Origin: Candidatus Puniceispirillum marinum IMCC1322
Lineage (GTDB): Bacteria > Pseudomonadota > Alphaproteobacteria > Puniceispirillales > Puniceispirillaceae
Direction of reading: 5' to 3'
Assembly (NCBI RefSeq): GCF_000024465.1
Contig: NC_014010.1
Span: 1 to 64,000 of the forward strand
Length of the DNA stretch: 64,000 nucleotides
Part shown: positions 1-64,000 of the stretch, piece after piece
How positions within the stretch are numbered: the stretch's first letter is position 1
How the letters are laid out: every line of letters begins with the position of its first letter
Position numbers and translations under genes: made by a program
The notes under the pieces: model-generated
Databases searched by the model: none
What the model was told of the DNA's origin: nothing
The model's input: only the letters and a program-made list of their open reading frames with translations

Positions 1-1792
1 TAGAGCAACTGTGAGGTGTTTTGTGAGATAGTGAGCTGCAGTATAGCACTCTGGTGATTGAGAGCCTAGAGCAACCGTGGTGGTCTCAAGCAGATAAACC
101 CTTCCAGTATAGCACTCTGGTGATTGAGAGCCTAGAGCAACTGACCGCTTGATATCGCATCACCGCACGGCAGTATAGCACTCTGGTGATTGAGAGCCTA
201 GAGCAACGTAACGCCATTGTGCCGCAAGTCGCGGCGCAGTATAGCACTCTGGTGATTGAGAGCCTAGAGCAACATGAGCAGAATTCATTTATCACTTTGA
301 CTTAGTATAGCACTCTGGTGATTGAGAGCCTAGAGCAACTGAATATACCTAATCGTTCACTGCCATCTAAGTATAGCACTCTGGTGATTGAGAGCCTAGA
401 GCAACGGTAATGATGTCCACATGTCCAACTGCGTCAGTATAGCACTCTGGTGATTGAGAGCCTAGAGCAACCGTGCGGGCTTCATAGAACCGGATCGATC
501 CAGTATAGCACTCTGGTGATTGAGAGCCTAGAGCAACTATGCCAAGGCACTATCGGCTGAGGCACAAAGTATAGCACTCTGGTGATTGAGAGCCTAGAGC
601 AACACTATAAGGCAACACAACAAATCGATGTTAGTATAGCACTCTGGTGATTGAGAGCCTAGAGCAACTATGGCGGCGGGCGGCGTTCAACTGACAGCAG
701 TATAGCACTCTGGTGATTGAGAGCCTAGAGCAACATAAAATCGCGTGACGAAAAGAAAACACTAAGTATAGCACTCTGGTGATTGAGAGCCTAGAGCAAC
801 TGAAAGTTGGTGTGCCTGCCGTCCTTGGCCAGTATAGCACTCTGGTGATTGAGAGCCTAGAGCAACTGGTGGACAGATATAATACCTGTCATCATGAGTA
901 TAGCACTCTGGTGATTGAGAGCCTAGAGCAACGAAGGACAGGTAGTGCCGCCAGCCCCTGAAAGTATAGCACTCTGGTGATTGAGAGCCTAGAGCAACAA
1001 GAACGGCGCAAGACCTTATAGCTTTCATAGTATAGCACTCTGGTGATTGAGAGCCTAGAGCAACTCAACAGCTTTAGACCATTTATCACCGATTAGTATA
1101 GCACTCTGGTGATTGAGAGCCTAGAGCAACCGTTGGACGGTAACGTCCAATAATTTATATAGTATAGCACTCTGGTGATTGAGAGCCTAGAGCAACACTG
1201 GCAATTTATCGGACAAACTGAAATGGAGTATAGCACTCTGGTGATTGAGAGCCTAGAGCAACAGTTGCAGGGCTTCCAATCCGAATGGGCAGAGTATAGC
1301 ACTCTGGTGATTGAGAGCCTAGAGCAACTCAATAGGTACTGCTGGTTACGAAGCGTCAAAGTATAGCACTCTGGTGATTGAGAGCCTAGAGCAACCAATC
1401 GCTTGGTCTACTTAAGACTTCTGGTAGTATAGCACTCTGGTGATTGAGAGCCTAGAGCAACCGGTGATCCTAAAAATCCAGCTCGTTTGGGAGTATAGCA
1501 CTCTGGTGATTGAGAGCCTAGAGCAACTTCCGATTCAGACGATCCACCGTCGCCAGAAGTATAGCACTCTGGTGATTGAGAGCCTAGAGCAACTGGATTG
1601 AGCTTGATCCTGCGCGCGATATCAGTATAGCACTCTGGTGATTGAGAGCCTAGAGCAACTTACCCGCTACTTCCTGAAAGAATGCCAGTTAGTATAGCAC
1701 TCTGGTGATTGAGAGCCTAGAGCAACCGATCCCTCGATGATGGGTTGACCGCCGAAAGTATAGCACTCTGGTGATTGAGAGCCTACCCCCCA
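1..1792 (-). CRISPR. CRISPR array, type II-C-like, 26 full repeats plus two partial ones, 27 spacers
   Basis: The 36-bp repeat starts AGTATAGCACTCTGG and ends GCCTAGAGCAAC on the plus strand. The end of one repeat lies at 1-9, so the array continues left of the window. Full repeats start at 40, 106, 172, 238, 304, 370, 436, 502, 568, 633, 699, 765, 831, 897, 963, 1029, 1095, 1161, 1227, 1293, 1360, 1426, 1492, 1558, 1624 and 1691. A last repeat from 1757 matches for 29 bases and then diverges. Spacers are 30 bp except one of 29 (604-632) and two of 31 (1329-1359, 1660-1690); all differ by eye. Read on the minus strand the repeat begins GTTG and ends TGCTATACT, the layout of Neisseria/Campylobacter type II-C repeats, where each repeat carries a promoter for its spacer. 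No cas gene or tracrRNA is visible here; cas9-cas1-cas2 would be expected off the left edge. Type and strand are inferences from repeat form. Confidence 0.97.
1757..1792 (-). repeat. Degenerate terminal CRISPR repeat
   Basis: Positions 1757-1785 match the consensus repeat exactly; the last seven bases (GAGCAAC on the plus strand) are replaced by a C-rich run. In minus-strand reading this is the first repeat: it keeps the -10 box that would start the first crRNA but lacks the GTTGCTC portion, which would only serve a spacer further upstream. It marks the right end of the array. Confidence 0.85.
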
Positions 1793-1804
1793 ATACCCCA
1801 TCCC

Positions 1805-2122
1805 CTAATCCCCTTTATGGCCGAAACGTTCGGCAAAGGTCGATAGCGTATAGGTACGGGTGGCGCGGGCAATGGCGCGCTGATCCTGCATCATACGGTG
1901 GATGATGGCCATATCGGCGGGTGTTGCTGCCGCCTGCTGATGCGATGTGGGCGGGGTTATGATCGCGCTTACCACCATTACCGCCAGCGCCATAATGACA
2001 AACACACAACCGGCGCGGCCAAGGCCGGTGCGCGGGCGCGGGCATCTGGCCAGCTTATGCAGACAAGCATGGCCAAACCCTAAACAGACATAGCCAAACC
2101 GATGAAAAATTGTGCGTCTCAT
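1805..2122 (-). CDS. Hypothetical membrane-anchored protein next to the CRISPR array
   Basis: A 105-residue protein of unknown family. The chosen ATG (2122) has AAAGGA eight bases upstream; an upstream ATG at 2158 would add 12 residues. It has a basic, cysteine-containing N-terminal stretch, one hydrophobic segment at roughly residues 37-57 (VFVIMALAVMVVSAII) and a polar C-terminal tail of about 45 residues. It points toward the array, its stop lying about 20 bp from the terminal repeat, so read-through would enter the array in the presumed crRNA direction. No domain was recognised and no link to CRISPR function is claimed. Confidence 0.5.
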   Translation of the reverse strand: MRRTIFHRFGYVCLGFGHACLHKLARCPRPRTGLGRAGCVFVIMALAVMVVSAIITPPTSHQQAAATPADMAIIHRMMQDQRAIARATRTYTLSTFAERFGHKGD

Positions 2123-2258
2123 ATCATCTATCCTTTGAATAAAAAGGACAGCACCCACACATGAACGACCAAAGCCGTGCCATGCATCGGTGCTGCCAGT
2201 GGGAACCTCTAGGAATTTTGAAAAATCATGTCGCGCGGGGCGACGGTCTATTCAGGCT

Positions 2259-2684
2259 CTATAACAACACCGATGGGCGCCAATAGATGGCTTGTTTGAC
2301 GGCTTGTTTGACGCCAAGTTTGGCGGTGGTTTTTTGCACCTGCCAGACTTTGGCCTGCCAGACCGGATTAAGCGCCGGAATGAGCCCCGAAAATGCTACT
2401 GAAAATGGAACTGAAAATGGAACTGAAAATGGTACTGAAATTGGCGCCGATACTATTGACGCCGCGTCCGAATATCTGGTGATCATAGCCCGCGCCAGAC
2501 CAGCCCGCGCCAGACCAGCCAGACCAGACAACAGATCATGCAAAGCGGTGGCCAGCCTGTCGCTGGCATTCATATCCGTGCCCGCCTGTGCGGCGGCGAT
2601 GTCGTGTGTCATCGATGATCCCGACAGCCGCGCTGGCCGCCCTGGCATCATAATATGCAATGACAATGTCGACAGTCCCGACAT
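2259..2684 (-). CDS. Hypothetical low-complexity protein with VPFS repeats
   Basis: An open frame of 141 codons with no recognised family. It contains a direct repeat of SVPF units (about residues 78-92) encoded by a 12-bp tandem DNA repeat, and an Ala/Leu/Arg-rich duplicated stretch just before it (GLARAGLARAM). The opposite strand is also open for 146 codons over nearly the same bases, so coding direction is not certain. The minus strand is preferred because a perfect TTAA-N7-TTAA box lies 55 bp upstream of its ATG, matching the spacing at other genes here. Confidence 0.35.
   Translation of the reverse strand: MSGLSTLSLHIMMPGRPARLSGSSMTHDIAAAQAGTDMNASDRLATALHDLLSGLAGLARAGLARAMITRYSDAASIVSAPISVPFSVPFSVPFSVAFSGLIPALNPVWQAKVWQVQKTTAKLGVKQAVKQAIYWRPSVLL
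2389..2436. repeat. 12-bp tandem repeat, four units
   Basis: Four head-to-tail copies of GAAAATGGAACT with one or two changes in the outer units. A fifth, more diverged unit follows. The unit is a multiple of three, so both overlapping frames stay open through it. The region 2489-2528 also shows short tandem copies (CCCGCGCCAGACCAG). Confidence 0.85.
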
Positions 2685-2738
2685 GCGCTTGATGATCCTT
2701 TCCAGATTCGTTTCTGATCCAGTCTAGGCACAGCAAGG

Positions 2739-2753
2739 TTAATAAAACGTTAA
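2739..2753 (-). promoter_or_regulatory. CtrA-type box (TTAA-N7-TTAA)
   Basis: TTAA at 2739-2742 and TTAA at 2750-2753, separated by exactly seven bases (TAAAACG). This is the full site bound by the cell-cycle regulator CtrA in Alphaproteobacteria. It is 55 bp upstream of the minus-strand reading frame that starts at 2684. Confidence 0.55.
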
Positions 2754-2823
2754 CAAAAAACACTTTTTTCGGATTTTTGCGAAATAGTTTCGGCTGGGGA
2801 TTTGCCAGCTTTCGTTCCTGTTT

Positions 2824-2839
2824 TGTTTCACGTGAAACA
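2824..2839. promoter_or_regulatory. parS: parS site 1 (ParB centromere site)
   Basis: The 16-bp perfect palindrome TGTTTCACGTGAAACA, identical to the bacterial parS consensus bound by ParB. It lies in the gap before the DMT transporter gene. parS sites cluster around the chromosomal origin, so the window is probably origin-proximal. Confidence 0.92.
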
Positions 2840-2922
2840 TTTTATCTGCGCCCGATCTGCCCCCGATCCAAGCACGGCGATTAGGCGATCAGGCGGCTAG
2901 GCCGTGATAATCTAGGGGGCGG

Positions 2923-3861
2923 TTAAGCCGGTGCGCTAGGCGCGCGCACCACCTTATAGACCCCAAAAACAGTCAGCGCACAGCCGACCAGCGCGACCGC
3001 ATTTAACTGCTCATCGAATAGCCACCATGTCTGGATCAGCGTCACTGGCGGCACCAGATAGAAATAGCTGGTGACTTTGACGACTTCGCCTTCGCGGATC
3101 ATATACATCAGCAATATAACCGCCAGAATGGACAGGCCAAACACCAGCCATAACAGCGCCAGCGCCAGCTCGATTGTCGGCGTGACAGCCTGGGTTTCCA
3201 GCGTGAAGGTCAGGATCAGCATCATCACCGTCGCCCCCAGATATTGATATAATGACCCGCTAAGCAAGGGGACATCGCGCCCAATGCGCTTTTGAATGAT
3301 GGTGCCAACCGAAATGCCGAACAGGGCAATGACATTGGCGATGAGCCCGATTATGCTCATGTCGGGCAGGCCTAGTCCGGCGATGCCGTTGCCCGAGATG
3401 CCAGAACCCGAGATACCATTGCCAGTGACCACCAGCGTGATGCCGATAAAGCCCGCGATGAGGCCGATATACTGGCTTCTATAATGCGCGCTGTTATAGG
3501 GCTGGGCGCGCGCGGGCTGGGGCAAAAACACCCGTTCCAGCACCGATATGAGGATCGGCTGCAAGCCCACGATCACCGCCGAAATGCCTGCCGGTACGCC
3601 TTGCTTGATCGCATAGAACACGCCACCAAGATAGAGCCCATGCAGCAAAAGCCCGACCCCCATCTGGCCCGCGGCCTGACGGCATGTGGCGCGCCGATGC
3701 CGCCCGATTTCGACGATCAAACCTATCAATATGATCACGAAAATAAAGCGAATGAACAGCATGAAGAACGGCTCTATATAGGGCAGGCCGTATTTGGCGC
3801 CGACGAAGCCGGTGCTCCATAGCCACACGAATAATAGCGGGATCAGATTTGTCAGACGCAT
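2923..3861 (-). CDS. DMT-superfamily (EamA) transporter
   Basis: A 312-residue inner-membrane protein with about ten hydrophobic segments arranged as two EamA repeats. The first begins with the typical LLFVWLWSTGFVGAKYGL motif and includes AGISAVIVGLQPIL; the second includes GTIIQKRIG and SYFYLVPPVTLIQTWWLFDEQL. Known members export amino acids, purines or other metabolites; the substrate cannot be told. An unusual GISGSGISGNGIAGLGLP stretch lies in the central linker (about residues 150-168), an imperfect internal repeat. The gene is a single unit, bracketed by the two parS sites, and its start is the first Met of the conserved N-terminus. Confidence 0.88.
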   Translation of the reverse strand: MRLTNLIPLLFVWLWSTGFVGAKYGLPYIEPFFMLFIRFIFVIILIGLIVEIGRHRRATCRQAAGQMGVGLLLHGLYLGGVFYAIKQGVPAGISAVIVGLQPILISVLERVFLPQPARAQPYNSAHYRSQYIGLIAGFIGITLVVTGNGISGSGISGNGIAGLGLPDMSIIGLIANVIALFGISVGTIIQKRIGRDVPLLSGSLYQYLGATVMMLILTFTLETQAVTPTIELALALLWLVFGLSILAVILLMYMIREGEVVKVTSYFYLVPPVTLIQTWWLFDEQLNAVALVGCALTVFGVYKVVRAPSAPA

Positions 3862-4048
3862 ATGGTTCTCGTTTCGGCTTAGTCTGAAGGCCTTGTCTGG
3901 GCGCTAAGTTTGGGGCGCTAAGTTTGGGGCGCTTACATCGGGGGCGCATGGTGGCACGGCATATCGGGCAGATCGCTTGTAGCAGATCATGGCCAGTTGC
4001 GAAATGCCGGAATAATTATCGGTCTTGTCAGCCCATTTGTTCCCGTTA

Positions 4049-4064
4049 TGTTTCACGTGAAACA
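4049..4064. promoter_or_regulatory. parS: parS site 2 (ParB centromere site)
   Basis: A second exact copy of TGTTTCACGTGAAACA, 1225 bp from the first. Both copies match at every base of the consensus, which is very unlikely by chance within 1.3 kb. Confidence 0.92.
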
Positions 4065-4161
4065 TTTTGATGATTGATGACTGGTCGGCGGATCATCGGG
4101 CAGATGATTGGGGTCTGGCACGATACCAACCAGACATGATTTTGAGTATAGATGCAATGGG

Positions 4162-4176
4162 TTAGTAAAAGGTTAA
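4162..4176 (+). promoter_or_regulatory. Imperfect CtrA-type box
   Basis: TTAG-TAAAAGG-TTAA: the spacing of seven is kept, the first half has one change. It is about 100 bp upstream of the restriction enzyme start and 44 bp before a perfect box. Confidence 0.3.
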
Positions 4177-4219
4177 TGAGAACTTCGCACGACATATTTC
4201 TGAGTATGATGAGGCGCCG

Positions 4220-4234
4220 TTAACTTTTAATTAA
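4220..4234 (+). promoter_or_regulatory. CtrA-type box upstream of the type ISP enzyme
   Basis: TTAA (4220-4223), CTTTTAA, TTAA (4231-4234), followed by CCC. It ends 39 bp before the ATG of the restriction-modification gene, a position where a regulator would overlap the promoter. Confidence 0.5.
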
Positions 4235-4273
4235 CCCTTCATCTATAGGCTTCCCGAACAAGGGGGGCTTCAC

Positions 4274-7200
4274 ATGACCACATTCAATGATGTGCTTGAC
4301 GCATTGCGCGCGCAGGCACGAAATACGCGCGAACAAGGCACATTGTTTGAAGATTTGATGGAGGCAATTTTGCCTCAGCTACCCGATGCTGGCTTTGAAG
4401 AGGTCTGGTCGTGGAAAGCATGGCCAGACCGTCATGCACAAACGGGCATGAACGCACAGGATGTCGGCATTGATCTGGTTGGCAAGCGCGAGGGTGAAGA
4501 TGGTTTCTGCGCCATTCAATGCAAATTCTATGACCCCGATACCAGCATAGCGGAAAGCGATCTTGGCACCTTTTTCACGCAATCCGGCAAGGATGCGTTT
4601 TCTTCGCGCCTGATTATCACGACGACTGATAGATGGACAAAACACGCCGAAACGGCGATCCGGCATCAGGACAAGCCGACCAACCGGATGCGTATGGCCG
4701 ATCTGGCCGAACTGGCCATTGACTGGGATATTCACAAGCCGAAACAGACCAAACTCGATATCACCAAATACACATTGAATGGACGCCAGAAAGAGGCGCG
4801 TGACGCGGTCATAACTGGCCTGAAAGATAATGACCGTGGCAAGCTGATCATGGCGTGCGGTACGGGCAAAACCCTGACCTCGCTACATATAGCCGAAATG
4901 ATGATAGAGGGGACAGGCCATGTGCTGTTCATGGTGCCATCGATTTCGCTACTGGCGCAAAGCCTGCATGAATGGTCGTTTCAACGGCGCAAGGATCATC
5001 GCTATATCGCTGTCTGTTCGGATACAAAGGTTGATCGCACATCCGAAGATAGCGCCGTTGAAGATTTGATCTTTCCAGCCTCAACCAATGCCCATAGCGT
5101 TGCCCATGCCCTGCGTCAAAAAGCAAACCGCATGACGGTTGTGTTCTGCACCTATCAGTCGATTGACATTATTCATCAGGCACAGCAAATGGGCGCACCT
5201 GCTTTTGATCTGGTGATCTGTGACGAGGCGCACCGTACCACCGGTATTGACCGCGCCAATCTGGCAAAAGGCAAAACCAGCCCCTTTGTTCGCGTGCATG
5301 ATGGCGATTATCTGAAAGCGGCGAAACGTCTGTATATGACAGCGACGCCGCGCATCTATACCGATCATTCAAAACAAAAGGCCGATGACCAAAATATCGG
5401 CATCTATTCGATGGATGACGAGGCCGAATTTGGCACGGTTCTGTATCGGCTGTCTTTTTCCGATGCCATTACCGAAGGGCTGTTATCCGATTACCGTGTT
5501 ATTGTCCTGAATATGTCCGAAAGCCATGTCAGCCAGACGATGCAGGATGCGATTTCGGATAAAAACGAACTCTCGGTCGATGATGCAGCAAAGATTGTTG
5601 GCTGTTATAATGCCTTGCGCAACCGCCCCGAAGAAAGTGACAGCAAAAAGCTCAAGCGCGCGGTCAGCTTTTCCAGCACGATCAAAAAATCGAAACATGT
5701 GCGCGATCATTTTCAGGCGGTTGTCGATAAGATGGATGAGCAGGAACATGACGGCTTTACCTGTCAGGTCGATCATGTCGATGGCACCAATACCGCACTG
5801 GAACGCAAAAACAAACTTGACTGGTTGCGTGAACCGGCAGGCGCGAATGAACATGGCGAAATCTGCCGTATATTGAGCAATGCCAAATGCCTGACCGAGG
5901 GGGTGGACGTGCCCGCACTCGATGCCGCCATTTTCATGAATCCGCGTAAATCACAGGTCGATGTGGTGCAGGCCGTTGGCCGCGTCATGCGCAAGGCCGA
6001 AGGCAAGGATTATGGCTATGTGATTTTGCCGATTGTTATTCCCCTTGGCAAAACCCCCGAAGAGGCTCTGGATGACAATGAAACCTATGCCGTGGTCTGG
6101 GAAATTCTGCGCGCCTTGCGTTCGCATGATGACCGCCTGACCAATATGATCAGCAAACTTGATCTTAACGCCACCAAGCCCGATTTCATTCAGGTGATTG
6201 GCGGCGATGCGTGGGATGACCAAGACAGTGAAAAGGTAAAAGACGGCTTTCAGTTCGGGCTGGATCTGGGCGAGGAATTCAGAGACGCCATCTATGCCAA
6301 GCTGGTTGAAAGGGTAGGTGACCGCCAATATTGGGAAACATGGGCGCGTGATGTTGCGCATATCCATGAACTGCTGATCACCCGCATCACCGATTTATGC
6401 GCCAGCAATCCGGCCTTGCAAGCGCGGTTTGACGGATTTGTTACCAGCCTGCAAGCCGACATTAATGACAATGTCGATGCGGGTGAGGCTGTTTCGATTC
6501 TGGCGCAACATATGATTACCCGCCCTATTTTTGACGCCTTGTTTGACCATTATGATTTTGCGGGGCTGAATCCGGTATCGCAATCGCTGGATATGATGCT
6601 GGCGGAACTGGCACCTTTTGGTCTGGAAAATGAATTACGCGGCATGGATCGCTTTTATGCCAGTGTCCGTGATCGCGTGACTGGCATTGATAATGCCGCC
6701 GCGCGCCAGAAGATCGTGATTGAACTTTATGAAAAATTCTTCAAAACGGCTTTTCCGAAAGTGTCGGAAAGTCTGGGCATTGCCTATACGCCAGTTGAAA
6801 TTGTCGATTTTATCCTGCATAGCGCCGATCATGTTCTGCGCACCCAATTCGGGCGCGGCATTGGCGATGAAGATGTGCATGTCATTGACCCGTTCACCGG
6901 TACTGGTACCTTTATCAACCGTTTGATCAGCAATCCCGCGCTGATCCCCGATGAAAAATTACCGCATAAATTCGCGCATGAAATCCATGCCAATGAAATG
7001 CTGCTGATGGCTTATTACATCGCCTCAATCAATATTGAAGAGGCGTATCACGTGCGTATGTCAAAGGCTAATGGTGGGGCGGGCGGGGGTGCCAAAACAG
7101 GCGGTGATTATATGCCGTTTCCGGGGATTGTTCTGACCGACACATTCCAATTATATGAACGTGCCCTATCGCGGCAGGACGATATGGACAGCCATTTCAT

Positions 7201-9064
7201 GCCCGATAATAACGAACGCCGTAATCGCCAGATCAACGCCCCGATCCGCGTTATTATCGGTAACCCGCCATATTCGGCAGGGCAGAAATCACAGAATGAC
7301 GCCAATCAGAACCTCACCTATCCCAATCTGGATGAAAGCATACGTTCAACCTATGCGGCACAATCGACCGCAACAAACAAAAACGCGCTATATGATTCCT
7401 ATATCCGCGCGTTCAAATGGGCGTCGGATCGCATCGGTGATGAAGGCGTCATTGCCTTGGTTTCAGGTGCCGCATGGATTGACCGCCCCTTTGCCGACGG
7501 TATGCGTAAATCACTAGCCGAAGAATTTAGTTCGATTCATATTTTTCATCTGCGCGGTGATATTCGCAAAAATATGCTGTCAAAAGGGGCGGCGCGCGAA
7601 GGTGAAAATGTCTTTGGTCAGGCCAGTATGACCGGAATCGCCATCACCATCCTGACCAAGCAAGCGGGGCATGTGGGCGATTGTGCCATCTATCATCACG
7701 ATATTGGCGATGACCTGCGCCGTGATGACAAACTGGCCAAAATCGCCGATGCCAGATCGATTGCGGGGCTGGATTGGCAGACCATCATTCCTAACCCTGA
7801 GGGTGACTGGTTGAACCAGCGTGACCCCGCTTTTCAGAAATTGATAGCACTGGGAAGTAAGGATGTTAAGTCCCGCAAGGTGATTGCGCCCGATACGGTG
7901 TTCAAGGTTTATAGTGGCGGTGTCAAAACCAACCGAGACCCGTGGGCTTACAATATCAGTCAACAAAAACTGGTGGATAATATGCAGGCGATGGTGGGCT
8001 TTTACAATGAACAGCTGGCCGATTTTCAGGCCGCAAAACAAAATCACTCAGATCTGAAAGCCGCCGATTTCATTTCAAATGATCCAACAAAAATAAGCTG
8101 GAGCCGTTCTCTAGTAGCCGATATAGGTAAGTTAAAATCACTGATTTTCAGCCAGCAACATATCACATCTTCGCAATACCGACCTTTTACACGCGAATAC
8201 CTATATTTTGATCGTCGCCTGAACGACATGGTTTATCGGATGCCCTCAATTTTCCCGAAGCCCGATAACGAAAATCGTGTTATCGCGGTGACGGGGGTTG
8301 GGTCACGGAGCGGGTTTTCATGTCTGATTGCCGATTGTGTGCCAAACCTTCATTATCTGGACTCTGGCCAATGTTTCCCGCGCTGGACATTTGATGAGGA
8401 TGGCCGTAACCGACAGGATAATATCCCGAATGAGGCTGTGCGCCGTTTCCGCGCGCATTACGCCGATGAATCGATCACTGGCGATGATATTTTTGATTAT
8501 GTTTATGGCATTCTGCACGCCCCCGATTACCGCACAACATTTGCCAACGACCTGACCAAGGCATTGCCGCGCATCCCGATGGCACCCGATTTTCGGGCAT
8601 TTGCCAAGGCGGGCAAACAGCTCGGGGCTCTGCATCTGAATTATGAAACAGGCGATGAATATGGCCTGAACATCCTGGTTGATGGGGATATTGCGCTGGG
8701 GGATATTCTGCTGGATGATGCGGATTATCATGTGCAGAAAATGCGCTGGGCATCGAAAACCGACAAAACCGCCATCCGCTATAATAACCGCATCACGCTG
8801 GCGGGGATTCCCGCCGATGCCTTGCGCTATGTGGTGTCGGGCAAGCCCGCGCTCGATTGGGTGATTGACCGCTATTGCATCAAGACCGACAAGGCAAGCG
8901 GTATTACCAATGACGCGAATGACTGGATCACCGAACAGATCGCTAATGGCGGCAATGAGGGCGGCGCGCCCGATGCGCTGATCCGCCTGATCCAGCGCGT
9001 TACGCATCTGAGCGTCGAGACGATGAAGATCGTCGATAATCTGCCCCCTAGTTTGGAGGAATAG
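4274..9064 (+). CDS. Type ISP single-polypeptide restriction-modification enzyme
   Basis: One 1596-residue chain with all modules of the LlaGI/LlaBIII class. An Mrr-like nuclease domain comes first, with likely catalytic D67 and Q82-x-K84 (GIDLVG, AIQCKFY). A superfamily-2 translocase follows: Walker A ACGTGKT at about 194-200, DEAH at 317-320, YMTATPR near 355 and QAVGRVMRK as motif VI. A gamma-class N6-adenine methyltransferase has the SAM motif DPFTGTGTF near 872 and catalytic NPPY at about 997-1000. The last ~500 residues should be the target-recognition domain. The family length is about 1570-1600, so it appears intact. Such enzymes methylate one strand of an asymmetric site and cut after converging translocation. 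The next small gene's ribosome site overlaps this gene's end. Confidence 0.94.
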   Translation: MTTFNDVLDALRAQARNTREQGTLFEDLMEAILPQLPDAGFEEVWSWKAWPDRHAQTGMNAQDVGIDLVGKREGEDGFCAIQCKFYDPDTSIAESDLGTFFTQSGKDAFSSRLIITTTDRWTKHAETAIRHQDKPTNRMRMADLAELAIDWDIHKPKQTKLDITKYTLNGRQKEARDAVITGLKDNDRGKLIMACGTGKTLTSLHIAEMMIEGTGHVLFMVPSISLLAQSLHEWSFQRRKDHRYIAVCSDTKVDRTSEDSAVEDLIFPASTNAHSVAHALRQKANRMTVVFCTYQSIDIIHQAQQMGAPAFDLVICDEAHRTTGIDRANLAKGKTSPFVRVHDGDYLKAAKRLYMTATPRIYTDHSKQKADDQNIGIYSMDDEAEFGTVLYRLSFSDAITEGLLSDYRVIVLNMSESHVSQTMQDAISDKNELSVDDAAKIVGCYNALRNRPEESDSKKLKRAVSFSSTIKKSKHVRDHFQAVVDKMDEQEHDGFTCQVDHVDGTNTALERKNKLDWLREPAGANEHGEICRILSNAKCLTEGVDVPALDAAIFMNPRKSQVDVVQAVGRVMRKAEGKDYGYVILPIVIPLGKTPEEALDDNETYAVVWEILRALRSHDDRLTNMISKLDLNATKPDFIQVIGGDAWDDQDSEKVKDGFQFGLDLGEEFRDAIYAKLVERVGDRQYWETWARDVAHIHELLITRITDLCASNPALQARFDGFVTSLQADINDNVDAGEAVSILAQHMITRPIFDALFDHYDFAGLNPVSQSLDMMLAELAPFGLENELRGMDRFYASVRDRVTGIDNAAARQKIVIELYEKFFKTAFPKVSESLGIAYTPVEIVDFILHSADHVLRTQFGRGIGDEDVHVIDPFTGTGTFINRLISNPALIPDEKLPHKFAHEIHANEMLLMAYYIASINIEEAYHVRMSKANGGAGGGAKTGGDYMPFPGIVLTDTFQLYERALSRQDDMDSHFMPDNNERRNRQINAPIRVIIGNPPYSAGQKSQNDANQNLTYPNLDESIRSTYAAQSTATNKNALYDSYIRAFKWASDRIGDEGVIALVSGAAWIDRPFADGMRKSLAEEFSSIHIFHLRGDIRKNMLSKGAAREGENVFGQASMTGIAITILTKQAGHVGDCAIYHHDIGDDLRRDDKLAKIADARSIAGLDWQTIIPNPEGDWLNQRDPAFQKLIALGSKDVKSRKVIAPDTVFKVYSGGVKTNRDPWAYNISQQKLVDNMQAMVGFYNEQLADFQAAKQNHSDLKAADFISNDPTKISWSRSLVADIGKLKSLIFSQQHITSSQYRPFTREYLYFDRRLNDMVYRMPSIFPKPDNENRVIAVTGVGSRSGFSCLIADCVPNLHYLDSGQCFPRWTFDEDGRNRQDNIPNEAVRRFRAHYADESITGDDIFDYVYGILHAPDYRTTFANDLTKALPRIPMAPDFRAFAKAGKQLGALHLNYETGDEYGLNILVDGDIALGDILLDDADYHVQKMRWASKTDKTAIRYNNRITLAGIPADALRYVVSGKPALDWVIDRYCIKTDKASGITNDANDWITEQIANGGNEGGAPDALIRLIQRVTHLSVETMKIVDNLPPSLEE

Positions 9065-9066
9065 GG

Positions 9067-9186
9067 ATGGGTTTTTGTGATATTTTGAATTGGATTTATG
9101 CCCATGAAACCCTTACGGCAGGTTTCTTGGGGGTTGGTGCGGCATCCGCATCGGTTTATATGCTGACCATATTCTTTTCACCCTGA
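9067..9186 (+). CDS. 39-residue membrane peptide coupled to the type ISP gene
   Basis: ATG at 9067 lies two bases after the stop of the restriction gene and is preceded by GGAGGAATAGGG, a strong ribosome-binding site overlapping the upstream stop codon. The product begins MGFCDILNWIYAHE and has one hydrophobic segment (roughly residues 17-37, rich in Ala, Gly, Val) ending FFSP. No family was recognised. The coupling suggests co-translation with the enzyme, perhaps as a membrane anchor or accessory peptide; this is inference. It is too short to be found by most gene callers. Confidence 0.6.
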   Translation: MGFCDILNWIYAHETLTAGFLGVGAASASVYMLTIFFSP

Positions 9187-9244
9187 TTTTGATGTCCAGC
9201 ACCCGATTATGAGTGCGCTGGCCTTCAAAGCTAAAAGAAGTGGG

Positions 9245-9259
9245 TTAACAAAACGTTAG
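9245..9259. promoter_or_regulatory. Imperfect CtrA-type box between convergent genes
   Basis: TTAA-CAAAACG-TTAG. Unlike the other boxes it is not upstream of a start but in the gap between two gene ends. Its flanks resemble those of the box at 10145, suggesting a copied intergenic segment. Confidence 0.3.
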
Positions 9260-9302
9260 CGCGGGTGATTTTATGTGACGTTTTGTGTTTTGAGATAGAA
9301 CA

Positions 9303-10094
9303 TTAGCTTTCGTCATCATCGGGAATATCCTTTACAAAGCGGCATCGGGGATAGCCCGTACATCCCAGAAAAATATTGCCTACATTATTACCGCGCTTCG
9401 CCGTTCTTTTCGTCAATGCTGAACCACATCGCGGACAGTGCGTTGATGAACTGTGCCTATCATATATTGAGCGGATATGTTCATCATCGCTTATTGAGTC
9501 TTGCGCTTGCAATTGGGCAAACCGGTCATTTATGCGCGTCACATCAACGTCATCAAAAATACGGCGGTCAAATTGCTTGATATATCTATCAACGCCAGAT
9601 TGAAGGACATTAGCGGGCATATCTGTTTTGAACTCACAATCACCTACAAATGAAATCAATTCGTGGATATTGCGCCGATTTAAGCCAAGATAGTTAGCAA
9701 GCATTATCTTTTGCCTGAAGGTTTGTCGCAATGGGTTTTGGAATTGATGCTTTGCCTGATAGTGAATCTGTGTCCATTTGGCCTGTTTTTCATTGCCAAA
9801 AATCCAGCCATCCATGTTTTTTGTTTCGATTATGAACAACCCGAATGCAGAGATCACAATATGATCAATTTGTGTTGTTCCATGTCGACCATTCCCAGAG
9901 GGGATGATCACATTCTCATGAATAGAATATAGGTCAGCATCAAGCGACGAGTGCAAGCTATCAGAGGTTTCCTGTTCGCCAAGCCACCCTTTGTGCGATG
10001 GATTGTAGTACACACCACGAAATCGGGGAATAGGACGCCTAGCCCTGCCATAAGGATCAGCCCCGAACAACAATTTTATTAAATAGGTGATCAC
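9303..10094 (-). CDS. NERD-domain protein with topoisomerase-type zinc finger
   Basis: A 263-residue protein. The NERD (nuclease-related) domain covers about residues 35-150 with GWLGEQE, then D77 in QIDHIVIS and E90-x-K92 in IIETKN, the residues expected of a PD-(D/E)XK-like fold. The C-terminus has a four-cysteine zinc finger (C220, C223, C245, C251; CPRCGS...GCTGYPRC) as in topoisomerase I tails, expected to bind DNA. NERD proteins are common in defence islands and mobile regions, and this one sits between a restriction enzyme and a toxin-antitoxin pair. The start is a GTG with a weak ribosome site; a CtrA-type box lies 51 bp upstream. Confidence 0.88.
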   Translation of the reverse strand: MITYLIKLLFGADPYGRARRPIPRFRGVYYNPSHKGWLGEQETSDSLHSSLDADLYSIHENVIIPSGNGRHGTTQIDHIVISAFGLFIIETKNMDGWIFGNEKQAKWTQIHYQAKHQFQNPLRQTFRQKIMLANYLGLNRRNIHELISFVGDCEFKTDMPANVLQSGVDRYIKQFDRRIFDDVDVTRINDRFAQLQAQDSISDDEHIRSIYDRHSSSTHCPRCGSALTKRTAKRGNNVGNIFLGCTGYPRCRFVKDIPDDDES

Positions 10095-10144
10095 ATCTTT
10101 TAAGCGTCTGGTTACAAGTTAAGCCAAAGCCTATAAAAGACGGG

Positions 10145-10159
10145 TTAATTAAACGTTAA
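10145..10159 (-). promoter_or_regulatory. CtrA-type box upstream of the NERD gene
   Basis: TTAA (10145-10148), TTAAACG, TTAA (10156-10159): a perfect TTAA-N7-TTAA box, 51 bp upstream of the NERD start codon. Confidence 0.5.
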
Positions 10160-10196
10160 GTGAGTGCGATTTTACTTAATAATTTTCACCCCATCA

Positions 10197-10256
10197 CCCC
10201 TCATGTCGGGATGCCGCTTGCCAGCTGGATATGCCATTCGGCGCGGGTGATCTGGC
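10197..10256 (-). repeat. 60-bp direct repeat, left copy (remnant of the sel1 gene 3' end)
   Basis: Identical in 59 of 60 bases to 11015-11074, the 3' end of the Sel1-repeat gene. Read on the minus strand it still encodes the last 18 or so codons of that protein, with the stop, but no gene precedes it. The two copies bracket the hicBA pair. Confidence 0.9.
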
Positions 10257-10262
10257 TGGTGA

Positions 10263-10499
10263 TTAACAGTCACATTCACCATATAAACAAGCGTCAGGCA
10301 AGCCAGATTGGGCGATCATGGATTTCAATGTTTGCTGGATCACGTCGCTACCAGATTTGCCAGACACAATCACATGGCCAGGATGACCCGCCTTTTTGAA
10401 TTTGCGATGTGAGCCTTTGGCGGGTTCTTGAGTAAAACCATGCTTTTCTAGCGCGGCGATGACTTCACGGACTTTTAATGTGCGTTTTGATGATGCCAT
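10263..10499 (-). CDS. hicA: HicA-type toxin (mRNA interferase)
   Basis: A 78-residue protein with the HicA double-stranded-RNA-binding-like fold: an N-terminal helix region (VREVIAALEKHGF) and the catalytic GSH motif (KGSHRKFKK) with H37 or so, followed by a beta strand (HVIVSGKSG). HicA toxins cleave mRNA and stop growth until neutralised by HicB. The start ATG at 10499 overlaps the end of the antitoxin gene by 25 bases; an in-frame ATG at 10523 would add eight residues. Here the antitoxin gene comes first, the less common order. Confidence 0.85.
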   Translation of the reverse strand: MASSKRTLKVREVIAALEKHGFTQEPAKGSHRKFKKAGHPGHVIVSGKSGSDVIQQTLKSMIAQSGLPDACLYGECDC

Positions 10500-10864
10500 G
10501 CGGAATAATTCCCGTGCTGGCACCGTTCCACATTGTCGTTATTGTGATCTGATGCTTTGAATTTATCGCGCCAAACCAAAAATTTAAATTTTACTCGTTC
10601 CCATATAGGCATACGCAAATTGTCATAATGTGCGCGCTCTGCGCCAGTGGCGGCGTCACGCTCGTCAAACCAGTCAATCAAAGCATCGATGAATATCTCG
10701 CTTGCTTCGTCTTCGCTGTCGCCCTGAACGGCGATATAGGGGTATGTTGCGACGATATGATGGCTACCATCTTCGCATTTGGTCATGAAAACGCCGCCTT
10801 CAAGTCGTTGCAACACATTTTTCAACGCGACTGGTGCCCGTTCGTCTTGTGCTGGTTTTGACAT
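10475..10864 (-). CDS. hicB: HicB-like antitoxin
   Basis: A 129-residue protein ahead of and overlapping hicA. The N-terminal half has the HicB pattern (VATYPYIAVQGDSEDEASEIFIDAL, about residues 38-63). The C-terminal half (WERVKFKFLVWRDKFKASDHNN...) is charged and ends in a His/Asn-rich tail; the usual helix-turn-helix or ribbon-helix-helix domain for autoregulation was not recognised. The start ATG has AGGGAGA upstream. The 150-bp upstream gap holds an inverted repeat (10928-10938 with 10983-10993, 10 of 11 pairs) that could be the operator. Assignment rests largely on pairing with hicA. Confidence 0.72.
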   Translation of the reverse strand: MSKPAQDERAPVALKNVLQRLEGGVFMTKCEDGSHHIVATYPYIAVQGDSEDEASEIFIDALIDWFDERDAATGAERAHYDNLRMPIWERVKFKFLVWRDKFKASDHNNDNVERCQHGNYSAWHHQNAH

Positions 10865-10927
10865 TTAGAGTTCTCCCTGTAGCTTTTCAGGGGGCATTAT
10901 GTTGGCTTGCCCGTCAGAAAAAATATA

Positions 10928-10993
10928 CCCACCAAAATGTCTGCTACTATCACCGCTATCAGTAACGCAAAAAAATGTCAATATTTTGGCGGG
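10928..10993 (-). promoter_or_regulatory. Spaced inverted repeat upstream of hicBA
   Basis: CCCACCAAAAT at 10928-10938 and ATTTTGGCGGG at 10983-10993 are inverted copies with one mismatch, 44 bp apart, in the promoter region of the toxin-antitoxin pair. Possible autoregulatory site; no experimental support. Confidence 0.3.
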
Positions 10994-11014
10994 CGTGGTT
11001 TATTTGTAATATCC

Positions 11015-11074
11015 CCCCTCATGTCGGGATGCCGCTCGCCAGCTGGATATGCCATTCGGCGCGGGTGATCTGGC
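11015..11074 (-). repeat. 60-bp direct repeat, right copy (genuine sel1 3' end)
   Basis: Overlaps the last codons and stop of the Sel1-repeat gene. It matches 10197-10256 at 59 of 60 bases. Distance between copies is 818 bp. Confidence 0.9.
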
Positions 11075-11720
11075 CATCGCTCAGGCGGGTGCGCAGACGC
11101 GATAACAGCTTGTCCAGCTTGGCATGAAAATCTGCCGATAAAGGCTTATGCGATCTGGTCGGGTGCGTGCTGATCTGGCGGGCGTTGATTTCGGCCATGC
11201 GCGCCCAGCCATAGGCATGCTGCAGATTGCGCTTTACGCCGCGGCCATGCGCAAACAGGATCGCCAGATTATGCTGGGCAACGGGGTGGTTGTGATGCGC
11301 CGCCTGATGATAGAAACGTGCCGCTGTGGCAAAATTCTGCTTCACGCCAAGCCCGCGTTCATACAGAAAGCCAAGCCGGAATTGCGCGCGTATATGCCCC
11401 TGGGTGGCGGCTAGGCTGTAATAATGATGCGCTGTGGTCATGTCTTGCGGCACATGCTGGCCGCGCTGAAACGCCTCGCCAAGCCGGAATTGCGCGATTG
11501 CCGAGCCGGCGGCGGCCTGCTGGCGGAGGGTGGTGATCTGCTTGCTGGTGTCCTGCGGTAAGGTGCCAGCTTCGGCCTCGGTCACAAAGGGGATCGCCAG
11601 CACACACAGGATCAGCGCGATAACAATGCCGCGCATCATCGCCACCGTGCGGCGCGCATTTCCATAGCGGCTGGGGTCGGGAATGTGAATGCTGGTAATG
11701 GTAAAGGGTCTTGTGGTCAT
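11019..11720 (-). CDS. Sel1-repeat (TPR-like) protein, secreted or membrane-anchored
   Basis: A 233-residue protein from the ATG at 11720, chosen because AGGAGG precedes it by seven bases; the frame stays open upstream to 11999 but those residues look non-coding. An N-terminal hydrophobic segment (about residues 31-50, GIVIALILCVLAIPFVTEAEA) could be a signal peptide or anchor. Three Sel1 repeats follow (QFRLGEAFQRG..., QFRLGFLYERGLGV..., QHNLAILFAHGRGV...), helical pairs used for protein-protein contacts, often in envelope or signalling proteins. The partner is unknown. Its 3' end is duplicated on the far side of hicBA. Confidence 0.82.
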   Translation of the reverse strand: MTTRPFTITSIHIPDPSRYGNARRTVAMMRGIVIALILCVLAIPFVTEAEAGTLPQDTSKQITTLRQQAAAGSAIAQFRLGEAFQRGQHVPQDMTTAHHYYSLAATQGHIRAQFRLGFLYERGLGVKQNFATAARFYHQAAHHNHPVAQHNLAILFAHGRGVKRNLQHAYGWARMAEINARQISTHPTRSHKPLSADFHAKLDKLLSRLRTRLSDGQITRAEWHIQLASGIPT

Positions 11721-12020
11721 GTCTGCCTCCTGTTTTGTGTTTCCGGCGCACCGGCTCCTGAGGCAAGTATTAGGAATAAATAATTTACAAAACGTTAATG
11801 CAATGGTGAATAATGCGCGCCTCACCAAAATGTGATTTCGGCGGTGCCTGTCCGGCATTGACCAGCACGGGCAGGGGCGCATGTCAGCATCAAACATGCG
11901 GAAATATAGGGGCTTTCGGTTGACATAGGGCGGCTTTTCGCCTACACCCTCGTGAAGTTTGGTGCCAGCATGGCTCTGGTTGTGCGTACCGAACCCCATT
12001 TCAGATAAATGAGCAATAAT
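11721..12020. other. Intergenic region between the sel1 gene and rpmF
   Basis: About 300 bp holding divergent promoters. It contains an imperfect CtrA-type box at 11784-11798 and a frame (minus, to 11999) continuous with sel1 but lacking a ribosome site or recognisable residues. Nothing else was seen. Confidence 0.5.
11784..11798 (-). promoter_or_regulatory. Imperfect CtrA-type box upstream of the sel1 gene
   Basis: TTTA-CAAAACG-TTAA: spacing of seven kept, one base changed in the first half; 64 bp upstream of the chosen sel1 start. Confidence 0.35.
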
Positions 12021-12206
12021 ATGGCTGTTCCAAAAAGTAAGATCACCAAATCAAAGCGGAATATGCGCCGCGCCCATGATGCGCTGAGCAGTGACGCCTA
12101 TGTCGAAGATAAAACAACTGGCGAATTGCACCGCCCGCATCATATCGACCTGAAAACCGGTATGTATCGCGGCAAGCAGGTGCTTAAAGTCAAAGATCGC
12201 ATCTAA
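12021..12206 (+). CDS. rpmF: 50S ribosomal protein bL32
   Basis: A 61-residue basic protein starting [22 protein letters not shown], the signature N-terminus of bL32. The four zinc-binding cysteines of some bL32 forms are absent (C-minus type). The start at 12021 is preferred over an in-frame ATG at 12009 because bL32 always begins MAVPK. The usual downstream partners plsX and fabH are not present; instead a 15-bp tandem repeat begins one base after the stop. Confidence 0.96.
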
Positions 12207-12261
12207 TCTATCGGGCATCAGTCTATCGGGCATCAGTCTATCGGGCATCTGGTCTATCGGG
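12207..12261. repeat. 15-bp tandem repeat directly after rpmF
   Basis: About 3.6 copies of TCTATCGGGCATCAG beginning immediately after the rpmF stop codon. The third copy differs by one base and the fourth is partial and offset by one base. A similar 15-bp array follows amt. Confidence 0.85.
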
Positions 12262-12449
12262 AAAAGCGGCACCTATTGATGTCTGTCCAGATTACCCCGA
12301 TGATCATTCGGCCTCTTTGACTGGTTCCAGGCGGGCTTTATGAGTGGTTGGCATGCGGGGCTTTGCACCGGGCTTTGTCACAGTTGAATCTCATCACGCT
12401 AAAGCTCATTTCGCTATATGGGCACCTTTAAGGGTAAAGGCTTTTCATC

Positions 12450-12779
12450 ATGAACGACAAACATGCGAAATTCAGCATTGGCGCGATTGTACGGCACCGG
12501 CTGTATCCGTTTCGCGGCGTCGTTGTCGATGTCGATCCCGAATTCGACAATAGCGAAGAATGGTATAATTCGATCCCAGCCGAAGCGCGGCCAGAAAAAG
12601 ACCAGCCATTCTATCATCTGCTGGCCGAAAATGCCGATAGCTATTACACCGCCTATGTCAGCCAGCAGAATCTGTTGGCCGATGGCGAGAATGGCCCGGT
12701 CGGGCATCCCGATATCGACGAGGTTTTCGACAGTCTGGATGGCGAATGCTATGTGCTGCGCCGTGAGGCCTATAACTAA
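12450..12779 (+). CDS. hspQ: Heat shock protein HspQ / hemimethylated-DNA-binding YccV-like
   Basis: A 109-residue protein matching the YccV/HspQ fold: KFSIGAIVRHRLYPFRGVVVDVDPEFDNSEEWY near the N-terminus, then QPFYHLLAEN and TAYVSQQNLL. In E. coli HspQ binds hemimethylated DNA and modulates Lon proteolysis; alphaproteobacterial members are commonly annotated from sequence only. It stands alone between rpmF and the SUF operon. The start ATG has a short AAGG ribosome site. A C-terminal region of about 25 residues is acidic. Confidence 0.9.
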   Translation: MNDKHAKFSIGAIVRHRLYPFRGVVVDVDPEFDNSEEWYNSIPAEARPEKDQPFYHLLAENADSYYTAYVSQQNLLADGENGPVGHPDIDEVFDSLDGECYVLRREAYN

Positions 12780-12884
12780 GCCGCCTAGCGCTTATAATTC
12801 CCGATTTCATAAATAATTTTTGCATGCTTGCGATGGCGATAGGGCTTGCAATAACGGCGGGTTTTCCTATATCTAGCTAATCAG

Positions 12885-12897
12885 GACTAAATTAGTC
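12885..12897 (+). promoter_or_regulatory. Palindrome upstream of the Rrf2/SUF operon
   Basis: GACTAA-A-TTAGTC, a perfect 6-bp inverted repeat around one base, about 90 bp upstream of the Rrf2-family start. Rrf2 proteins such as IscR bind sites of this kind, so it may be the autoregulatory operator. Confidence 0.45.
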
Positions 12898-12899
12898 TT

Positions 12900-12918
12900 G
12901 ATTATGATAATCATTCGC
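12900..12918 (+). promoter_or_regulatory. Fur-like iron box
   Basis: GATTATGATAATCATTCGC agrees with the classical 19-bp Fur box at 16 positions. It adjoins the palindrome at 12885 and lies about 70 bp before the Rrf2-family gene that heads the SUF operon. Iron control of SUF is well established in other bacteria; in this lineage the acting protein could be Fur, Mur or Irr. Confidence 0.5.
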
Positions 12919-12985
12919 AGATATGGCCTCGTTTCCGTTCTTAATGTGCGGCGATGGCGCCAATAGAGCGAAAGCAGGAGACAGC

Positions 12986-13480
12986 ATGATCAGGCTGAAC
13001 CGGATGACAGATTACGCGATTGTCGTGCTTGGCGCATTGGCGCATAAGCGCGATGAAACCGTGGCGACCGCGTTACTGGCCGAACTGACCGGGTTGAAAC
13101 AGCCAACCGTGGCCAAGGTGGCCAAAAACCTCGTGGCGGCCGATCTGCTGGTCACGCAACGCGGGGTGAATGGGGGGTATCGGCTGGTCCGGCCTGCGCG
13201 GTCGATTTCGCTGGTTGATATTGTCGAAGCGATGGAAGGCCCGATCGCGGTGACCGATTGCGTCGATGGCGCGCCAGATCCATGCGCGGTGACGCATTGC
13301 TGTTTCATGGCAAATAACTGGAACCGGGTCAATCTGGCAATCCGCGGCGCGCTTGAGGCGGTGACGCTGGAGGATCTGACCGATCCGGCGCAATTGTTTC
13401 CGGTGCGGATGTCGGCAGATCAGATGGCCGATGATGACCCGCAAGATAATAATGCGTCTTATGTAGAGCGCATGAATTAG
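12986..13480 (+). CDS. Rrf2-family SUF regulator (IscR/SufR-like)
   Basis: A 164-residue transcription factor starting MIRLNRMTDYAIVVLGALA, with AGGAG six bases before the ATG; an upstream in-frame ATG at 12923 has no ribosome site. The winged helix-turn-helix spans about residues 8-65 (LTGLKQPTVAKVAKNLVAADLLVTQRGVNGGYRL). Cysteines in TDCVDGAPDPCAVTHCC (about 91-105) fit the Fe-S ligand loop of IscR-type sensors. As first gene of the operon it is expected to sense cluster supply and control sufBCDS. The C-terminal tail is acidic and unassigned. Confidence 0.9.
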   Translation: MIRLNRMTDYAIVVLGALAHKRDETVATALLAELTGLKQPTVAKVAKNLVAADLLVTQRGVNGGYRLVRPARSISLVDIVEAMEGPIAVTDCVDGAPDPCAVTHCCFMANNWNRVNLAIRGALEAVTLEDLTDPAQLFPVRMSADQMADDDPQDNNASYVERMN

Positions 13481-13508
13481 GACTTTGACAACAGGACTTT
13501 GACAACAG
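13479..13508 (+). repeat. 14-bp tandem repeat with -35-like boxes before sufB
   Basis: AGGACTTTGACAAC occurs twice head to tail, the first copy overlapping the regulator's stop codon. Each copy includes TTGACA, an ideal -35 hexamer, giving a possible internal promoter for sufB. No strong -10 box is seen at the right distance. Confidence 0.6.
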
Positions 13509-13543
13509 TTAGACTAGACATTTAGCGAGTAAGAGGAAAGCTT

Positions 13544-14995
13544 ATGGCGGCAACAACCCAAACCATCGAACAGATGGAAGCGGCAACAGGCAAATATAAA
13601 TACGGATTTGTCACCGATATCGAAAGCGATAAGGCACCCAAAGGCCTTAACGAAGATATCATCCGCTTTATTTCGGCCAAAAAGGACGAGCCAGAATGGA
13701 TGCTGGCCTGGCGGCTGAAAGCCTATAAAAAATGGCTGACGATGGAATCACCCGACTGGGCGAAGCTAGATATTGATCCGATTGATTATCAGGATGTGTA
13801 TTATTATTCGGCGCCGAAAGATTCTGAAAAGCTGAAATCGCTTGATGAGGTCGATCCGGAATTGCTCGCTACCTATGAAAAGCTGGGAATTCCGCTGAAT
13901 GAGCAGAAAATGCTGGCTGGCGTGGCAGTTGATGCGGTGTTTGATTCAGTATCGGTAGCGACGACCTTTCGCGGTGAACTGGCCAAGGTGGGGGTTATTT
14001 TCTGCCCGATTTCCGAAGCCATCCGCGATTATCCCGATCTGGTCAAAAAATATATGGGGTCAGTGGTACCTGTTGCCGATAATTATTTCTCGGCGCTGAA
14101 CAGCGCGGTGTTCACCGATGGATCATTCGTCTATATCCCGAAAGGCGTGCGCTGCCCGATGGAGCTATCGACCTATTTCCGGATCAATGAACAGAATACC
14201 GGCCAGTTCGAACGGACGCTGATTATCGCCGAGGACGAATCCTATGTCAGCTATCTCGAAGGCTGTACCGCACCGCAACGCGATGAAAACCAGCTACATG
14301 CGGCGGTTGTCGAACTGGTCGCGATGCAGGATGCCGAAATCAAATATTCAACCGTGCAGAACTGGTATCCGGGCGATGAAAACGGCAAAGGCGGGATCTA
14401 TAATTTTGTCACCAAACGTGGCGCCTGTCGCGGTGATCGGTCAAAGATTTCATGGACACAGGTGGAAACCGGTTCGGCGATCACATGGAAATATCCATCC
14501 TGTATTCTGCAAGGCAAGGAGTCGGTGGGCGAATTCTATTCGGTGGCTTTGACAAATAACATGCAACAAGCCGATACCGGCACGAAAATGATCCATATCG
14601 GCGAAGGCAGCCGTTCGACGATCATCTCGAAGGGGATTTCGGCAGGCAAGTCGCAAAATTGCTATCGCGGGCTTGTGCGGATGCAACCAGGTGCCGAGAA
14701 TGCGCGTAACTTTACGCAATGTGACTCGCTTCTGGTGGGTGATAAATGTGGTGCGCATACGGTGCCCTATATCGTCTCGCGCAACCCCAGTGCCAAAATC
14801 GAACATGAGGCGACAACGTCGCGCATTTCCGAAGATCAGCTGTTTTATTGTCTGCAACGCGGCATCAATGAAGAAGATGCCGTGTCTTTGATCGTCAATG
14901 GCTTCTGCAAGGAAGTGATGAAGGAATTGCCGATGGAATTTGCCGTCGAAGCACAGAAACTTATTGGAATCAGCCTTGAAGGCTCGGTTGGTTAA
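13544..14995 (+). CDS. sufB: Fe-S cluster scaffold subunit SufB
   Basis: A 483-residue cytoplasmic protein, the usual SufB length. It has the family opening ([17 protein letters not shown]), the core [39 protein letters not shown], and the C-terminal [10 protein letters not shown] and CGAHTVPYI motifs with conserved cysteines at about 393 and 403. SufB with SufC and SufD forms the SufBC2D complex on which Fe-S clusters are assembled with sulfur from SufS. The ATG has AGAGGAAAG upstream; sufC follows after 18 bp. Confidence 0.97.
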
Positions 14996-15013
14996 TCTCA
15001 GACAGGATATATT

Positions 15014-15769
15014 ATGACAGCTTTACTTGAAATCAGGGATCTACACGCATCGGTTGGCGATACACCGATCCTGAAAGGTATTAATCTGACGATTAATGCT
15101 GGCGAAATACACGCCATCATGGGGCCGAACGGGTCGGGCAAAAGCACGATGTCCTATGTACTTTCTGGCCGTAATGGTTATGAGGTGACAAGCGGCGATG
15201 TTTTGATGAATGGCGTGTCGATGCTGGAAATGGAACCCGATGAACGCGCCCGGGCGGGCATGTTTTTGGCGTTTCAATATCCGGTCGAATTGCCTGGTGT
15301 CGGCGGCATGAGCTTTTTGCGCGCGGCCGTCAACGCGCGGCGGATTGAGGCTGGTGAGGATGAAGTTGATCAGCTTGAATTTGTCAAAATGGTGCGCGCC
15401 AAGGCCAAAATTCTGGGCATTAATGACGAGATGCTGAAGCGGGCGGTCAATGTCGGCTTTTCAGGCGGTGAAAAGAAACGCTATGAAATTCTGCAGATGG
15501 CCTTGCTTGAACCGATGATGGCGGTGCTTGATGAAACCGATTCCGGCCTTGATGTTGATGCGCTGAAGATCGTGTCGGAAGGGGTTAATCTGTTGCGTGA
15601 TCCAGCGCGCTCGATGCTGGTGATTACGCATTATCAGCGTTTGCTGGATTATATCGTGCCTGATTATGTGCATATTCTGGCAGGTGGTAAAATCCGTAAA
15701 TCTGGCGATAAGTCGCTGGCACTTGAAGTAGAGGAGCAGGGCTATGCTGGCATCGACGATGCAGCCTAA
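15014..15769 (+). CDS. sufC: Fe-S assembly ATPase SufC
   Basis: A 251-residue ABC-type ATPase without membrane segments. Walker A is GPNGSGKST near residues 37-45, the Q-loop is FLAFQYPVELPGV, the signature FSGGEKKRYEILQM lies near 150, and Walker B with catalytic Glu is MMAVLDETDSGLD. The EKKR signature variant is typical of SufC. It drives conformational change in SufBC2D. Its 3' end overlaps the sufD start by 26 bases. Confidence 0.97.
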   Translation: MTALLEIRDLHASVGDTPILKGINLTINAGEIHAIMGPNGSGKSTMSYVLSGRNGYEVTSGDVLMNGVSMLEMEPDERARAGMFLAFQYPVELPGVGGMSFLRAAVNARRIEAGEDEVDQLEFVKMVRAKAKILGINDEMLKRAVNVGFSGGEKKRYEILQMALLEPMMAVLDETDSGLDVDALKIVSEGVNLLRDPARSMLVITHYQRLLDYIVPDYVHILAGGKIRKSGDKSLALEVEEQGYAGIDDAA

Positions 15770-17009
15770 TCTTGACCAAATGACCGGACTTGGCGGTGTG
15801 CGGAGCGATGCGCTGGCACGCTGGCAAGCCAGTGGTTGGCCGGATGCCAATGTTGAAGCGTGGCGCTTTACGCGGCTTGGGGCGGTGATTGCGCGTGATC
15901 TTGTGCCTGCTATTCAAGGCGGTGAAACAGGACGTGAAACAAGCGCGACGATTGCCAAGATTGCGGCCGAGATGCAGGCGCATGTGATCCGCTTTTATAA
16001 TGGCATGATTGATGTGGCTAGCCTTGACGGGCTGCCTGATGGCATGGTGGCGACACATAGTCTGACATCGGATTTTGATGCGATTGCGGCCGAGGTGGCG
16101 GGGCTTGCCCCGAACGATCATCCGGTTGGCAATCTGTCGTTAGCGGCGATGAGTTCAGGGCTGCGGCTGTCGGTTGCGGCAGGGGTGCAGATTACGCAAC
16201 CAGTATTGTTGGCATTTGAAGGCGATGGTGAAAATGTGTCGGCGCATCCGGTTTTGATGGTCGATGTCGGTATGGGCAGCGCGGCGGTGATTGCCGAATG
16301 GCATCAAAGCCAGCTTGGGTTGAATGCGCCGCTTTGTGCGCTTCGTCTTGCCGATAAAGCGCGGCTTGATTATGCCAAAGTGCAGGCCGAGGGTGCCGAT
16401 AGTGTGCATCTGGCGGCGACGGGTATTGCGCTGGGTGAGGAATCGGTCTTTGCCGGCTTTTCGATTTCGGCAGGTGGCCAGCTGGCACGGTTGGAAACGC
16501 ATGTGACGCTGACTGGCGAAACGGCGGAATGTGGCTTGTCGGCGATCTATCTTGGTCGGGATAAACAGCATCACGATATCACCACCTATATGGATCATGC
16601 GGTTGGGCATTGCCATTCAAACCAGATTATCCGTGGGGTACTGGATGATGCGTCACGTGGAGTGTTTCAAGGCAAGGTGCATGTCGCACCCGATGCCCAG
16701 AAAACCGATGGCCAGCAGATGAGCCGTGCGTTGTTATTGTCACGCAAGGCCGAAGCCGATGCCAAACCCGAACTCGAAATCTATGCCGATGATGTGATCT
16801 GTGCGCATGGTGCCACCGTTGGTGAACTTGATGAAACGCAGCTTTTCTATCTGACCAGCCGGGGCATTCCCAAAGCGAAAGCCCGTGCCATGCTTATCGG
16901 CGCGTTTCTGGATGACGCGATTGATGTGGTGGATAATGCGGCGTTGGCTTCAATGCTTAGGCATATCAGTGATGGCTGGATGGCGGATGTCAAAGGGGTG
17001 TCGCTATGA
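15744..17009 (+). CDS. sufD: Fe-S assembly protein SufD
   Basis: A 421-residue paralogue of SufB with the beta-helix core, ending in the SufD-typical GATVGELDETQLFYLTSRGIPKAKARAMLIGAFLDD. The conserved CAHGATVG (with Cys and His for cluster assembly) is near residue 355. The 5' end overlaps sufC; a second ATG at 15759 is a possible start, five residues shorter. It ends in an ATGA overlap with sufS, indicating translational coupling. Confidence 0.95.
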   Translation: MLASTMQPNLDQMTGLGGVRSDALARWQASGWPDANVEAWRFTRLGAVIARDLVPAIQGGETGRETSATIAKIAAEMQAHVIRFYNGMIDVASLDGLPDGMVATHSLTSDFDAIAAEVAGLAPNDHPVGNLSLAAMSSGLRLSVAAGVQITQPVLLAFEGDGENVSAHPVLMVDVGMGSAAVIAEWHQSQLGLNAPLCALRLADKARLDYAKVQAEGADSVHLAATGIALGEESVFAGFSISAGGQLARLETHVTLTGETAECGLSAIYLGRDKQHHDITTYMDHAVGHCHSNQIIRGVLDDASRGVFQGKVHVAPDAQKTDGQQMSRALLLSRKAEADAKPELEIYADDVICAHGATVGELDETQLFYLTSRGIPKAKARAMLIGAFLDDAIDVVDNAALASMLRHISDGWMADVKGVSL

Positions 17010-18253
17010 CCGATAATCTAGCGCTTAAAACGGCGGTCTTTGATAGTGACGCGATCCGCGCTGACTTTCCGATCCTGTCACGCGAAATTCATGGCAAGCC
17101 GTTGGTATATCTGGATTCAGCCGCCTCGGCACAAAAACCGCATCAGGTGATGGATGCTTTGATGTCTGCCTATACGGATACCTATTCGAATGTGCATCGT
17201 GGTTTGCATTTTCTATCCGAGGCCTCAACCGATGCCTATGAAGCTGTACGCCAGAAAGTTGCCGGATTTATCGGCGCCCCGTCACCCGACGAGATTGTGC
17301 TGACCTCTGGCGCGACCATGGCCTTGAACATGATTGCGCATAGCTGGGCTTTGCCCCGTTTGCAGGCAGGTGATGAGATTCTTATCAGCATTGCCGAACA
17401 TCACGCCAATATCGTGCCATGGCAGATGGTTGCCGAACGTACCGGTGCCGTGTTGCGTGCCTTTCCGATGGATGAAGATGGCAGCTTTTCGATGCAGGCC
17501 ATGACCGAGATGACCAGTGAAAAGACACGGATCATTTCGATATCGCATGTATCGAATGTGCTGGGTACGGTTTATCCGCTGGCCGAGATTGCCAAGCTGG
17601 CAAAATCGGTTGATGCGTTATTTGTCGTTGATGGCTGTCAGGGCGTTGTCCATATGCCAGTTGATGTGACCGCGCTGGGATGTGATTTCTATGTGTTTTC
17701 AGCGCATAAATTATATGGCCCTAATGGCGTTGGCGTGCTGTGGGGCAGGTCTGAGATTCTGGCTGATATGCCGCCCTTCATGGGTGGCGGCGACATGATT
17801 GATCGTGTCACCATTGAGAAAAGCACCTATGCCGCGCCGCCACATCGCTTTGAAGCGGGGACGCCAGCGATTGCCGAAGTTATTGCGCTGGGCGCGGCGG
17901 TTGATTATGTTGAATCAATCGGGATGGCGGCGATACGGGCGCATGAACAGGACGTTCTGTCCTATGCGCATCAGCGTCTAAGTGCGGTTGAGGGGCTCAA
18001 TATCATTGGTACGGCGGTTGGTAAATCGGGCGTTGTGTCATTTACGATGGATTGTGCGCATCCGCATGATATTTCGACGATCATTGACCGTGATGGTGTT
18101 GCGATAAGGGCAGGGCATCATTGCGCCCAGCCGTTAATGGATTATCTGGATGTATCGTCAACAGCGCGGGCGTCGGTTGGTGTTTACACCACTAAAAGTG
18201 AATTTGACGCGCTGGCAACATCATTGGAAAAAGTGGTACGTATTTTCAGCTAG
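17006..18253 (+). CDS. sufS: Group II cysteine desulfurase SufS
   Basis: A 415-residue PLP enzyme that takes sulfur from cysteine for cluster assembly. The PLP lysine is in VFSAHKLYGPNGVGVLWG (about K234), the cofactor contacts include AEHHANIVPWQ, and the catalytic cysteine is in RAGHHCAQPLMDYL (about C373). It begins within the sufD stop (ATGA). No sufE or sufU sulfur acceptor gene is in this window, so one may be elsewhere. Confidence 0.96.
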   Translation: MTDNLALKTAVFDSDAIRADFPILSREIHGKPLVYLDSAASAQKPHQVMDALMSAYTDTYSNVHRGLHFLSEASTDAYEAVRQKVAGFIGAPSPDEIVLTSGATMALNMIAHSWALPRLQAGDEILISIAEHHANIVPWQMVAERTGAVLRAFPMDEDGSFSMQAMTEMTSEKTRIISISHVSNVLGTVYPLAEIAKLAKSVDALFVVDGCQGVVHMPVDVTALGCDFYVFSAHKLYGPNGVGVLWGRSEILADMPPFMGGGDMIDRVTIEKSTYAAPPHRFEAGTPAIAEVIALGAAVDYVESIGMAAIRAHEQDVLSYAHQRLSAVEGLNIIGTAVGKSGVVSFTMDCAHPHDISTIIDRDGVAIRAGHHCAQPLMDYLDVSSTARASVGVYTTKSEFDALATSLEKVVRIFS

Positions 18254-18300
18254 GGCGCATTTTTGGCTAGGTGGTAATTGACCATCAAAAGGTAGAATAG

Positions 18301-18840
18301 ATGAACGATCAGATTGATGAGCAGAAGGATGAGGATGTGGACAATCCCTATAAAGCATCTGCATCCGTAAATATTCCAAGTCATATGCGTTCAGCCGAGG
18401 ACAATAAGCTGGCGCGTGAAAATGACAGTGGTTATCTGGGGCCGGGGTTACCCGAATTTCTGAATTTTGGTGCCAATACGTCGAGCGAAGGTGATGGGTT
18501 CCGTGCAACGGCAGGTAGCCCGCTTGAAGCACCGCAAGGACAGGCTGACGCGGTGGCGATTGAAGATGCGCTGAAATCAGTGCATGATCCTGAGATACCG
18601 GTTAATATTTTTGATCTAGGTCTTATATATGATGTGATAAGGCAGGATAATGGCGATGTCGATATCACAATGTCACTGACCGCGCCCGGATGCCCCGTGG
18701 CAGGCGAAATGCCAGGCCAAGTTGCCGAAGCGGTGGCAAAGGTTGATAGCGTTGGCAGTGTGAGTGTCGAGCTTGTGTGGGATCCAGCATGGACGCCCGA
18801 GCGCATGAGCGATGATGCAAAGCTGGCGCTTGACTGGTAG
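18301..18840 (+). CDS. sufT: SufT-like MIP18/DUF59 protein
   Basis: A 179-residue protein whose C-terminal ~100 residues form the MIP18/PaaD domain (ALKSVHDPEIPVNIFDLGLIYDV, LTAPGCPVAGEMPGQVAEAV, ELVWDPAWTPERMSDDAKL) with the conserved Cys of PGCP. SufT family proteins help mature Fe-S proteins. The first ~80 residues are acidic, low in hydrophobics and probably disordered; such an N-terminal extension is seen in alphaproteobacterial SUF loci. It lies between sufS and sufA in the same direction. Confidence 0.9.
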   Translation: MNDQIDEQKDEDVDNPYKASASVNIPSHMRSAEDNKLARENDSGYLGPGLPEFLNFGANTSSEGDGFRATAGSPLEAPQGQADAVAIEDALKSVHDPEIPVNIFDLGLIYDVIRQDNGDVDITMSLTAPGCPVAGEMPGQVAEAVAKVDSVGSVSVELVWDPAWTPERMSDDAKLALDW

Positions 18841-18889
18841 AATAGCCCTTTGGGTTGCTAATTTGTAATGCGTTTGGAAAGGATAGATC

Positions 18890-19240
18890 ATGTTTGACCC
18901 GAATAAACCGATCGTCACTTTGACGGATAAGGCGGCACTGCATGTTCAAAGCCTGATGAACAAGGCTGAGAGCGATGTTATCGGTCTGCGGGTGGGTATC
19001 AAGACCACCGGTTGTTCAGGTATGCAATATGATGTCCAATTTGCGACCGAGCAAAAACCGTTTGAAGATAAGGTTGAAGAAAAAGGCGTGACTTTATTCA
19101 TTGATCCAACAGCCGTGATGTTTCTGATCGGGTCGGAGATGGATTGGCAGGAAGATAAATTTGCCGCGCGTTTTGTCTTTAATAATCCCAATGAAATTGC
19201 CCGTTGTGGGTGCGGCGAAAGCTTTTCTGTCGCGTCATAG
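18890..19240 (+). CDS. sufA: A-type Fe-S carrier SufA/IscA
   Basis: A 116-residue A-type carrier with the three conserved cysteines: C42 in KTTGCSGMQYDV and the C-terminal pair C106 and C108 in CGCGESF. It passes clusters from the SufBC2D scaffold to client proteins. The ATG has GGAAAGG upstream. Position at the end of the SUF genes fits its role. Confidence 0.95.
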   Translation: MFDPNKPIVTLTDKAALHVQSLMNKAESDVIGLRVGIKTTGCSGMQYDVQFATEQKPFEDKVEEKGVTLFIDPTAVMFLIGSEMDWQEDKFAARFVFNNPNEIARCGCGESFSVAS

Positions 19241-19311
19241 GCGGGTTTCAGAAGCCTGTTTTATGCTGTTACCCATGACAGTATCTGCTGGCGTCAAACT
19301 AGACGGTGAAT

Positions 19312-21165
19312 ATGTCAGACCCGAAGTCAAAGAAAATCATTACGCTGCTTGCCGGTTTGGCGCGTTACACAATACCGCGTGGTAACTGGCGTGTGCGTGG
19401 CCGTATAACGGCGGCCTTTGCCTGTCTTATGGCGGCAAAAGGGTCAAATATAATAACCCCGCTTATGTATGGTGCGGCGGTTGATCTGGTCAATGGTGAT
19501 CAGGGATTTGCGATGTCGGCCCTAATGTGGGTCGTGGCAGGTTATGCACTGGCACGGCTTGGCCAGCAGGTATTCAGCGAAGCCAAGCAATATCTGTTTG
19601 CCAGCGTTGCCCAGCGTGCGGTGCGCGGTGCCGCCTTGAATGCCTTTCGGTATCTGCATAAATTGTCATTGCAGTTTCATCTTGATCGGCAGACAGGCGG
19701 CCTGACAAGGTCGATTGATCGCGGTGCCAAAGGTATTGAATTTCTGCTGACCATCGCCTTTTTCGAGGTGTTGCCCCTATTTGTCGAAATGCTGTTTGTC
19801 AGTGCCATTCTGTGGTCGATGTTCGGATTTTTCTATGCGGCGGTGACATTCGTGACGGTGATGGCCTATGTGATCTTCACGATCAAGGTGACCGAATGGC
19901 GGATACGGTTCCGGCGTGAGATGAATAATGCTGATGAAAGCGCTGCGACACGCGCGGTTGATTCGATGCTGAATTACGAAACAGTCAAATATTTCAATGC
20001 CGAAGAGGTTGAAGCCGAGCGTTATGATACGGCGATGCGCAAATATGAAATCATGGCGGTCAAATCACGTACGTCATTGTCGGTGGTCAATATCGGACAG
20101 GGGGCGGTTATTGCCATTGGTCTGATGGCGATGATGGGGATGGCAGGTCTGGATATCCAGCGCGGATTGCTGACCGTGGGTGATTTTGTGATCGTGAATA
20201 CCTATCTGTTACAGCTCTATCTGCCGCTTAATTTTCTGGGCTGGGTCTATCGGGAGTTACGCCAGTCGCTGGTCGATATGGAACGTATGTTCAAATTGCT
20301 GGATGAAGAACCCGATATTGCCGACAAGCCGGATGCTGGCGATCTGGCTGTTGGCGGCGGTGAGTTGGTCTTTGACAATGTGCATTTTGCCTATGCTGAC
20401 CGGCCTATTCTCAAAGGTGTCAGCTTTCGTGTGCCGCCAGGCAAGCGTACCGCCATTGTTGGCCCAAGCGGGTCTGGCAAAACGACGATTTCGCGGCTGC
20501 TATTCCGCTTTTATGATCCGAATGAAGGCAGTATCTGTCTGGATGGGCAGGATCTGCGCGATGTATCGCAAAGTTCACTCCGCAGTGTCATTGGCGTGGT
20601 GCCGCAGGATACGGTCATGTTTAATTCGACGATTGGCTATAATATCGGCTATGGCCGGCATGATGCCAGCCAGGCCGACATCGAAGCGGCGGCCAAGGCG
20701 GCGGCGATTGATGGCTTTATCAGCAAATTACCCGATGGCTATGACACCCGCGTTGGTGAACGTGGGCTAAAACTGTCTGGCGGTGAAAAACAGCGCGTTG
20801 CGATTGCCCGCGCGATTTTGAAAAAGCCTGCGATCTTTCTGTTTGATGAAGCCACATCGGCGCTGGATAGCCGCACCGAAAAGGATATTCAGCGTTCGCT
20901 GAATGATATTTCACGAAGCCAGACAACATTGGTTATTGCACACCGGCTTTCGACGGTTGTCGATGCTGACGAAATTCTGGTGCTGGCTGATGGTGAAATA
21001 TGTGAGCGTGGGACGCATCGCCAGCTTCTGGCCAAAAACGGGCTTTATGCCATGATGTGGCAACGCCAGTCTGATGGTTTCATAGATGATGATCTGACGA
21101 AAGATTATGATGGCAGTTCTGACTATGACGGTGTCGGCGATAGGCCGCAAGAGGTCATAAGCTGA
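19312..21165 (+). CDS. Atm1-type ABC exporter (heavy-metal/Fe-S linked)
   Basis: A 617-residue half transporter: a membrane domain with about six helices (residues ~20-330) and a C-terminal ATPase with Walker [10 protein letters not shown] (~385), signature [15 protein letters not shown] (~490) and Walker [14 protein letters not shown]. The region [20 protein letters not shown] and [25 protein letters not shown] is characteristic of the Atm1/ABCB7 branch, which exports glutathione persulfide-type compounds in mitochondria and relatives. Placement right after SUF supports that branch. A GTG two codons earlier (19306) is an alternative start. It shares one base with the next gene. Confidence 0.9.
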
Positions 21166-22133
21166 TGTATCGCCATGCCAGCGAAGCGGGGCTTGTCTTG
21201 CCGTCTGGTACCGATATCAACCAGCCCTATGATGGCCATAATCTGCGCGGGCATCTGGCCGAAATAGCTGATCAAAGCACAATGCAGGGGAAAGTGCGGG
21301 GGCATGTTCTGCTGTGTCCGGGATTTACCGAATTTTGCGAAAAATATAGCGATGTGATAAAGGCGTTCAATGACCGCGGTTATAATGTGCTGGCGATAGA
21401 CTGGCCCGGGCAGGGCATGTCGGGGCATCTGGGGCGGCATCGTATGGCGGTGCATTGTGACAGCTTTGACCAGCATATTGGCGCGATGGACAGATTGATC
21501 ACGGCGGTGGGCTGGCAGGATAGGCCAGTGATACTGTTCGGTCATTCGATGGGCGGGCATCTGGCGTTGCGCCTGTGCCAGCATCTGCGGGCGCAGGTGC
21601 AGGCGGCGATTATCCTGTCGCCGATGATCGTGCCACCCGTCATGCCTGTATGGATGGTGCGTCTCATCACGCAGACGCTTGTTGCGGCAGGGTTCGGGCG
21701 TTTCTATCTGCCGTTTAAAAAGCCGCCGACGCTTGATTATATCAGGCAATTTCGCCCGCATAATCTGCTGTCACGCGATAAAGCCGGATATGAAAGCCAA
21801 TTTGTCTGGTTTGATGATAATCCCGAATTGCGACGGAGTCAGCCAACCGCAGGCTGGGTGCGCGCCGCCTATGAATCATGTGCGCGCACGACATTGAACA
21901 AAGACTGGATGGCGGCGGTAGATTGTCCGGTGCTGGGCTTTGAGGCGGGTGATGAACGGGTGGTGCATAAAAAGTCTAGTGACCGGATGCTGGCCTGTCT
22001 GCCGCATCTGACGCGCTATGAATATGACGGGGCGCGGCATGAATTGCTGAATGAAACACCCGATGTGGTGGCGGATATATGGACGCGGATCGATGCGTTT
22101 TTAGGCGGCCGAGGTCAAAGCCGTTTGAAATAG
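21165..22133 (+). CDS. Alpha/beta hydrolase, lysophospholipase L2/monoglyceride lipase-like
   Basis: A 322-residue serine hydrolase with nucleophile elbow GHSMGG (S128), an oxyanion region LLCPGFTEFCEKY near residue 50, and a C-terminal GARHELLNE supplying the catalytic His. It resembles PldB/monoacylglycerol-lipase proteins; the natural ester is not determinable. The start codon overlaps the exporter's stop (TGATG), so it is probably co-translated with the SUF-linked transporter. Its 3' end overlaps the convergent MFS gene by 19 bases. Confidence 0.85.
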   Translation: MYRHASEAGLVLPSGTDINQPYDGHNLRGHLAEIADQSTMQGKVRGHVLLCPGFTEFCEKYSDVIKAFNDRGYNVLAIDWPGQGMSGHLGRHRMAVHCDSFDQHIGAMDRLITAVGWQDRPVILFGHSMGGHLALRLCQHLRAQVQAAIILSPMIVPPVMPVWMVRLITQTLVAAGFGRFYLPFKKPPTLDYIRQFRPHNLLSRDKAGYESQFVWFDDNPELRRSQPTAGWVRAAYESCARTTLNKDWMAAVDCPVLGFEAGDERVVHKKSSDRMLACLPHLTRYEYDGARHELLNETPDVVADIWTRIDAFLGGRGQSRLK

Positions 22134-23278
22134 CGGCCAGTAGCCAAAGCACATTCCAAAACCGCCAGAGAGAACACCGTCCAAAGCAAAATCGCCATAC
22201 CGCCATTAACGATCATGTGACCAGCCAGAAACGGAAAGCCAAACACGCCAATAAAATAGGACAGGCCAAATAATTGCAAAGTCTGCGGGATGATATCGGG
22301 CTGTGCCTCATTCGCCGCCATCGCCTTGATGATCGGATAGGATACGCCATAGCCAATGCCAAATAATATGGCGCCAAGCACATAGAGAAAGACATTGCTG
22401 TCTTGTAGAATAAACAGCATGACGCTAAACCCCATAACGCCAAGCAAGAGTGCGATCACCGCATAGGGTGATTGCCCGCCCATGAATTGCGCAAATATCA
22501 CACGGCAAATAATCACCGTAACCGTATAAGCCAGAAAATAATCGGCATAGGCCATATTCTGGGCGTCGGCATAGACAATCTGGAAATTGGTGATGCCAGC
22601 AAAAACACTGGCACCAATGCCGACCATGATAATGGGAATAGCGGCACGCGATGTCATTACCTGCTTGATGCTGGTCATTGTCAGTCTGGTTTTATCAATA
22701 ATCTGCTTTTCAATGGTCAGTATCCGCATTGGCGCGGCAAGCCAGAAAAACAAAATGGCGCTGATCCCACATAGGCCGGCCGTGGCTAGAAAAGTCAGTC
22801 CCATGCCAAAGCCCAGCCGCGTCATAGCCGCACCAAATACTGGTGAGAGACCAAACCCAGCCATGATGAAAACCGAAAGAAGGGTGAAATACTGAATGCG
22901 CTCATGCGGGTGAATGACGCGATTTAGCGCTACCGGTGTCAGGGTATAGAACAAACCCCAGCCCGCGCCTAGGAACAGGCCTGCCGCCTCTACTATCAGC
23001 CCAGTTTGACCGGCAAGCCCAAATAACAATCCCGCCACGGTGATCAGACCACCAGATAAAGCGATGGTGGGCATGATGCCTAACCAGCTGGTGATATGGC
23101 CAGAATAAATCACAACAATTAATGTCGCGATCGCTGTCAATGCCAGCACAAAACCGACATCGGCTTCATTGCCACCAAAGTCGGCAAATAAAGCTGGTAA
23201 TAAAAAGGTCAGCCCATAGGCACCCGCTTGCAGGAAAATGCCAAAGAAATAGAGGCTCAATAGCGTTTGGCGCGGCAT
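22115..23278 (-). CDS. MFS transporter
   Basis: A 387-residue membrane protein with about twelve hydrophobic segments and the MFS inter-helix pattern (SGHITSWLGIMPTIALSGGLI). The start ATG at 23278 overlaps the TAA of the upstream cupin gene (TAATG), which makes the pair translationally coupled; the longer frame to 23320 lies inside the cupin gene. Substrate unknown. Confidence 0.85.
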   Translation of the reverse strand: MPRQTLLSLYFFGIFLQAGAYGLTFLLPALFADFGGNEADVGFVLALTAIATLIVVIYSGHITSWLGIMPTIALSGGLITVAGLLFGLAGQTGLIVEAAGLFLGAGWGLFYTLTPVALNRVIHPHERIQYFTLLSVFIMAGFGLSPVFGAAMTRLGFGMGLTFLATAGLCGISAILFFWLAAPMRILTIEKQIIDKTRLTMTSIKQVMTSRAAIPIIMVGIGASVFAGITNFQIVYADAQNMAYADYFLAYTVTVIICRVIFAQFMGGQSPYAVIALLLGVMGFSVMLFILQDSNVFLYVLGAILFGIGYGVSYPIIKAMAANEAQPDIIPQTLQLFGLSYFIGVFGFPFLAGHMIVNGGMAILLWTVFSLAVLECALATGRYFKRL

Positions 23279-23649
23279 TAGGCGGCCTCGCCTCCATCGG
23301 GACCATAGAAAATCACCCATGTTGTCATGCTCTCGCCAAACTGGGTAAAGCGATGCGGCACACCGGCGGCAACAAACAGAAAATCGCCCGGGGCAAACGG
23401 CACGCGTTCATCGGCCATCTCGAAAATGCCAGTGCCATCAATGATGATATAGGCCTCATCCTGACGATGCGGGGTCTGATAATCGGCTTTTACCGGTTCG
23501 TATAGCTCAACTTTAAGGGTGCCATGTTCGAATAAGGTGGCAAATCTCTGAGATATGTCACCGTTTGTTACCTCGGTCAGTGCCTTACGTGCTCTGGATA
23601 GGCTGATATGTGCACATTGTGCAGGCCTTTGGGGGGATTCCTGTGTCAT
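23278..23649 (-). CDS. Single-domain cupin protein
   Basis: A 123-residue small beta-barrel. The cupin motif is seen in HRQDEAYIIIDGTGIF and FAPGDFLFVAAGVPHRF (about residues 60-105), with metal-type His/Glu/His ligands. Such proteins may be enzymes or ligand sensors. It precedes and overlaps the MFS gene, suggesting a role with the transported compound. Confidence 0.82.
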   Translation of the reverse strand: MTQESPQRPAQCAHISLSRARKALTEVTNGDISQRFATLFEHGTLKVELYEPVKADYQTPHRQDEAYIIIDGTGIFEMADERVPFAPGDFLFVAAGVPHRFTQFGESMTTWVIFYGPDGGEAA

Positions 23650-23729
23650 GCTGTCTGCTCCATCAAATCAATAGGCTGATTGTCCGATATTATAGACTGC
23701 AAAGTATTAATAAATAATGAACAGGCTTA

Positions 23730-24488
23730 TTAAACCAAGAATTGTTCCTGAATTGCACGTTCGGTCAAAGAAAACCCAGGATCATATAGTAAATTCAATG
23801 TGATATCGCGCGCCTGAGCGATGGAAACATGTTTGACATGACGAAATTCGGTGCTGTCAGCACTGACGCTAAGTGGCCTGAAATCAGGTTCAAGATTTAC
23901 CAGTTCGACTGCCGAGGTTTCCGGTAGCAATGCCCCGCGCCAGCGCCGTGGCCGGAATGGCGAGATCGGTGTCAAGGCCATTAATTCGGTGCCAAGCGGA
24001 ATGACCGGCCCATGCGCCGACAGATTATAGGCGGTCGAGCCGACAGGCGTTGCCAATAAAACACCATCACAGATCAGCTGTTCAAGTTTGTTTTTGCCAT
24101 CGACAGAAATATTGATATGGGCGGCGTTATGCGTCTGCCGCAATAATGACACTTCGTTGATCGCCAGCGCGTCGTGCGTTGAACCATCCTTGTCGGTGGC
24201 GGTCATGCGCAATGGATGAATGGGGGCGCCTTCGGCGGCGGCGATGCGTTCAGGTAGTTCGGCACTGGCATAGTGATTCATCAAAAAACCAAGATGCCCA
24301 CAATTCATTCCGAAAACAGGCAAGCCAGATGACATGGTTTCATGCAACACATTGAGCATATGCCCGTCACCACCAAGCGCGACAATATGGGTGGCGTCAG
24401 CAAGCGCGCTATGACCATATAGATCGACAAGCTGTTGCAGGCGAATTCTGGCCAGATCATGATTTGATGCGTTAAAATGTATCTTCAT
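23730..24488 (-). CDS. nadK: NAD kinase
   Basis: A 252-residue enzyme making NADP from NAD and ATP. The family motif GGDGHML lies near residue 40, NCGHLGFLMN follows, and the second conserved block is DGVLLATPVGSTAYNLSAHGPV near 150. The start at 24488 gives the normal short N-terminus (MKIHFNASNHDLA); the frame continues 61 codons upstream, overlapping the divergent fdhD gene, but those residues do not look like NadK. Confidence 0.95.
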   Translation of the reverse strand: MKIHFNASNHDLARIRLQQLVDLYGHSALADATHIVALGGDGHMLNVLHETMSSGLPVFGMNCGHLGFLMNHYASAELPERIAAAEGAPIHPLRMTATDKDGSTHDALAINEVSLLRQTHNAAHINISVDGKNKLEQLICDGVLLATPVGSTAYNLSAHGPVIPLGTELMALTPISPFRPRRWRGALLPETSAVELVNLEPDFRPLSVSADSTEFRHVKHVSIAQARDITLNLLYDPGFSLTERAIQEQFLV

Positions 24489-24656
24489 AAATAACCTGTT
24501 GCCCCGCGTGCATGATGCCAGAAGCGGTGATAAAGCGACTGTCTTTGAAATGAGCATAATCAGTTTATCAGGTAAAGGCAAAATTAGGACGTGTGAATAA
24601 GGTATTTCGTATAAAAGGCTTGAAAGAGGAGGGGCGTTTCCGCCACTGTTGTCAGC

Positions 24657-25559
24657 ATGAGTGATAAACAAAAAAATGTGCCATCCTTGTTGATCGCGCC
24701 TGAACCCGATGCGGACGGTCTGACGCAGACTGTTGCCGGCCTGAACGAAGCTGGCGCGCCGATCAATCTACCTGTCGTTACCGAAAAACCGATTACGCTG
24801 TTTCTGAATAATCAGGAAATCGTGACCTCGATGACATTGGGCGACTGGGTGCCGGAACTGGCGGTCGGGTATTTTTTGAATCAGAACATGCTGCGCCATG
24901 ACGATCAGATCACCGGCGTAGATATTGATGATGATCTGGGCGTCTGTATTGTGCGCACCGCGCGTGAAACCGATTTTGAAGCCAAGATGAAACGCAAAAT
25001 TCGCACCAGCGGCTGTGCCGAAGGTACGGCCTATGGCGATATGATGGAACGTTTTGACGATATTACATTGGCCGCCGATGCCACCTTCAAGGCAAGCTGG
25101 CTTGTCGGCTTGTCAAAAGCCATCAATACTACGCCCAGCCTGTATCTCAGCGCGGGTGCTATTCATGGATGTGTGTTGTGCAAGGCAGATCAGCCGTTGG
25201 TCTATATGGAAGATATAGGCCGGCATAATGCGGTTGATAAAATTGCTGGCTGGATGTTTTTGAACAAGGTTGCACCAGAGGATAAGATTTTCTATACGAC
25301 CGGACGGTTGACCACCGAAATGGTTATCAAGACCGTACAGATGCAGATTCCAGTTCTGGTCTCGCGTTCGGGCTTTACCGCCGCGGCTGTCGAACTGGCA
25401 CGCGCGGCTGATCTGACGCTGATCGGACGTGCCAAGGGCAAACGCTTTATTGCGTTGGCTGGGCAACAGCGGATCGATTTTGATATTGAAGCTGGCGCCA
25501 CCACAGACGCTGAATTTGCCGATAGCCCATCGCGCCAGCGCGCCCAACAGGATAAATGA
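24657..25559 (+). CDS. fdhD: Formate dehydrogenase sulfurtransferase FdhD
   Basis: A 300-residue protein required for activity of molybdenum formate dehydrogenases; it hands sulfur from a cysteine desulfurase to the Mo cofactor. It shows LFLNNQEIVTSM, GYFLNQNML, MEDIGRHNAVDKIAGWM and SRSGFTAAAVELA. In place of the E. coli CxxC loop it has one cysteine (TSGCAEGT, C120), and a separate CVLC at 172-175. No formate dehydrogenase gene is in the window. mobA follows after ten bases. Confidence 0.93.
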   Translation: MSDKQKNVPSLLIAPEPDADGLTQTVAGLNEAGAPINLPVVTEKPITLFLNNQEIVTSMTLGDWVPELAVGYFLNQNMLRHDDQITGVDIDDDLGVCIVRTARETDFEAKMKRKIRTSGCAEGTAYGDMMERFDDITLAADATFKASWLVGLSKAINTTPSLYLSAGAIHGCVLCKADQPLVYMEDIGRHNAVDKIAGWMFLNKVAPEDKIFYTTGRLTTEMVIKTVQMQIPVLVSRSGFTAAAVELARAADLTLIGRAKGKRFIALAGQQRIDFDIEAGATTDAEFADSPSRQRAQQDK

Positions 25560-25568
25560 GCAATCCAG

Positions 25569-26204
25569 ATGAATAATTCGTTAGATTCTGATCATGTTGG
25601 CTATTTGCTGCTTGCTGGTGGGCAGTCACGGCGTATGGGCGGTGGCGATAAGAATCTGATGCTGCTTGGCGGCAAGCCACTTTTACAGCATGTGCTTGAC
25701 CGGATTGATATCGGCACAGCCCCCGTTTTGTTGAATGCGAATGGCGATGCGGCACGTTATGCCAGCTTTGATATGCCCGTCCGTGCTGATGTGGTTGATG
25801 GCTTTGCCGGACCGCTGGCGGGCATATTGACCGGATTGGAATGGGCGGCACGCGAATATCCGGAAATCTCCCATATGATTAGCCTTGCTACCGATGCGCC
25901 GTTTCTGCCGCGTGATCTGCCAACGCGGCTGATGGCGGGATTGATCGATGCGGGGGCAGATATAGCCCAGGCCGCTTCGCCAGATAACATGGATGGAAAC
26001 ACCAGACGGCATCCGGTGTTTGCGATCTGGCCGGTGGCATTGGCCGTTGATCTGCGACATGCGCTGGTTGATCAGGATATCCGCAAGATTGATGATTTTA
26101 CCGCCCGTTATCACTGTGCGGTAGTGCCTTTTGAAGGGATGCCGGATCCCTTCATGAATCTGAATCGCCCTGAAGATTTTGCCATAGCGCAAGATTATAT
26201 TTAG
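25569..26204 (+). CDS. mobA: Molybdenum cofactor guanylyltransferase MobA
   Basis: A 211-residue nucleotidyltransferase that adds GMP to molybdopterin to form the MGD cofactor. The signature LLAGGQSRRMGGGDKNL at the N-terminus and GPLAGILTGLEWA, ATDAPFLPRDL further in are diagnostic. Pairing with fdhD fits cofactor supply to a formate dehydrogenase encoded elsewhere. Confidence 0.95.
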   Translation: MNNSLDSDHVGYLLLAGGQSRRMGGGDKNLMLLGGKPLLQHVLDRIDIGTAPVLLNANGDAARYASFDMPVRADVVDGFAGPLAGILTGLEWAAREYPEISHMISLATDAPFLPRDLPTRLMAGLIDAGADIAQAASPDNMDGNTRRHPVFAIWPVALAVDLRHALVDQDIRKIDDFTARYHCAVVPFEGMPDPFMNLNRPEDFAIAQDYI

Positions 26205-26372
26205 ATTCCTGCTTTGGCAGGGATAGTCTTTTGGAAGGGATAGTTTGGCATTCATGTACTGTGATGACAAAAACCATGTCCCATCTTGTGATTGGTGCCT
26301 GTGCGCGTTACATAGGCATTGTGGATATGAGCTAAAGCACGCGTTTGGCAGGCTGGAACATGGGGATCAATA

Positions 26373-27314
26373 ATGGCGAGTGACGCGATTACCGCAGCAA
26401 AGGGGCTTTTTACCGCCTATCACGAAGCCATGACACGGCTGGAACAAGGGCTTGGTACCGGATTTAGCGCGGCGGTTGATATGATGCTGAATACGGCAGG
26501 TCATGTGGTTGTTTGCGGCATGGGAAAATCGGGTCTGGTTGGCCGCAAGATTGCGGCGACGCTGGCGTCAACGGGGACACCATCATTGTTTTTACATCCT
26601 GCCGAGGCGATCCATGGTGATCTGGGGATGGTGCGGCGCGGTGATGTTGTTCTGCTGATGTCACATTCAGGTGAAACCGAGGAAATCATCCGCCTGCTAC
26701 CTGCGTTAAAGCGGCTTGAAACACGGATTATCGCCTTTACCAGCAATGCCAATAGCACGATGGCGCGCGAGGCCGAAATTGCCCTTGATATTTCGGTTGA
26801 TCGCGAAGCCTGTCCACTCAATCTGGCACCGACAACATCCAGCCTGAATACATTGGTGCTTGGCGATGCGCTGGCGGTTGCTTTGATGGAAAAGCGCGGC
26901 TTTGAAGCGGCCGATTTTGCCGCAACGCATCCCGGTGGGGCTTTGGGACGACGCTTGCTGACGCATGTGCGCGACCGTATGCGGGTGGATAACCTGCCCT
27001 TTGTTGATGCCGATAGTTCGGTTCAGGATGCGCTGATGACCATGACCGAAGGGCGGCTTGGGCTGACGCTTGTTGGTACGCCCGAAAAGCTGGACGGGAT
27101 ACTAACGGATGGCGATTTACGCCGCCTGCTGGTGTCGGGTGCCGATCTGGCTGGTGCGCGTGTTGGCGATGTGGCAAGTGCTGATCCGTTGTCGATTGCG
27201 CCGGACGCGATGATGAATGAGGCCGAGGAAAAGATGCTGGAAGCGCGAATTCAGTGCCTTGTTGTGAAGGATGATCAGGCGGTGGTTGTCGGTATTTTGC
27301 AGATTTTTGAATAG
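26373..27314 (+). CDS. kdsD: Arabinose-5-phosphate isomerase
   Basis: A 313-residue KpsF/GutQ-type enzyme converting ribulose-5-phosphate to arabinose-5-phosphate, the first step to KDO of lipopolysaccharide. The SIS domain (residues ~35-175) has GMGKSGLVGRKIAATLASTGTPS and SHSGETEEI; two CBS domains follow (MRVDNLPFVDADSSVQDALMTMTEGRLG... and DPLSIAPDAMMNEAEEKML...). A 168-bp gap upstream shows no gene. The queA start follows after four bases. Confidence 0.93.
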   Translation: MASDAITAAKGLFTAYHEAMTRLEQGLGTGFSAAVDMMLNTAGHVVVCGMGKSGLVGRKIAATLASTGTPSLFLHPAEAIHGDLGMVRRGDVVLLMSHSGETEEIIRLLPALKRLETRIIAFTSNANSTMAREAEIALDISVDREACPLNLAPTTSSLNTLVLGDALAVALMEKRGFEAADFAATHPGGALGRRLLTHVRDRMRVDNLPFVDADSSVQDALMTMTEGRLGLTLVGTPEKLDGILTDGDLRRLLVSGADLAGARVGDVASADPLSIAPDAMMNEAEEKMLEARIQCLVVKDDQAVVVGILQIFE

Positions 27315-27318
27315 GCTT

Positions 27319-29561
<2,243 letters not shown>

Positions 29562-29580
29562 ACAGTGGTAAGGAGGTTTG

Positions 29581-30714
29581 ATGCCGAAATCGGCGGTTTC
29601 AAAAGATAAAAGCAAGCTGAAAGCATGGCTGATTGCCGATGCCAAGGCGGCTGGCTTTGCCGATATCGGAATCACAAAAGCAACGCATTCAGCGCAAACC
29701 ACCGACGGGCTAGCCCAATTTCTGGACGATGATTTTGAGGGCGATATGGCGTGGTTGCGCGATACCGCCGATCGCCGTCAGCAACCGCATGCGATGTGGG
29801 GTGATGCCCGCACCGCCATTGTGCTGGGGATGAATTACGGCCCCGACCATGATCCGATGGGCAATCTGGATGCGCGGGACAAAGGCAATATCTCGGTCTA
29901 TGCGCGCGGACGCGATTATCATGAGGTGATCAAGGGCAAGCTGAAACAGCTGGCCGGACGGCTGGCGGTCAAATCAGGCTGGCAGGTCAAGGTCTTTGTC
30001 GATACCGCGCCATTGATGGAAAAGCCGCTGGGGCAAAGTGCCGGTATTGGCTGGCAAGGCAAGCATACGAATCTGGTATCGCGAACGCATGGTTCATGGC
30101 TGTTTTTAGGGACGATCCTGACCGATGGTGAATTGCCCTATGATGAGGCACAAAGCGATCATTGCGGTAGCTGTCGTGATTGCCTTGATATTTGCCCGAC
30201 TGATGCGTTTCCGGCGCCCTACAGGCTGGATGCGCGGCGGTGCATTTCCTATCTGACAATCGAACATAAAGGCCAGATACCAAAAGACTTCAGAACCGCC
30301 ATTGGCAACCGTATCTTTGGCTGTGACGATTGTCTGGCGGTATGCCCGTGGAACAAATATGCCAAGGCCGCTAGCGAGGCCAAACTGGCCGCGCGTATGG
30401 AAACCACATTGCCAGAGCTGGCGGCATTGCTGGCACTGGATGAGGCCGGATTTCGCGCACAATTTGCCAGCACGCCAGTGCGCCGCGCGGGCTATGAACG
30501 GTTTTTGCGCAATGTGCTGGTCGCGGCGGGCAATAGCGCGGATATGGGGCTGGTGGATGTCATCATGCCGCATCTGGATCATGCTAGCGGGCTTGTACGC
30601 GGCATGGCGGTATGGGCACTTGGGCAGTTAATGGATGATGCGGATTTTATGGCGATGAAAGCACGCTATATAGGCGTCGAGACTGATGCGGATGTTGCGG
30701 CCGAATGGGGCTAG
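29581..30714 (+). CDS. queG: Epoxyqueuosine reductase QueG
   Basis: A 377-residue cobalamin and 4Fe-4S enzyme that reduces epoxyqueuosine to queuosine in tRNA. Two ferredoxin-like cysteine clusters are seen: CGSCRDCLDICPTDAF and CDDCLAVCPWNKYA. A HEAT-like C-terminal portion follows. AAGGAGG lies five bases before the ATG at 29581; a TTG one codon earlier is less likely. Requires cobalamin, so the host must make or import B12. Confidence 0.95.
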   Translation: MPKSAVSKDKSKLKAWLIADAKAAGFADIGITKATHSAQTTDGLAQFLDDDFEGDMAWLRDTADRRQQPHAMWGDARTAIVLGMNYGPDHDPMGNLDARDKGNISVYARGRDYHEVIKGKLKQLAGRLAVKSGWQVKVFVDTAPLMEKPLGQSAGIGWQGKHTNLVSRTHGSWLFLGTILTDGELPYDEAQSDHCGSCRDCLDICPTDAFPAPYRLDARRCISYLTIEHKGQIPKDFRTAIGNRIFGCDDCLAVCPWNKYAKAASEAKLAARMETTLPELAALLALDEAGFRAQFASTPVRRAGYERFLRNVLVAAGNSADMGLVDVIMPHLDHASGLVRGMAVWALGQLMDDADFMAMKARYIGVETDADVAAEWG

Positions 30715-30818
30715 TGCGTTGCTGATCAGATGCGTGACCAGCTTGATAGCCAGCCTCATGATTATATGATTTTGAATATCGTCTGATTTTCTGTTACGGT
30801 TTTAATTATACGAGGTTT

Positions 30819-30908
30819 ATGTCTGACCGCCCGATTTTGGAGGCGGCCAGCCTTTATCCCGGATCAGGGTATCGTGATCTTTTATTGAATAGTGTCCGGA
30901 ACATGTAA
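30819..30908 (+). CDS. Possible 29-residue peptide
   Basis: A short frame starting MSDRPILEAASLYPGSGY with GAGG three bases before the ATG. It ends 37 bp before the metallo-hydrolase start. It may be a leader peptide, a gene remnant or chance; nothing in it is recognised. Confidence 0.2.
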   Translation: MSDRPILEAASLYPGSGYRDLLLNSVRNM

Positions 30909-30945
30909 CCAGACTGACTATCGCTATTCATTAGGAGGGGCAATC

Positions 30946-31842
30946 ATGACACCGGTTAGACTATCGTTACGGGTAGCTGTTACGGCTATCTTTATGCTGT
31001 GCGCATCTTTGGCGTCACATTCTGTTGCGTGGGCGCAGGACGCGCCAATCGTTTCAAAATTATCTGATAATACATATTCGGTTTTCTGGGGATTTTTTAA
31101 CAGTCTGGTTGTTATCGGCAACAAAGGTGTGCTGATTACCGACCCCGCCAATGATAACCGCGCGGCAGTTTTAAAGGCCGAAATCGCCAAGCTGACCGAT
31201 TTGCCCGTCACCTATATTGTACTGTCGCATGAGCATTTTGACCATATTGGCGGTGTTGGTGCCTTTCCGCAGGCAAAATTAGTTGCCCAGAAAAATATTC
31301 ATGCGGTGTTGCCACTTGATCCGCTTGATCTGGCACCTGACGATATCGATATTACCTTCGAAAATAAATATACCCTCAATATGGGCACAACCGATGTCGA
31401 AATGCATTTCATGGGAGCTGGCGATGGCGTGGCGACTACGGTTGTTTATATGCCATGGGAAGGCATTGCCTTTACCGCCGATCTTTATGAGGACAAACGG
31501 CTGACGCCTGCATCATTTCTTGATGATACCAATATGCTGGGTGTGCGGCGTATTTTGAACCGGATCGGTCAATGGCCGATAAAACACGCGGTGACGGCGC
31601 ATTCACTATCAAGCGATCCACAGATATTGCGGGATAATATCCGCTATATCAATGATCTGTATGATGCGGTTTATCCGCCTATTGCAAAGGCCGCGGCATC
31701 AGATAATCCATTTGCCATATATGGATTGCTGGATAGCCTGCCCGATACGGTAACACTTGAGGCTTATGCTGACTGGGATGGCTATGAACATTTTTCCGGA
31801 CATGTAAGGCGGATGGCGTTATCGATCATCCATGGCGGATAG
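30946..31842 (+). CDS. Secreted metallo-beta-lactamase-fold hydrolase
   Basis: A 298-residue protein with an N-terminal signal peptide (hydrophobic stretch about residues 8-27 ending SVAWAQD). The metal-binding motif is LSHEHFDHIGG (HxHxDH); further ligands come from AFTADLYED and the AHSLSS region. It is MBL-fold, related to SoxH/quinoprotein-relay-like periplasmic hydrolases; the substrate is unknown. The start has AGGAGGGG seven bases upstream; the earlier ATG at 30892 lies before the ribosome site. Confidence 0.86.
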   Translation: MTPVRLSLRVAVTAIFMLCASLASHSVAWAQDAPIVSKLSDNTYSVFWGFFNSLVVIGNKGVLITDPANDNRAAVLKAEIAKLTDLPVTYIVLSHEHFDHIGGVGAFPQAKLVAQKNIHAVLPLDPLDLAPDDIDITFENKYTLNMGTTDVEMHFMGAGDGVATTVVYMPWEGIAFTADLYEDKRLTPASFLDDTNMLGVRRILNRIGQWPIKHAVTAHSLSSDPQILRDNIRYINDLYDAVYPPIAKAAASDNPFAIYGLLDSLPDTVTLEAYADWDGYEHFSGHVRRMALSIIHGG

Positions 31843-31858
31843 GGGCATAGGGAAGCAG

Positions 31859-32518
31859 ATGTCATCCTATAAGCTGTATATAACACATAAGAACTATTCA
31901 TCATGGTCATTGCGGGCATGGCTGTTAATGCGGGCGTTTGATATTCCCTTTACCGAAAAAATGGTGCCACTTGACGAGCATGTGAAAATTCCAGCATTGG
32001 CGGGCATCTCGCCAACGGGCAAGGTGCCATGTCTTGTCGATGGCGAGGTGACGATCTGGGAAAGTCTGGCGATTGCCGAATATCTGGCCGAAAGGCACCC
32101 GACCAAAATGCTGTGGCCTTTATCTGAACCTATGCGCAGTCATGCAAGGGCTATCAGCGCCGAAATGCATGCCGGTTTTGGTGCCTTGCGAACGGCTTGC
32201 CCGATGAATATGCGGCGTCCGGTGTCGGTATTGACGGTGGCGGATGACGTTAAGGCCGATATAGCGCGTGTCATTGAAATCTGGCGCGATTGTCTGGCGC
32301 GCTATGAGGGGCCGTTTCTGTTTGGCCATTTCACCATTGCCGATGCGATGTATGCGCCGGTTTATAGCCGGATCAAAACCTATGGTCTGGCGCGCGGTGC
32401 GACGCATAAGGCGGTGACAGCGCGCTATGGACAGGCACTGGTGTCAATGCCTGCCTGGCAGGAATGGCATGATGCGGCACTGGCAGAAACGGCAATTGTC
32501 GCCGTCAATGAGGTATAG
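31859..32518 (+). CDS. Glutathione S-transferase family protein
   Basis: A 219-residue GST. The N-terminal thioredoxin-like domain has KNYSSWSLRAWLLMRAF with the likely catalytic Ser, the cis-Pro block GKVPCLVDG and WESLAIAEYLAE; the C-terminal helical domain has FLFGHFTIADAMYAPV. It starts 16 bp after the metallo-hydrolase and the two may share a message. The conjugated substrate is unknown. Confidence 0.88.
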   Translation: MSSYKLYITHKNYSSWSLRAWLLMRAFDIPFTEKMVPLDEHVKIPALAGISPTGKVPCLVDGEVTIWESLAIAEYLAERHPTKMLWPLSEPMRSHARAISAEMHAGFGALRTACPMNMRRPVSVLTVADDVKADIARVIEIWRDCLARYEGPFLFGHFTIADAMYAPVYSRIKTYGLARGATHKAVTARYGQALVSMPAWQEWHDAALAETAIVAVNEV

Positions 32519-32557
32519 GGGATGAGGGTGCCGAGAGGCTAATTGATGGCTTGTAAT

Positions 32558-32944
32558 CTATGCGGCGGCAATCGCATCAATTTCAAGAAGCCATGTTGGA
32601 TCAAGCGTTTGCACAATAACCGAGGTCGTCGCCACCGGTTGATTACCTAAGGCTTTCATGCGCCATTTAGCATTTGCATCGGCAAATGTTGGATCAGTCA
32701 GAAATGTGGTGACTTTGACAATGTTCTGTTCGGTCATATCAGCATGACGCAGAATGACAGCTATATTTGACCAAATGAGTTCAAGCTGTTCATCAATAGT
32801 CTTTCCAGCATGCCCTTTGTCATCGAGACCCATGGTGCCGCTTATGAATAGAAGCCGTGCTGGTGATAGCGCCTCGGTAGCGTGAACATAGTCATTTGTT
32901 GCCCGATAAATGCCAGTCAGTGGATCGTGCATTATACGTTTCAT
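32558..32944 (-). CDS. RidA-family (YjgF) enamine deaminase-like protein
   Basis: A 128-residue RidA/Rid-family protein: LLFISGTMGLDDKG, TIDEQLELIWSNIAVILRHADM, NIVKVTTFLTD. RidA hydrolyses reactive 2-aminoacrylate-type enamines; some subfamilies lack the catalytic arginine, and the usual Arg in the C-terminal part is not obvious here. An alternative start 12 codons upstream (32980) is possible. A CtrA-type box lies 52 bp upstream. Confidence 0.85.
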   Translation of the reverse strand: MKRIMHDPLTGIYRATNDYVHATEALSPARLLFISGTMGLDDKGHAGKTIDEQLELIWSNIAVILRHADMTEQNIVKVTTFLTDPTFADANAKWRMKALGNQPVATTSVIVQTLDPTWLLEIDAIAAA

Positions 32945-32995
32945 AAGGACGCCTTGTTTTTCGGTTTCTGTTCGCATCATATTAAGGGATCGATG

Positions 32996-33010
32996 TTAAT
33001 ATCCGGTTAA
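32996..33010 (-). promoter_or_regulatory. CtrA-type box upstream of the RidA-family gene
   Basis: TTAA (32996-32999), TATCCGG, TTAA (33007-33010). The same box with the same core, followed by a similar AAAAAAGGCGGGG stretch, recurs at 34129. Confidence 0.45.
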
Positions 33011-33076
33011 CAGCGCCTAAAAAAGGCGGGGTGCCGAGAGGGCGAATATCGCGTTATGTCACGCCGAGAGGCCAGA

Positions 33077-34051
33077 CTAATCGATCGATTGCAGTCGTTG
33101 CACAGCGTTAACAATACGGCTGAGCGCAGGGGGGGTAAGCACCATGCCAGCATGGTCAATATCTGGCAGAATATCAATGTCAACTAGCCCAGGCGCAGAG
33201 GCAAAGACGGTGTCATATTTATCTGCGTGAAAAAGTTCATCATTCGCACCAGCCAGAACGATGAATGGTTTTGAAGCTGATTTGATGGCCGCTTTATAGT
33301 CATCTGGTAATCTGAAATTTGTTGCCAGATTGTAGTCATAAGAACCAGTTAACAGGTCACTGGTATATGGGTTTATTCCATAGCGTATCACAGGCAGAAA
33401 GTTGAACCATGTTACCCCAATCGCGTTTAGGATGTTGAGTGCTAACAATCTTGGAACGCCAACACCTGCCCAATCAGCACTTTGTCTTTGGGTTGGTGCG
33501 TCTTGATGAATGAATGGGGATAGAAGCAGATAGCTGTCGAATAGATCAGCATCGGCGCTGACCGCAAATCGTAAGGTAAAACCACCACCTGCCGAAAAAC
33601 CAGCAAGGGTGCGCGGGTGTGATGGCCGGATATGGTCAAGGAAATCGATAATGTCACTTTCAAGACGTCCTATTTTATCGATATGGCCTTTGCGACCGGA
33701 ATTTCCATGCCCACGTATATCAAGGGCATAGGTTGAGAACCCAGCATATGCCAGATGCTTTGCGACATTATGCATGCTTATACTGGTGGCTGATGATCCA
33801 TGTATCAGAATGACCGAACCTTTGATGTTGTCATTTTGCTCTGGCGCATAGTGCCGATAGGCCAGTTGTCCGGCGCTACTTTCAAAGACGTTGATATCTT
33901 TTGCCCCACGATAGTCAGCCTGCCCGAATGCCCTATCGATACTTTGCAAGACTGGCGGTGTTTTGGGGGCACCCATCCAGAGGGCGCAAGCAATAGCGAA
34001 AACGCCAATGCAGATGAATAAAATGAGAATCTGCAGAGTAAAATTAGGCAT
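33077..34051 (-). CDS. Membrane-anchored alpha/beta hydrolase
   Basis: A 324-residue protein with one N-terminal membrane helix (residues ~5-25) and a hydrolase domain outside or at the membrane. Motifs: VILIHGSSAT (oxyanion), DIRGHGNSGR, nucleophile elbow GFSAGGG (S153), and IDHAGM supplying His near residue 300. The substrate is unknown. It is a single gene with its own CtrA-type box 78 bp upstream. Confidence 0.85.
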   Translation of the reverse strand: MPNFTLQILILFICIGVFAIACALWMGAPKTPPVLQSIDRAFGQADYRGAKDINVFESSAGQLAYRHYAPEQNDNIKGSVILIHGSSATSISMHNVAKHLAYAGFSTYALDIRGHGNSGRKGHIDKIGRLESDIIDFLDHIRPSHPRTLAGFSAGGGFTLRFAVSADADLFDSYLLLSPFIHQDAPTQRQSADWAGVGVPRLLALNILNAIGVTWFNFLPVIRYGINPYTSDLLTGSYDYNLATNFRLPDDYKAAIKSASKPFIVLAGANDELFHADKYDTVFASAPGLVDIDILPDIDHAGMVLTPPALSRIVNAVQRLQSID

Positions 34052-34128
34052 TTAATGCTTTCCCATGTTTCACCGCACAAGCAAACAGACATGCTATGTT
34101 GGTAAACATTAACTATAGAAGGAAAGCG

Positions 34129-34143
34129 TTAATATCCGGTTAA
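34129..34143 (-). promoter_or_regulatory. CtrA-type box upstream of the anchored hydrolase gene
   Basis: TTAA (34129-34132), TATCCGG, TTAA (34140-34143); core and right flank match the box at 32996. It lies between this gene's start and the amt terminator. Confidence 0.45.
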
Positions 34144-34150
34144 CAGCACC

Positions 34151-34179
34151 AAAAAAGGCGGGGATTGCGCCCCGCCTTT
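34151..34179 (-). terminator. Intrinsic terminator of amt
   Basis: A perfect 10-bp stem AAAGGCGGGG (34154-34163) with CCCCGCCTTT (34170-34179) around a six-base loop. On the minus strand it is followed by a run of T (the A run at 34151-34156), as expected for rho-independent termination of amt. Confidence 0.85.
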
Positions 34180-34200
34180 GCTTCATTCGAGATGAATGGC

Positions 34201-34290
34201 CAGTGTGATTAGGGCCAGTGTGATTAGGGCCAGTGTGATTAGGGCCAGTGTGATTAGGGCCAGTGTGATTAGGGCCAGTGTGATTAGGGC
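34201..34290. repeat. 15-bp tandem repeat after amt, six exact copies
   Basis: CAGTGTGATTAGGGC repeated six times without change, between the amt stop codon and its terminator. Exact identity suggests recent expansion. Confidence 0.95.
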
Positions 34291-34296
34291 AAGAGC

Positions 34297-35598
34297 CTAT
34301 TTCGTGTGATAGCCATATTCGCCATGCTGGGTGATGTCGAGGCCTTCGATTTCATCCTGTGTATCAACACGCAGACCGCCAGTCATCGCGCTGATGATTT
34401 TCAGGATCGCAAAGCTGGCAATCGCTGTCCAGATCACGGTGATGATCACCGAGCTGAACTGTACCCATAGCTGTGAGGCCGCCGAGACGCCATCGGCAAG
34501 GCCAAGGCCGCCAAAAGCAGGCAAGGCCAGATAGGCAACAAGCAGACTGCCCAGAATGCCGCCAACACCATGCACGGCAAAGACGTCAAGCGAGTCATCG
34601 ATCTTCATCTTGACGCGGATAAGGTCAACCGCCAGATAGCAGGCACCACCGCCAACAAGGCCAAGGATCAAGCCACCTGGCACACCGATAAAGCCAGAGG
34701 CAGGTGTCACGGTCGCCAGACCCGCCACCATGCCGGTGACAATGCCGACAAGCGATGGGCGGCCAAAGCGAAGCCATTCGATAACCATCCACACAAGTGA
34801 CGCGGTCGCGGCGGCGATATGCGTGACCAGCAACGCCATGCCTGCACCTGATCCAGCACCGAGCGCCGAACCGCCATTAAAGCCAAACCAGCCAACCCAG
34901 AGCATACTGGCACCGATCATGGTCAGAACCGGACTATGCGGCGGGGTAACGGACTCGGGAAAATTGCGACGCTTGCCAAGAACAATGGCGCATACCAATG
35001 CGGCGGTGCCTGCGGTGGCATGCACAACGATGCCGCCAGCAAAATCCATCACGCCCCATGTGGCCATGATGCCGCCACCCCAGACCCAATGCGTTACAGG
35101 CGCATAGACAACCAGAAGCCAGATTGCCGAAAACAGCAGAACAGCCGAGAATTTCATGCGTTCGACATAGGCACCAATCACCAAGGCCGGCGTGATGATG
35201 GCAAAGGTCATCTGGAAGACGGCAAAGACAGATTCGGGAATTGTGCCCGACATGCTATCAAGCCCGATAGCGCCCATGAACATATTGCTAAGGCTGCCAA
35301 ACCATGCGCCGTCGCCACTAAAGGCGAGTGAGTAACCGGCAATGACCCAGAGGATTGACATCAGACAGGCGATGGCAAAATGATGCATCAGCACCGAAAC
35401 AATATTCTTTGATTGCACAAGCCCAGCATAGAAAAGTGCCAGACCCGGCAAGGTCATGAACAGGACAAGGGCGGTCGCGGTCAAAATCCACGCGGTGTCA
35501 CCGCTATTGATCGCATCTGACGCGAAGGCTGGCGCAGACGCCATACCAAAACCCGCCAGCGCCATAAAGGCACAGGCCATCGAAACAAAACTACGCAT
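34297..35598 (-). CDS. amt: Ammonium transporter Amt
   Basis: A 433-residue precursor: a signal peptide (MRSFVSMACAFMALAGFGMASAPAFA) and eleven membrane helices. The family blocks TALVLFMTLPGLALFYAGLVQSKN, GGIVVHATAGTAALV and DVFAVHGVGGILGSL carry the two pore histidines. It brings in ammonium at low concentration. The start at 35598 has GGAGA upstream; an in-frame ATG 17 codons earlier is less likely. No glnK lies beside it, unlike in most bacteria. Confidence 0.96.
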   Translation of the reverse strand: MRSFVSMACAFMALAGFGMASAPAFASDAINSGDTAWILTATALVLFMTLPGLALFYAGLVQSKNIVSVLMHHFAIACLMSILWVIAGYSLAFSGDGAWFGSLSNMFMGAIGLDSMSGTIPESVFAVFQMTFAIITPALVIGAYVERMKFSAVLLFSAIWLLVVYAPVTHWVWGGGIMATWGVMDFAGGIVVHATAGTAALVCAIVLGKRRNFPESVTPPHSPVLTMIGASMLWVGWFGFNGGSALGAGSGAGMALLVTHIAAATASLVWMVIEWLRFGRPSLVGIVTGMVAGLATVTPASGFIGVPGGLILGLVGGGACYLAVDLIRVKMKIDDSLDVFAVHGVGGILGSLLVAYLALPAFGGLGLADGVSAASQLWVQFSSVIITVIWTAIASFAILKIISAMTGGLRVDTQDEIEGLDITQHGEYGYHTK

Positions 35599-35942
35599 GA
35601 TATTCTCCGTTTGACTGGGGATGTTTATCACCCCCGAATTACTTTTCATTTAGTGTCGTTGGCGTCGGTGAAATAGCAAGATGATTGCATTTACAATAGG
35701 CATAACTGCCCAAAATGATGAAAATTAATGCAAAAAAGAATAGCAAAGCCCAATTTTTGAGCATTTATATGTCCGGATTATCGATTGTAATCGCTATTTT
35801 GAAGCAGTCGTTCCAGAGATGCTGACTTTGTCATGGCAAAGCGGCATAGTATGTGCCTGTTTTTTAAATGCTGTCCTGAATGACCAATGAATATGGCTAT
35901 GAATCATGACAAGTGAATGATGTTAAACAATGTTGATAGTGA
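35599..35942. other. Intergenic region upstream of amt and the PfkB-family kinase gene
   Basis: A gap of about 340 bp holding divergent promoters. It is AT-rich. No clear sigma-54 or NtrC-type site and no reading frame were found by eye. Confidence 0.5.
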
Positions 35943-36896
35943 ATGATGACCCCTGTTAGTGATGATCATACCGCGTCTTTGCCATCGATCCTGGTGATTG
36001 GCGGCGCCAATATCGATATTACGGCGACCTCATCTTATGAAAATCTGGTGCTTGAGGAATCGAATAGGGGCGTGGTTGATCTTGGCTGTGGCGGGGTTGC
36101 GCGTAATCTGGCTGAAAATCTGGGGCGTCTAGGTCTGGCGCCTCAATTGGTCAGCGTTTTTGGCGATGACATGCTGGGGCAGCGTTTGCGGCAAAGCTGT
36201 GTTGATGGCGGGGTGAAGCTGGATCATGCGATCACCCGTGCAGGCGCGAACAGCGATAGCTATGTCAGCATCCATGATGGCAAGGGTGAAATGTATGTCG
36301 CGCTGCACCAGATGGCGCTGATTGATAGTCTGACGCCAGATTGTATCACGGCTATCGATCCAGTGCTGGCGGCGGCTGATGCGCTGGTGCTTGATGCCAA
36401 TCTGCCAGCCGAGACGCTGGCTAGTATTTTTGCGCGTGCCCATGGCAAGGTGGTGTTCTGCGATTGCGTGTCGGCGCTAAAAGCGCATAAGCTGCGCCCG
36501 TTTCTGGGTCAGATTACCTGTCTGAAAGCGAATCTGGCTGAAGCCCGGGTGCTGACGGGGCTGGGACAGGATGCACAGACACATATGCTGCTGGATGGTT
36601 TGCGCCCGACGGGTGTTGCACAGATTATCATGTCGGATGGAGCCAATGGCTTTGTTGCGGTGAGAGAGAATGATAAGGCAGCCAAAATACCCACTACAAC
36701 AGAGGCGGTGAATGTATCGGGGGCTGGTGATGCCTTGCTGGCCGGATTTGTCTATGGCTGGGCGCATGACATGGCATGGGACGCGCGGGCGGAATTTGCC
36801 CATGGTGTGGCGCAATTCACTTTATCATCCCGAAATGCGGTACATGCTGATATAACGGCGGCATATATTCACGCGCATTATGCGCCTGTTTCTTAG
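35943..36896 (+). CDS. psuK: PfkB-family carbohydrate kinase, probable pseudouridine kinase
   Basis: A 317-residue ribokinase-like enzyme: ILVIGGANIDITATS near the N-terminus, GGVARNLAENLGRLG, and the C-terminal catalytic NVSGAGDALLAGFVYGW with the base Asp. Pairing with the pseudouridine-5'-phosphate glycosidase gene ten bases downstream indicates pseudouridine as the substrate. Two adjacent ATGs (35943, 35946) are both possible starts. Confidence 0.88.
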   Translation: MMTPVSDDHTASLPSILVIGGANIDITATSSYENLVLEESNRGVVDLGCGGVARNLAENLGRLGLAPQLVSVFGDDMLGQRLRQSCVDGGVKLDHAITRAGANSDSYVSIHDGKGEMYVALHQMALIDSLTPDCITAIDPVLAAADALVLDANLPAETLASIFARAHGKVVFCDCVSALKAHKLRPFLGQITCLKANLAEARVLTGLGQDAQTHMLLDGLRPTGVAQIIMSDGANGFVAVRENDKAAKIPTTTEAVNVSGAGDALLAGFVYGWAHDMAWDARAEFAHGVAQFTLSSRNAVHADITAAYIHAHYAPVS

Positions 36897-36905
36897 GATC
36901 CGAGG

Positions 36906-37811
36906 ATGATTGACTATACTGACGAAGTTACTGATGCGCGGGCTGATAACAAGGCCATTGTGGCGCTGGAATCGACCATCATTTCACATGGATTGCCATG
37001 GCCGGAAAATCTGCACACTGCCAAACGGCTGGAAGCGGTGGTGCGCGCGGCAGGTGCGGTGCCAGCAACGATTGCGGTGCTTGATGGGCGTGTCAAAATC
37101 GGGCTGGATGCGGATGATCTGGAACGGCTGGCCGCCCCCGATGGCGCTATCGAGAAGCTAAGCCGTCGTGATCTGCCGCAGATTCTGGCGCAAAAGGGGC
37201 ATGGTGCCACCACCGTGGCGGCGACCATGATTCTGGCGCAAAAGGCAGGCATCAAAGTGTTTGCCACCGGCGGTATTGGCGGGGTGCATCGAGGTGCCCA
37301 ACAGAATTTCGATATTTCGGCCGATTTGCAGGAACTGGCCAAAAGCGACGTTGCGGTGGTCTGTGCGGGACCAAAGGCGATCCTTGATCTGCCGCTGACG
37401 ATGGAATATCTGGAAACGCTGGGGGTGCCGGTGATTGGCTATCAGACGGATGAATTGCCAGCCTTCTGGTCACGCACATCAGGGTTGAGGCTGACCAGCC
37501 GGGCTGAAACGCCAGAAGAGATTGCCGCCATCCTGACCGCGAAATGGTCATTCGGGTTGGCTGGCGGCGCGGTGATCATGAATCCGGTGCCAGAGGCAGA
37601 TGCTATTGCCGAGGCCGATATCAAAGCCGCGATCAAGGCGGCACTGGCCGCGGCCGATGAACAGGCGATTAGTGGCAAGGATTTAACACCCTTTCTGTTG
37701 CAGCATATGGTCGCATTGACTGGCGGTGACTCGTTAAAAACGAACATCGCGCTGGTGCTGAACAATGCCAGACTGGCCGCCAAAATAGCTGTTGCCATGA
37801 CGGCGGCATAA
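36906..37811 (+). CDS. psuG: Pseudouridine-5'-phosphate glycosidase
   Basis: A 301-residue enzyme splitting pseudouridine 5'-phosphate to uracil and ribose 5-phosphate. Signature stretches: VALESTIISHGLPWPENL, ATIAVLDGRVKIGL, KGHGATTVAATMILAQKAGIKVFATGGIGGVHRG and DLQELAKSDVAVVCAGPKAILDL. Together with the kinase it recycles pseudouridine from RNA breakdown. Confidence 0.95.
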   Translation: MIDYTDEVTDARADNKAIVALESTIISHGLPWPENLHTAKRLEAVVRAAGAVPATIAVLDGRVKIGLDADDLERLAAPDGAIEKLSRRDLPQILAQKGHGATTVAATMILAQKAGIKVFATGGIGGVHRGAQQNFDISADLQELAKSDVAVVCAGPKAILDLPLTMEYLETLGVPVIGYQTDELPAFWSRTSGLRLTSRAETPEEIAAILTAKWSFGLAGGAVIMNPVPEADAIAEADIKAAIKAALAAADEQAISGKDLTPFLLQHMVALTGGDSLKTNIALVLNNARLAAKIAVAMTAA

Positions 37812-37849
37812 ACCGGCCTTATTCTCACTTTACCTGCATATTTGTAAAA

Positions 37850-37863
37850 TTGATTTAGATCAA
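37850..37863 (+). promoter_or_regulatory. FNR/FixK-type box
   Basis: TTGAT-TTAG-ATCAA, a perfect match to the TTGAT-N4-ATCAA site of FNR/FixK oxygen-responsive regulators. It lies 71 bp upstream of the small membrane protein gene, where an activator would bind. Confidence 0.6.
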
Positions 37864-37934
37864 TGTGGCTGGTGGCGAGGCATGATAGGCATTGTATCGA
37901 CTTTTTCAATAATAGCTGTTTGGGAGAATGATCG

Positions 37935-38351
37935 ATGCAAGAACATCATAGAACCATGGTAAGTCGCGCCGCCTATGGCAAGCTTACCGGCTTTATACTT
38001 GGCCTTCTGGGCATGATTATCATAATCTATATGCTACCAACGCTGGGCTGGGGTATCCGGTTTGGAACCCTGTTTTATGCTATAAATCTAGGGCTTTTAG
38101 TCGGTATTTTAAGTGTCGATATCAGGCACCCTGTGTTTCCAGTTGAATTCAAATGGTGGGTGATGGGGCCGTTGATGGGCGGGTGGATCATGTTTACGCT
38201 GATGCTGTTTATCGGAGATGCCTATGAAAAAATATTGAGCCAGTCAGAAACTGTTTTAGCCTCATTTTCATCGCCTTTATGGATGATTCTGGATGGGGCG
38301 ATCTGCGGGCTGATTATCAGCCTAGTTGTCCATAGAAAGGTCAAAGAATAA
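37935..38351 (+). CDS. Hypothetical membrane protein under a probable FNR/FixK site
   Basis: A 138-residue protein with about four hydrophobic segments (near residues 17-36, 45-60, 72-92 and 113-132) and short polar loops. No family was recognised. GGGAGAATG lies shortly before the ATG. The upstream FNR-type box suggests expression when oxygen is low. Its 3' end faces a convergent gene. Confidence 0.7.
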   Translation: MQEHHRTMVSRAAYGKLTGFILGLLGMIIIIYMLPTLGWGIRFGTLFYAINLGLLVGILSVDIRHPVFPVEFKWWVMGPLMGGWIMFTLMLFIGDAYEKILSQSETVLASFSSPLWMILDGAICGLIISLVVHRKVKE

Positions 38352-38421
38352 GTGCGGTCAGATAGGGGCTGACGGTCTGTGTAATTGGGAATGCGGTTTG
38401 CTGTGATCAAGCAAGGTCACG

Positions 38422-39480
38422 CTAAAGGTCGCGTTTGGGGTTACCGCGCAGATGTTGAAGGCGGGCAAATACATCAAAGCCCATCTGATACAGAATATAT
38501 AGAATGTCGATTGGCACCCAATTTTCGGTGATTTTGCCATCGACAAGATGGTAAAAATCCATCACCCGCATTTCGACATGTGTGCCGGTCGCTGGCAAGC
38601 CCAGCCATTCGCCCATATGCGTGCCCGTCACCGATGGCCAGCCGCCGGTGACAACAAAATTACCATCGCCGATACGGATATAATGCCCAGCGCCACGGCG
38701 ATCAGGAAAGCCTGTCAGAAAGGGTATCTGATGATGTGCGCGGAAACCGTCCATGCCGCGTGTCGTGCCAATGCCAGCCGGGCCATACCACAGGAATGTC
38801 GCGCCCCAATAAGCGCCATGTTGCATGCTGTCGAGGGATTTGCCGTCAAATGTGAGCAATGCGTTATGCATGTCTATGACAGTGTCAAAGGCACGCGCGC
38901 CAGCGGCGGAATCCTGTTGATCAAGACGGAAGCCCGCACCGCCGGAGGGGGGGTGCCATGCGCCTTCGGCACCTAATGATGGCGCTATCGGCCAGACATG
39001 CGCCTGGCGCATCAGATCAAGCAGATCAATCAGCATGTAGGAATGGGCGATCTTGTCGTCAACAATATGATGCACCTCGCAACTGCGGATCGTCACCACG
39101 CCGTTAGTGGCCGGGATACCGCATAAATCCTGCGTAAAGGTACCTTGATAATGCCCCATCGTCGCGATCAATAACCGACCTGTCAGACTATTATCATCTA
39201 TGCGGGCATCCATGCGGGCATCGGGCTTGCTGTAGCCACCTGTAAAAATGCTGTCGCGCCGTTCCATATCGGGAAGCGCGGCACGAAGCTGGCACCAGAC
39301 ATCTTGAATAGCATCATGCCCCTGAAGCTTGTTAAAAGGGTGACTTGCCCATAGATGCGCATCGGCGTGATAGGCATCCTTGACATCAGCACCATGTGCC
39401 AGACCATGCAGAAGCCTATGCGCGGTTTGTTTGGCGGCAATAATAGTGTCATCATTAATGGTGTCATCATTCTGGGTCAT
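38422..39480 (-). CDS. Tandem SnoaL-like protein 1
   Basis: A 352-residue protein with two NTF2/SnoaL-like domains. The N-terminal one (~20-170) includes HPFNKLQGHDAIQDVW and ALPDMERRDSIF; the C-terminal one (~210-340) includes FLWYGPAGIGTTRGMDGF, HHQIPFLTGFPDR and FYHLVDGKITENWVPIDILYILYQMGFDVF. SnoaL folds act as cyclases, isomerases or binding domains on small hydrophobic substrates. It is a clear paralogue, of equal length, of the divergent gene at 39666. The ATG at 39480 is preferred; the frame continues 32 codons upstream. Confidence 0.82.
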   Translation of the reverse strand: MTQNDDTINDDTIIAAKQTAHRLLHGLAHGADVKDAYHADAHLWASHPFNKLQGHDAIQDVWCQLRAALPDMERRDSIFTGGYSKPDARMDARIDDNSLTGRLLIATMGHYQGTFTQDLCGIPATNGVVTIRSCEVHHIVDDKIAHSYMLIDLLDLMRQAHVWPIAPSLGAEGAWHPPSGGAGFRLDQQDSAAGARAFDTVIDMHNALLTFDGKSLDSMQHGAYWGATFLWYGPAGIGTTRGMDGFRAHHQIPFLTGFPDRRGAGHYIRIGDGNFVVTGGWPSVTGTHMGEWLGLPATGTHVEMRVMDFYHLVDGKITENWVPIDILYILYQMGFDVFARLQHLRGNPKRDL

Positions 39481-39665
39481 GTTAGATCCGTTGGGGCTGG
39501 GGTGTCGGCTGGATGGTTTGACAGTCGTGACGTTATCATGACCTATTTTGAATAGGTATGCAAAAACTCTTGCCAAAGTTTTTGATTGCTGTCTAGGTTT
39601 GGGCAGGATTGATCATCAGCACGTCGGCATCACATTATGGGCGTCGTCTGGCCAAGGGGTTTTAC

Positions 39666-40724
39666 ATGACATCACAACATGCTCTTAACAAGCAACATAT
39701 CACCCCTTTGCGCAAAGCCATGTATGACTTTACGCCGGCAGGTGTGCGCGCCGAGATTGTCGCATTGTTTGCACCGGATGCGGCTGTTCATCTGGCGCAT
39801 CCCTTTGAGACGCTGGCGGGACCAGACGGGTTGATTGAGCAAGCCTTGATGCCGCTTTATCAGGCCTTTCCGGATCTGGAGCGACGCGACTTTCTGGTGA
39901 TGGCGGGCGCGGCGACGGATGATGATGGTAGCAGTGACTGGGTAGGGTGCTGTGGCTATTATACCGGCACTTTTATGGCACCATTTCTGGATATACCACC
40001 AACTGGACATCAGGCCAGTATGCGATTTCATGAATTTTTCCGCTTTGAGAATGGCAAAGTGGTCGAGATGCAGGCGCTGTGGGATATCCCCGAAGTGATG
40101 ATGCAAGCCGGAGTCTGGCCAATGAGCCCAAGCATGGGGCGTGAATGGCTGGTGCCTGCGCCCGCTACGGCGGATGGGCTGTTTCTGCCGCCATGGCAAC
40201 GCGATACTGCCGATGCCAGTATTCAACTGGTTCTGGATATGCTGTCGGGGCTGGGCAAATTTGCCGAAGCTGGCGCGGCAGCGATGGAACTGGAAAGATT
40301 CTGGCATCCGCATTTCAGCTGGTACGGGCCAGCAGGTATTGGCACAGGCCGGGGTGTTTCCGGCTTTCGTAACTGGCATCAAATGCCGTTTCTGGCAGGC
40401 ATGCCCGATCGAGGGTCAGGCCCCGGGAAACGGTATTTTTTCGGCGATAATGATTATGTTGCTGTTACTGCCTGGCCAGGCATGGCGATGACAATGAGTG
40501 GTGATGGATTCCTTGGAATCGTGCCAGCAAAACAGAAAATCACCATGCGGAGCCTTGATTTCTGGCGCTGTGAAAATGGATTGATTCGGGAAAACTGGGT
40601 GCTTGTCGATCTGTTGCATGTTTATAACCAGCTTGGTGTTGATGTGCTGGCGCGCATGCGGGCGATGACCTCGGCAAACCCCTATGGGCCAAACCGCCGA
40701 TTCTTTGAGATCAAGCCATCCTGA
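39666..40724 (+). CDS. Tandem SnoaL-like protein 2
   Basis: A 352-residue paralogue of the divergent neighbour: HPFETLAGPDGLIEQAL and FPDLERRDF in the first domain; FSWYGPAGIGTGRGVSGFRNWHQMPFLAGMPDR and NWVLVDLLHVYNQLGVDVL in the second. The start at 39666 follows GGGGTTTTAC; the earlier ATG at 39609 lacks support. It precedes the ABC importer by about 200 bp, with a palindromic operator candidate between them. The reaction is unknown. Confidence 0.82.
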   Translation: MTSQHALNKQHITPLRKAMYDFTPAGVRAEIVALFAPDAAVHLAHPFETLAGPDGLIEQALMPLYQAFPDLERRDFLVMAGAATDDDGSSDWVGCCGYYTGTFMAPFLDIPPTGHQASMRFHEFFRFENGKVVEMQALWDIPEVMMQAGVWPMSPSMGREWLVPAPATADGLFLPPWQRDTADASIQLVLDMLSGLGKFAEAGAAAMELERFWHPHFSWYGPAGIGTGRGVSGFRNWHQMPFLAGMPDRGSGPGKRYFFGDNDYVAVTAWPGMAMTMSGDGFLGIVPAKQKITMRSLDFWRCENGLIRENWVLVDLLHVYNQLGVDVLARMRAMTSANPYGPNRRFFEIKPS

Positions 40725-40800
40725 CCTGATCCTTTGGCGGATGCCACGAAAAGGATAGCTATTCTTCAAATAAAACCATCAGTATGACTTTGTGCTTTAC

Positions 40801-40826
40801 AAACTTTGCATACGTATTCAAAGTTT
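40801..40826 (+). promoter_or_regulatory. 26-bp palindrome, likely LacI-family operator
   Basis: AAACTTTG, C, ATACGTAT, T, CAAAGTTT: a palindrome with one mismatched pair and the central CG typical of LacI/PurR-family operators. It is about 95 bp upstream of the solute-binding protein gene; the locus encodes its own LacI-type regulator at 47833. Confidence 0.65.
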
Positions 40827-40919
40827 ATGAAGAGTTCTGCTTAGGTGATGTTTCATGCTTAGGCTTTTGGCGGCATTAAGCCGTAGTTTGATCAAACAAA
40901 GATTTTAGGGAGTAAGTTT

Positions 40920-42155
40920 ATGAACATATTGTCGAAAATGGCACTGATAGGCGCTGTTGCAATCGCCGGATCATCCTCGGCCTTTGCTGGTTGTGGAATC
41001 ACTTCTGGTTCAGTGCGGATTATTGCAAATGATTTTCCTGCCTCGCAGGCGGTGACTGCGGAAGCCATGAAATGTGATGGTAATGGCGCGTCAGTGACCG
41101 TAAATCTGAATAAGGATTATAAAGACCTTATCGTTGCGGCTATGACAGCCAACCCAGCTGAATATACAACGTCACATGCGACTAACAGCACGCTAGTCTC
41201 GCTGATGAATGATGATCTTGTGCGCCCGTTGAATGATTATGTTGCAAAATATGGTCAGGGTATTGCCAAGTCACAATTGATCACCGTTGATGGCAATGTA
41301 ATGGCGATTGCCTTTATGGCAAATGCCCAGCATCTGTTCTATCGTCAGGACATCCTTGATGCGGCGGGCGTTGGTATTCCAGCAAGCTATGATGATGTTC
41401 TGGCTGCAGCCAAGGCCATCAAAAGCAAGGGTCTGATGGACTATCCGATCGCTGGCACATATAAGGCTGGCTGGAATCTAGGTGAAGAATTCGTCAATAT
41501 GTATCTTGGTCATGGCGGATCATTCTTTAAGTCGGGGTCTGCCGAGCCGGCGATCAATAACGCCAAGGGTGTTGCCACATTAAATATGATGAAGGCACTT
41601 AGCGAATATATGAATCCTGACTTTCTGACGCATGACTCGAACGCTGTGCAGGCGTCATGGGAAGCCGGTAATGTCGCCATGACAAATCTGTGGGGTTCGC
41701 GCGCAGGTGCCGTGACTGACGGTGAGGGCTCTACTGCCGACATCGAAAATAACACAAAATTTGCGAGTGCTCCGACTGCCGCTGGGGGATCAACACCAGC
41801 ATCGACTTTATGGTGGGACGGTTTTGCGATTGCCAGAAATATCTCGGATGCCGATGCCGAAGCCACATTCAAGGCGATCATGGTGGGTATTTCACCTGAG
41901 ATGGCCAAAGCCAATGTCGATAAGGCCAACTGGCTGATGGACGGTGTTCCGGCACGAGCCGCTGGTGTTGGTGTGATTGCAACAGCCAAAGGCGCGGCAT
42001 TGCCTTATCCGATGCTGCCTTATATGGGCGCATTGCATGGCGCGGCAGGTAGCGAGCTTGCTGACTTTCTGCAAGGCAAGGAAACTGCCGAACAGGCGCT
42101 TGCCGATATTGAAGCCGCCTATCGTGCAGCAGCTAAAGAGAAGGGCTTCCTCTAG
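40920..42155 (+). CDS. Sugar-type ABC transporter solute-binding protein
   Basis: A 411-residue periplasmic protein of extracellular solute-binding family 1. The signal peptide is MNILSKMALIGAVAIAGSSSAFA. Recognisable features include DDLVRPLNDYVAKYGQG, AFMANAQHLFYRQDILDAAGV and WDGFAIARN. It delivers the ligand to the permeases downstream; the ligand class (sugar, polyol, glycerol-phosphate-like) is not told by sequence. First gene after the palindrome at 40801. A hairpin follows its stop. Confidence 0.9.
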   Translation: MNILSKMALIGAVAIAGSSSAFAGCGITSGSVRIIANDFPASQAVTAEAMKCDGNGASVTVNLNKDYKDLIVAAMTANPAEYTTSHATNSTLVSLMNDDLVRPLNDYVAKYGQGIAKSQLITVDGNVMAIAFMANAQHLFYRQDILDAAGVGIPASYDDVLAAAKAIKSKGLMDYPIAGTYKAGWNLGEEFVNMYLGHGGSFFKSGSAEPAINNAKGVATLNMMKALSEYMNPDFLTHDSNAVQASWEAGNVAMTNLWGSRAGAVTDGEGSTADIENNTKFASAPTAAGGSTPASTLWWDGFAIARNISDADAEATFKAIMVGISPEMAKANVDKANWLMDGVPARAAGVGVIATAKGAALPYPMLPYMGALHGAAGSELADFLQGKETAEQALADIEAAYRAAAKEKGFL

Positions 42156-42167
42156 GAAGCTGATTGA

Positions 42168-42192
42168 CTGGAGAGAGCCGGTCTCTCTCCAG
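42168..42192 (+). other. Hairpin between solute-binding protein and permease genes
   Basis: Perfect 10-bp stem CTGGAGAGAG / CTCTCTCCAG with a five-base loop, 12 bases after the stop. No T run follows, so it more likely stabilises the message of the highly expressed binding protein or attenuates downstream expression than ends transcription. Confidence 0.7.
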
Positions 42193-42217
42193 CCTCTATT
42201 TCATTTAAGATTGAACC

Positions 42218-43249
42218 ATGCCACATCGTACATTTATGAGCTTTATCTGGCCGTCTGCACTCGCAATGCTTTTGTTCATTGCCTTGCCGATCGTATCAGT
42301 TGCCGTGCAGTCGTTATTTGTTGCGCATGAGCAGGTTTTTGTTGCGGTGGAAAATTGTGGCCCCTTTGGATGCACAACGGTTCAAAAGATCGATCCCCAA
42401 GCAACCGCGGCATTGCGTGAAGCACAGCCGCTTGGCCAGTTCAACGGCCTTGGCACCTATCTGAATCGTAATCATCTGGCGTCGGCTGAAATTTCGCAAG
42501 CCTGGGACAGCCGAACAGGTGTTGGCGAATTCATCTCCAAGGTTTTGAATCTGCCCTTTTACAAAGCGCTTAGCTTTACGCTGACCTATACATTCGTGGT
42601 TACGCCCTTTGTCATTATTCTAGGCTTCTTTGTGGCGTTGGCGGTGAATCGCCTGCCGTCTTTTTTCAAAGGCCCAACCATTTTCGTATCTTTACTGCCG
42701 ATGATTGTCACCCCGCTGGTCGGGTCGCTCATTCTGTTCTGGATGATTGATGCAGATGGCGTGATCGGTGGCACTTTGCAGCTTATTTTTGATAATCCAG
42801 ATTTATCACTCAAAGCATCACCAACGCTGACATGGATCACTTTGATCGTTTATGGTGTCTGGCATTCGGCGCCTTTTTCATTCATCGTTTTCTATGCGGG
42901 TTTGCAAACAGTGCCACAAGATACGCTGGAAAGCGCCATGGTTGATGGCGCCAATCGTTGGGAACAGGTACGTTACGTTATTGTGCCGCATCTGTTGCCG
43001 CTGGTGGTGTTTATTTCATTGATGCAATTAATGGATAATTTCCGCGTTTTTGAGCCGATTATCAGTTTCAGTGCCGAAGCCAGCGCGACATCATTATCGT
43101 GGATTATCTATAATGACCTGCGCGGAACCGACGGCAATATTCTGTTTGGGTCGGCAGCGGCAACGTCGCTTTTGACCATCATCGGTGTCTGTATTCTGTT
43201 GACGCCGGTTCTGATCCGCACATGGCGGGCACATGGAGCGCGCGCATGA
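42218..43249 (+). CDS. ABC transporter permease, MalF-like
   Basis: A 343-residue inner-membrane protein with about six to seven helices. The BPD-transport EAA loop is DTLESAMVDGANRWEQVRYVIVPHLLPL. A periplasmic insertion (about residues 33-105, with CGPFGCTT) follows the first helix, as in MalF-type subunits. It overlaps the next permease gene by four bases. Confidence 0.9.
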   Translation: MPHRTFMSFIWPSALAMLLFIALPIVSVAVQSLFVAHEQVFVAVENCGPFGCTTVQKIDPQATAALREAQPLGQFNGLGTYLNRNHLASAEISQAWDSRTGVGEFISKVLNLPFYKALSFTLTYTFVVTPFVIILGFFVALAVNRLPSFFKGPTIFVSLLPMIVTPLVGSLILFWMIDADGVIGGTLQLIFDNPDLSLKASPTLTWITLIVYGVWHSAPFSFIVFYAGLQTVPQDTLESAMVDGANRWEQVRYVIVPHLLPLVVFISLMQLMDNFRVFEPIISFSAEASATSLSWIIYNDLRGTDGNILFGSAAATSLLTIIGVCILLTPVLIRTWRAHGARA

Positions 43250-44130
43250 GTATTGTCGCTTCACGCAAGCCGCTGTCATTTCTGTCAATCGCGGCTATGG
43301 CCTTTTTGCTGATATGGCTGGCTATTGCGGCGGTACCGTTTCTGTGGACGCTGTGGGGTAGTTTCAAAGTTCAGGCAGATTTTTTCTCGAAGCTGGATTG
43401 GCAGAACGCGCTATATGGTGTGTTCACGCTAGCTGAAACAGGCAGCTATTTCACTGGAAAGGGCTATGAAGGTGCCTGGATAGAGGAAGAATTCTGGCGG
43501 TCATCGGTAAATACGCTGATTATGACCTTTTCGGTTGTGGCTATTTCATTGACCCTTGGCACGCTTGGTGGCTATGCCTTGTCACGATCAGGCTACCGCT
43601 ATGCGTTCTGGGTGTTGATTATTGCGCTGATATTCCGCGCCATGCCGCATATCACGCTTGTATCGGGTTATCTGCTACCGTTTTTCCAGCTTAATCTTTA
43701 TGGGTATCTGGGCACAACGATTGTGGTCATGGTGGCTATCAATCAGCCGTTCACATTGTGGATGCTGCATTCCTTTTTCCAGAATATCCCAAAGGATCTG
43801 GACGAAAGCGCTATGGTCGATGGGTGTACGAGGTTTCAGGCCTTTCGCTATGTGATCATTCCGGTTATGTGGCCAGGCGTTATCACAACCGGGCTGTTCA
43901 GCTTCCTGCTTGCGTATAATGATTTTGCCCTGACCGGTTTGTTGCTGTCGCAGGAAAATCAGACGATGGTGCCAAAAATCGCCAGCTTTCTTGGGTCGGC
44001 GCAAGAAGAAGGCAATGTCATGTATGCGGTATCGGCCGTTGTGTCTGCCACGGCACCTTTATTTATTCTGGTGATGTTTTTCCAGCGCCAAATTGTAAGT
44101 GGTCTGACGGCTGGCGCGGTCAAGGGATAG
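43246..44130 (+). CDS. ABC transporter permease, MalG-like
   Basis: A 294-residue permease with six helices. EAA loop: DLDESAMVDGCTRFQAFRYVIIPVMWPG. The start at 43246 forms an ATGA overlap with the upstream permease; a frame 8 codons longer exists. It partners the 42218 gene product as a heterodimeric channel. Confidence 0.9.
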   Translation: MSIVASRKPLSFLSIAAMAFLLIWLAIAAVPFLWTLWGSFKVQADFFSKLDWQNALYGVFTLAETGSYFTGKGYEGAWIEEEFWRSSVNTLIMTFSVVAISLTLGTLGGYALSRSGYRYAFWVLIIALIFRAMPHITLVSGYLLPFFQLNLYGYLGTTIVVMVAINQPFTLWMLHSFFQNIPKDLDESAMVDGCTRFQAFRYVIIPVMWPGVITTGLFSFLLAYNDFALTGLLLSQENQTMVPKIASFLGSAQEEGNVMYAVSAVVSATAPLFILVMFFQRQIVSGLTAGAVKG

Positions 44131-44140
44131 GGAGATAAGG

Positions 44141-45187
44141 ATGGCGAGTATCACGCTGAACAATCTGACCAAACGCTGGGGTGACTTTGTTGCCGTGGAC
44201 AGTTTTGATCTGCAGATTCAGGATGAAGAATTTCTGGTGCTGCTGGGTCCGTCCGGCTGTGGCAAGACAACGACCATGCGGATGATCGCCGGACTTGAGG
44301 AAATTACCGAAGGCAATATCAGTATCGATGGCAAGGTGGTAAATCATCTTGAGCCAAAGGATCGTGATATTGCTATGGTGTTCCAGTCATATGGCCTGTA
44401 TCCGCATATGAATGTCTATGAAAATATCCGCTTTCCCCTGCATGTGCGCAAAGTCGATCGCGCTGAGCATGATGAACGTGTCATGCGCGCCGCGCAGATG
44501 GTCGAATTGACCGATTTTCTGCATCGTAAACCGTCAGAATTATCAGGTGGCCAGCGCCAGCGTGTGGCACTGGCACGGGCTATTGTGCGCGAACCGAATG
44601 TATTTCTGATGGATGAACCTTTGTCCAATCTGGATGCAAAGCTGCGGGTATCCACCCGCGCGCAGATCAAGCATCTGCATCATCAGTTGAAGGTGACAAC
44701 GGTGTATGTAACGCATGACCAGATTGAAGCGATGACGCTGGCAGACCGCGTGGTGGTTATGAATCAAGGGATTGTGCAGCAAATTGGCACGCCAACCGAA
44801 ATTTATGACATGCCAGCGAATGACTTTGTCGCCAGTTTCATTGGCAATCCAGCGATGAACCTGCTGACAGGTCATTTGAAAGGCGGGGTCTTTAGTGGCG
44901 AGAATATCACTGTCAAAGGGTTGAAAGGTGTGGATGGCCCAGTACGCCTTGGCTTTCGGGCTGAAGATGCCAGTCTTGGCAAAACCGGCGCCATTAAGGC
45001 GCCAGTCTATTCAGCCGAATTGCTGGGTGATGCAACGATGCTGACGGTAAAGGCTGGCGGGGCGATGGTTTCGGTCAAGGCGCATAAGGATGTGCGAAGC
45101 GCAATTGGCGATCCTGTGACAATTTCAGTGCCGGCATCGATCTGTCATCTGTTTGATGTCACGACCGGCACACGTATTGAGAAGTAG
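44141..45187 (+). CDS. ABC transporter ATP-binding protein, MalK/UgpC-like
   Basis: A 348-residue ATPase. Walker A GPSGCGKTT near residue 37, signature LSGGQRQRVALARAI near 134, Walker B VFLMDEPLSNLDAK, and a C-terminal regulatory OB-type domain from about 240 (GFRAEDASLG...). MalK-type subunits serve one or several importers. GGGAGATAAGG precedes the start. Confidence 0.93.
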   Translation: MASITLNNLTKRWGDFVAVDSFDLQIQDEEFLVLLGPSGCGKTTTMRMIAGLEEITEGNISIDGKVVNHLEPKDRDIAMVFQSYGLYPHMNVYENIRFPLHVRKVDRAEHDERVMRAAQMVELTDFLHRKPSELSGGQRQRVALARAIVREPNVFLMDEPLSNLDAKLRVSTRAQIKHLHHQLKVTTVYVTHDQIEAMTLADRVVVMNQGIVQQIGTPTEIYDMPANDFVASFIGNPAMNLLTGHLKGGVFSGENITVKGLKGVDGPVRLGFRAEDASLGKTGAIKAPVYSAELLGDATMLTVKAGGAMVSVKAHKDVRSAIGDPVTISVPASICHLFDVTTGTRIEK

Positions 45188-45200
45188 GAGAGACTAGCTT

Positions 45201-45755
45201 ATGTCGATAAATACCAGACCAGAACAGGCGACGCTAACCCGTGATACCGATATGTCGAAGACCGATGACACACGGCGGGTTATCGAAGGGATGGTTGATG
45301 GTCTGAATGACCATCGTATCGATGATATAGGTGCTTTTTTCGCCGAAAGTTTTCGCTGGATGGGGAATCAAGGCTGCGGCACAAAAATGGGTCTGCAGGC
45401 GTTTCAGGATAATTGGCAACGCCCATTTCAGGCGGCTTTTTCGGATAAAGTATGTATTGATGAAGCACGGCTGTTCATGGGGGAATGGGCAGCCGCCTTC
45501 GGACGCCAGGAAGCGGTACATTCAGGTGATTTCATGGGTATTGCTGCCACCGGCAAACGCGTTGAAATACGGTATATGGATTTCTGGAAAGTGGCAGATG
45601 GCAAAATTGCCGATAATTGGGTGATGGTCGATTTTCCGCATGTGATGGCGCAGCTGGGTGTCGATGTTTTTAATGGTAAAGGCTGGGAAATCTATGACCG
45701 CGGCGAGGCGTCACCACCGCGGCCTGCGAAGGCTTCCGGTGCGCGTGAGGAGTAG
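45201..45755 (+). CDS. Single SnoaL-like domain protein
   Basis: A 184-residue protein matching the C-terminal domain of the tandem proteins: FRWMGNQGCGTKMGLQAFQDNWQRPF and MDFWKVADGKIADNWVMVDFPHVMAQLGVDVF. AGGAGAGAC precedes the chosen ATG; one at 45252 would remove 17 residues. Situated between the importer and the dehydrogenase genes with tight spacing, so in the same operon. Confidence 0.82.
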   Translation: MSINTRPEQATLTRDTDMSKTDDTRRVIEGMVDGLNDHRIDDIGAFFAESFRWMGNQGCGTKMGLQAFQDNWQRPFQAAFSDKVCIDEARLFMGEWAAAFGRQEAVHSGDFMGIAATGKRVEIRYMDFWKVADGKIADNWVMVDFPHVMAQLGVDVFNGKGWEIYDRGEASPPRPAKASGAREE

Positions 45756-45758
45756 AAC

Positions 45759-47069
45759 ATGGCAATCACCTATCTAAAATCGGGCAAACCACAAACCGAA
45801 CGGTCAGAAGATGACGCCAAGGTGCGTGACGTTGTTGAGCGCAGTCTGGCTGATATCGAGGCGCGCGGTGATGCAGCGGTTCGTGATCTGGCCAAAAAAT
45901 TTGATAATTTTACGCCGCCAAGTTTCCGGCTTAGCGCCGAAGAGATTCAAGCATTGATCGACGACGTTTCACCGCGCGATATGGAAGATATCAAATTTGC
46001 ACAGGCACAAGTGCGTGCCTTTGCCGAAATTCAACGCGCGTCAATGCAGGATGTCGAAGTCGAAACCATGCCTGGTGTTATTCTGGGGCATAAAAACATT
46101 CCCGTACAATCAGTCGGCTGTTATGTGCCAGCAGGTAAATTTCCGATGGTGGCTTCAGCGCATATGTCGGTTCTGACTGCATCAGTTGCTGGGGTGCCGC
46201 GTATTGTTGCGATGACACCGCCTTTTGGAGGCAAGCCCAATCCCGCAGTGATCGCGGCCATGCATATGGGCGGCGCGCATGAGATTTATGTGCTAGGCGG
46301 TATTCAGGCTGTCGGTGCGATGGCGATTGGCACGGAAACGATTGATCCGGTGCATATGCTGGTTGGCCCTGGCAATGCCTTTGTGGCCGAAGCAAAACGG
46401 CAATTATTTGGCCGAGTCGGAATCGATTTATTTGCCGGCCCAACCGAGACGATGGTGATTGCTGATGACACCGTTGATGCCGAATTATGCGCTACCGATC
46501 TTCTGGGGCAAGCCGAACATGGCTATAATTCACCAGCCGTACTGTTGACCAATTCGGAGAAGCTGGCGCGCGAAACGCTGGCAGAAATTGACCGCATTCT
46601 GGAGATTCTGCCGACCGCCGATACAGCGTCGGTAAGCTGGCGTGATTATGGCGAAGTCATTGTCTGTGATAGCTATGATGAGATGCTTGAGGTGGCCGAT
46701 GATATCGCGTCGGAACATGTGCAGGTGATGACCGACCGTGATGACTGGTTCCTTGAAAAAATGACATGCTATGGTGCGCTGTTCCTTGGCCCGCGAACGA
46801 ATGTTGCCAATGGTGACAAGGTGATTGGCACCAACCATACGCTTCCCACCAAAAAGGCAGGTCGTTATACAGGCGGACTGTGGGTTGGTAAATATCTGAA
46901 AACACATTCCTATCAGAAAGTGACGACAGATGAAGCTGCGGTTACCGTGGGTGCCTATTGCTCGCGGCTTTGCATGCTCGAAGGGTTTGTCGGCCATGCT
47001 GAACAAGCCAATATCAGAGTGCGCCGCTATGGAGGCCAGAATATACCTTATGGAGAGGCTGCCGAATGA
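45759..47069 (+). CDS. Histidinol-dehydrogenase-like enzyme (HpsN-like)
   Basis: A 436-residue NAD-dependent enzyme of the HisD fold, which oxidises an alcohol through the aldehyde to an acid. Conserved catalytic parts are kept: [23 protein letters not shown] (Glu-His pair), GTNHTLPT and [14 protein letters not shown]. It is embedded in a catabolic operon with no other his gene. The start and core ([42 protein letters not shown]) recall the sulfopropanediol dehydrogenase HpsN subgroup from memory, so a C3-type polyol or related alcohol is a fair guess. It overlaps the SDR gene by four bases. Confidence 0.88.
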
Positions 47070-47833
47070 TCGATCTGCCAAGAACCCCATCGTTCCGGCT
47101 TGATGGCCGACGTGCGCTTGTGACAGGCGGATCATCAGGGATTGGGCTGGGCTGTGCGGTGGCGCTGGCCGAAGCAGGCGCGCATGTAACGGTGATGGCG
47201 CGCAAAAAGACAGCGCTTGAGGAACTGGCCGAAGCCTTTGCCAAGCAAGGCTGGCCACTAGAGATTATCAGTAACGATATTGTCGATTGTGATGCCACAA
47301 AAATTGTTCTGGATTCGCTGGCGCCATTTGACATATTGGTGAATAGTGCCGGTTTGGCACGCCATGCGCCAGCGACAGAAACATCAATTGATGATTTCGA
47401 TGCGGTGATGAATGTTAATCTGCGGGGGGCGTTCTTTCTGGCACGGGAAGTCGCCAAAGGCATGATCGGGGCAAGTCTGGCCGGATCGATCATCACAATT
47501 TCCAGCCAGATGGCCTTTGTTGGCGGGGTTGATAGAAGTGTCTATTGTGCATCGAAATTCGCCGTTGAAGGCTTTACCAAATCGATGGCCATCGAATTGG
47601 CACCTTACAAGATTCGGATTAATACAATCAGCCCAACATTCATCCGCACGCCGTTGACCGAGCAAACCTTTAGCCGACCAAGTCGGGTGAAATGGATCGA
47701 AGAAAAGATCAAACTAGGTCGGGTGGGCGAAATCGAAGATGTGATGGGCGCGGTGCAGTTTCTGGCAAGTGACGCGGCTGGTTTGGTCACCGGGACATCA
47801 TTGCTTGTTGACGGGGGGTGGACAGCGGACTGA
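47066..47833 (+). CDS. Short-chain dehydrogenase/reductase
   Basis: A 255-residue classical SDR: cofactor motif [11 protein letters not shown] near residue 20, [10 protein letters not shown], catalytic Ser in [12 protein letters not shown] and YCASK with Tyr and Lys near 155-159. Overlaps with genes on both sides show one translation unit: dehydrogenase, SDR, LacI regulator. It probably oxidises or reduces the secondary alcohol of the pathway compound. Confidence 0.92.
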
Positions 47834-48864
47834 TGGCACGAGATAACGCCACATCTTTGGACGTTGCCCGCCATGCCGGGGTAAGCCAGTCGGCCGTGAG
47901 CCGCGTGTTTACCCCAGGTGCGTCAGTATCGATGAAAATGGCAGATAAGGTGAAACGGTCGGCTGATGCGCTTGGCTATCGGCCGAATGTGCTGGCGCGG
48001 TCACTAATTACCGGCCAATCACGTATCATTGGCCTTGTTGTCGCCTATCTTGATAATCAGTTTTATCCAGAAGCGCTGGAACGGCTGTCCATGAGCCTGC
48101 AAGAACAAGGCTATCATGTGCTGGTTTTCATGGCTTCTAAGACGGCAGGCAATATCGATCAGGTGCTGGAAGAAATTCTGGATTATCAGGTCGATGGGGT
48201 GATTATGGCATCGGTCGCCATGTCATCAAGTCTGGCTACGCGTTGTGACGAAGCTGGCATTCCGGTGGTGCTGTTCAACCGTCGCCAGAGCGATCTGTGC
48301 TTTAGTTCGGTAACATCGGATAATGTGTCAGGTGGACAAAAACTGGCGCGCTTTCTGATCGCTGGTGGGCATCAGCGTATCGGCCATATAGCGGGCTGGG
48401 ACGGGGCATCGACACAGCATGATCGTGAAGCTGGATTTGTTAAGGGTCTGCAAGATGCTGGGCAAAGCCTATTTGCACGTGGATGTGGAAATTTCATACT
48501 GGAAGAAGCGCGTATTGCCGCCCGTGATATGTTTAGCCAATCGGTGATACCCGACGCCGTTTTTGTCGCCAATGACCATATGGCCTTTGCCGTCATGGAT
48601 GTGCTGCGCTTTGAATTGGGACTTTCGGTGCCAGATGATGTGTCGGTTGTCGGCTATGATGATGTGCAGCTTGCCAGCTGGACAAGTTATGATCTGACAA
48701 CGGTGCGACAACCAGTCAATAAAATGGTTAGCGAGACAATCGATATATTGATGGCGCGGATCGAGCAGGGGGATAGCCAATTACGTAATGTTGAGCTCGA
48801 TGGATCTTTAATCGTTCGGGGTTCGGCCAAAATGCAAGAGGGATGGGAAAATGCAGGGGTTTAA
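47833..48864 (+). CDS. LacI-family transcriptional regulator
   Basis: A 343-residue regulator. The helix-turn-helix and hinge are ATSLDVARHAGVSQSAVSRVF...ALGYRPNVLARSL (residues ~3-60); the rest is a periplasmic-binding-like ligand domain (IIGLVVAYLDNQFYPEALERLS...). The start at 47833 overlaps the SDR stop (TGATG). It is the likely regulator of this locus, with the 40801 palindrome as operator. Confidence 0.92.
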   Translation: MARDNATSLDVARHAGVSQSAVSRVFTPGASVSMKMADKVKRSADALGYRPNVLARSLITGQSRIIGLVVAYLDNQFYPEALERLSMSLQEQGYHVLVFMASKTAGNIDQVLEEILDYQVDGVIMASVAMSSSLATRCDEAGIPVVLFNRRQSDLCFSSVTSDNVSGGQKLARFLIAGGHQRIGHIAGWDGASTQHDREAGFVKGLQDAGQSLFARGCGNFILEEARIAARDMFSQSVIPDAVFVANDHMAFAVMDVLRFELGLSVPDDVSVVGYDDVQLASWTSYDLTTVRQPVNKMVSETIDILMARIEQGDSQLRNVELDGSLIVRGSAKMQEGWENAGV

Positions 48865-49825
48865 TAGTCGTTGGAAGGATTTTCCCGATTATATTATCGG
48901 CATAACGCAGGAAATCTGGGAGCAGCGCGGCATCGCCACGCTTGAGCATTATTATACGCCGGATATTCCGGTTAGGTCTCCAGGTTCGGTGGTGATCGGT
49001 AATAAGGATGTGATTGCGGCAACGATGGCGACATTGGCTGAATTTCCGGATCGCAGATTGCTTGGCGAGGATGTGATCTGGTCGGGATCGCCAGAAGAAG
49101 GGATGCTGTCATCGCACCGGATCTTTTCAACCGCAACACATAGTGCCGATGGTGTCTATGGCAAAGCCACGGGCACCAAACTTGGCTATCGTGTGATTGC
49201 CGATTGCCATGCGATCAATGATCAGATCAATGATGAATGGTTGATCCGCGATCAGGGTGCTGTCGTACGTCAGCTTGGCTGGAACCCGAAAGATTATGCG
49301 GCTGATCTGATTGCGCGTGAGGGTGGTGCTGCCCATTGTGTGAAGCCGTTTACCCCGGCGATTGACGTGCCGGGCCCTTATAAAGGCCGGGGCAATGACA
49401 ATGAATGGGGGCAAAAATATGCCGATATTCTAGGGCGCATGATGATTGGCGATATGGCTGTGATTCCGGCAGAATATGACCGTGCTTGTCATCTGGAGTT
49501 GCCTGGCGGGATCACGGGCCATAGTCATGATGCGGCAGACCAGTTCTGGATGGGGCTACGATCCAGCTTTCCAAAGGCCACATTTACCATCGAGCATCAG
49601 ATTGGCCGTAGCGACCCGCATATGCCGCCGCGTGCAGCGATCCGCTGGGGCTTGCATGGAAAGCATGAAGGCTGGGGTAGCTATGGTGCACCAACAGGCG
49701 CCGAGGTCTATATCATGGGCGCGTGTCATGCCGAGTTCGGGCCATGGGGTCTGCGCCGTGAATATGTTCTGCTTGATGAAACATCTGTTTGGAAACAGAT
49801 TCTCATTCATATGGGTGATGATTAG
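48851..49825 (+). CDS. Tandem SnoaL-like protein 3
   Basis: A 324-residue protein with two SnoaL-like domains, more diverged than the pair at 38422/39666: the first includes YYTPDIPVRSPGSVVIGNKDVIAATMATLAEFPDRRLLGEDV, the second LPGGITGHSHDAADQFWMGLRSSFPKATFTIEH. It overlaps the regulator's end and continues the operon. The role is unknown. Confidence 0.78.
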   Translation: MQGFNSRWKDFPDYIIGITQEIWEQRGIATLEHYYTPDIPVRSPGSVVIGNKDVIAATMATLAEFPDRRLLGEDVIWSGSPEEGMLSSHRIFSTATHSADGVYGKATGTKLGYRVIADCHAINDQINDEWLIRDQGAVVRQLGWNPKDYAADLIAREGGAAHCVKPFTPAIDVPGPYKGRGNDNEWGQKYADILGRMMIGDMAVIPAEYDRACHLELPGGITGHSHDAADQFWMGLRSSFPKATFTIEHQIGRSDPHMPPRAAIRWGLHGKHEGWGSYGAPTGAEVYIMGACHAEFGPWGLRREYVLLDETSVWKQILIHMGDD

Positions 49826-49855
49826 AGATTAGGGACCAGGTGGGGAGGTCATGTG

Positions 49856-50845
49856 ATGTCAGTTGATGAAATGGAAAAGCGGATCGTTCGGTATGGTGAT
49901 CTTGTGCCATGTCGTACGGCCTTTATTGATGCCCATACGCCAGGTTCTGACAGGAAAGAAAATTTTACCATCATCGGCGGTGGTGTATCTGAAGCCGCAG
50001 ATCAGCATGTGCATATCAAGGAAACGCCGGGTTTCAATATAGGGGCGGCAGGGCAACCGCCGAAATGCCGTAACTCGCTACATACACATCGTACTGCCGA
50101 GGTGTTTTTTGTGCTGTCTGGCCGCTGGCGGTTTTTCTGGGGTAATGATGGCACTGATGGCGAGGTTACGCTTACCGAAGGTGATGTTATCAATATCCCA
50201 ACGGGTATTTTTCGTGGGTTTGAAAATATTGGTACCGACTATGGCATGATCATGGCAGTTCTGGGCGGTGATGATGCTGGTGGTGGCGTGATATGGGCAC
50301 CACAGGTGATCGAGGATGCCAAAGATCATGGCCTAGTTCTGGGCGAAAATGGCGTGCTTTATGACAGCAATAAGGGCGCGCATTTGCCTGCTGGCATAGA
50401 GCCCATGCGGGTGCTTGATGAAGATGATATGGCGCTATTCCCAAAGGTAACGACAGCAATGTTTGTGCCGCGCTTTGTGGCCCGTTATCTGGATATGATG
50501 GCACTTGCCGACCACCAGCCTGTGACCGTAATCGGGCAGGATGGGATGCTGATTGATCAGCCAGGATTCACGCTTGAATTCCTATCGGCAGGCTCGGTTG
50601 ACAACACAGCCTATAGTACCGACCGACATGAGATTCTGATGGTCATGCGTGGCCATTGGCAGGTTACGTGGGCAGGGGGGCAAACGGTGCTGGCCCCTGG
50701 CGATGTGTTTGCCATACCGCCCGGTATCGAACGTCGTCTGCAGGTGGCGATGAGTGGTGAGGCCAGCCTTTTCAGAGTATGTGATACAGATGATGAAGCC
50801 GGACCCACAATGAACTTTTTTAGCGATAACCGCCCACATCAATAA
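49856..50845 (+). CDS. Bicupin protein
   Basis: A 329-residue protein with two cupin barrels. The first has SLHTHRTAEVFFVLSGRWRFFWG and GDVINIPTGIFRGFEN (metal-type His and Glu ligands); the second (about 225-310) has HEILMVMRGHWQVTW and GDVFAIPPGIERRL. The size is near that of gentisate-type ring-cleavage dioxygenases, but the activity cannot be told. The ATG has GGGGAGG ten bases upstream; the preceding GTG is an alternative. Confidence 0.82.
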   Translation: MSVDEMEKRIVRYGDLVPCRTAFIDAHTPGSDRKENFTIIGGGVSEAADQHVHIKETPGFNIGAAGQPPKCRNSLHTHRTAEVFFVLSGRWRFFWGNDGTDGEVTLTEGDVINIPTGIFRGFENIGTDYGMIMAVLGGDDAGGGVIWAPQVIEDAKDHGLVLGENGVLYDSNKGAHLPAGIEPMRVLDEDDMALFPKVTTAMFVPRFVARYLDMMALADHQPVTVIGQDGMLIDQPGFTLEFLSAGSVDNTAYSTDRHEILMVMRGHWQVTWAGGQTVLAPGDVFAIPPGIERRLQVAMSGEASLFRVCDTDDEAGPTMNFFSDNRPHQ

Positions 50846-50881
50846 CAGTGTCAGTAATAGCCGTTCAAAAGGGAGTGTAGA

Positions 50882-52015
50882 ATGCGTAAAATTCAAACAA
50901 GCCATGTGGGGTCTTTACCGCGCACCCAAGAGGTAGTCGATTTCATTTTTGCCCGCGAGAATGAGCAGCCCTATGATGCGGCGGCGTTTGATGCTTGTAT
51001 GACATCGGCCTGTGGCGAAACCGTGCGTAAACAGGTCGAAGCAGGCATTGATATTGTGTCAGACGGTGAGACCTCGAAGATTTCCTATGCCACCTATGTC
51101 AAGGATCGCTATACAGGCTTTTCAGGCGATAGTGATCGTAACCCGCCAGGGGATCTGAAATTGTTTCCGGGCTTTCTCAAGCGTCTGGCTGATGATGGCG
51201 GTACCCCGCAATATGCGCGCCCTATGTGCACGGGCGAGGTGAAATCCAAAGGCCAAGGTGAACTTGAAAGCGATATTGCCAATTTGAAAGCCGGTATGCA
51301 GGCGCATGGCGCAAAGCGGGCATTTATGAATGCCGCATCGCCCGGGGTGATTTCTCTGTTCTTGCAAAATCAGCATTATAAAACCCGTGAAGCCTATCTG
51401 GCCGCCCTTGCCGATGCGATGAAGGCCGAATATGAAACGATCGTCAATGCAGGTATTGATCTGCAACTCGATTGTCCGGATCTGGCACTGTCTCGTCATA
51501 TGCTGTTTGCTGATTTGTCGGATGACGAATTTGTGGCAGTGGCCAATCTGCATGTCGAGGCGTTGAATCATGCCTTGCGTGACATTGATCCAGCGCATGT
51601 GCGGGTGCATATCTGCTGGGGTAATTATGAAGGCCCACATGTCTGTGATATCGATATGGAAAAGGTATTTCCAACATTGATGTCAACGCGGGCACGCTAT
51701 GTTCTGTTTGAAACGTCGAACCCGCGCCATGCGCATGAATGGACGGTATTCCGTGACCGCAAGGCCGAAATACCTGACGATAAAGTGCTGGTGCCAGGTG
51801 TAGTGGATACAACGACCAATTTTGTCGAGCATCCAGAATTGGTGGCGCAGCGTATTGAAAAATTCACTGATATTGTTGGTGCTGATCGGGTGATTGCCGG
51901 GTCGGATTGCGGGTTTGGTACCTTTGCCGGTTTCGGTGCAGTGGATCCAGATATTGCCTATGCCAAGCTTAAAACCCTGTCTGAAGGCGCAGCGCTGGCA
52001 TCTGCTAGGCTGTAA
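50882..52015 (+). CDS. MetE C-domain-like zinc methyltransferase
   Basis: A 377-residue protein of the cobalamin-independent methionine synthase catalytic-domain family without the MetE N-terminal half. Zinc ligands fit RVHICWGNYEGPH (His and Cys) and AGSDCGFGTFAG (Cys). Related stand-alone proteins transfer alkyl groups to thiols, as in epoxyalkane:coenzyme M transferase. In this locus it may demethylate or dealkylate an intermediate. GGGAGTG precedes the start. Confidence 0.86.
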   Translation: MRKIQTSHVGSLPRTQEVVDFIFARENEQPYDAAAFDACMTSACGETVRKQVEAGIDIVSDGETSKISYATYVKDRYTGFSGDSDRNPPGDLKLFPGFLKRLADDGGTPQYARPMCTGEVKSKGQGELESDIANLKAGMQAHGAKRAFMNAASPGVISLFLQNQHYKTREAYLAALADAMKAEYETIVNAGIDLQLDCPDLALSRHMLFADLSDDEFVAVANLHVEALNHALRDIDPAHVRVHICWGNYEGPHVCDIDMEKVFPTLMSTRARYVLFETSNPRHAHEWTVFRDRKAEIPDDKVLVPGVVDTTTNFVEHPELVAQRIEKFTDIVGADRVIAGSDCGFGTFAGFGAVDPDIAYAKLKTLSEGAALASARL

Positions 52016-52023
52016 AGACGCGG

Positions 52024-52734
52024 ATGGCCTTTGCAATGCAGCAACAATCAGTGGTTCTATTGCCAGGCATGATGTGTGATGCGCGTCTGTTTACGCCGCA
52101 AATCAAGGCGCTGTCGGCATCATACGCGGTCAGTGTGGCCGATCTGACACAGCATGATAGCATTGCTGCTATGGCCGCGTCAGTGCTTGCACATGCACCG
52201 CATAATTTTGCCCTAGCAGGTCTGTCGATGGGCGGCATTGTGGCGATGGAGATAATGCGTCTAGCTCCCGAACGGGTCACAAGGCTGGCTTTGCTGGACA
52301 CCAACCCACTTGCCGAAGCTGAAACCATGAAAGCGAAGCGGGTGCCACAAATCGCAAAAGCCAAGGCAGGGGCTTTACATGAGATTATGAGGCATGAGAT
52401 GAAACCAAATTATCTGGCTGATGGCCCGGATCGCGCTCAAATTCTGGATTTATGTATGGACATGGCTATTGACCTTGGCGTCGAAGCGTTTGTTAATCAA
52501 TCTATTGCCTTGCGCGATCGTCAGGATCAGCAAGAGATATTAAAGCAGATCACTGTGCCAACATTGGTGATGTGCGGAGCGAAAGACACGCTGTGCCCGA
52601 TAGAACGGCATCAATTGATGCATGAATTGATCACAGGGTCACGATTTGAGATTGTTGACGGTGCCGGGCATCTGCCAACTTTGGAACAAGCCAATAACGT
52701 TAATACAGCGCTATGGCGCTGGCTGGAGGAATAA
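52024..52734 (+). CDS. Alpha/beta hydrolase of the catabolic locus
   Basis: A 236-residue small hydrolase: LLPGMMCDARLF at the oxyanion region, GLSMGG elbow (S68), a Lid-like helical part, and GAGHLPTLEQ with the catalytic His. It resembles enol-lactone or ester hydrolases. A second ATG at 52036 is possible. The stop overlaps the next start (TAATG). Confidence 0.87.
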   Translation: MAFAMQQQSVVLLPGMMCDARLFTPQIKALSASYAVSVADLTQHDSIAAMAASVLAHAPHNFALAGLSMGGIVAMEIMRLAPERVTRLALLDTNPLAEAETMKAKRVPQIAKAKAGALHEIMRHEMKPNYLADGPDRAQILDLCMDMAIDLGVEAFVNQSIALRDRQDQQEILKQITVPTLVMCGAKDTLCPIERHQLMHELITGSRFEIVDGAGHLPTLEQANNVNTALWRWLEE

Positions 52735-53429
52735 TGGATCAGGCACTTTTAACTTTACTACAGCAGGTTGATACGCCAACGGTTTGTAACGCTATCGAAG
52801 TGGCGCAAGGCAAACGCGGATTTAGCGCTTTTACCCGTGGCACCATGCAGGCATCAGACCCACAGGCAGCCGCCATTGTCGGCTATGCACGCACCGCCAA
52901 GATTTCAGCACAGCGCGCTTCGGATGATCCTGTCGATGAGGTCAAAGCTCGGCGTATGGCCTATTATAAGTATATGTCAGATGGCGTGCGTCCATCGATT
53001 GCCGTGGTTGAAGATACGGATTTTCCAGATTGCGTTGGTGCCTTTTGGGGCGAAATTAATACCACTGTTCATAAAGGCTTTGGCGTGCATGGCGCGCTGA
53101 CCAATGGGGTGATGCGCGACCTTGGCGATTTGCCCGCAGGCTTTCCGGTTATTGCTGGTTCAATTGGCCCCTCGCATGCCTTTGTCCATGTGACCGAAAT
53201 AGGCATGCCGGTAACTGTATTTGGACTGGTGGTAAAGGATGGTGATCTGGTTCATGCCGATCGGCATGGTGCGTTGGTGATCCCCGCAGATGTGATTGAT
53301 CAGCTGCATGATGCCATCACAGCATTGCTGGCGACGGAAAAGCTGGTGCTGGAACCAGCGCGGGCGGATGGCTTTGATTATGATGCCTTTGAAAAAGCCT
53401 GGTCAGCGTTTGAGGCTGCCCGAACGTGA
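52734..53429 (+). CDS. RraA / HMG-aldolase-family protein
   Basis: A 231-residue protein of the RraA/dimethylmenaquinone-methyltransferase-like fold, to which 4-hydroxy-4-methyl-2-oxoglutarate and oxaloacetate-type lyases belong. The family active-site block appears as GVHGALTNGVMRDL: the Arg-Asp pair is kept but the usual Asp before Gly is Asn. Probably a lyase on the carboxylic acid product of the pathway. Last gene of the presumed operon. Confidence 0.84.
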   Translation: MDQALLTLLQQVDTPTVCNAIEVAQGKRGFSAFTRGTMQASDPQAAAIVGYARTAKISAQRASDDPVDEVKARRMAYYKYMSDGVRPSIAVVEDTDFPDCVGAFWGEINTTVHKGFGVHGALTNGVMRDLGDLPAGFPVIAGSIGPSHAFVHVTEIGMPVTVFGLVVKDGDLVHADRHGALVIPADVIDQLHDAITALLATEKLVLEPARADGFDYDAFEKAWSAFEAART

Positions 53430-53556
53430 TCGGTTGTGAACGGCGCTAGCCAGCTTCTGGGGTGATCCAGCAGGTGGTGACGACCATTATCTGGGGACTT
53501 GAAAATGAGGGCGCAAGATGTTGATGAAGCAATGTGTGAGCAGATCAAATGTTACA

Positions 53557-55032
53557 TCATTGAAGCATCGATTTTGCTTCCTGAGCAATTTGCCGCAAGC
53601 CAAGATCGATTTTATTGCCAGCTACGGATGGAAAACCAATCCGTAAGGAATTCTTGGGGGTTCCGCTATTGAAAAAAATATGGCCAGGCTCAATCAACAC
53701 CCCTCGTTTTTGAAGTCGGGTCGCTAAAACCTCGGTATCAAATTGGGGTGGTCCCGTGAGCCAGAAAGAGGTGCCGCCCGTGGCACTGCCCTGAGAAAAC
53801 ATCGGCAAATTGCGTTTTATGCCCTCATTCATGATATGCCAGCGTTCTGAATAGATTTGCCGCAAATTCTTCAGATGCGCATCATGATATCCATGTGCCA
53901 GGAATATCGCTGTTGTTTCCTGAACAACACTTGGTGGGTGCCGAACAGTCAGACTGCGAATGATTTTGGCCGACTTAATGATGTCTGGATGAGCCACGAT
54001 GAATCCCATGCGAATGCTTGGTGACAGGGTTTTGGACAGACTGCCCACATAAATCACACGGCCTGTCTTATCATGAGATTTCAAGGCAGGTCGCAACTTC
54101 AAGTGACCAACAAGGCCAATTTCATAATCATCTTCAACCACCATTGCGTTTGCCGCTTCGGCCTTGTGGATCAATCGCAGCTGGCGTTCTTCAGGCATGA
54201 CAACCATGGTCGGGAATTGGCATCCGGGCGTGACATAAACAAATTTGAAATCTTGTGGTAGGCGATCTGGATCAAGGCCGTCACGGTCAACGTCAACGCA
54301 TTCGATGTCGTTATTATAAAGATGAAACAGATGACGCGCTTCCTGATAGCCCGGGTTTTCGAATGCGATGGGCCGTGCGTCATCATTGAATAATGTGGCA
54401 ATAATACTGAGCGCATGCTGGGCGCCAACGGTAATAAGGATTTCATCATCACTTACGTCAATTCCACGATAATGAAGCAAACGCTGGCGCAGTTGGAAGA
54501 CCAGATCGGGACAATCGATTTCTACCGCTTCACTGGTCCAGATTGGCAGGGCTTTGCGCCCCAGAGCAAGGCGGGAACATTCGCGCCACGCCTCGATTGG
54601 AAATAATTCAGTATCAATCTGATTATAAACAAAAGGAAACCGGAATTCAGTCCAGTTTTTTGGCTGTTTTGCCCGTAATTTGGGTTCTGGCAACCGGCAG
54701 TTAGCTGTGACTATTGGAGGCTGAGACACGGGGGCTGGCTCATCAGCATAAAGCTGAGCGCCATGGGGGTCGGTTGCTGATAGCGTCATGCCAACGGTAA
54801 AGCCAGACCGGTTGTGCGATTCCAGAATACCAATACCAACGAGATCCGAATAGGCCTCATAGGCGCTGTTTTTCGAGACTTGCAGTTGATCTGCAATTTC
54901 GCGGCATGACGGTACTTTCTCGCCCTCGCGATAGATACCCCTGATAATGCGTGAACAAATGGCGCGGCGCACAAGATCTTTTTTACAAATCTCTGAGGCG
55001 CTAGCCGTCGTCACAGCGTCTTGTGAATCCAT
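53557..55032 (-). CDS. MocR/PdxR-type GntR-aminotransferase regulator
   Basis: A 491-residue fusion: a GntR winged helix (residues ~15-80, GEKVPSCREIADQLQVSKNSAYEAYSDLVGIGILE) and a class-I aminotransferase-like domain with the PLP lysine in YVGSLSKTLSPSIRMGF. Such proteins sense amino compounds or PLP adducts and control adjacent genes. GAGGTG lies before the chosen ATG; an ATG at 55047 is an alternative. It is in line after the aldehyde dehydrogenase gene with a ~130-bp gap. Confidence 0.92.
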   Translation of the reverse strand: MDSQDAVTTASASEICKKDLVRRAICSRIIRGIYREGEKVPSCREIADQLQVSKNSAYEAYSDLVGIGILESHNRSGFTVGMTLSATDPHGAQLYADEPAPVSQPPIVTANCRLPEPKLRAKQPKNWTEFRFPFVYNQIDTELFPIEAWRECSRLALGRKALPIWTSEAVEIDCPDLVFQLRQRLLHYRGIDVSDDEILITVGAQHALSIIATLFNDDARPIAFENPGYQEARHLFHLYNNDIECVDVDRDGLDPDRLPQDFKFVYVTPGCQFPTMVVMPEERQLRLIHKAEAANAMVVEDDYEIGLVGHLKLRPALKSHDKTGRVIYVGSLSKTLSPSIRMGFIVAHPDIIKSAKIIRSLTVRHPPSVVQETTAIFLAHGYHDAHLKNLRQIYSERWHIMNEGIKRNLPMFSQGSATGGTSFWLTGPPQFDTEVLATRLQKRGVLIEPGHIFFNSGTPKNSLRIGFPSVAGNKIDLGLRQIAQEAKSMLQ

Positions 55033-55163
55033 CTTCACCTCATTCACTGCCTATACGCGCCTCCAGCTCTGAGCCATATCAATGCCGTTCCGGATCACAG
55101 TTAATCCCATGATCATACATAACTTAGGCAAAACATTATCACGAATAGAGTTTTATTGGCAAA

Positions 55164-56654
55164 TTACCCGCTTGTTGTGATCCAGATGGTTTTGGTTTGC
55201 AGATATTGCTCTAGCGCCTCGGTTCCATTATCGCGGGCAAGTGAGCCAGATTGCTTATATCCGCCAAAAGGCGTTTTAATATCACCTTCGGAAAAGCCGT
55301 TCACCGAAACTGTTCCACATGGTAGCCGCCGCGCCATCGAAATAGCCCGATCAATATCACGAGTGAAAACGGTGGCATGCAGTCCGTAATCGGTATCGCT
55401 GGCGATGGCTAGCGCTTCTTCGGATGATGTAACCGGCATGATTCCCAGCACGGGGCCAAAAATCTCGTCGCGGGCTATGGTCATGTCATTTGTAACCCCA
55501 TCAAATACAGTGGGTGCAATGAACTGACCTGGGCCATCAACGTCACCGCCAACAATAAGTCTGGCACCTTCGGCTGTTCCCTTGTTGATATAGCCCATGA
55601 CTTGGGCTTTATGTTCGGGCGTAATCATTGATCCAATAGTTGTTTCCGGATCCAGAGGGTCACCAAGTTGGAACGCGGCAACACGTTTCAGGATTTTATC
55701 CATGAAATCATCAACCAGCGGTTTGGCAATAATCTGCCGCATATTGGCCGAACAATTCTGTCCACCATTCCAGAACGCAGCCATCGCCGCATGTTCGATC
55801 AGATCATCATTTATGGCCGCATCATCGAGAACGATGAAGGGGCTTTTGCCGCCCATTTCCAGACCGACACTTTTCAGATTACTGTCGCCGGAATAGCGCA
55901 TGAACATGCGCCCAACTTCGGTTGAGCCGGTAAAGGAAACAGTGTCAATGTCATCATGCATACCAATGGCCTGGCCAGCTGTTTCGCCAAGGCCAGGAAG
56001 GATGCTGACCACGCCAGCAGGCACGCCAGCTTCATTCAATAGCGCGCCAAGCCTGATCGTGCTAAGTGGCGTCTGTTCAGCAGGTTTCACCACAATCGAA
56101 CAGCCAGCCGCAAGTGCCGGGGCAATTTTCCACACCGCCATCAAGAACGGGAAGTTCCACGGCAGGATAGCCCCCGCAACCCCAGCTGGTTCCTTGACAA
56201 TAAGCGCCATCGCGTCATCGCCAGTCGGGGCAATTTTGCCAAACGTCTTATCAGCCAGTTCAGCGTACCAGCGGAAAAAAGCCGGAGCTTCGGTACCAAC
56301 CTCATGCAGACAGTCGGTAATCGTTTTACCAGCATCAATACTTTCCAGAACTGCAAGCTCTTCTTTGTTCTGTTCAACCAATGCAGCTAGTTTCAACAGT
56401 ATTTCCTTGCGATATTCCGGTGCAGAACGTGACCATGTGCCTGCATTGAAAACGCGGCGACCAGCTACAACAGCACGGTCAACATCGGCAGCTTTACAAT
56501 GGGCAAAGCTGGCGATCGTTTCACCAGTTGCCGGATTTGAGGTTTCAAGCTTGTCACCATCGGCGGCGTCACAATAAGCGCCGTCAATAAATGCCTGTGT
56601 TGTCAGGCTGATGGTGTCTTTTATAGAATGGAAATGTGTCTTGGTCTGGGACAT
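55164..56654 (-). CDS. NAD(P)-dependent aldehyde dehydrogenase
   Basis: A 496-residue enzyme of the ALDH superfamily: PWNFPF at 165-170, FTGSTEVG, catalytic E266 in LEMGGKSP and nucleophile C301 in GGQNCSAN. It resembles PuuC-type aldehyde dehydrogenases, converting an aldehyde to the acid. GAAGGAG precedes the start. It is flanked in the same direction by the epoxide hydrolase and regulator genes. Confidence 0.94.
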   Translation of the reverse strand: MSQTKTHFHSIKDTISLTTQAFIDGAYCDAADGDKLETSNPATGETIASFAHCKAADVDRAVVAGRRVFNAGTWSRSAPEYRKEILLKLAALVEQNKEELAVLESIDAGKTITDCLHEVGTEAPAFFRWYAELADKTFGKIAPTGDDAMALIVKEPAGVAGAILPWNFPFLMAVWKIAPALAAGCSIVVKPAEQTPLSTIRLGALLNEAGVPAGVVSILPGLGETAGQAIGMHDDIDTVSFTGSTEVGRMFMRYSGDSNLKSVGLEMGGKSPFIVLDDAAINDDLIEHAAMAAFWNGGQNCSANMRQIIAKPLVDDFMDKILKRVAAFQLGDPLDPETTIGSMITPEHKAQVMGYINKGTAEGARLIVGGDVDGPGQFIAPTVFDGVTNDMTIARDEIFGPVLGIMPVTSSEEALAIASDTDYGLHATVFTRDIDRAISMARRLPCGTVSVNGFSEGDIKTPFGGYKQSGSLARDNGTEALEQYLQTKTIWITTSG

Positions 56655-56723
56655 GAAACGCTCCTTCGTGATTGCAAGTTATAGATGATGGTCATCAGCA
56701 TTAAATCTGGCACAGGGCTCAGC

Positions 56724-57872
56724 CTATCCCAAACTGCGGGCGAATTTTCGGATATCGGCGATCAGCAACTCTGGTTGTTCCATTGCCGCAAAATGCCCAC
56801 CGCGTGGCATTTCGGTCCATTGGGTGACATTATAAAGACGCTCGGCATAGGTTTTCGGCGGCCATGCCAGTAATTCCTTTGGGAATACTGCACAGGCGGT
56901 TGGCACCTCAACACGCCGTCCTTCGGGTGAGAGGATACGCCCACCTTCTTCGCGTCGTCCGTAATAAATCCATGATGCCGTATTAAACGTGCGTGTAACA
57001 ATATAGACCATGATATTGGTCAAAAGCTGGTCTTTGCTATACACGCTTTCAACATCATTTCCGACCGTATCCGACCATGAATTCATCTTTTCCAGAATCC
57101 AAGCGGCAACACCAACTGGACTATCCATCATGGCGTAACTGAGCGTTTGGGGGCGCGTGGCCTGCTGTGTGCGATAGCCGTTCTCCATGATCTGATCGAT
57201 TTCGAACTGGTCGGCCCAGGCCTGTTCTGCTGGTGTTTGCGGCCCGTCAGGGTGGCGCATTGTCAGGATATTAATGTGAATGGCCTGGCAGGTGGAGGGA
57301 TGGTCATACCCAAGAAAGCTGGAAACAGCTCCGCCCCAATCGCCGCCTTGCGCTATATAGCTGTCATAGCCAAGCGTATCAGTCATCAGGCTGTTGAAGG
57401 CCTTGGCCATGCGGCGGGGTCCCCAAGGGCGCGGTGGTCTGCCGGAAAATCCAAAACCAGGTAATGATGGTGCCACTACGTCAAAGGCATCTTCGACATC
57501 ACCACCAAAACGTTCAGGATGAGCCAACAAGTCGATAAAATCGAGAAATTCAACCACCGTACCAGGCCAACCGTGACTTATAATCAATGGTCTGGGGTTT
57601 GACCCACTCCCTTTTTCATGAATGAAATGTAAATCAACACCGTCAACAGGTGTGATAAATTGATCGAACCGGTTGATAGCCGCCTGTTGTTTGTACCAGT
57701 CAAATTCTTCGACCCAATACGCGCAGATTTCCTTCATGTAATCAAGATTGACGCCATAATCCCAGCCCCCATCATCCGGCATTTCATGCCATGGATATGA
57801 AGCAACGCGTGCTTTTATAGTCGCAATCGTGTCTTCGGATATATCAAGATGATAAGGGGTTAGGTGTGCCAT
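56724..57872 (-). CDS. Epoxide hydrolase (EHN family)
   Basis: A 382-residue protein with the N-terminal EHN domain (YHLDISEDTIATIKARVASYPWHEMPDDGGWDYGVNL) and alpha/beta hydrolase core. HGWPG at 100-104 forms the oxyanion region, D178 in QGGDWGGAV is the nucleophile, and GGHFAAMEQPELL holds the His. Microsomal-type enzymes open epoxides to diols. First gene of a minus-strand set divergent from the TRAP importer. Confidence 0.93.
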   Translation of the reverse strand: MAHLTPYHLDISEDTIATIKARVASYPWHEMPDDGGWDYGVNLDYMKEICAYWVEEFDWYKQQAAINRFDQFITPVDGVDLHFIHEKGSGSNPRPLIISHGWPGTVVEFLDFIDLLAHPERFGGDVEDAFDVVAPSLPGFGFSGRPPRPWGPRRMAKAFNSLMTDTLGYDSYIAQGGDWGGAVSSFLGYDHPSTCQAIHINILTMRHPDGPQTPAEQAWADQFEIDQIMENGYRTQQATRPQTLSYAMMDSPVGVAAWILEKMNSWSDTVGNDVESVYSKDQLLTNIMVYIVTRTFNTASWIYYGRREEGGRILSPEGRRVEVPTACAVFPKELLAWPPKTYAERLYNVTQWTEMPRGGHFAAMEQPELLIADIRKFARSLG

Positions 57873-58307
57873 ATTGGTCTTTCTTATTTGTATATAAATC
57901 TAATGTGCCGTAGGCCTGTAACTTCTAAGCCGCTTCAAAACGGGTAAGCTGTCATACATTATAATATCTGACTTATCCAAAAAACTGACTTCGATAAAAG
58001 GAGCAGAAATGCTTTTTTATAGGGACAGATTTAACGTTATGCGGTGTGAAGACCTGTATTTCAGCAGTTTTGAAAGTTTTTGAAAGGTAAAACAAGGAAT
58101 TGAAAAATAACATAATATGCTGTTTCCACACTAGATTTTTCTAGTACTCAGGCGCATGAAATAAGCCTATCTGTCCTTATTATTAGAATGTTTTGTCCCT
58201 TTCTTGCGGCGTTGTGGCCGTGAATGATTAGATATGACAAACGTCAATATTGGATATCGATCAAAGACAAACATCAAGGCCTAGCCTTGCGACATAGGGA
58301 GCAGGAA
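57873..58307. other. Divergent promoter region of the second catabolic locus
   Basis: A 435-bp AT-rich gap between divergent operons. It holds a palindrome at 58130-58145. No convincing reading frame was seen; the frame 5' of dctP (from 58224) lacks a ribosome site. Confidence 0.55.
58130..58145 (+). promoter_or_regulatory. Palindrome in the divergent promoter region
   Basis: ACTAGA-TTTT-TCTAGT, perfect 6-bp arms, about 160 bp before dctP. A candidate operator for the MocR regulator or another factor. Confidence 0.4.
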
Positions 58308-59348
58308 ATGAAAATGAATTCCTTCTGGAAAACGACTCTCACCGCGGCCGCCATTATATTTGGCGTTGAGGGTGCGAGTGCCGAGACTGTGCTGAAGCTC
58401 GGAACGACTGGTAGGCTGGGTATGCCGATCGGTGACGCTATAGATCAAGCATTGATGCCCGCCCTGGAGAAAGTTTCCGGTGGCAAGATGAAAATCGAAC
58501 CACATTATCAAAAAAGCTTGTGTGCTGAACAGAAATGCGGTGAACAGGCGAACCAAGGACTTATAGCTCTGTGGACCAGCTCTACGGCAAACTATGGTAA
58601 TTTTGGATCAGAATTAGCGATTTTCGATTTGCCTTTCATCTTTAAATCACTCGAAGATGCTAAGCGTATTTCAAATGATTGGCTGGCCGAACGACAGTGT
58701 AAGCTGGCACTTGAGAATGCGGGGCATATTTGTCTTTCCGTTTATTCGAGTGGTGGGTTCAGGCAGCTTGGGAATGCAACCAAACCGGTTCGGGTTCCTG
58801 ACGATATGAAAGGTCTCAAGTGGCGGACTACCAAGAGCCCAGTTGAGTTCATGCTCGTTAAAAATTGGGGCGCTGTTCCCACACCTTATGATTGGAGCCA
58901 GCTATATCAGGGGCTTCAGTCAGGGGTAGTCGAGGGCCAGTATGTCGCTAGCCCCTGGCAGCATGTAGCAAAGCTTCATGAAGTTGCAAAATACTTCACC
59001 GAGATTGGTGGCATGTGGTCTGGCAATATTCTGGCGATGGATGCTAAGCAGTATAACGCGCTGTCTTCTCAGGAGAGAGAATGGTTACATCAAGCGGCCG
59101 ATGCCTATGGTGAAAAAGTCAATGAGTTGGATAACGCTTGGATCAAGAATGGAGAAGATGCCATTAAAGCATCTGCGAAAGAGTGGTATGTGCCATCTGA
59201 AGCGGAACTAACTAAATGGAGAGCCGGCGCAATTGGTGCGTGGTTGGATGCGAAGGGCACATTTGAGCCTGAGGTTGCCAAAAGGGTACTTCTGGAACAG
59301 GGCATGGATAGTTTTGTGGCGCAGCTAGAAGAAGCTGGGGCGTTATAA
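58308..59348 (+). CDS. dctP: TRAP transporter solute-binding protein DctP
   Basis: A 346-residue periplasmic protein: signal peptide MKMNSFWKTTLTAAAIIFGVEGASA, then TVLKLGTTGRLGMPIGDAIDQALMPALEKVSGGKMKIE. The family Arg for the substrate carboxylate lies in GLKWRTTKSPVEF. The ligand is probably an organic acid. AGGGAGCAGGAA precedes the start; an upstream ATG at 58224 is not supported. A terminator-like hairpin follows. Confidence 0.92.
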   Translation: MKMNSFWKTTLTAAAIIFGVEGASAETVLKLGTTGRLGMPIGDAIDQALMPALEKVSGGKMKIEPHYQKSLCAEQKCGEQANQGLIALWTSSTANYGNFGSELAIFDLPFIFKSLEDAKRISNDWLAERQCKLALENAGHICLSVYSSGGFRQLGNATKPVRVPDDMKGLKWRTTKSPVEFMLVKNWGAVPTPYDWSQLYQGLQSGVVEGQYVASPWQHVAKLHEVAKYFTEIGGMWSGNILAMDAKQYNALSSQEREWLHQAADAYGEKVNELDNAWIKNGEDAIKASAKEWYVPSEAELTKWRAGAIGAWLDAKGTFEPEVAKRVLLEQGMDSFVAQLEEAGAL

Positions 59349-59377
59349 ATCATTCATCTATTAAACTTTGAAAAGAT

Positions 59378-59410
59378 CATCTAGGCTATGGGTTAGCCTA
59401 GATGGTTTTT
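59378..59410 (+). terminator. Terminator or attenuator between dctP and dctM
   Basis: A perfect 11-bp stem CATCTAGGCTA / TAGCCTAGATG with loop TGGGT, followed by GTTTTT. It fits a rho-independent terminator 29 bp after dctP, which would make the binding protein more abundant than the membrane subunits. Confidence 0.85.
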
Positions 59411-59440
59411 CTGAAACAAAACCTTCACATGTGAGTCACC

Positions 59441-60721
59441 ATGGAAAGCATCCTTCTACTTGGCATATTGCTGTTTCTAATCCTTTGTGGTGCTCCCATT
59501 GGCTTCACTTTAATCCTAATACCTTTCTTTTATATTTTGATCACCGACGCCGTGCCTCTTGTCTTGATCCCAAGTCAGATGTTTACCGCCATTGATTCAG
59601 TGCCATTGACAGCGATTGCGTTCTTTATGCTGACAGGTGAATTAATGACCAGTGCGACGATTACCGATCGGCTCGTGGCATTGAGCAGGGCGCTGATTGG
59701 CCGACTGCGCGGAGGATTGGCGCAAGTTAATGTGCTGGTAAGCATGTTTTTTGCGGGTATGAATGGGTCGGTAGTGGCTGATACGGCTACCGTTGGTGCT
59801 TTAGTATTACCAGCGATGAAAAAAGCTGGATACCCACCTGCCTTTTCTGCCGCCGTTACAGGCGTAAGCTCGACCATAGGCGGTATCATTCCGCCCAGCA
59901 TCATGATGATTGTTCTTGCCAATGCAACCGAGATTTCGATTGCGTCATTGTTCGCGGCAGGGATTATTCCGGGCCTGTTGATTGGCGTGGTGATTATGCT
60001 CATCAACCATTATTTCGCGGTAAAATACGATTTTGAGCGCAGCGAAGAGTCGTTCTCGATAAAGCGCGCAGGCAAAGAGTTCTATCGATCCTCTTTTGCG
60101 CTGCTGATCCCCGTGGTTTTGGTTGGTTCAGTCATGGGGGGTGTTGCGTCGGTCGTTGAGGCTGGTGCTATCACAGCGATGGTCGCGTTATTTACGGGTG
60201 TGTTTGTTTACCGTACTATTAAATGGAAAGAATGTAGTGGCGCTTTCCGTCGGGCATTCCGTAATTCGGCGATGGTTTTTATTATCATCGCAGCGTCGGG
60301 GCCGTTTAGCTGGTTGCTTACCTCATTGGGTGCCATCAATGATCTCGAGACTTGGCTATTGGGGCTTACCGATTCCCCGGTGATTTTTATTTTGGCACTG
60401 ATGCTTTTCATTTTTCTGCTCGGAATGGTGATGGACTCTGCCGTAAATATAATAATCGTTGGCCCCGTTTTGGTTGATGTGATGGCGAAAGCTGGCTTTC
60501 CTGAGGTTCAGGCCGCCGTCGTTGTCATCGTTGGCTTTTTGATAGGGTCGGTAACACCGCCGGTTGGGGTTGCCTACTTTACCTCTGCGACGATCGCGCA
60601 AGTGCGATTAGAAGCGGTAGCGGTAGCGTTAGTGCCTTATCTAGCTGGACTGTTTCTACTGTTGTTTTTCATTATCGTCATTCCGGAGTTGACGATGTTT
60701 CTTCCCCAGATCATGAGTTAA
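59441..60721 (+). CDS. dctM: TRAP transporter large permease DctM
   Basis: A 426-residue protein with about twelve helices: LILCGAPIGFTLILIPFFYI, GMNGSVVADTATVGALVLPAMKKAGYPPAFSAAVTGVSSTIGGIIPPSIMMI, and the mirrored C-terminal part ending PPVGVAYFTSATIA. It uses a sodium or proton gradient to move the ligand. The order here is P-M-Q rather than the common P-Q-M. Confidence 0.94.
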   Translation: MESILLLGILLFLILCGAPIGFTLILIPFFYILITDAVPLVLIPSQMFTAIDSVPLTAIAFFMLTGELMTSATITDRLVALSRALIGRLRGGLAQVNVLVSMFFAGMNGSVVADTATVGALVLPAMKKAGYPPAFSAAVTGVSSTIGGIIPPSIMMIVLANATEISIASLFAAGIIPGLLIGVVIMLINHYFAVKYDFERSEESFSIKRAGKEFYRSSFALLIPVVLVGSVMGGVASVVEAGAITAMVALFTGVFVYRTIKWKECSGAFRRAFRNSAMVFIIIAASGPFSWLLTSLGAINDLETWLLGLTDSPVIFILALMLFIFLLGMVMDSAVNIIIVGPVLVDVMAKAGFPEVQAAVVVIVGFLIGSVTPPVGVAYFTSATIAQVRLEAVAVALVPYLAGLFLLLFFIIVIPELTMFLPQIMS

Positions 60722-60730
60722 TAGAGAGCT

Positions 60731-61240
60731 ATGTGGCAATTCCTGAATCACATTGACCGTTTTGTCCATCGTGCTTTAGAGGCACTTTGTTCACTGTTTC
60801 TGGCTTTGATGGTTGGATTCACCCTCTATACTGTGATGATGAGATATGTGTTCGCAAATCCACCTGTTTGGGGGGATCTGTTGACTGTTTTAAGTAATAT
60901 CTGGTTGATGTTCATCGCGCTTTCGCTCACCGCCAGAGATAATGAACATATCGCATTAAATTTAATCTATGAAAAATTGCCTGCGAAACTGGCTCTGTAT
61001 GTCCGCCAGTTCTGGAAACTTATGATTATACTGGTCGGCTTCATTTTGATCATTTACGGGGTTGAACTGGTCGAGGGCATGCGTGGTAAATATTGGGAAA
61101 TGTGGCATTTCGAATTCACCGCCCAAGGCATTGAGTTTAAAGAAAACTACATGCCAAAAAAATACGCGGTGATGATCCTGCCAATCGCCGGGTTCTTGAC
61201 CGCCTTTGGTGCTGCAATTTGTTTTTTTAAGAAGGTCTAG
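60731..61240 (+). CDS. dctQ: TRAP transporter small permease DctQ
   Basis: A 169-residue protein with four helices: ALCSLFLALMVGFTLYTVMMRYVFANPPVWGDLLTVLSNIWLMFIALSL is typical of DctQ. It forms the membrane complex with DctM; ten bases separate the genes. Confidence 0.92.
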   Translation: MWQFLNHIDRFVHRALEALCSLFLALMVGFTLYTVMMRYVFANPPVWGDLLTVLSNIWLMFIALSLTARDNEHIALNLIYEKLPAKLALYVRQFWKLMIILVGFILIIYGVELVEGMRGKYWEMWHFEFTAQGIEFKENYMPKKYAVMILPIAGFLTAFGAAICFFKKV

Positions 61241-61382
61241 TTTATCGGCAAACTATGATATGAAGCATAGATAGACAATTGCGATTTTCCGGCTTTGATC
61301 GCGACCAGTGATGTCCCTTTGATGGGGATATCAAAGTCATGACCGGTTCACGACGCATTGACGAAACCTTATAAGATCAGGA

Positions 61383-61886
61383 ATGATAGAGATCATTCAA
61401 TCACATCTGAGAGATCATAACATGGAATTGTCAGCCCCGAAGCTTGAGCATATATGTGATATCAAAGTCGAACTTGGTACGGTCAAGGAACTGGGCGATG
61501 GGCGTGGCGGCAGGCGTCGTATCATTCCCATAATTGGCGGCACAGTGTCGGGACAAGGCTTAAGCGGCCGGGTTTTGAATGTTGGTGCTGACTGGCAAAC
61601 CGTTTTCACGGATGGTCTGGCACAGCTGGATACGCGTTACGCATTCGAAACTGATGATGGTGCGGTTATTGAAATTCTTAACTTTGGATTTCGCCATGGA
61701 CCTGAAGAGGTGATGGCGGCTGTTGCGCGTGGCGAAGATGTGCCGCAAGGTCAGTATTATATGCGTACGCATGCGCGGCTTGAAACAGGTGACCGCCGCT
61801 ATGACTGGGTCAATCGGGCTTTATTTGTCGGCACGGGGGCGCGTCTTAAATCAAAAGTGCTGATCAGCCTTTTCCAGATTTTATAG
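61383..61886 (+). CDS. DUF3237 family protein
   Basis: A 167-residue cytoplasmic protein matching the DUF3237 pattern: KLEHICDIKVELGTVKELGDGRGGRRRIIPIIGGTVSGQGLSGRVLNVGADWQTV and LDTRYAFETDDGAVIEI..., YYMRTHARLETGDRRYDWVNRALFVGTGAR. The function is unknown; relatives often lie with degradation genes for aromatic or terpenoid compounds. A 140-bp gap separates it from dctQ. Confidence 0.86.
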   Translation: MIEIIQSHLRDHNMELSAPKLEHICDIKVELGTVKELGDGRGGRRRIIPIIGGTVSGQGLSGRVLNVGADWQTVFTDGLAQLDTRYAFETDDGAVIEILNFGFRHGPEEVMAAVARGEDVPQGQYYMRTHARLETGDRRYDWVNRALFVGTGARLKSKVLISLFQIL

Positions 61887-61921
61887 TTAAGATTTATATA
61901 CGTATCTATTTATTCATTTGT

Positions 61922-63211
61922 TCAGACGGGCATTAGCCGAGCGCCTTTTTCGATCAGTGGTGCGGCATTATTTACCGTTTCCATAGCGAAGCCTGCGGCG
62001 GCTTTATATTGTGCCATGAATGCTGTGCGCTCGGCCTGTGACATGACATCATCTATATCATCAAAAATCCCGCCACAGCGTTCCTCGACAAGCGTCAGCA
62101 GGCCAAATGGCCCGTCATTACGATTGCGAAGCACCACTTTTGCAATGGGCGCAGATAATGCGTCGTCATAGGCTTTTAGGGCGTCGGTTGTGATGCCATA
62201 TTGCAAAAGCATTTTGGCAAATATGCGGGTATCGATAATCGCCTGACTGGCGCCATTCGATCCGGTCGGATACATCGGATGCGCCGCATCTCCTATCAAG
62301 GCCACACGATTTTCAATCCAGCATTTCAGCGGGTCACGATCAATCATCGGATTTTCATAGGCAGCGTCCGCAGCCTTTATCATGGCTGGTACATCAAGCC
62401 AGTCAAACTGAAACGAGCTGAAATGATGCACAAAACTATCTATTTCAACAGGACGGAACCAGCCACTTTTTTCCCAGCCATGCGCAGGATCAACGGCAAC
62501 CTCGGCGATCCAGTTAGTCGTTGCCAGACCGTCGGCATCCATTTGTGAAATGGGATAAATTATGACCCGATTGTTCCGCGTCCCAAGCCCGAGAAAAGAA
62601 GAGCCTGTTCGTACCGGACGCATGCGTGTGGTGCCGCGCCACATGATCGTGCCACCCCAATGAATGGGCGGCTGTGTTGGGTGCATCTGGGCGCGAATTC
62701 TGGAATGAATGCCATCAGCGCCAATCAGTAAGCTGGCTTTTTGCGAGATTATTGTGCCGTCGGCGGTTTCAATGCGCGCGGTGACGCTTTTGTCATTATT
62801 TTTATCATAACCTATGACGCGGTGCCCAAGTTTGACCGCATCAGCACCCAGCCTTTCTAACACCTTTTTGTAAAGTAACATATGAAACTGACCACGATGA
62901 ACCGCGTATTGTGGCCATTTATATCCAGCCTTTTGGCCGCGTGGTTCACTGTAAATTTCGGCACCATTTAGTCCCAGCAAAGCCCATTCGGATGATTGGA
63001 TGCCAATCGTGTCGAGAGCTGTTGCATCTATGCCAAGGTCGCATAATTCCCGAACAGCATTTGGTTGCAGATTAATGCCCACACCCAGAGGCCGCATGTC
63101 CTGTGCGGTTTCATAAACCATACAGGGAATACCAATCTGGTGAAGGGTCAAGGCCATGACCAATCCGCCAATGCCACCACCGGCAATTATTATCTGATGA
63201 TCATGTTGCAT
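61922..63211 (-). CDS. FAD-dependent monooxygenase (salicylate-hydroxylase-like)
   Basis: A 429-residue class A flavoprotein: Rossmann GGGIGGLVMALTLHQIGI at the N-terminus, the DG motif LIGADGIHSRIRAQ near 165, and the GD motif ALIGDAAHPMYPTGSNGASQAIID near 300. It hydroxylates or epoxidises an aromatic or unsaturated substrate with NAD(P)H and oxygen. Next to a DUF3237 gene and an epoxide hydrolase locus, it may start the pathway. Confidence 0.92.
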   Translation of the reverse strand: MQHDHQIIIAGGGIGGLVMALTLHQIGIPCMVYETAQDMRPLGVGINLQPNAVRELCDLGIDATALDTIGIQSSEWALLGLNGAEIYSEPRGQKAGYKWPQYAVHRGQFHMLLYKKVLERLGADAVKLGHRVIGYDKNNDKSVTARIETADGTIISQKASLLIGADGIHSRIRAQMHPTQPPIHWGGTIMWRGTTRMRPVRTGSSFLGLGTRNNRVIIYPISQMDADGLATTNWIAEVAVDPAHGWEKSGWFRPVEIDSFVHHFSSFQFDWLDVPAMIKAADAAYENPMIDRDPLKCWIENRVALIGDAAHPMYPTGSNGASQAIIDTRIFAKMLLQYGITTDALKAYDDALSAPIAKVVLRNRNDGPFGLLTLVEERCGGIFDDIDDVMSQAERTAFMAQYKAAAGFAMETVNNAAPLIEKGARLMPV

Positions 63212-63272
63212 TTATCGATATCACCTGGTTTTACAATAAATAATGACTGTCTATTCTGGGTCGAGACATCCG

Positions 63273-64000
63273 TCATGGCCGCGCAGGCGGTATTGTCAAT
63301 TTTGACAAAACATTATGCTTTTCAAGAGATGCACGAATAAAGCCATTATTGATCAGGGTAGCAACGACATCATTCAAAAATTCAACAATCTCCGGATTGT
63401 TTTTTCTAACACCCATTGCCTGTTTGATCGCGGTGAATGGAGGTTTGATGATCCGATAGCCGGATCTGATCGATAATTCTTCTTCAAGTTTTGGCAGCAA
63501 GCCCGCCAATATAGCGGCCTTTCCCTGCCGAAAACATTCATGCGATTTTGCAATAGATTCTGCTGAAACAATTTCGGCGTTTTTGAAGTTTTCCCGTAAC
63601 CACAACTCATAGGCGCTACGCTCTGATACAGCTATTGTGGCACCCAATCTGTCAACATCACTGTTAGTCTGAAACTCTGAGTCATCACGCACGAGAAAAT
63701 GCGTGTCTATAAGGACATAAGGATCACTAAAATCAATGGTTTTGCCTCGTTCAACTTCAGATGCGATATTACCGATATCCCATAAGTCCTGATCTACGGC
63801 ATCGGCTAATTGTCCTGGCTGGTCAAACAATACAAATCGGCAAGGTACGTCAAGAATTGATGCTACATGCTTGGCTATATCTGGTGAAATGCCAATCGGG
63901 GTGCCATCATCCTGTCGCCCCGAAACAAGCAGACTATTGCCAAGATTAATAGCCACGCGCAAAACACCCGTTGGTGCTAGTGCCTTTTGAAGTGGTTTTT
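63273..64000 (-). CDS. Solute-binding protein family 3, 5' end outside the window
   Basis: The last 242 codons of a periplasmic-type binding protein (SBP_bac_3): VLRVAINLGNSLLVSGRQDDGTPIGISPDIAKHVASIL and GNIASEVERGKTIDFSDPYVLI. The frame is open to the right edge (…LAPTGVLRVAINLG), so the true start and any signal peptide lie beyond 64000; the TTG at 63962 is not the start. Polar amino acid or aromatic acid ABC systems use this family. Confidence 0.88.
   Translation of the reverse strand, partial: KPLQKALAPTGVLRVAINLGNSLLVSGRQDDGTPIGISPDIAKHVASILDVPCRFVLFDQPGQLADAVDQDLWDIGNIASEVERGKTIDFSDPYVLIDTHFLVRDDSEFQTNSDVDRLGATIAVSERSAYELWLRENFKNAEIVSAESIAKSHECFRQGKAAILAGLLPKLEEELSIRSGYRIIKPPFTAIKQAMGVRKNNPEIVEFLNDVVATLINNGFIRASLEKHNVLSKLTIPPARP

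Follow-up and report, generated by a model that had tools for sequence, protein, structure and literature searches.

In Candidatus Puniceispirillum marinum IMCC1322, a putative hicBA toxin-antitoxin operon lies between two copies of the 3′ end of a neighbouring gene, which codes for a Sel1-repeat protein (sel1). How could these genes arrive behind an intact sel1 and leave a second gene end on their far side? The window that we analysed comprises the first 64,000 nucleotides of contig NC_014010.1, and the features discussed below are collected in Table 1.

The repeat pair and the genes between its copies

The two copies form a direct repeat with a full match of 64 nt, of which 62 positions are identical (97%), at a spacing of 818. 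The preliminary description had counted 59 identical positions out of 60 (10197-10256 against 11015-11074); this count is correct, and the pair extends to 64 nt. The repeat is made up of the final 56 bp of sel1 including the stop codon and 8 bp beyond the stop. One mismatch (A10196/C11014) is non-coding and the other (T10219/C11037) exchanges GCG and GCA and is synonymous in sel1. The longest exact run common to both copies is 37 nt; in 300 sequences of 5 kb simulated with the same dinucleotide composition, the longest exact repeat did not exceed 16 nt. Within the single-contig genome of 2,753,527 bp the repeat core has exactly two matches when up to three mismatches are allowed. The copy at sel1 is the native one: the C-terminus of the protein (...SDGQITRAEWHIQLASGIPT) is homologous to that of a relative (L044, ...SDSQIHRARWQVEQLFGTGL), in which sel1 is also located next to rpmF. 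The copy beyond hicA has no gene body attached, as had been noticed before, and this orphan ends abruptly 7 bp from the hicA stop codon. An integron gene cassette was considered and rejected. The attC core GTTRRRY/RYYYAAC is absent from the 64-nt repeat, and the 64-mer does not fold better than shuffled sequences, neither as an attC-like structure nor as a terminator.

Table 1. Position and assignment of the sel1 locus features and of the repeat-flanked inserts found elsewhere in the genome
Feature	Position	Strand	Basis or remark
Type ISP / IIG restriction-modification enzyme, same defence island	4274..9064	(+)	Profile match
NERD nuclease-domain gene with Topo-type zinc ribbon, first gene past the orphan repeat	9303..10094	(-)	Profile match
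Direct repeat copy 1, orphan sel1 3′ end	10193..10256	(-)	62/64 identity to copy 2
Inserted segment, hicBA operon and upstream region, 754 bp	10257..11010	(.)	Composition; no terminal inverted repeats found
hicA toxin gene	10263..10499 (ATG at 10499; alternative GTG at 10523)	(-)	PF07927
hicB-like antitoxin gene (probable), divergent, overlaps hicA	10475..10864	(-)	Foldseek, blastp; weak
Direct repeat copy 2, native sel1 3′ end	11011..11074	(-)	C-terminus homologous to sel1 beside rpmF in relatives
sel1 (Sel1-repeat protein), target gene, intact	11019..11720	(-)	Pfam PF08238; beside rpmF in relatives
rpmF (ribosomal protein L32), conserved sel1 neighbour across the family	12009..12206	(+)	Family comparison
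VOC-like insert	Genome 1849512-1850710 (L118 5512-5637, 6585-6710)		126-nt repeat, 5′ end of a membrane-protein gene
EamA insert	Genome 126447-127540 (L089 16447-16515, 17472-17540)		69-nt repeat, 3′ end of an Fe-ADH gene
Methyltransferase insert	Genome 2634113-2636778 (L127 16113-18778)		105-nt repeat, 3′ end of an Asp/Asn-hydroxylase-like gene; decayed, with indel
971-aa protein insert			41-nt repeat, 3′ end of a PLP-enzyme gene

The inserted segment has a GC content of 46% versus 60% for sel1. The assignment of HicA is clear (Pfam PF07927, E = 2.7e-15). Its catalytic GSH motif, which includes the catalytic histidine, is intact and invariant in an alignment with other HicA proteins. We did not find hicA in viral contigs, and elsewhere in the family there is a single remote match, which is interrupted by a stop.

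The partner gene is far less conserved. Profile searches of the open reading frame at 10475-10864 gave zero Pfam or NCBIfam matches. Its single-sequence AlphaFold2 model is weak (pLDDT 61), and in a Foldseek search with this model the HicB-type antitoxin 3k6q ranked first (E = 0.2) and the HicB protein 6g1c fifth (E = 0.8), neither being significant. A pairwise blastp comparison matched the protein to the hicA-adjacent open reading frame of another alphaproteobacterium (L082) with E = 5e-5. Together these weak signals suggest that the reading frame probably codes for a divergent HicB-like antitoxin. Homologues of the protein were found neither in IMG/VR, plasmids and phages nor in 385 alphaproteobacterial genomes and genome_contigs. 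The locus resembles HicAB type II systems in that a HicA with catalytic histidine is accompanied by a probable HicB-like partner, whose gene overlaps hicA in one operon. It differs in the gene order hicB-hicA and in its antitoxin, which is too divergent for Pfam and for which no close homologue was found. In three alphaproteobacterial genomes (L081, L082 and L087, at about 1166-1701) a HicB-like open reading frame is convergent to hicA at a distance of 10-18 bp; these reading frames are also without Pfam match and are weakly similar to the antitoxin of the window.

The sel1 edge of a defence island

The conserved frame of this region in the family is selO-asnC-ald ... sel1-rpmF-hspQ-iscR. In the IMCC1322 genome, the gap between ald/tRNA-Ala and sel1 is occupied by a defence island with, in the order toward sel1, Cas9 and Cas1, a CRISPR array, an EamA transporter, the type ISP/IIG enzyme, the NERD nuclease and hicBA. 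None of the 20 relatives examined, all from other genera of the same family, carries the restriction-modification, NERD or hicBA genes at the sel1 locus. Since these relatives keep sel1-rpmF yet without hicBA there, the pair is, as judged from the genome comparison, an acquisition specific to this lineage and lies where a defence hotspot borders on sel1. Close relatives of sel1 itself were not found in genome_contigs.

Some further features of the island are worth recording. The CRISPR locus comprises an array of 26 identical repeats with a period of about 66 bp, Cas9 (1035 aa) and Cas1, and is split across the contig origin (positions 1-1800 of the window and 10465-14500 of the stretch L066). 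Two perfect TGTTTCACGTGAAACA sites (parS-like) at 2824-2839 and 4049-4064 flank an EamA gene. Inverted 33-nt near-repeats with TTAA-N7-TTAA (CtrA-box-like) lie upstream of the restriction-modification and NERD genes (4220-4252 and 10127-10159), and motifs resembling TTAA-N7-TTAA occur near 9245 and 11784.

The comparison with the relatives bears on one possible origin of the repeat pair, that is, a tandem duplication of a sel1-containing segment and subsequent deletion of most of one copy, which would leave hicBA between the intact gene and a remnant. Such a history would give the same end product, and the decayed methyltransferase case of Table 1, with a second, order-permuted repeat, may be of this kind. 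Yet hicBA is foreign by composition and absent from the sel1 locus of the relatives, and the orphan copy stops sharply next to hicA. The 97% identity of the copies argues against an old event, and the old tandem duplication that had been named as a rival beforehand is not favoured because no relative examined carries the arrangement. We therefore regard a tandem duplication as improbable.

Gene-end scars elsewhere in the genome

Is the arrangement at sel1 peculiar to hicBA? A census of 2.08 of the 2.75 Mb (75% of the genome), read as stretches, searched for isolated direct repeats of 36-500 bp within 6 kb and was blind to genes. Besides sel1, four repeat pairs proved to be copies of the end of a protein gene around an unrelated insert. 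These sister cases were identified post hoc.

In the scar with the VOC-like insert, all five differences between the copies are synonymous, and they cluster within the first 57 nt. In the EamA scar the orphan end of the Fe-ADH gene extends past the BLAST match and reads as 26 codons (LAYPSVGGNPVEMTVENTRALLESCL versus LADPSVGGNPVEMTADNTRALLESCL), of which 11 are changed synonymously and 3 non-synonymously. The methyltransferase locus contains two repeat families in the permuted order A-B-insert-B-gene-A, and more than one event is needed to explain it. The boundaries follow a simple rule. One of them lies between -3 and +23 bp from the gene terminus in five out of five cases (P about 5e-4 under uniform boundaries), a test that partly reflects selection against insertions that break genes, which is in part why the repeats include gene ends. 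The opposite boundary falls within the gene in all five, at a depth that ranges from tens of bases to 125 bp. No boundary sequence or repeat core common to the five scars was found.

In the four undecayed cases, 15 of the 18 coding differences between the copies are synonymous as compared with about 27% expected (P about 2e-6); with the decayed methyltransferase case included, the count is 17 of 25 (P about 4e-5). The predominance of synonymous changes indicates that both copies at the undecayed scars were, to judge by their codons, once working gene ends in separate genomes. It does not fit a duplication in situ with later drift. The recurrence of the scar around unrelated genes suggests that DNA of related strains has been pasted in by ordinary recombination, with no special mobile element.

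In a 400-kb stretch of the relative G013 there is no coding gene-end scar, where about one would be expected at the rate of IMCC1322; a stretch of this size is too small to mark the scars as a peculiarity of IMCC1322. In the relatives, no donor arrangement was found for the VOC or the EamA insert; homologues of the VOC gene occur in two of them, not located beside the same gene. In G013 we also noted a 54-nt duplicated tRNA 3′ end (884247-884300 and 887617-887670, L237) which flanks two small kinase/nucleotidyltransferase-like genes and a TPR protein; no integrase was seen there.

Possible routes of entry

The preliminary description had seen in the 818-bp unit a dedicated cassette of the integrative type which had entered at the 3′ end of sel1. 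Part of this stands, namely the insertion at the 3′ end, the intact gene and the second copy of the gene end. The dedicated cassette is not supported, as a search for other genes with the 818-bp unit gave no further copy in the genome and at least four inserts unrelated to hicBA are bordered by a scar of this type. It was also right that no integrase accompanies the genes: there is none in the insert, the island or the window. Integrase domains are absent over about 68 kb upstream and 400 kb downstream, and the nearest tyrosine recombinase lies on the other side of the contig origin, at a distance of about 68 kb.

If the 64-mer were the attachment site of a small mobile cassette, the integrase would have to be supplied in trans. 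Integrase elements typically recreate the 3′ end of a gene, 15 matches to the tyrosine-recombinase family occur elsewhere in the genome, and a gene end borne on attP would likewise yield synonymous differences. The scars speak another language, however. Cargoes, target genes and repeats are all different and share no common core, the 64-mer is restricted to the sel1 locus where an att core should recur among several insertions, its fold is not unusual, and neither a second copy of the unit nor an integrase near hicBA is present. A genuine integrase element of the same genome (1452391-1455683, about 3.1 kb, L163/L164) encodes its own phage/tyrosine integrase and sits at tRNA-Phe between 147-bp repeats (at 1452391 and 1455537), an anatomy unlike that of the hicBA scar. 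We consider a cassette moved in trans to be unlikely. Still more speculative, and in our opinion very improbable, is the idea that this marine lineage has a class of gene-end cassettes without an integrase, hicBA among them, which would be moved by an unrecognised trans-acting recombinase and carry the end of the target gene as identity block. An attachment site in an RNA gene was rejected, as the window contains neither a tRNA nor another RNA gene; tRNA-Ala adjoins ald at the opposite end of the island, upstream of cas9. The 147-bp repeat of the tRNA-Phe element also copies the N-terminal coding region of its integrase.

A second route is insertion with a long target duplication. Here the 64 bp of the recipient itself would have been doubled, for example when a staggered break was filled around captured DNA. 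The anatomy is identical to that of restriction-modification gene insertions in Helicobacter. Long duplications of variable length (about 100 bp) around restriction-modification addiction modules are described in PMC3874152 and PMC3031569, with reference to Nobusato 2000 and Furuta 2010. These insertions share with our locus an addiction module, target repeats of about 50-100 bp and the lack of a mobility gene; they differ in that our cargo is a toxin-antitoxin pair and that the sister cases have non-addictive cargo and synonymous copy differences. That toxin-antitoxin pairs occur in such brackets is already known from Microcystis aeruginosa PCC 7806, where a ParDE-like module downstream of MaOC1 is fenced by long direct repeats right after the stop codon of the chromosomal gene (PMC7935541). 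The repeats there are intergenic, 152 bp long and identical, and they contain inverted repeats, whereas here the coding 3′ end of the neighbour is repeated. At hicBA the repeats and the module are present, and the module is absent in the relatives (same family, other genera); that the copies differ at just 2 of 64 positions speaks for a target duplication. Against it, the sister copies differ mostly synonymously, a pattern not expected from a duplication whose dead copy drifts; moreover, one of the two boundaries coincides with the gene terminus every time, and the cargo is mostly not addictive. A long target duplication is the main rival, which we nevertheless hold to be rather unlikely.

With the synonymous bias and the boundary at the gene terminus, integration through a single homologous anchor is favoured over both an att-site cassette and a pure target duplication. 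We lean, with moderate confidence, to the view that DNA of a related strain, in which hicBA already lay just downstream of sel1, was integrated through homology on one side. The donor fragment would have carried the last part of the donor sel1 and hicBA. The homologous sel1 segment would have served as anchor, and the other end of the fragment would have been joined without homology. This could happen by circularisation of the fragment and a single crossover or, alternatively, by homology-facilitated illegitimate recombination (HFIR) with the joint inside the resident sel1. Either route would leave sel1 intact with hicBA behind it, while the sel1 end of the other strain would be stranded beyond hicBA and form the second copy of the direct repeat. 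An integrase would not be needed. Both give the same anatomy and are not separable here. A repeat boundary at the gene terminus is expected if donor and recipient are homologous only up to the point at which the neighbouring sequences differ.

For hicBA itself we infer the donor arrangement and the joining step. The two differing bases, one synonymous and one non-coding, cannot decide the mechanism, and the allele argument for hicBA would rest on the sister cases. The genome encodes the DNA-uptake channel ComEC, which we count for integration through a single anchor. As a counterpoint, 64 bp of homology is short for a RecA-dependent crossover. The donor arrangement, hicBA beside sel1 with no repeats, was not found in the genomes of the family, all of which belong to other genera. 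Once installed, HicBA probably functions like other toxin-antitoxin pairs and would penalise its own loss by recombination between the repeats.

Similar events have been described. In Escherichia coli, DNA with homology at one end was in most cases first circularised and then integrated through a single crossover, which gave duplications of 109-950 bp of the anchor locus, whereas HFIR of the classical type was rare (PMC3240628). The route proposed here shares with these events the single homologous anchor, the non-homologous joint and the lack of a mobility enzyme. They were, however, laboratory events with plasmid or cloned DNA, while our route is read from genome scars with a gene end as anchor and an unseen donor. 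HFIR has also been proposed for T6SS modules, where the displaced 3′ end of a gene is shifted back (PMC5361080). The T6SS effector-immunity arrays of Vibrio cholerae in that study resemble the sel1 locus in that the insertion is anchored and a displaced gene 3′ end remains behind the inserted module; they differ in that effector domains are replaced, whereas sel1 retains an intact homologous C-terminus.

If hicBA was gained through a single anchor, a streamlined ocean bacterium can acquire toxin-antitoxin pairs, and accessory genes of other kinds, with no mobile element involved. Gene-end scars with mostly synonymous copy differences would then be a readable record of this type of gene gain, and its frequency could be estimated by scanning genomes for short direct repeats that equal a gene end. 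The same route offers an alternative reading of the published long target duplications around restriction-modification genes.

A related arrangement lies in the window itself. Downstream of an AmtB-like gene, a 37-nt direct repeat (32995-33031 and 34128-34163; 94.6%) surrounds a gene for an alpha/beta hydrolase (33077-34051) and looks like a non-coding analogue of the gene-end scars.
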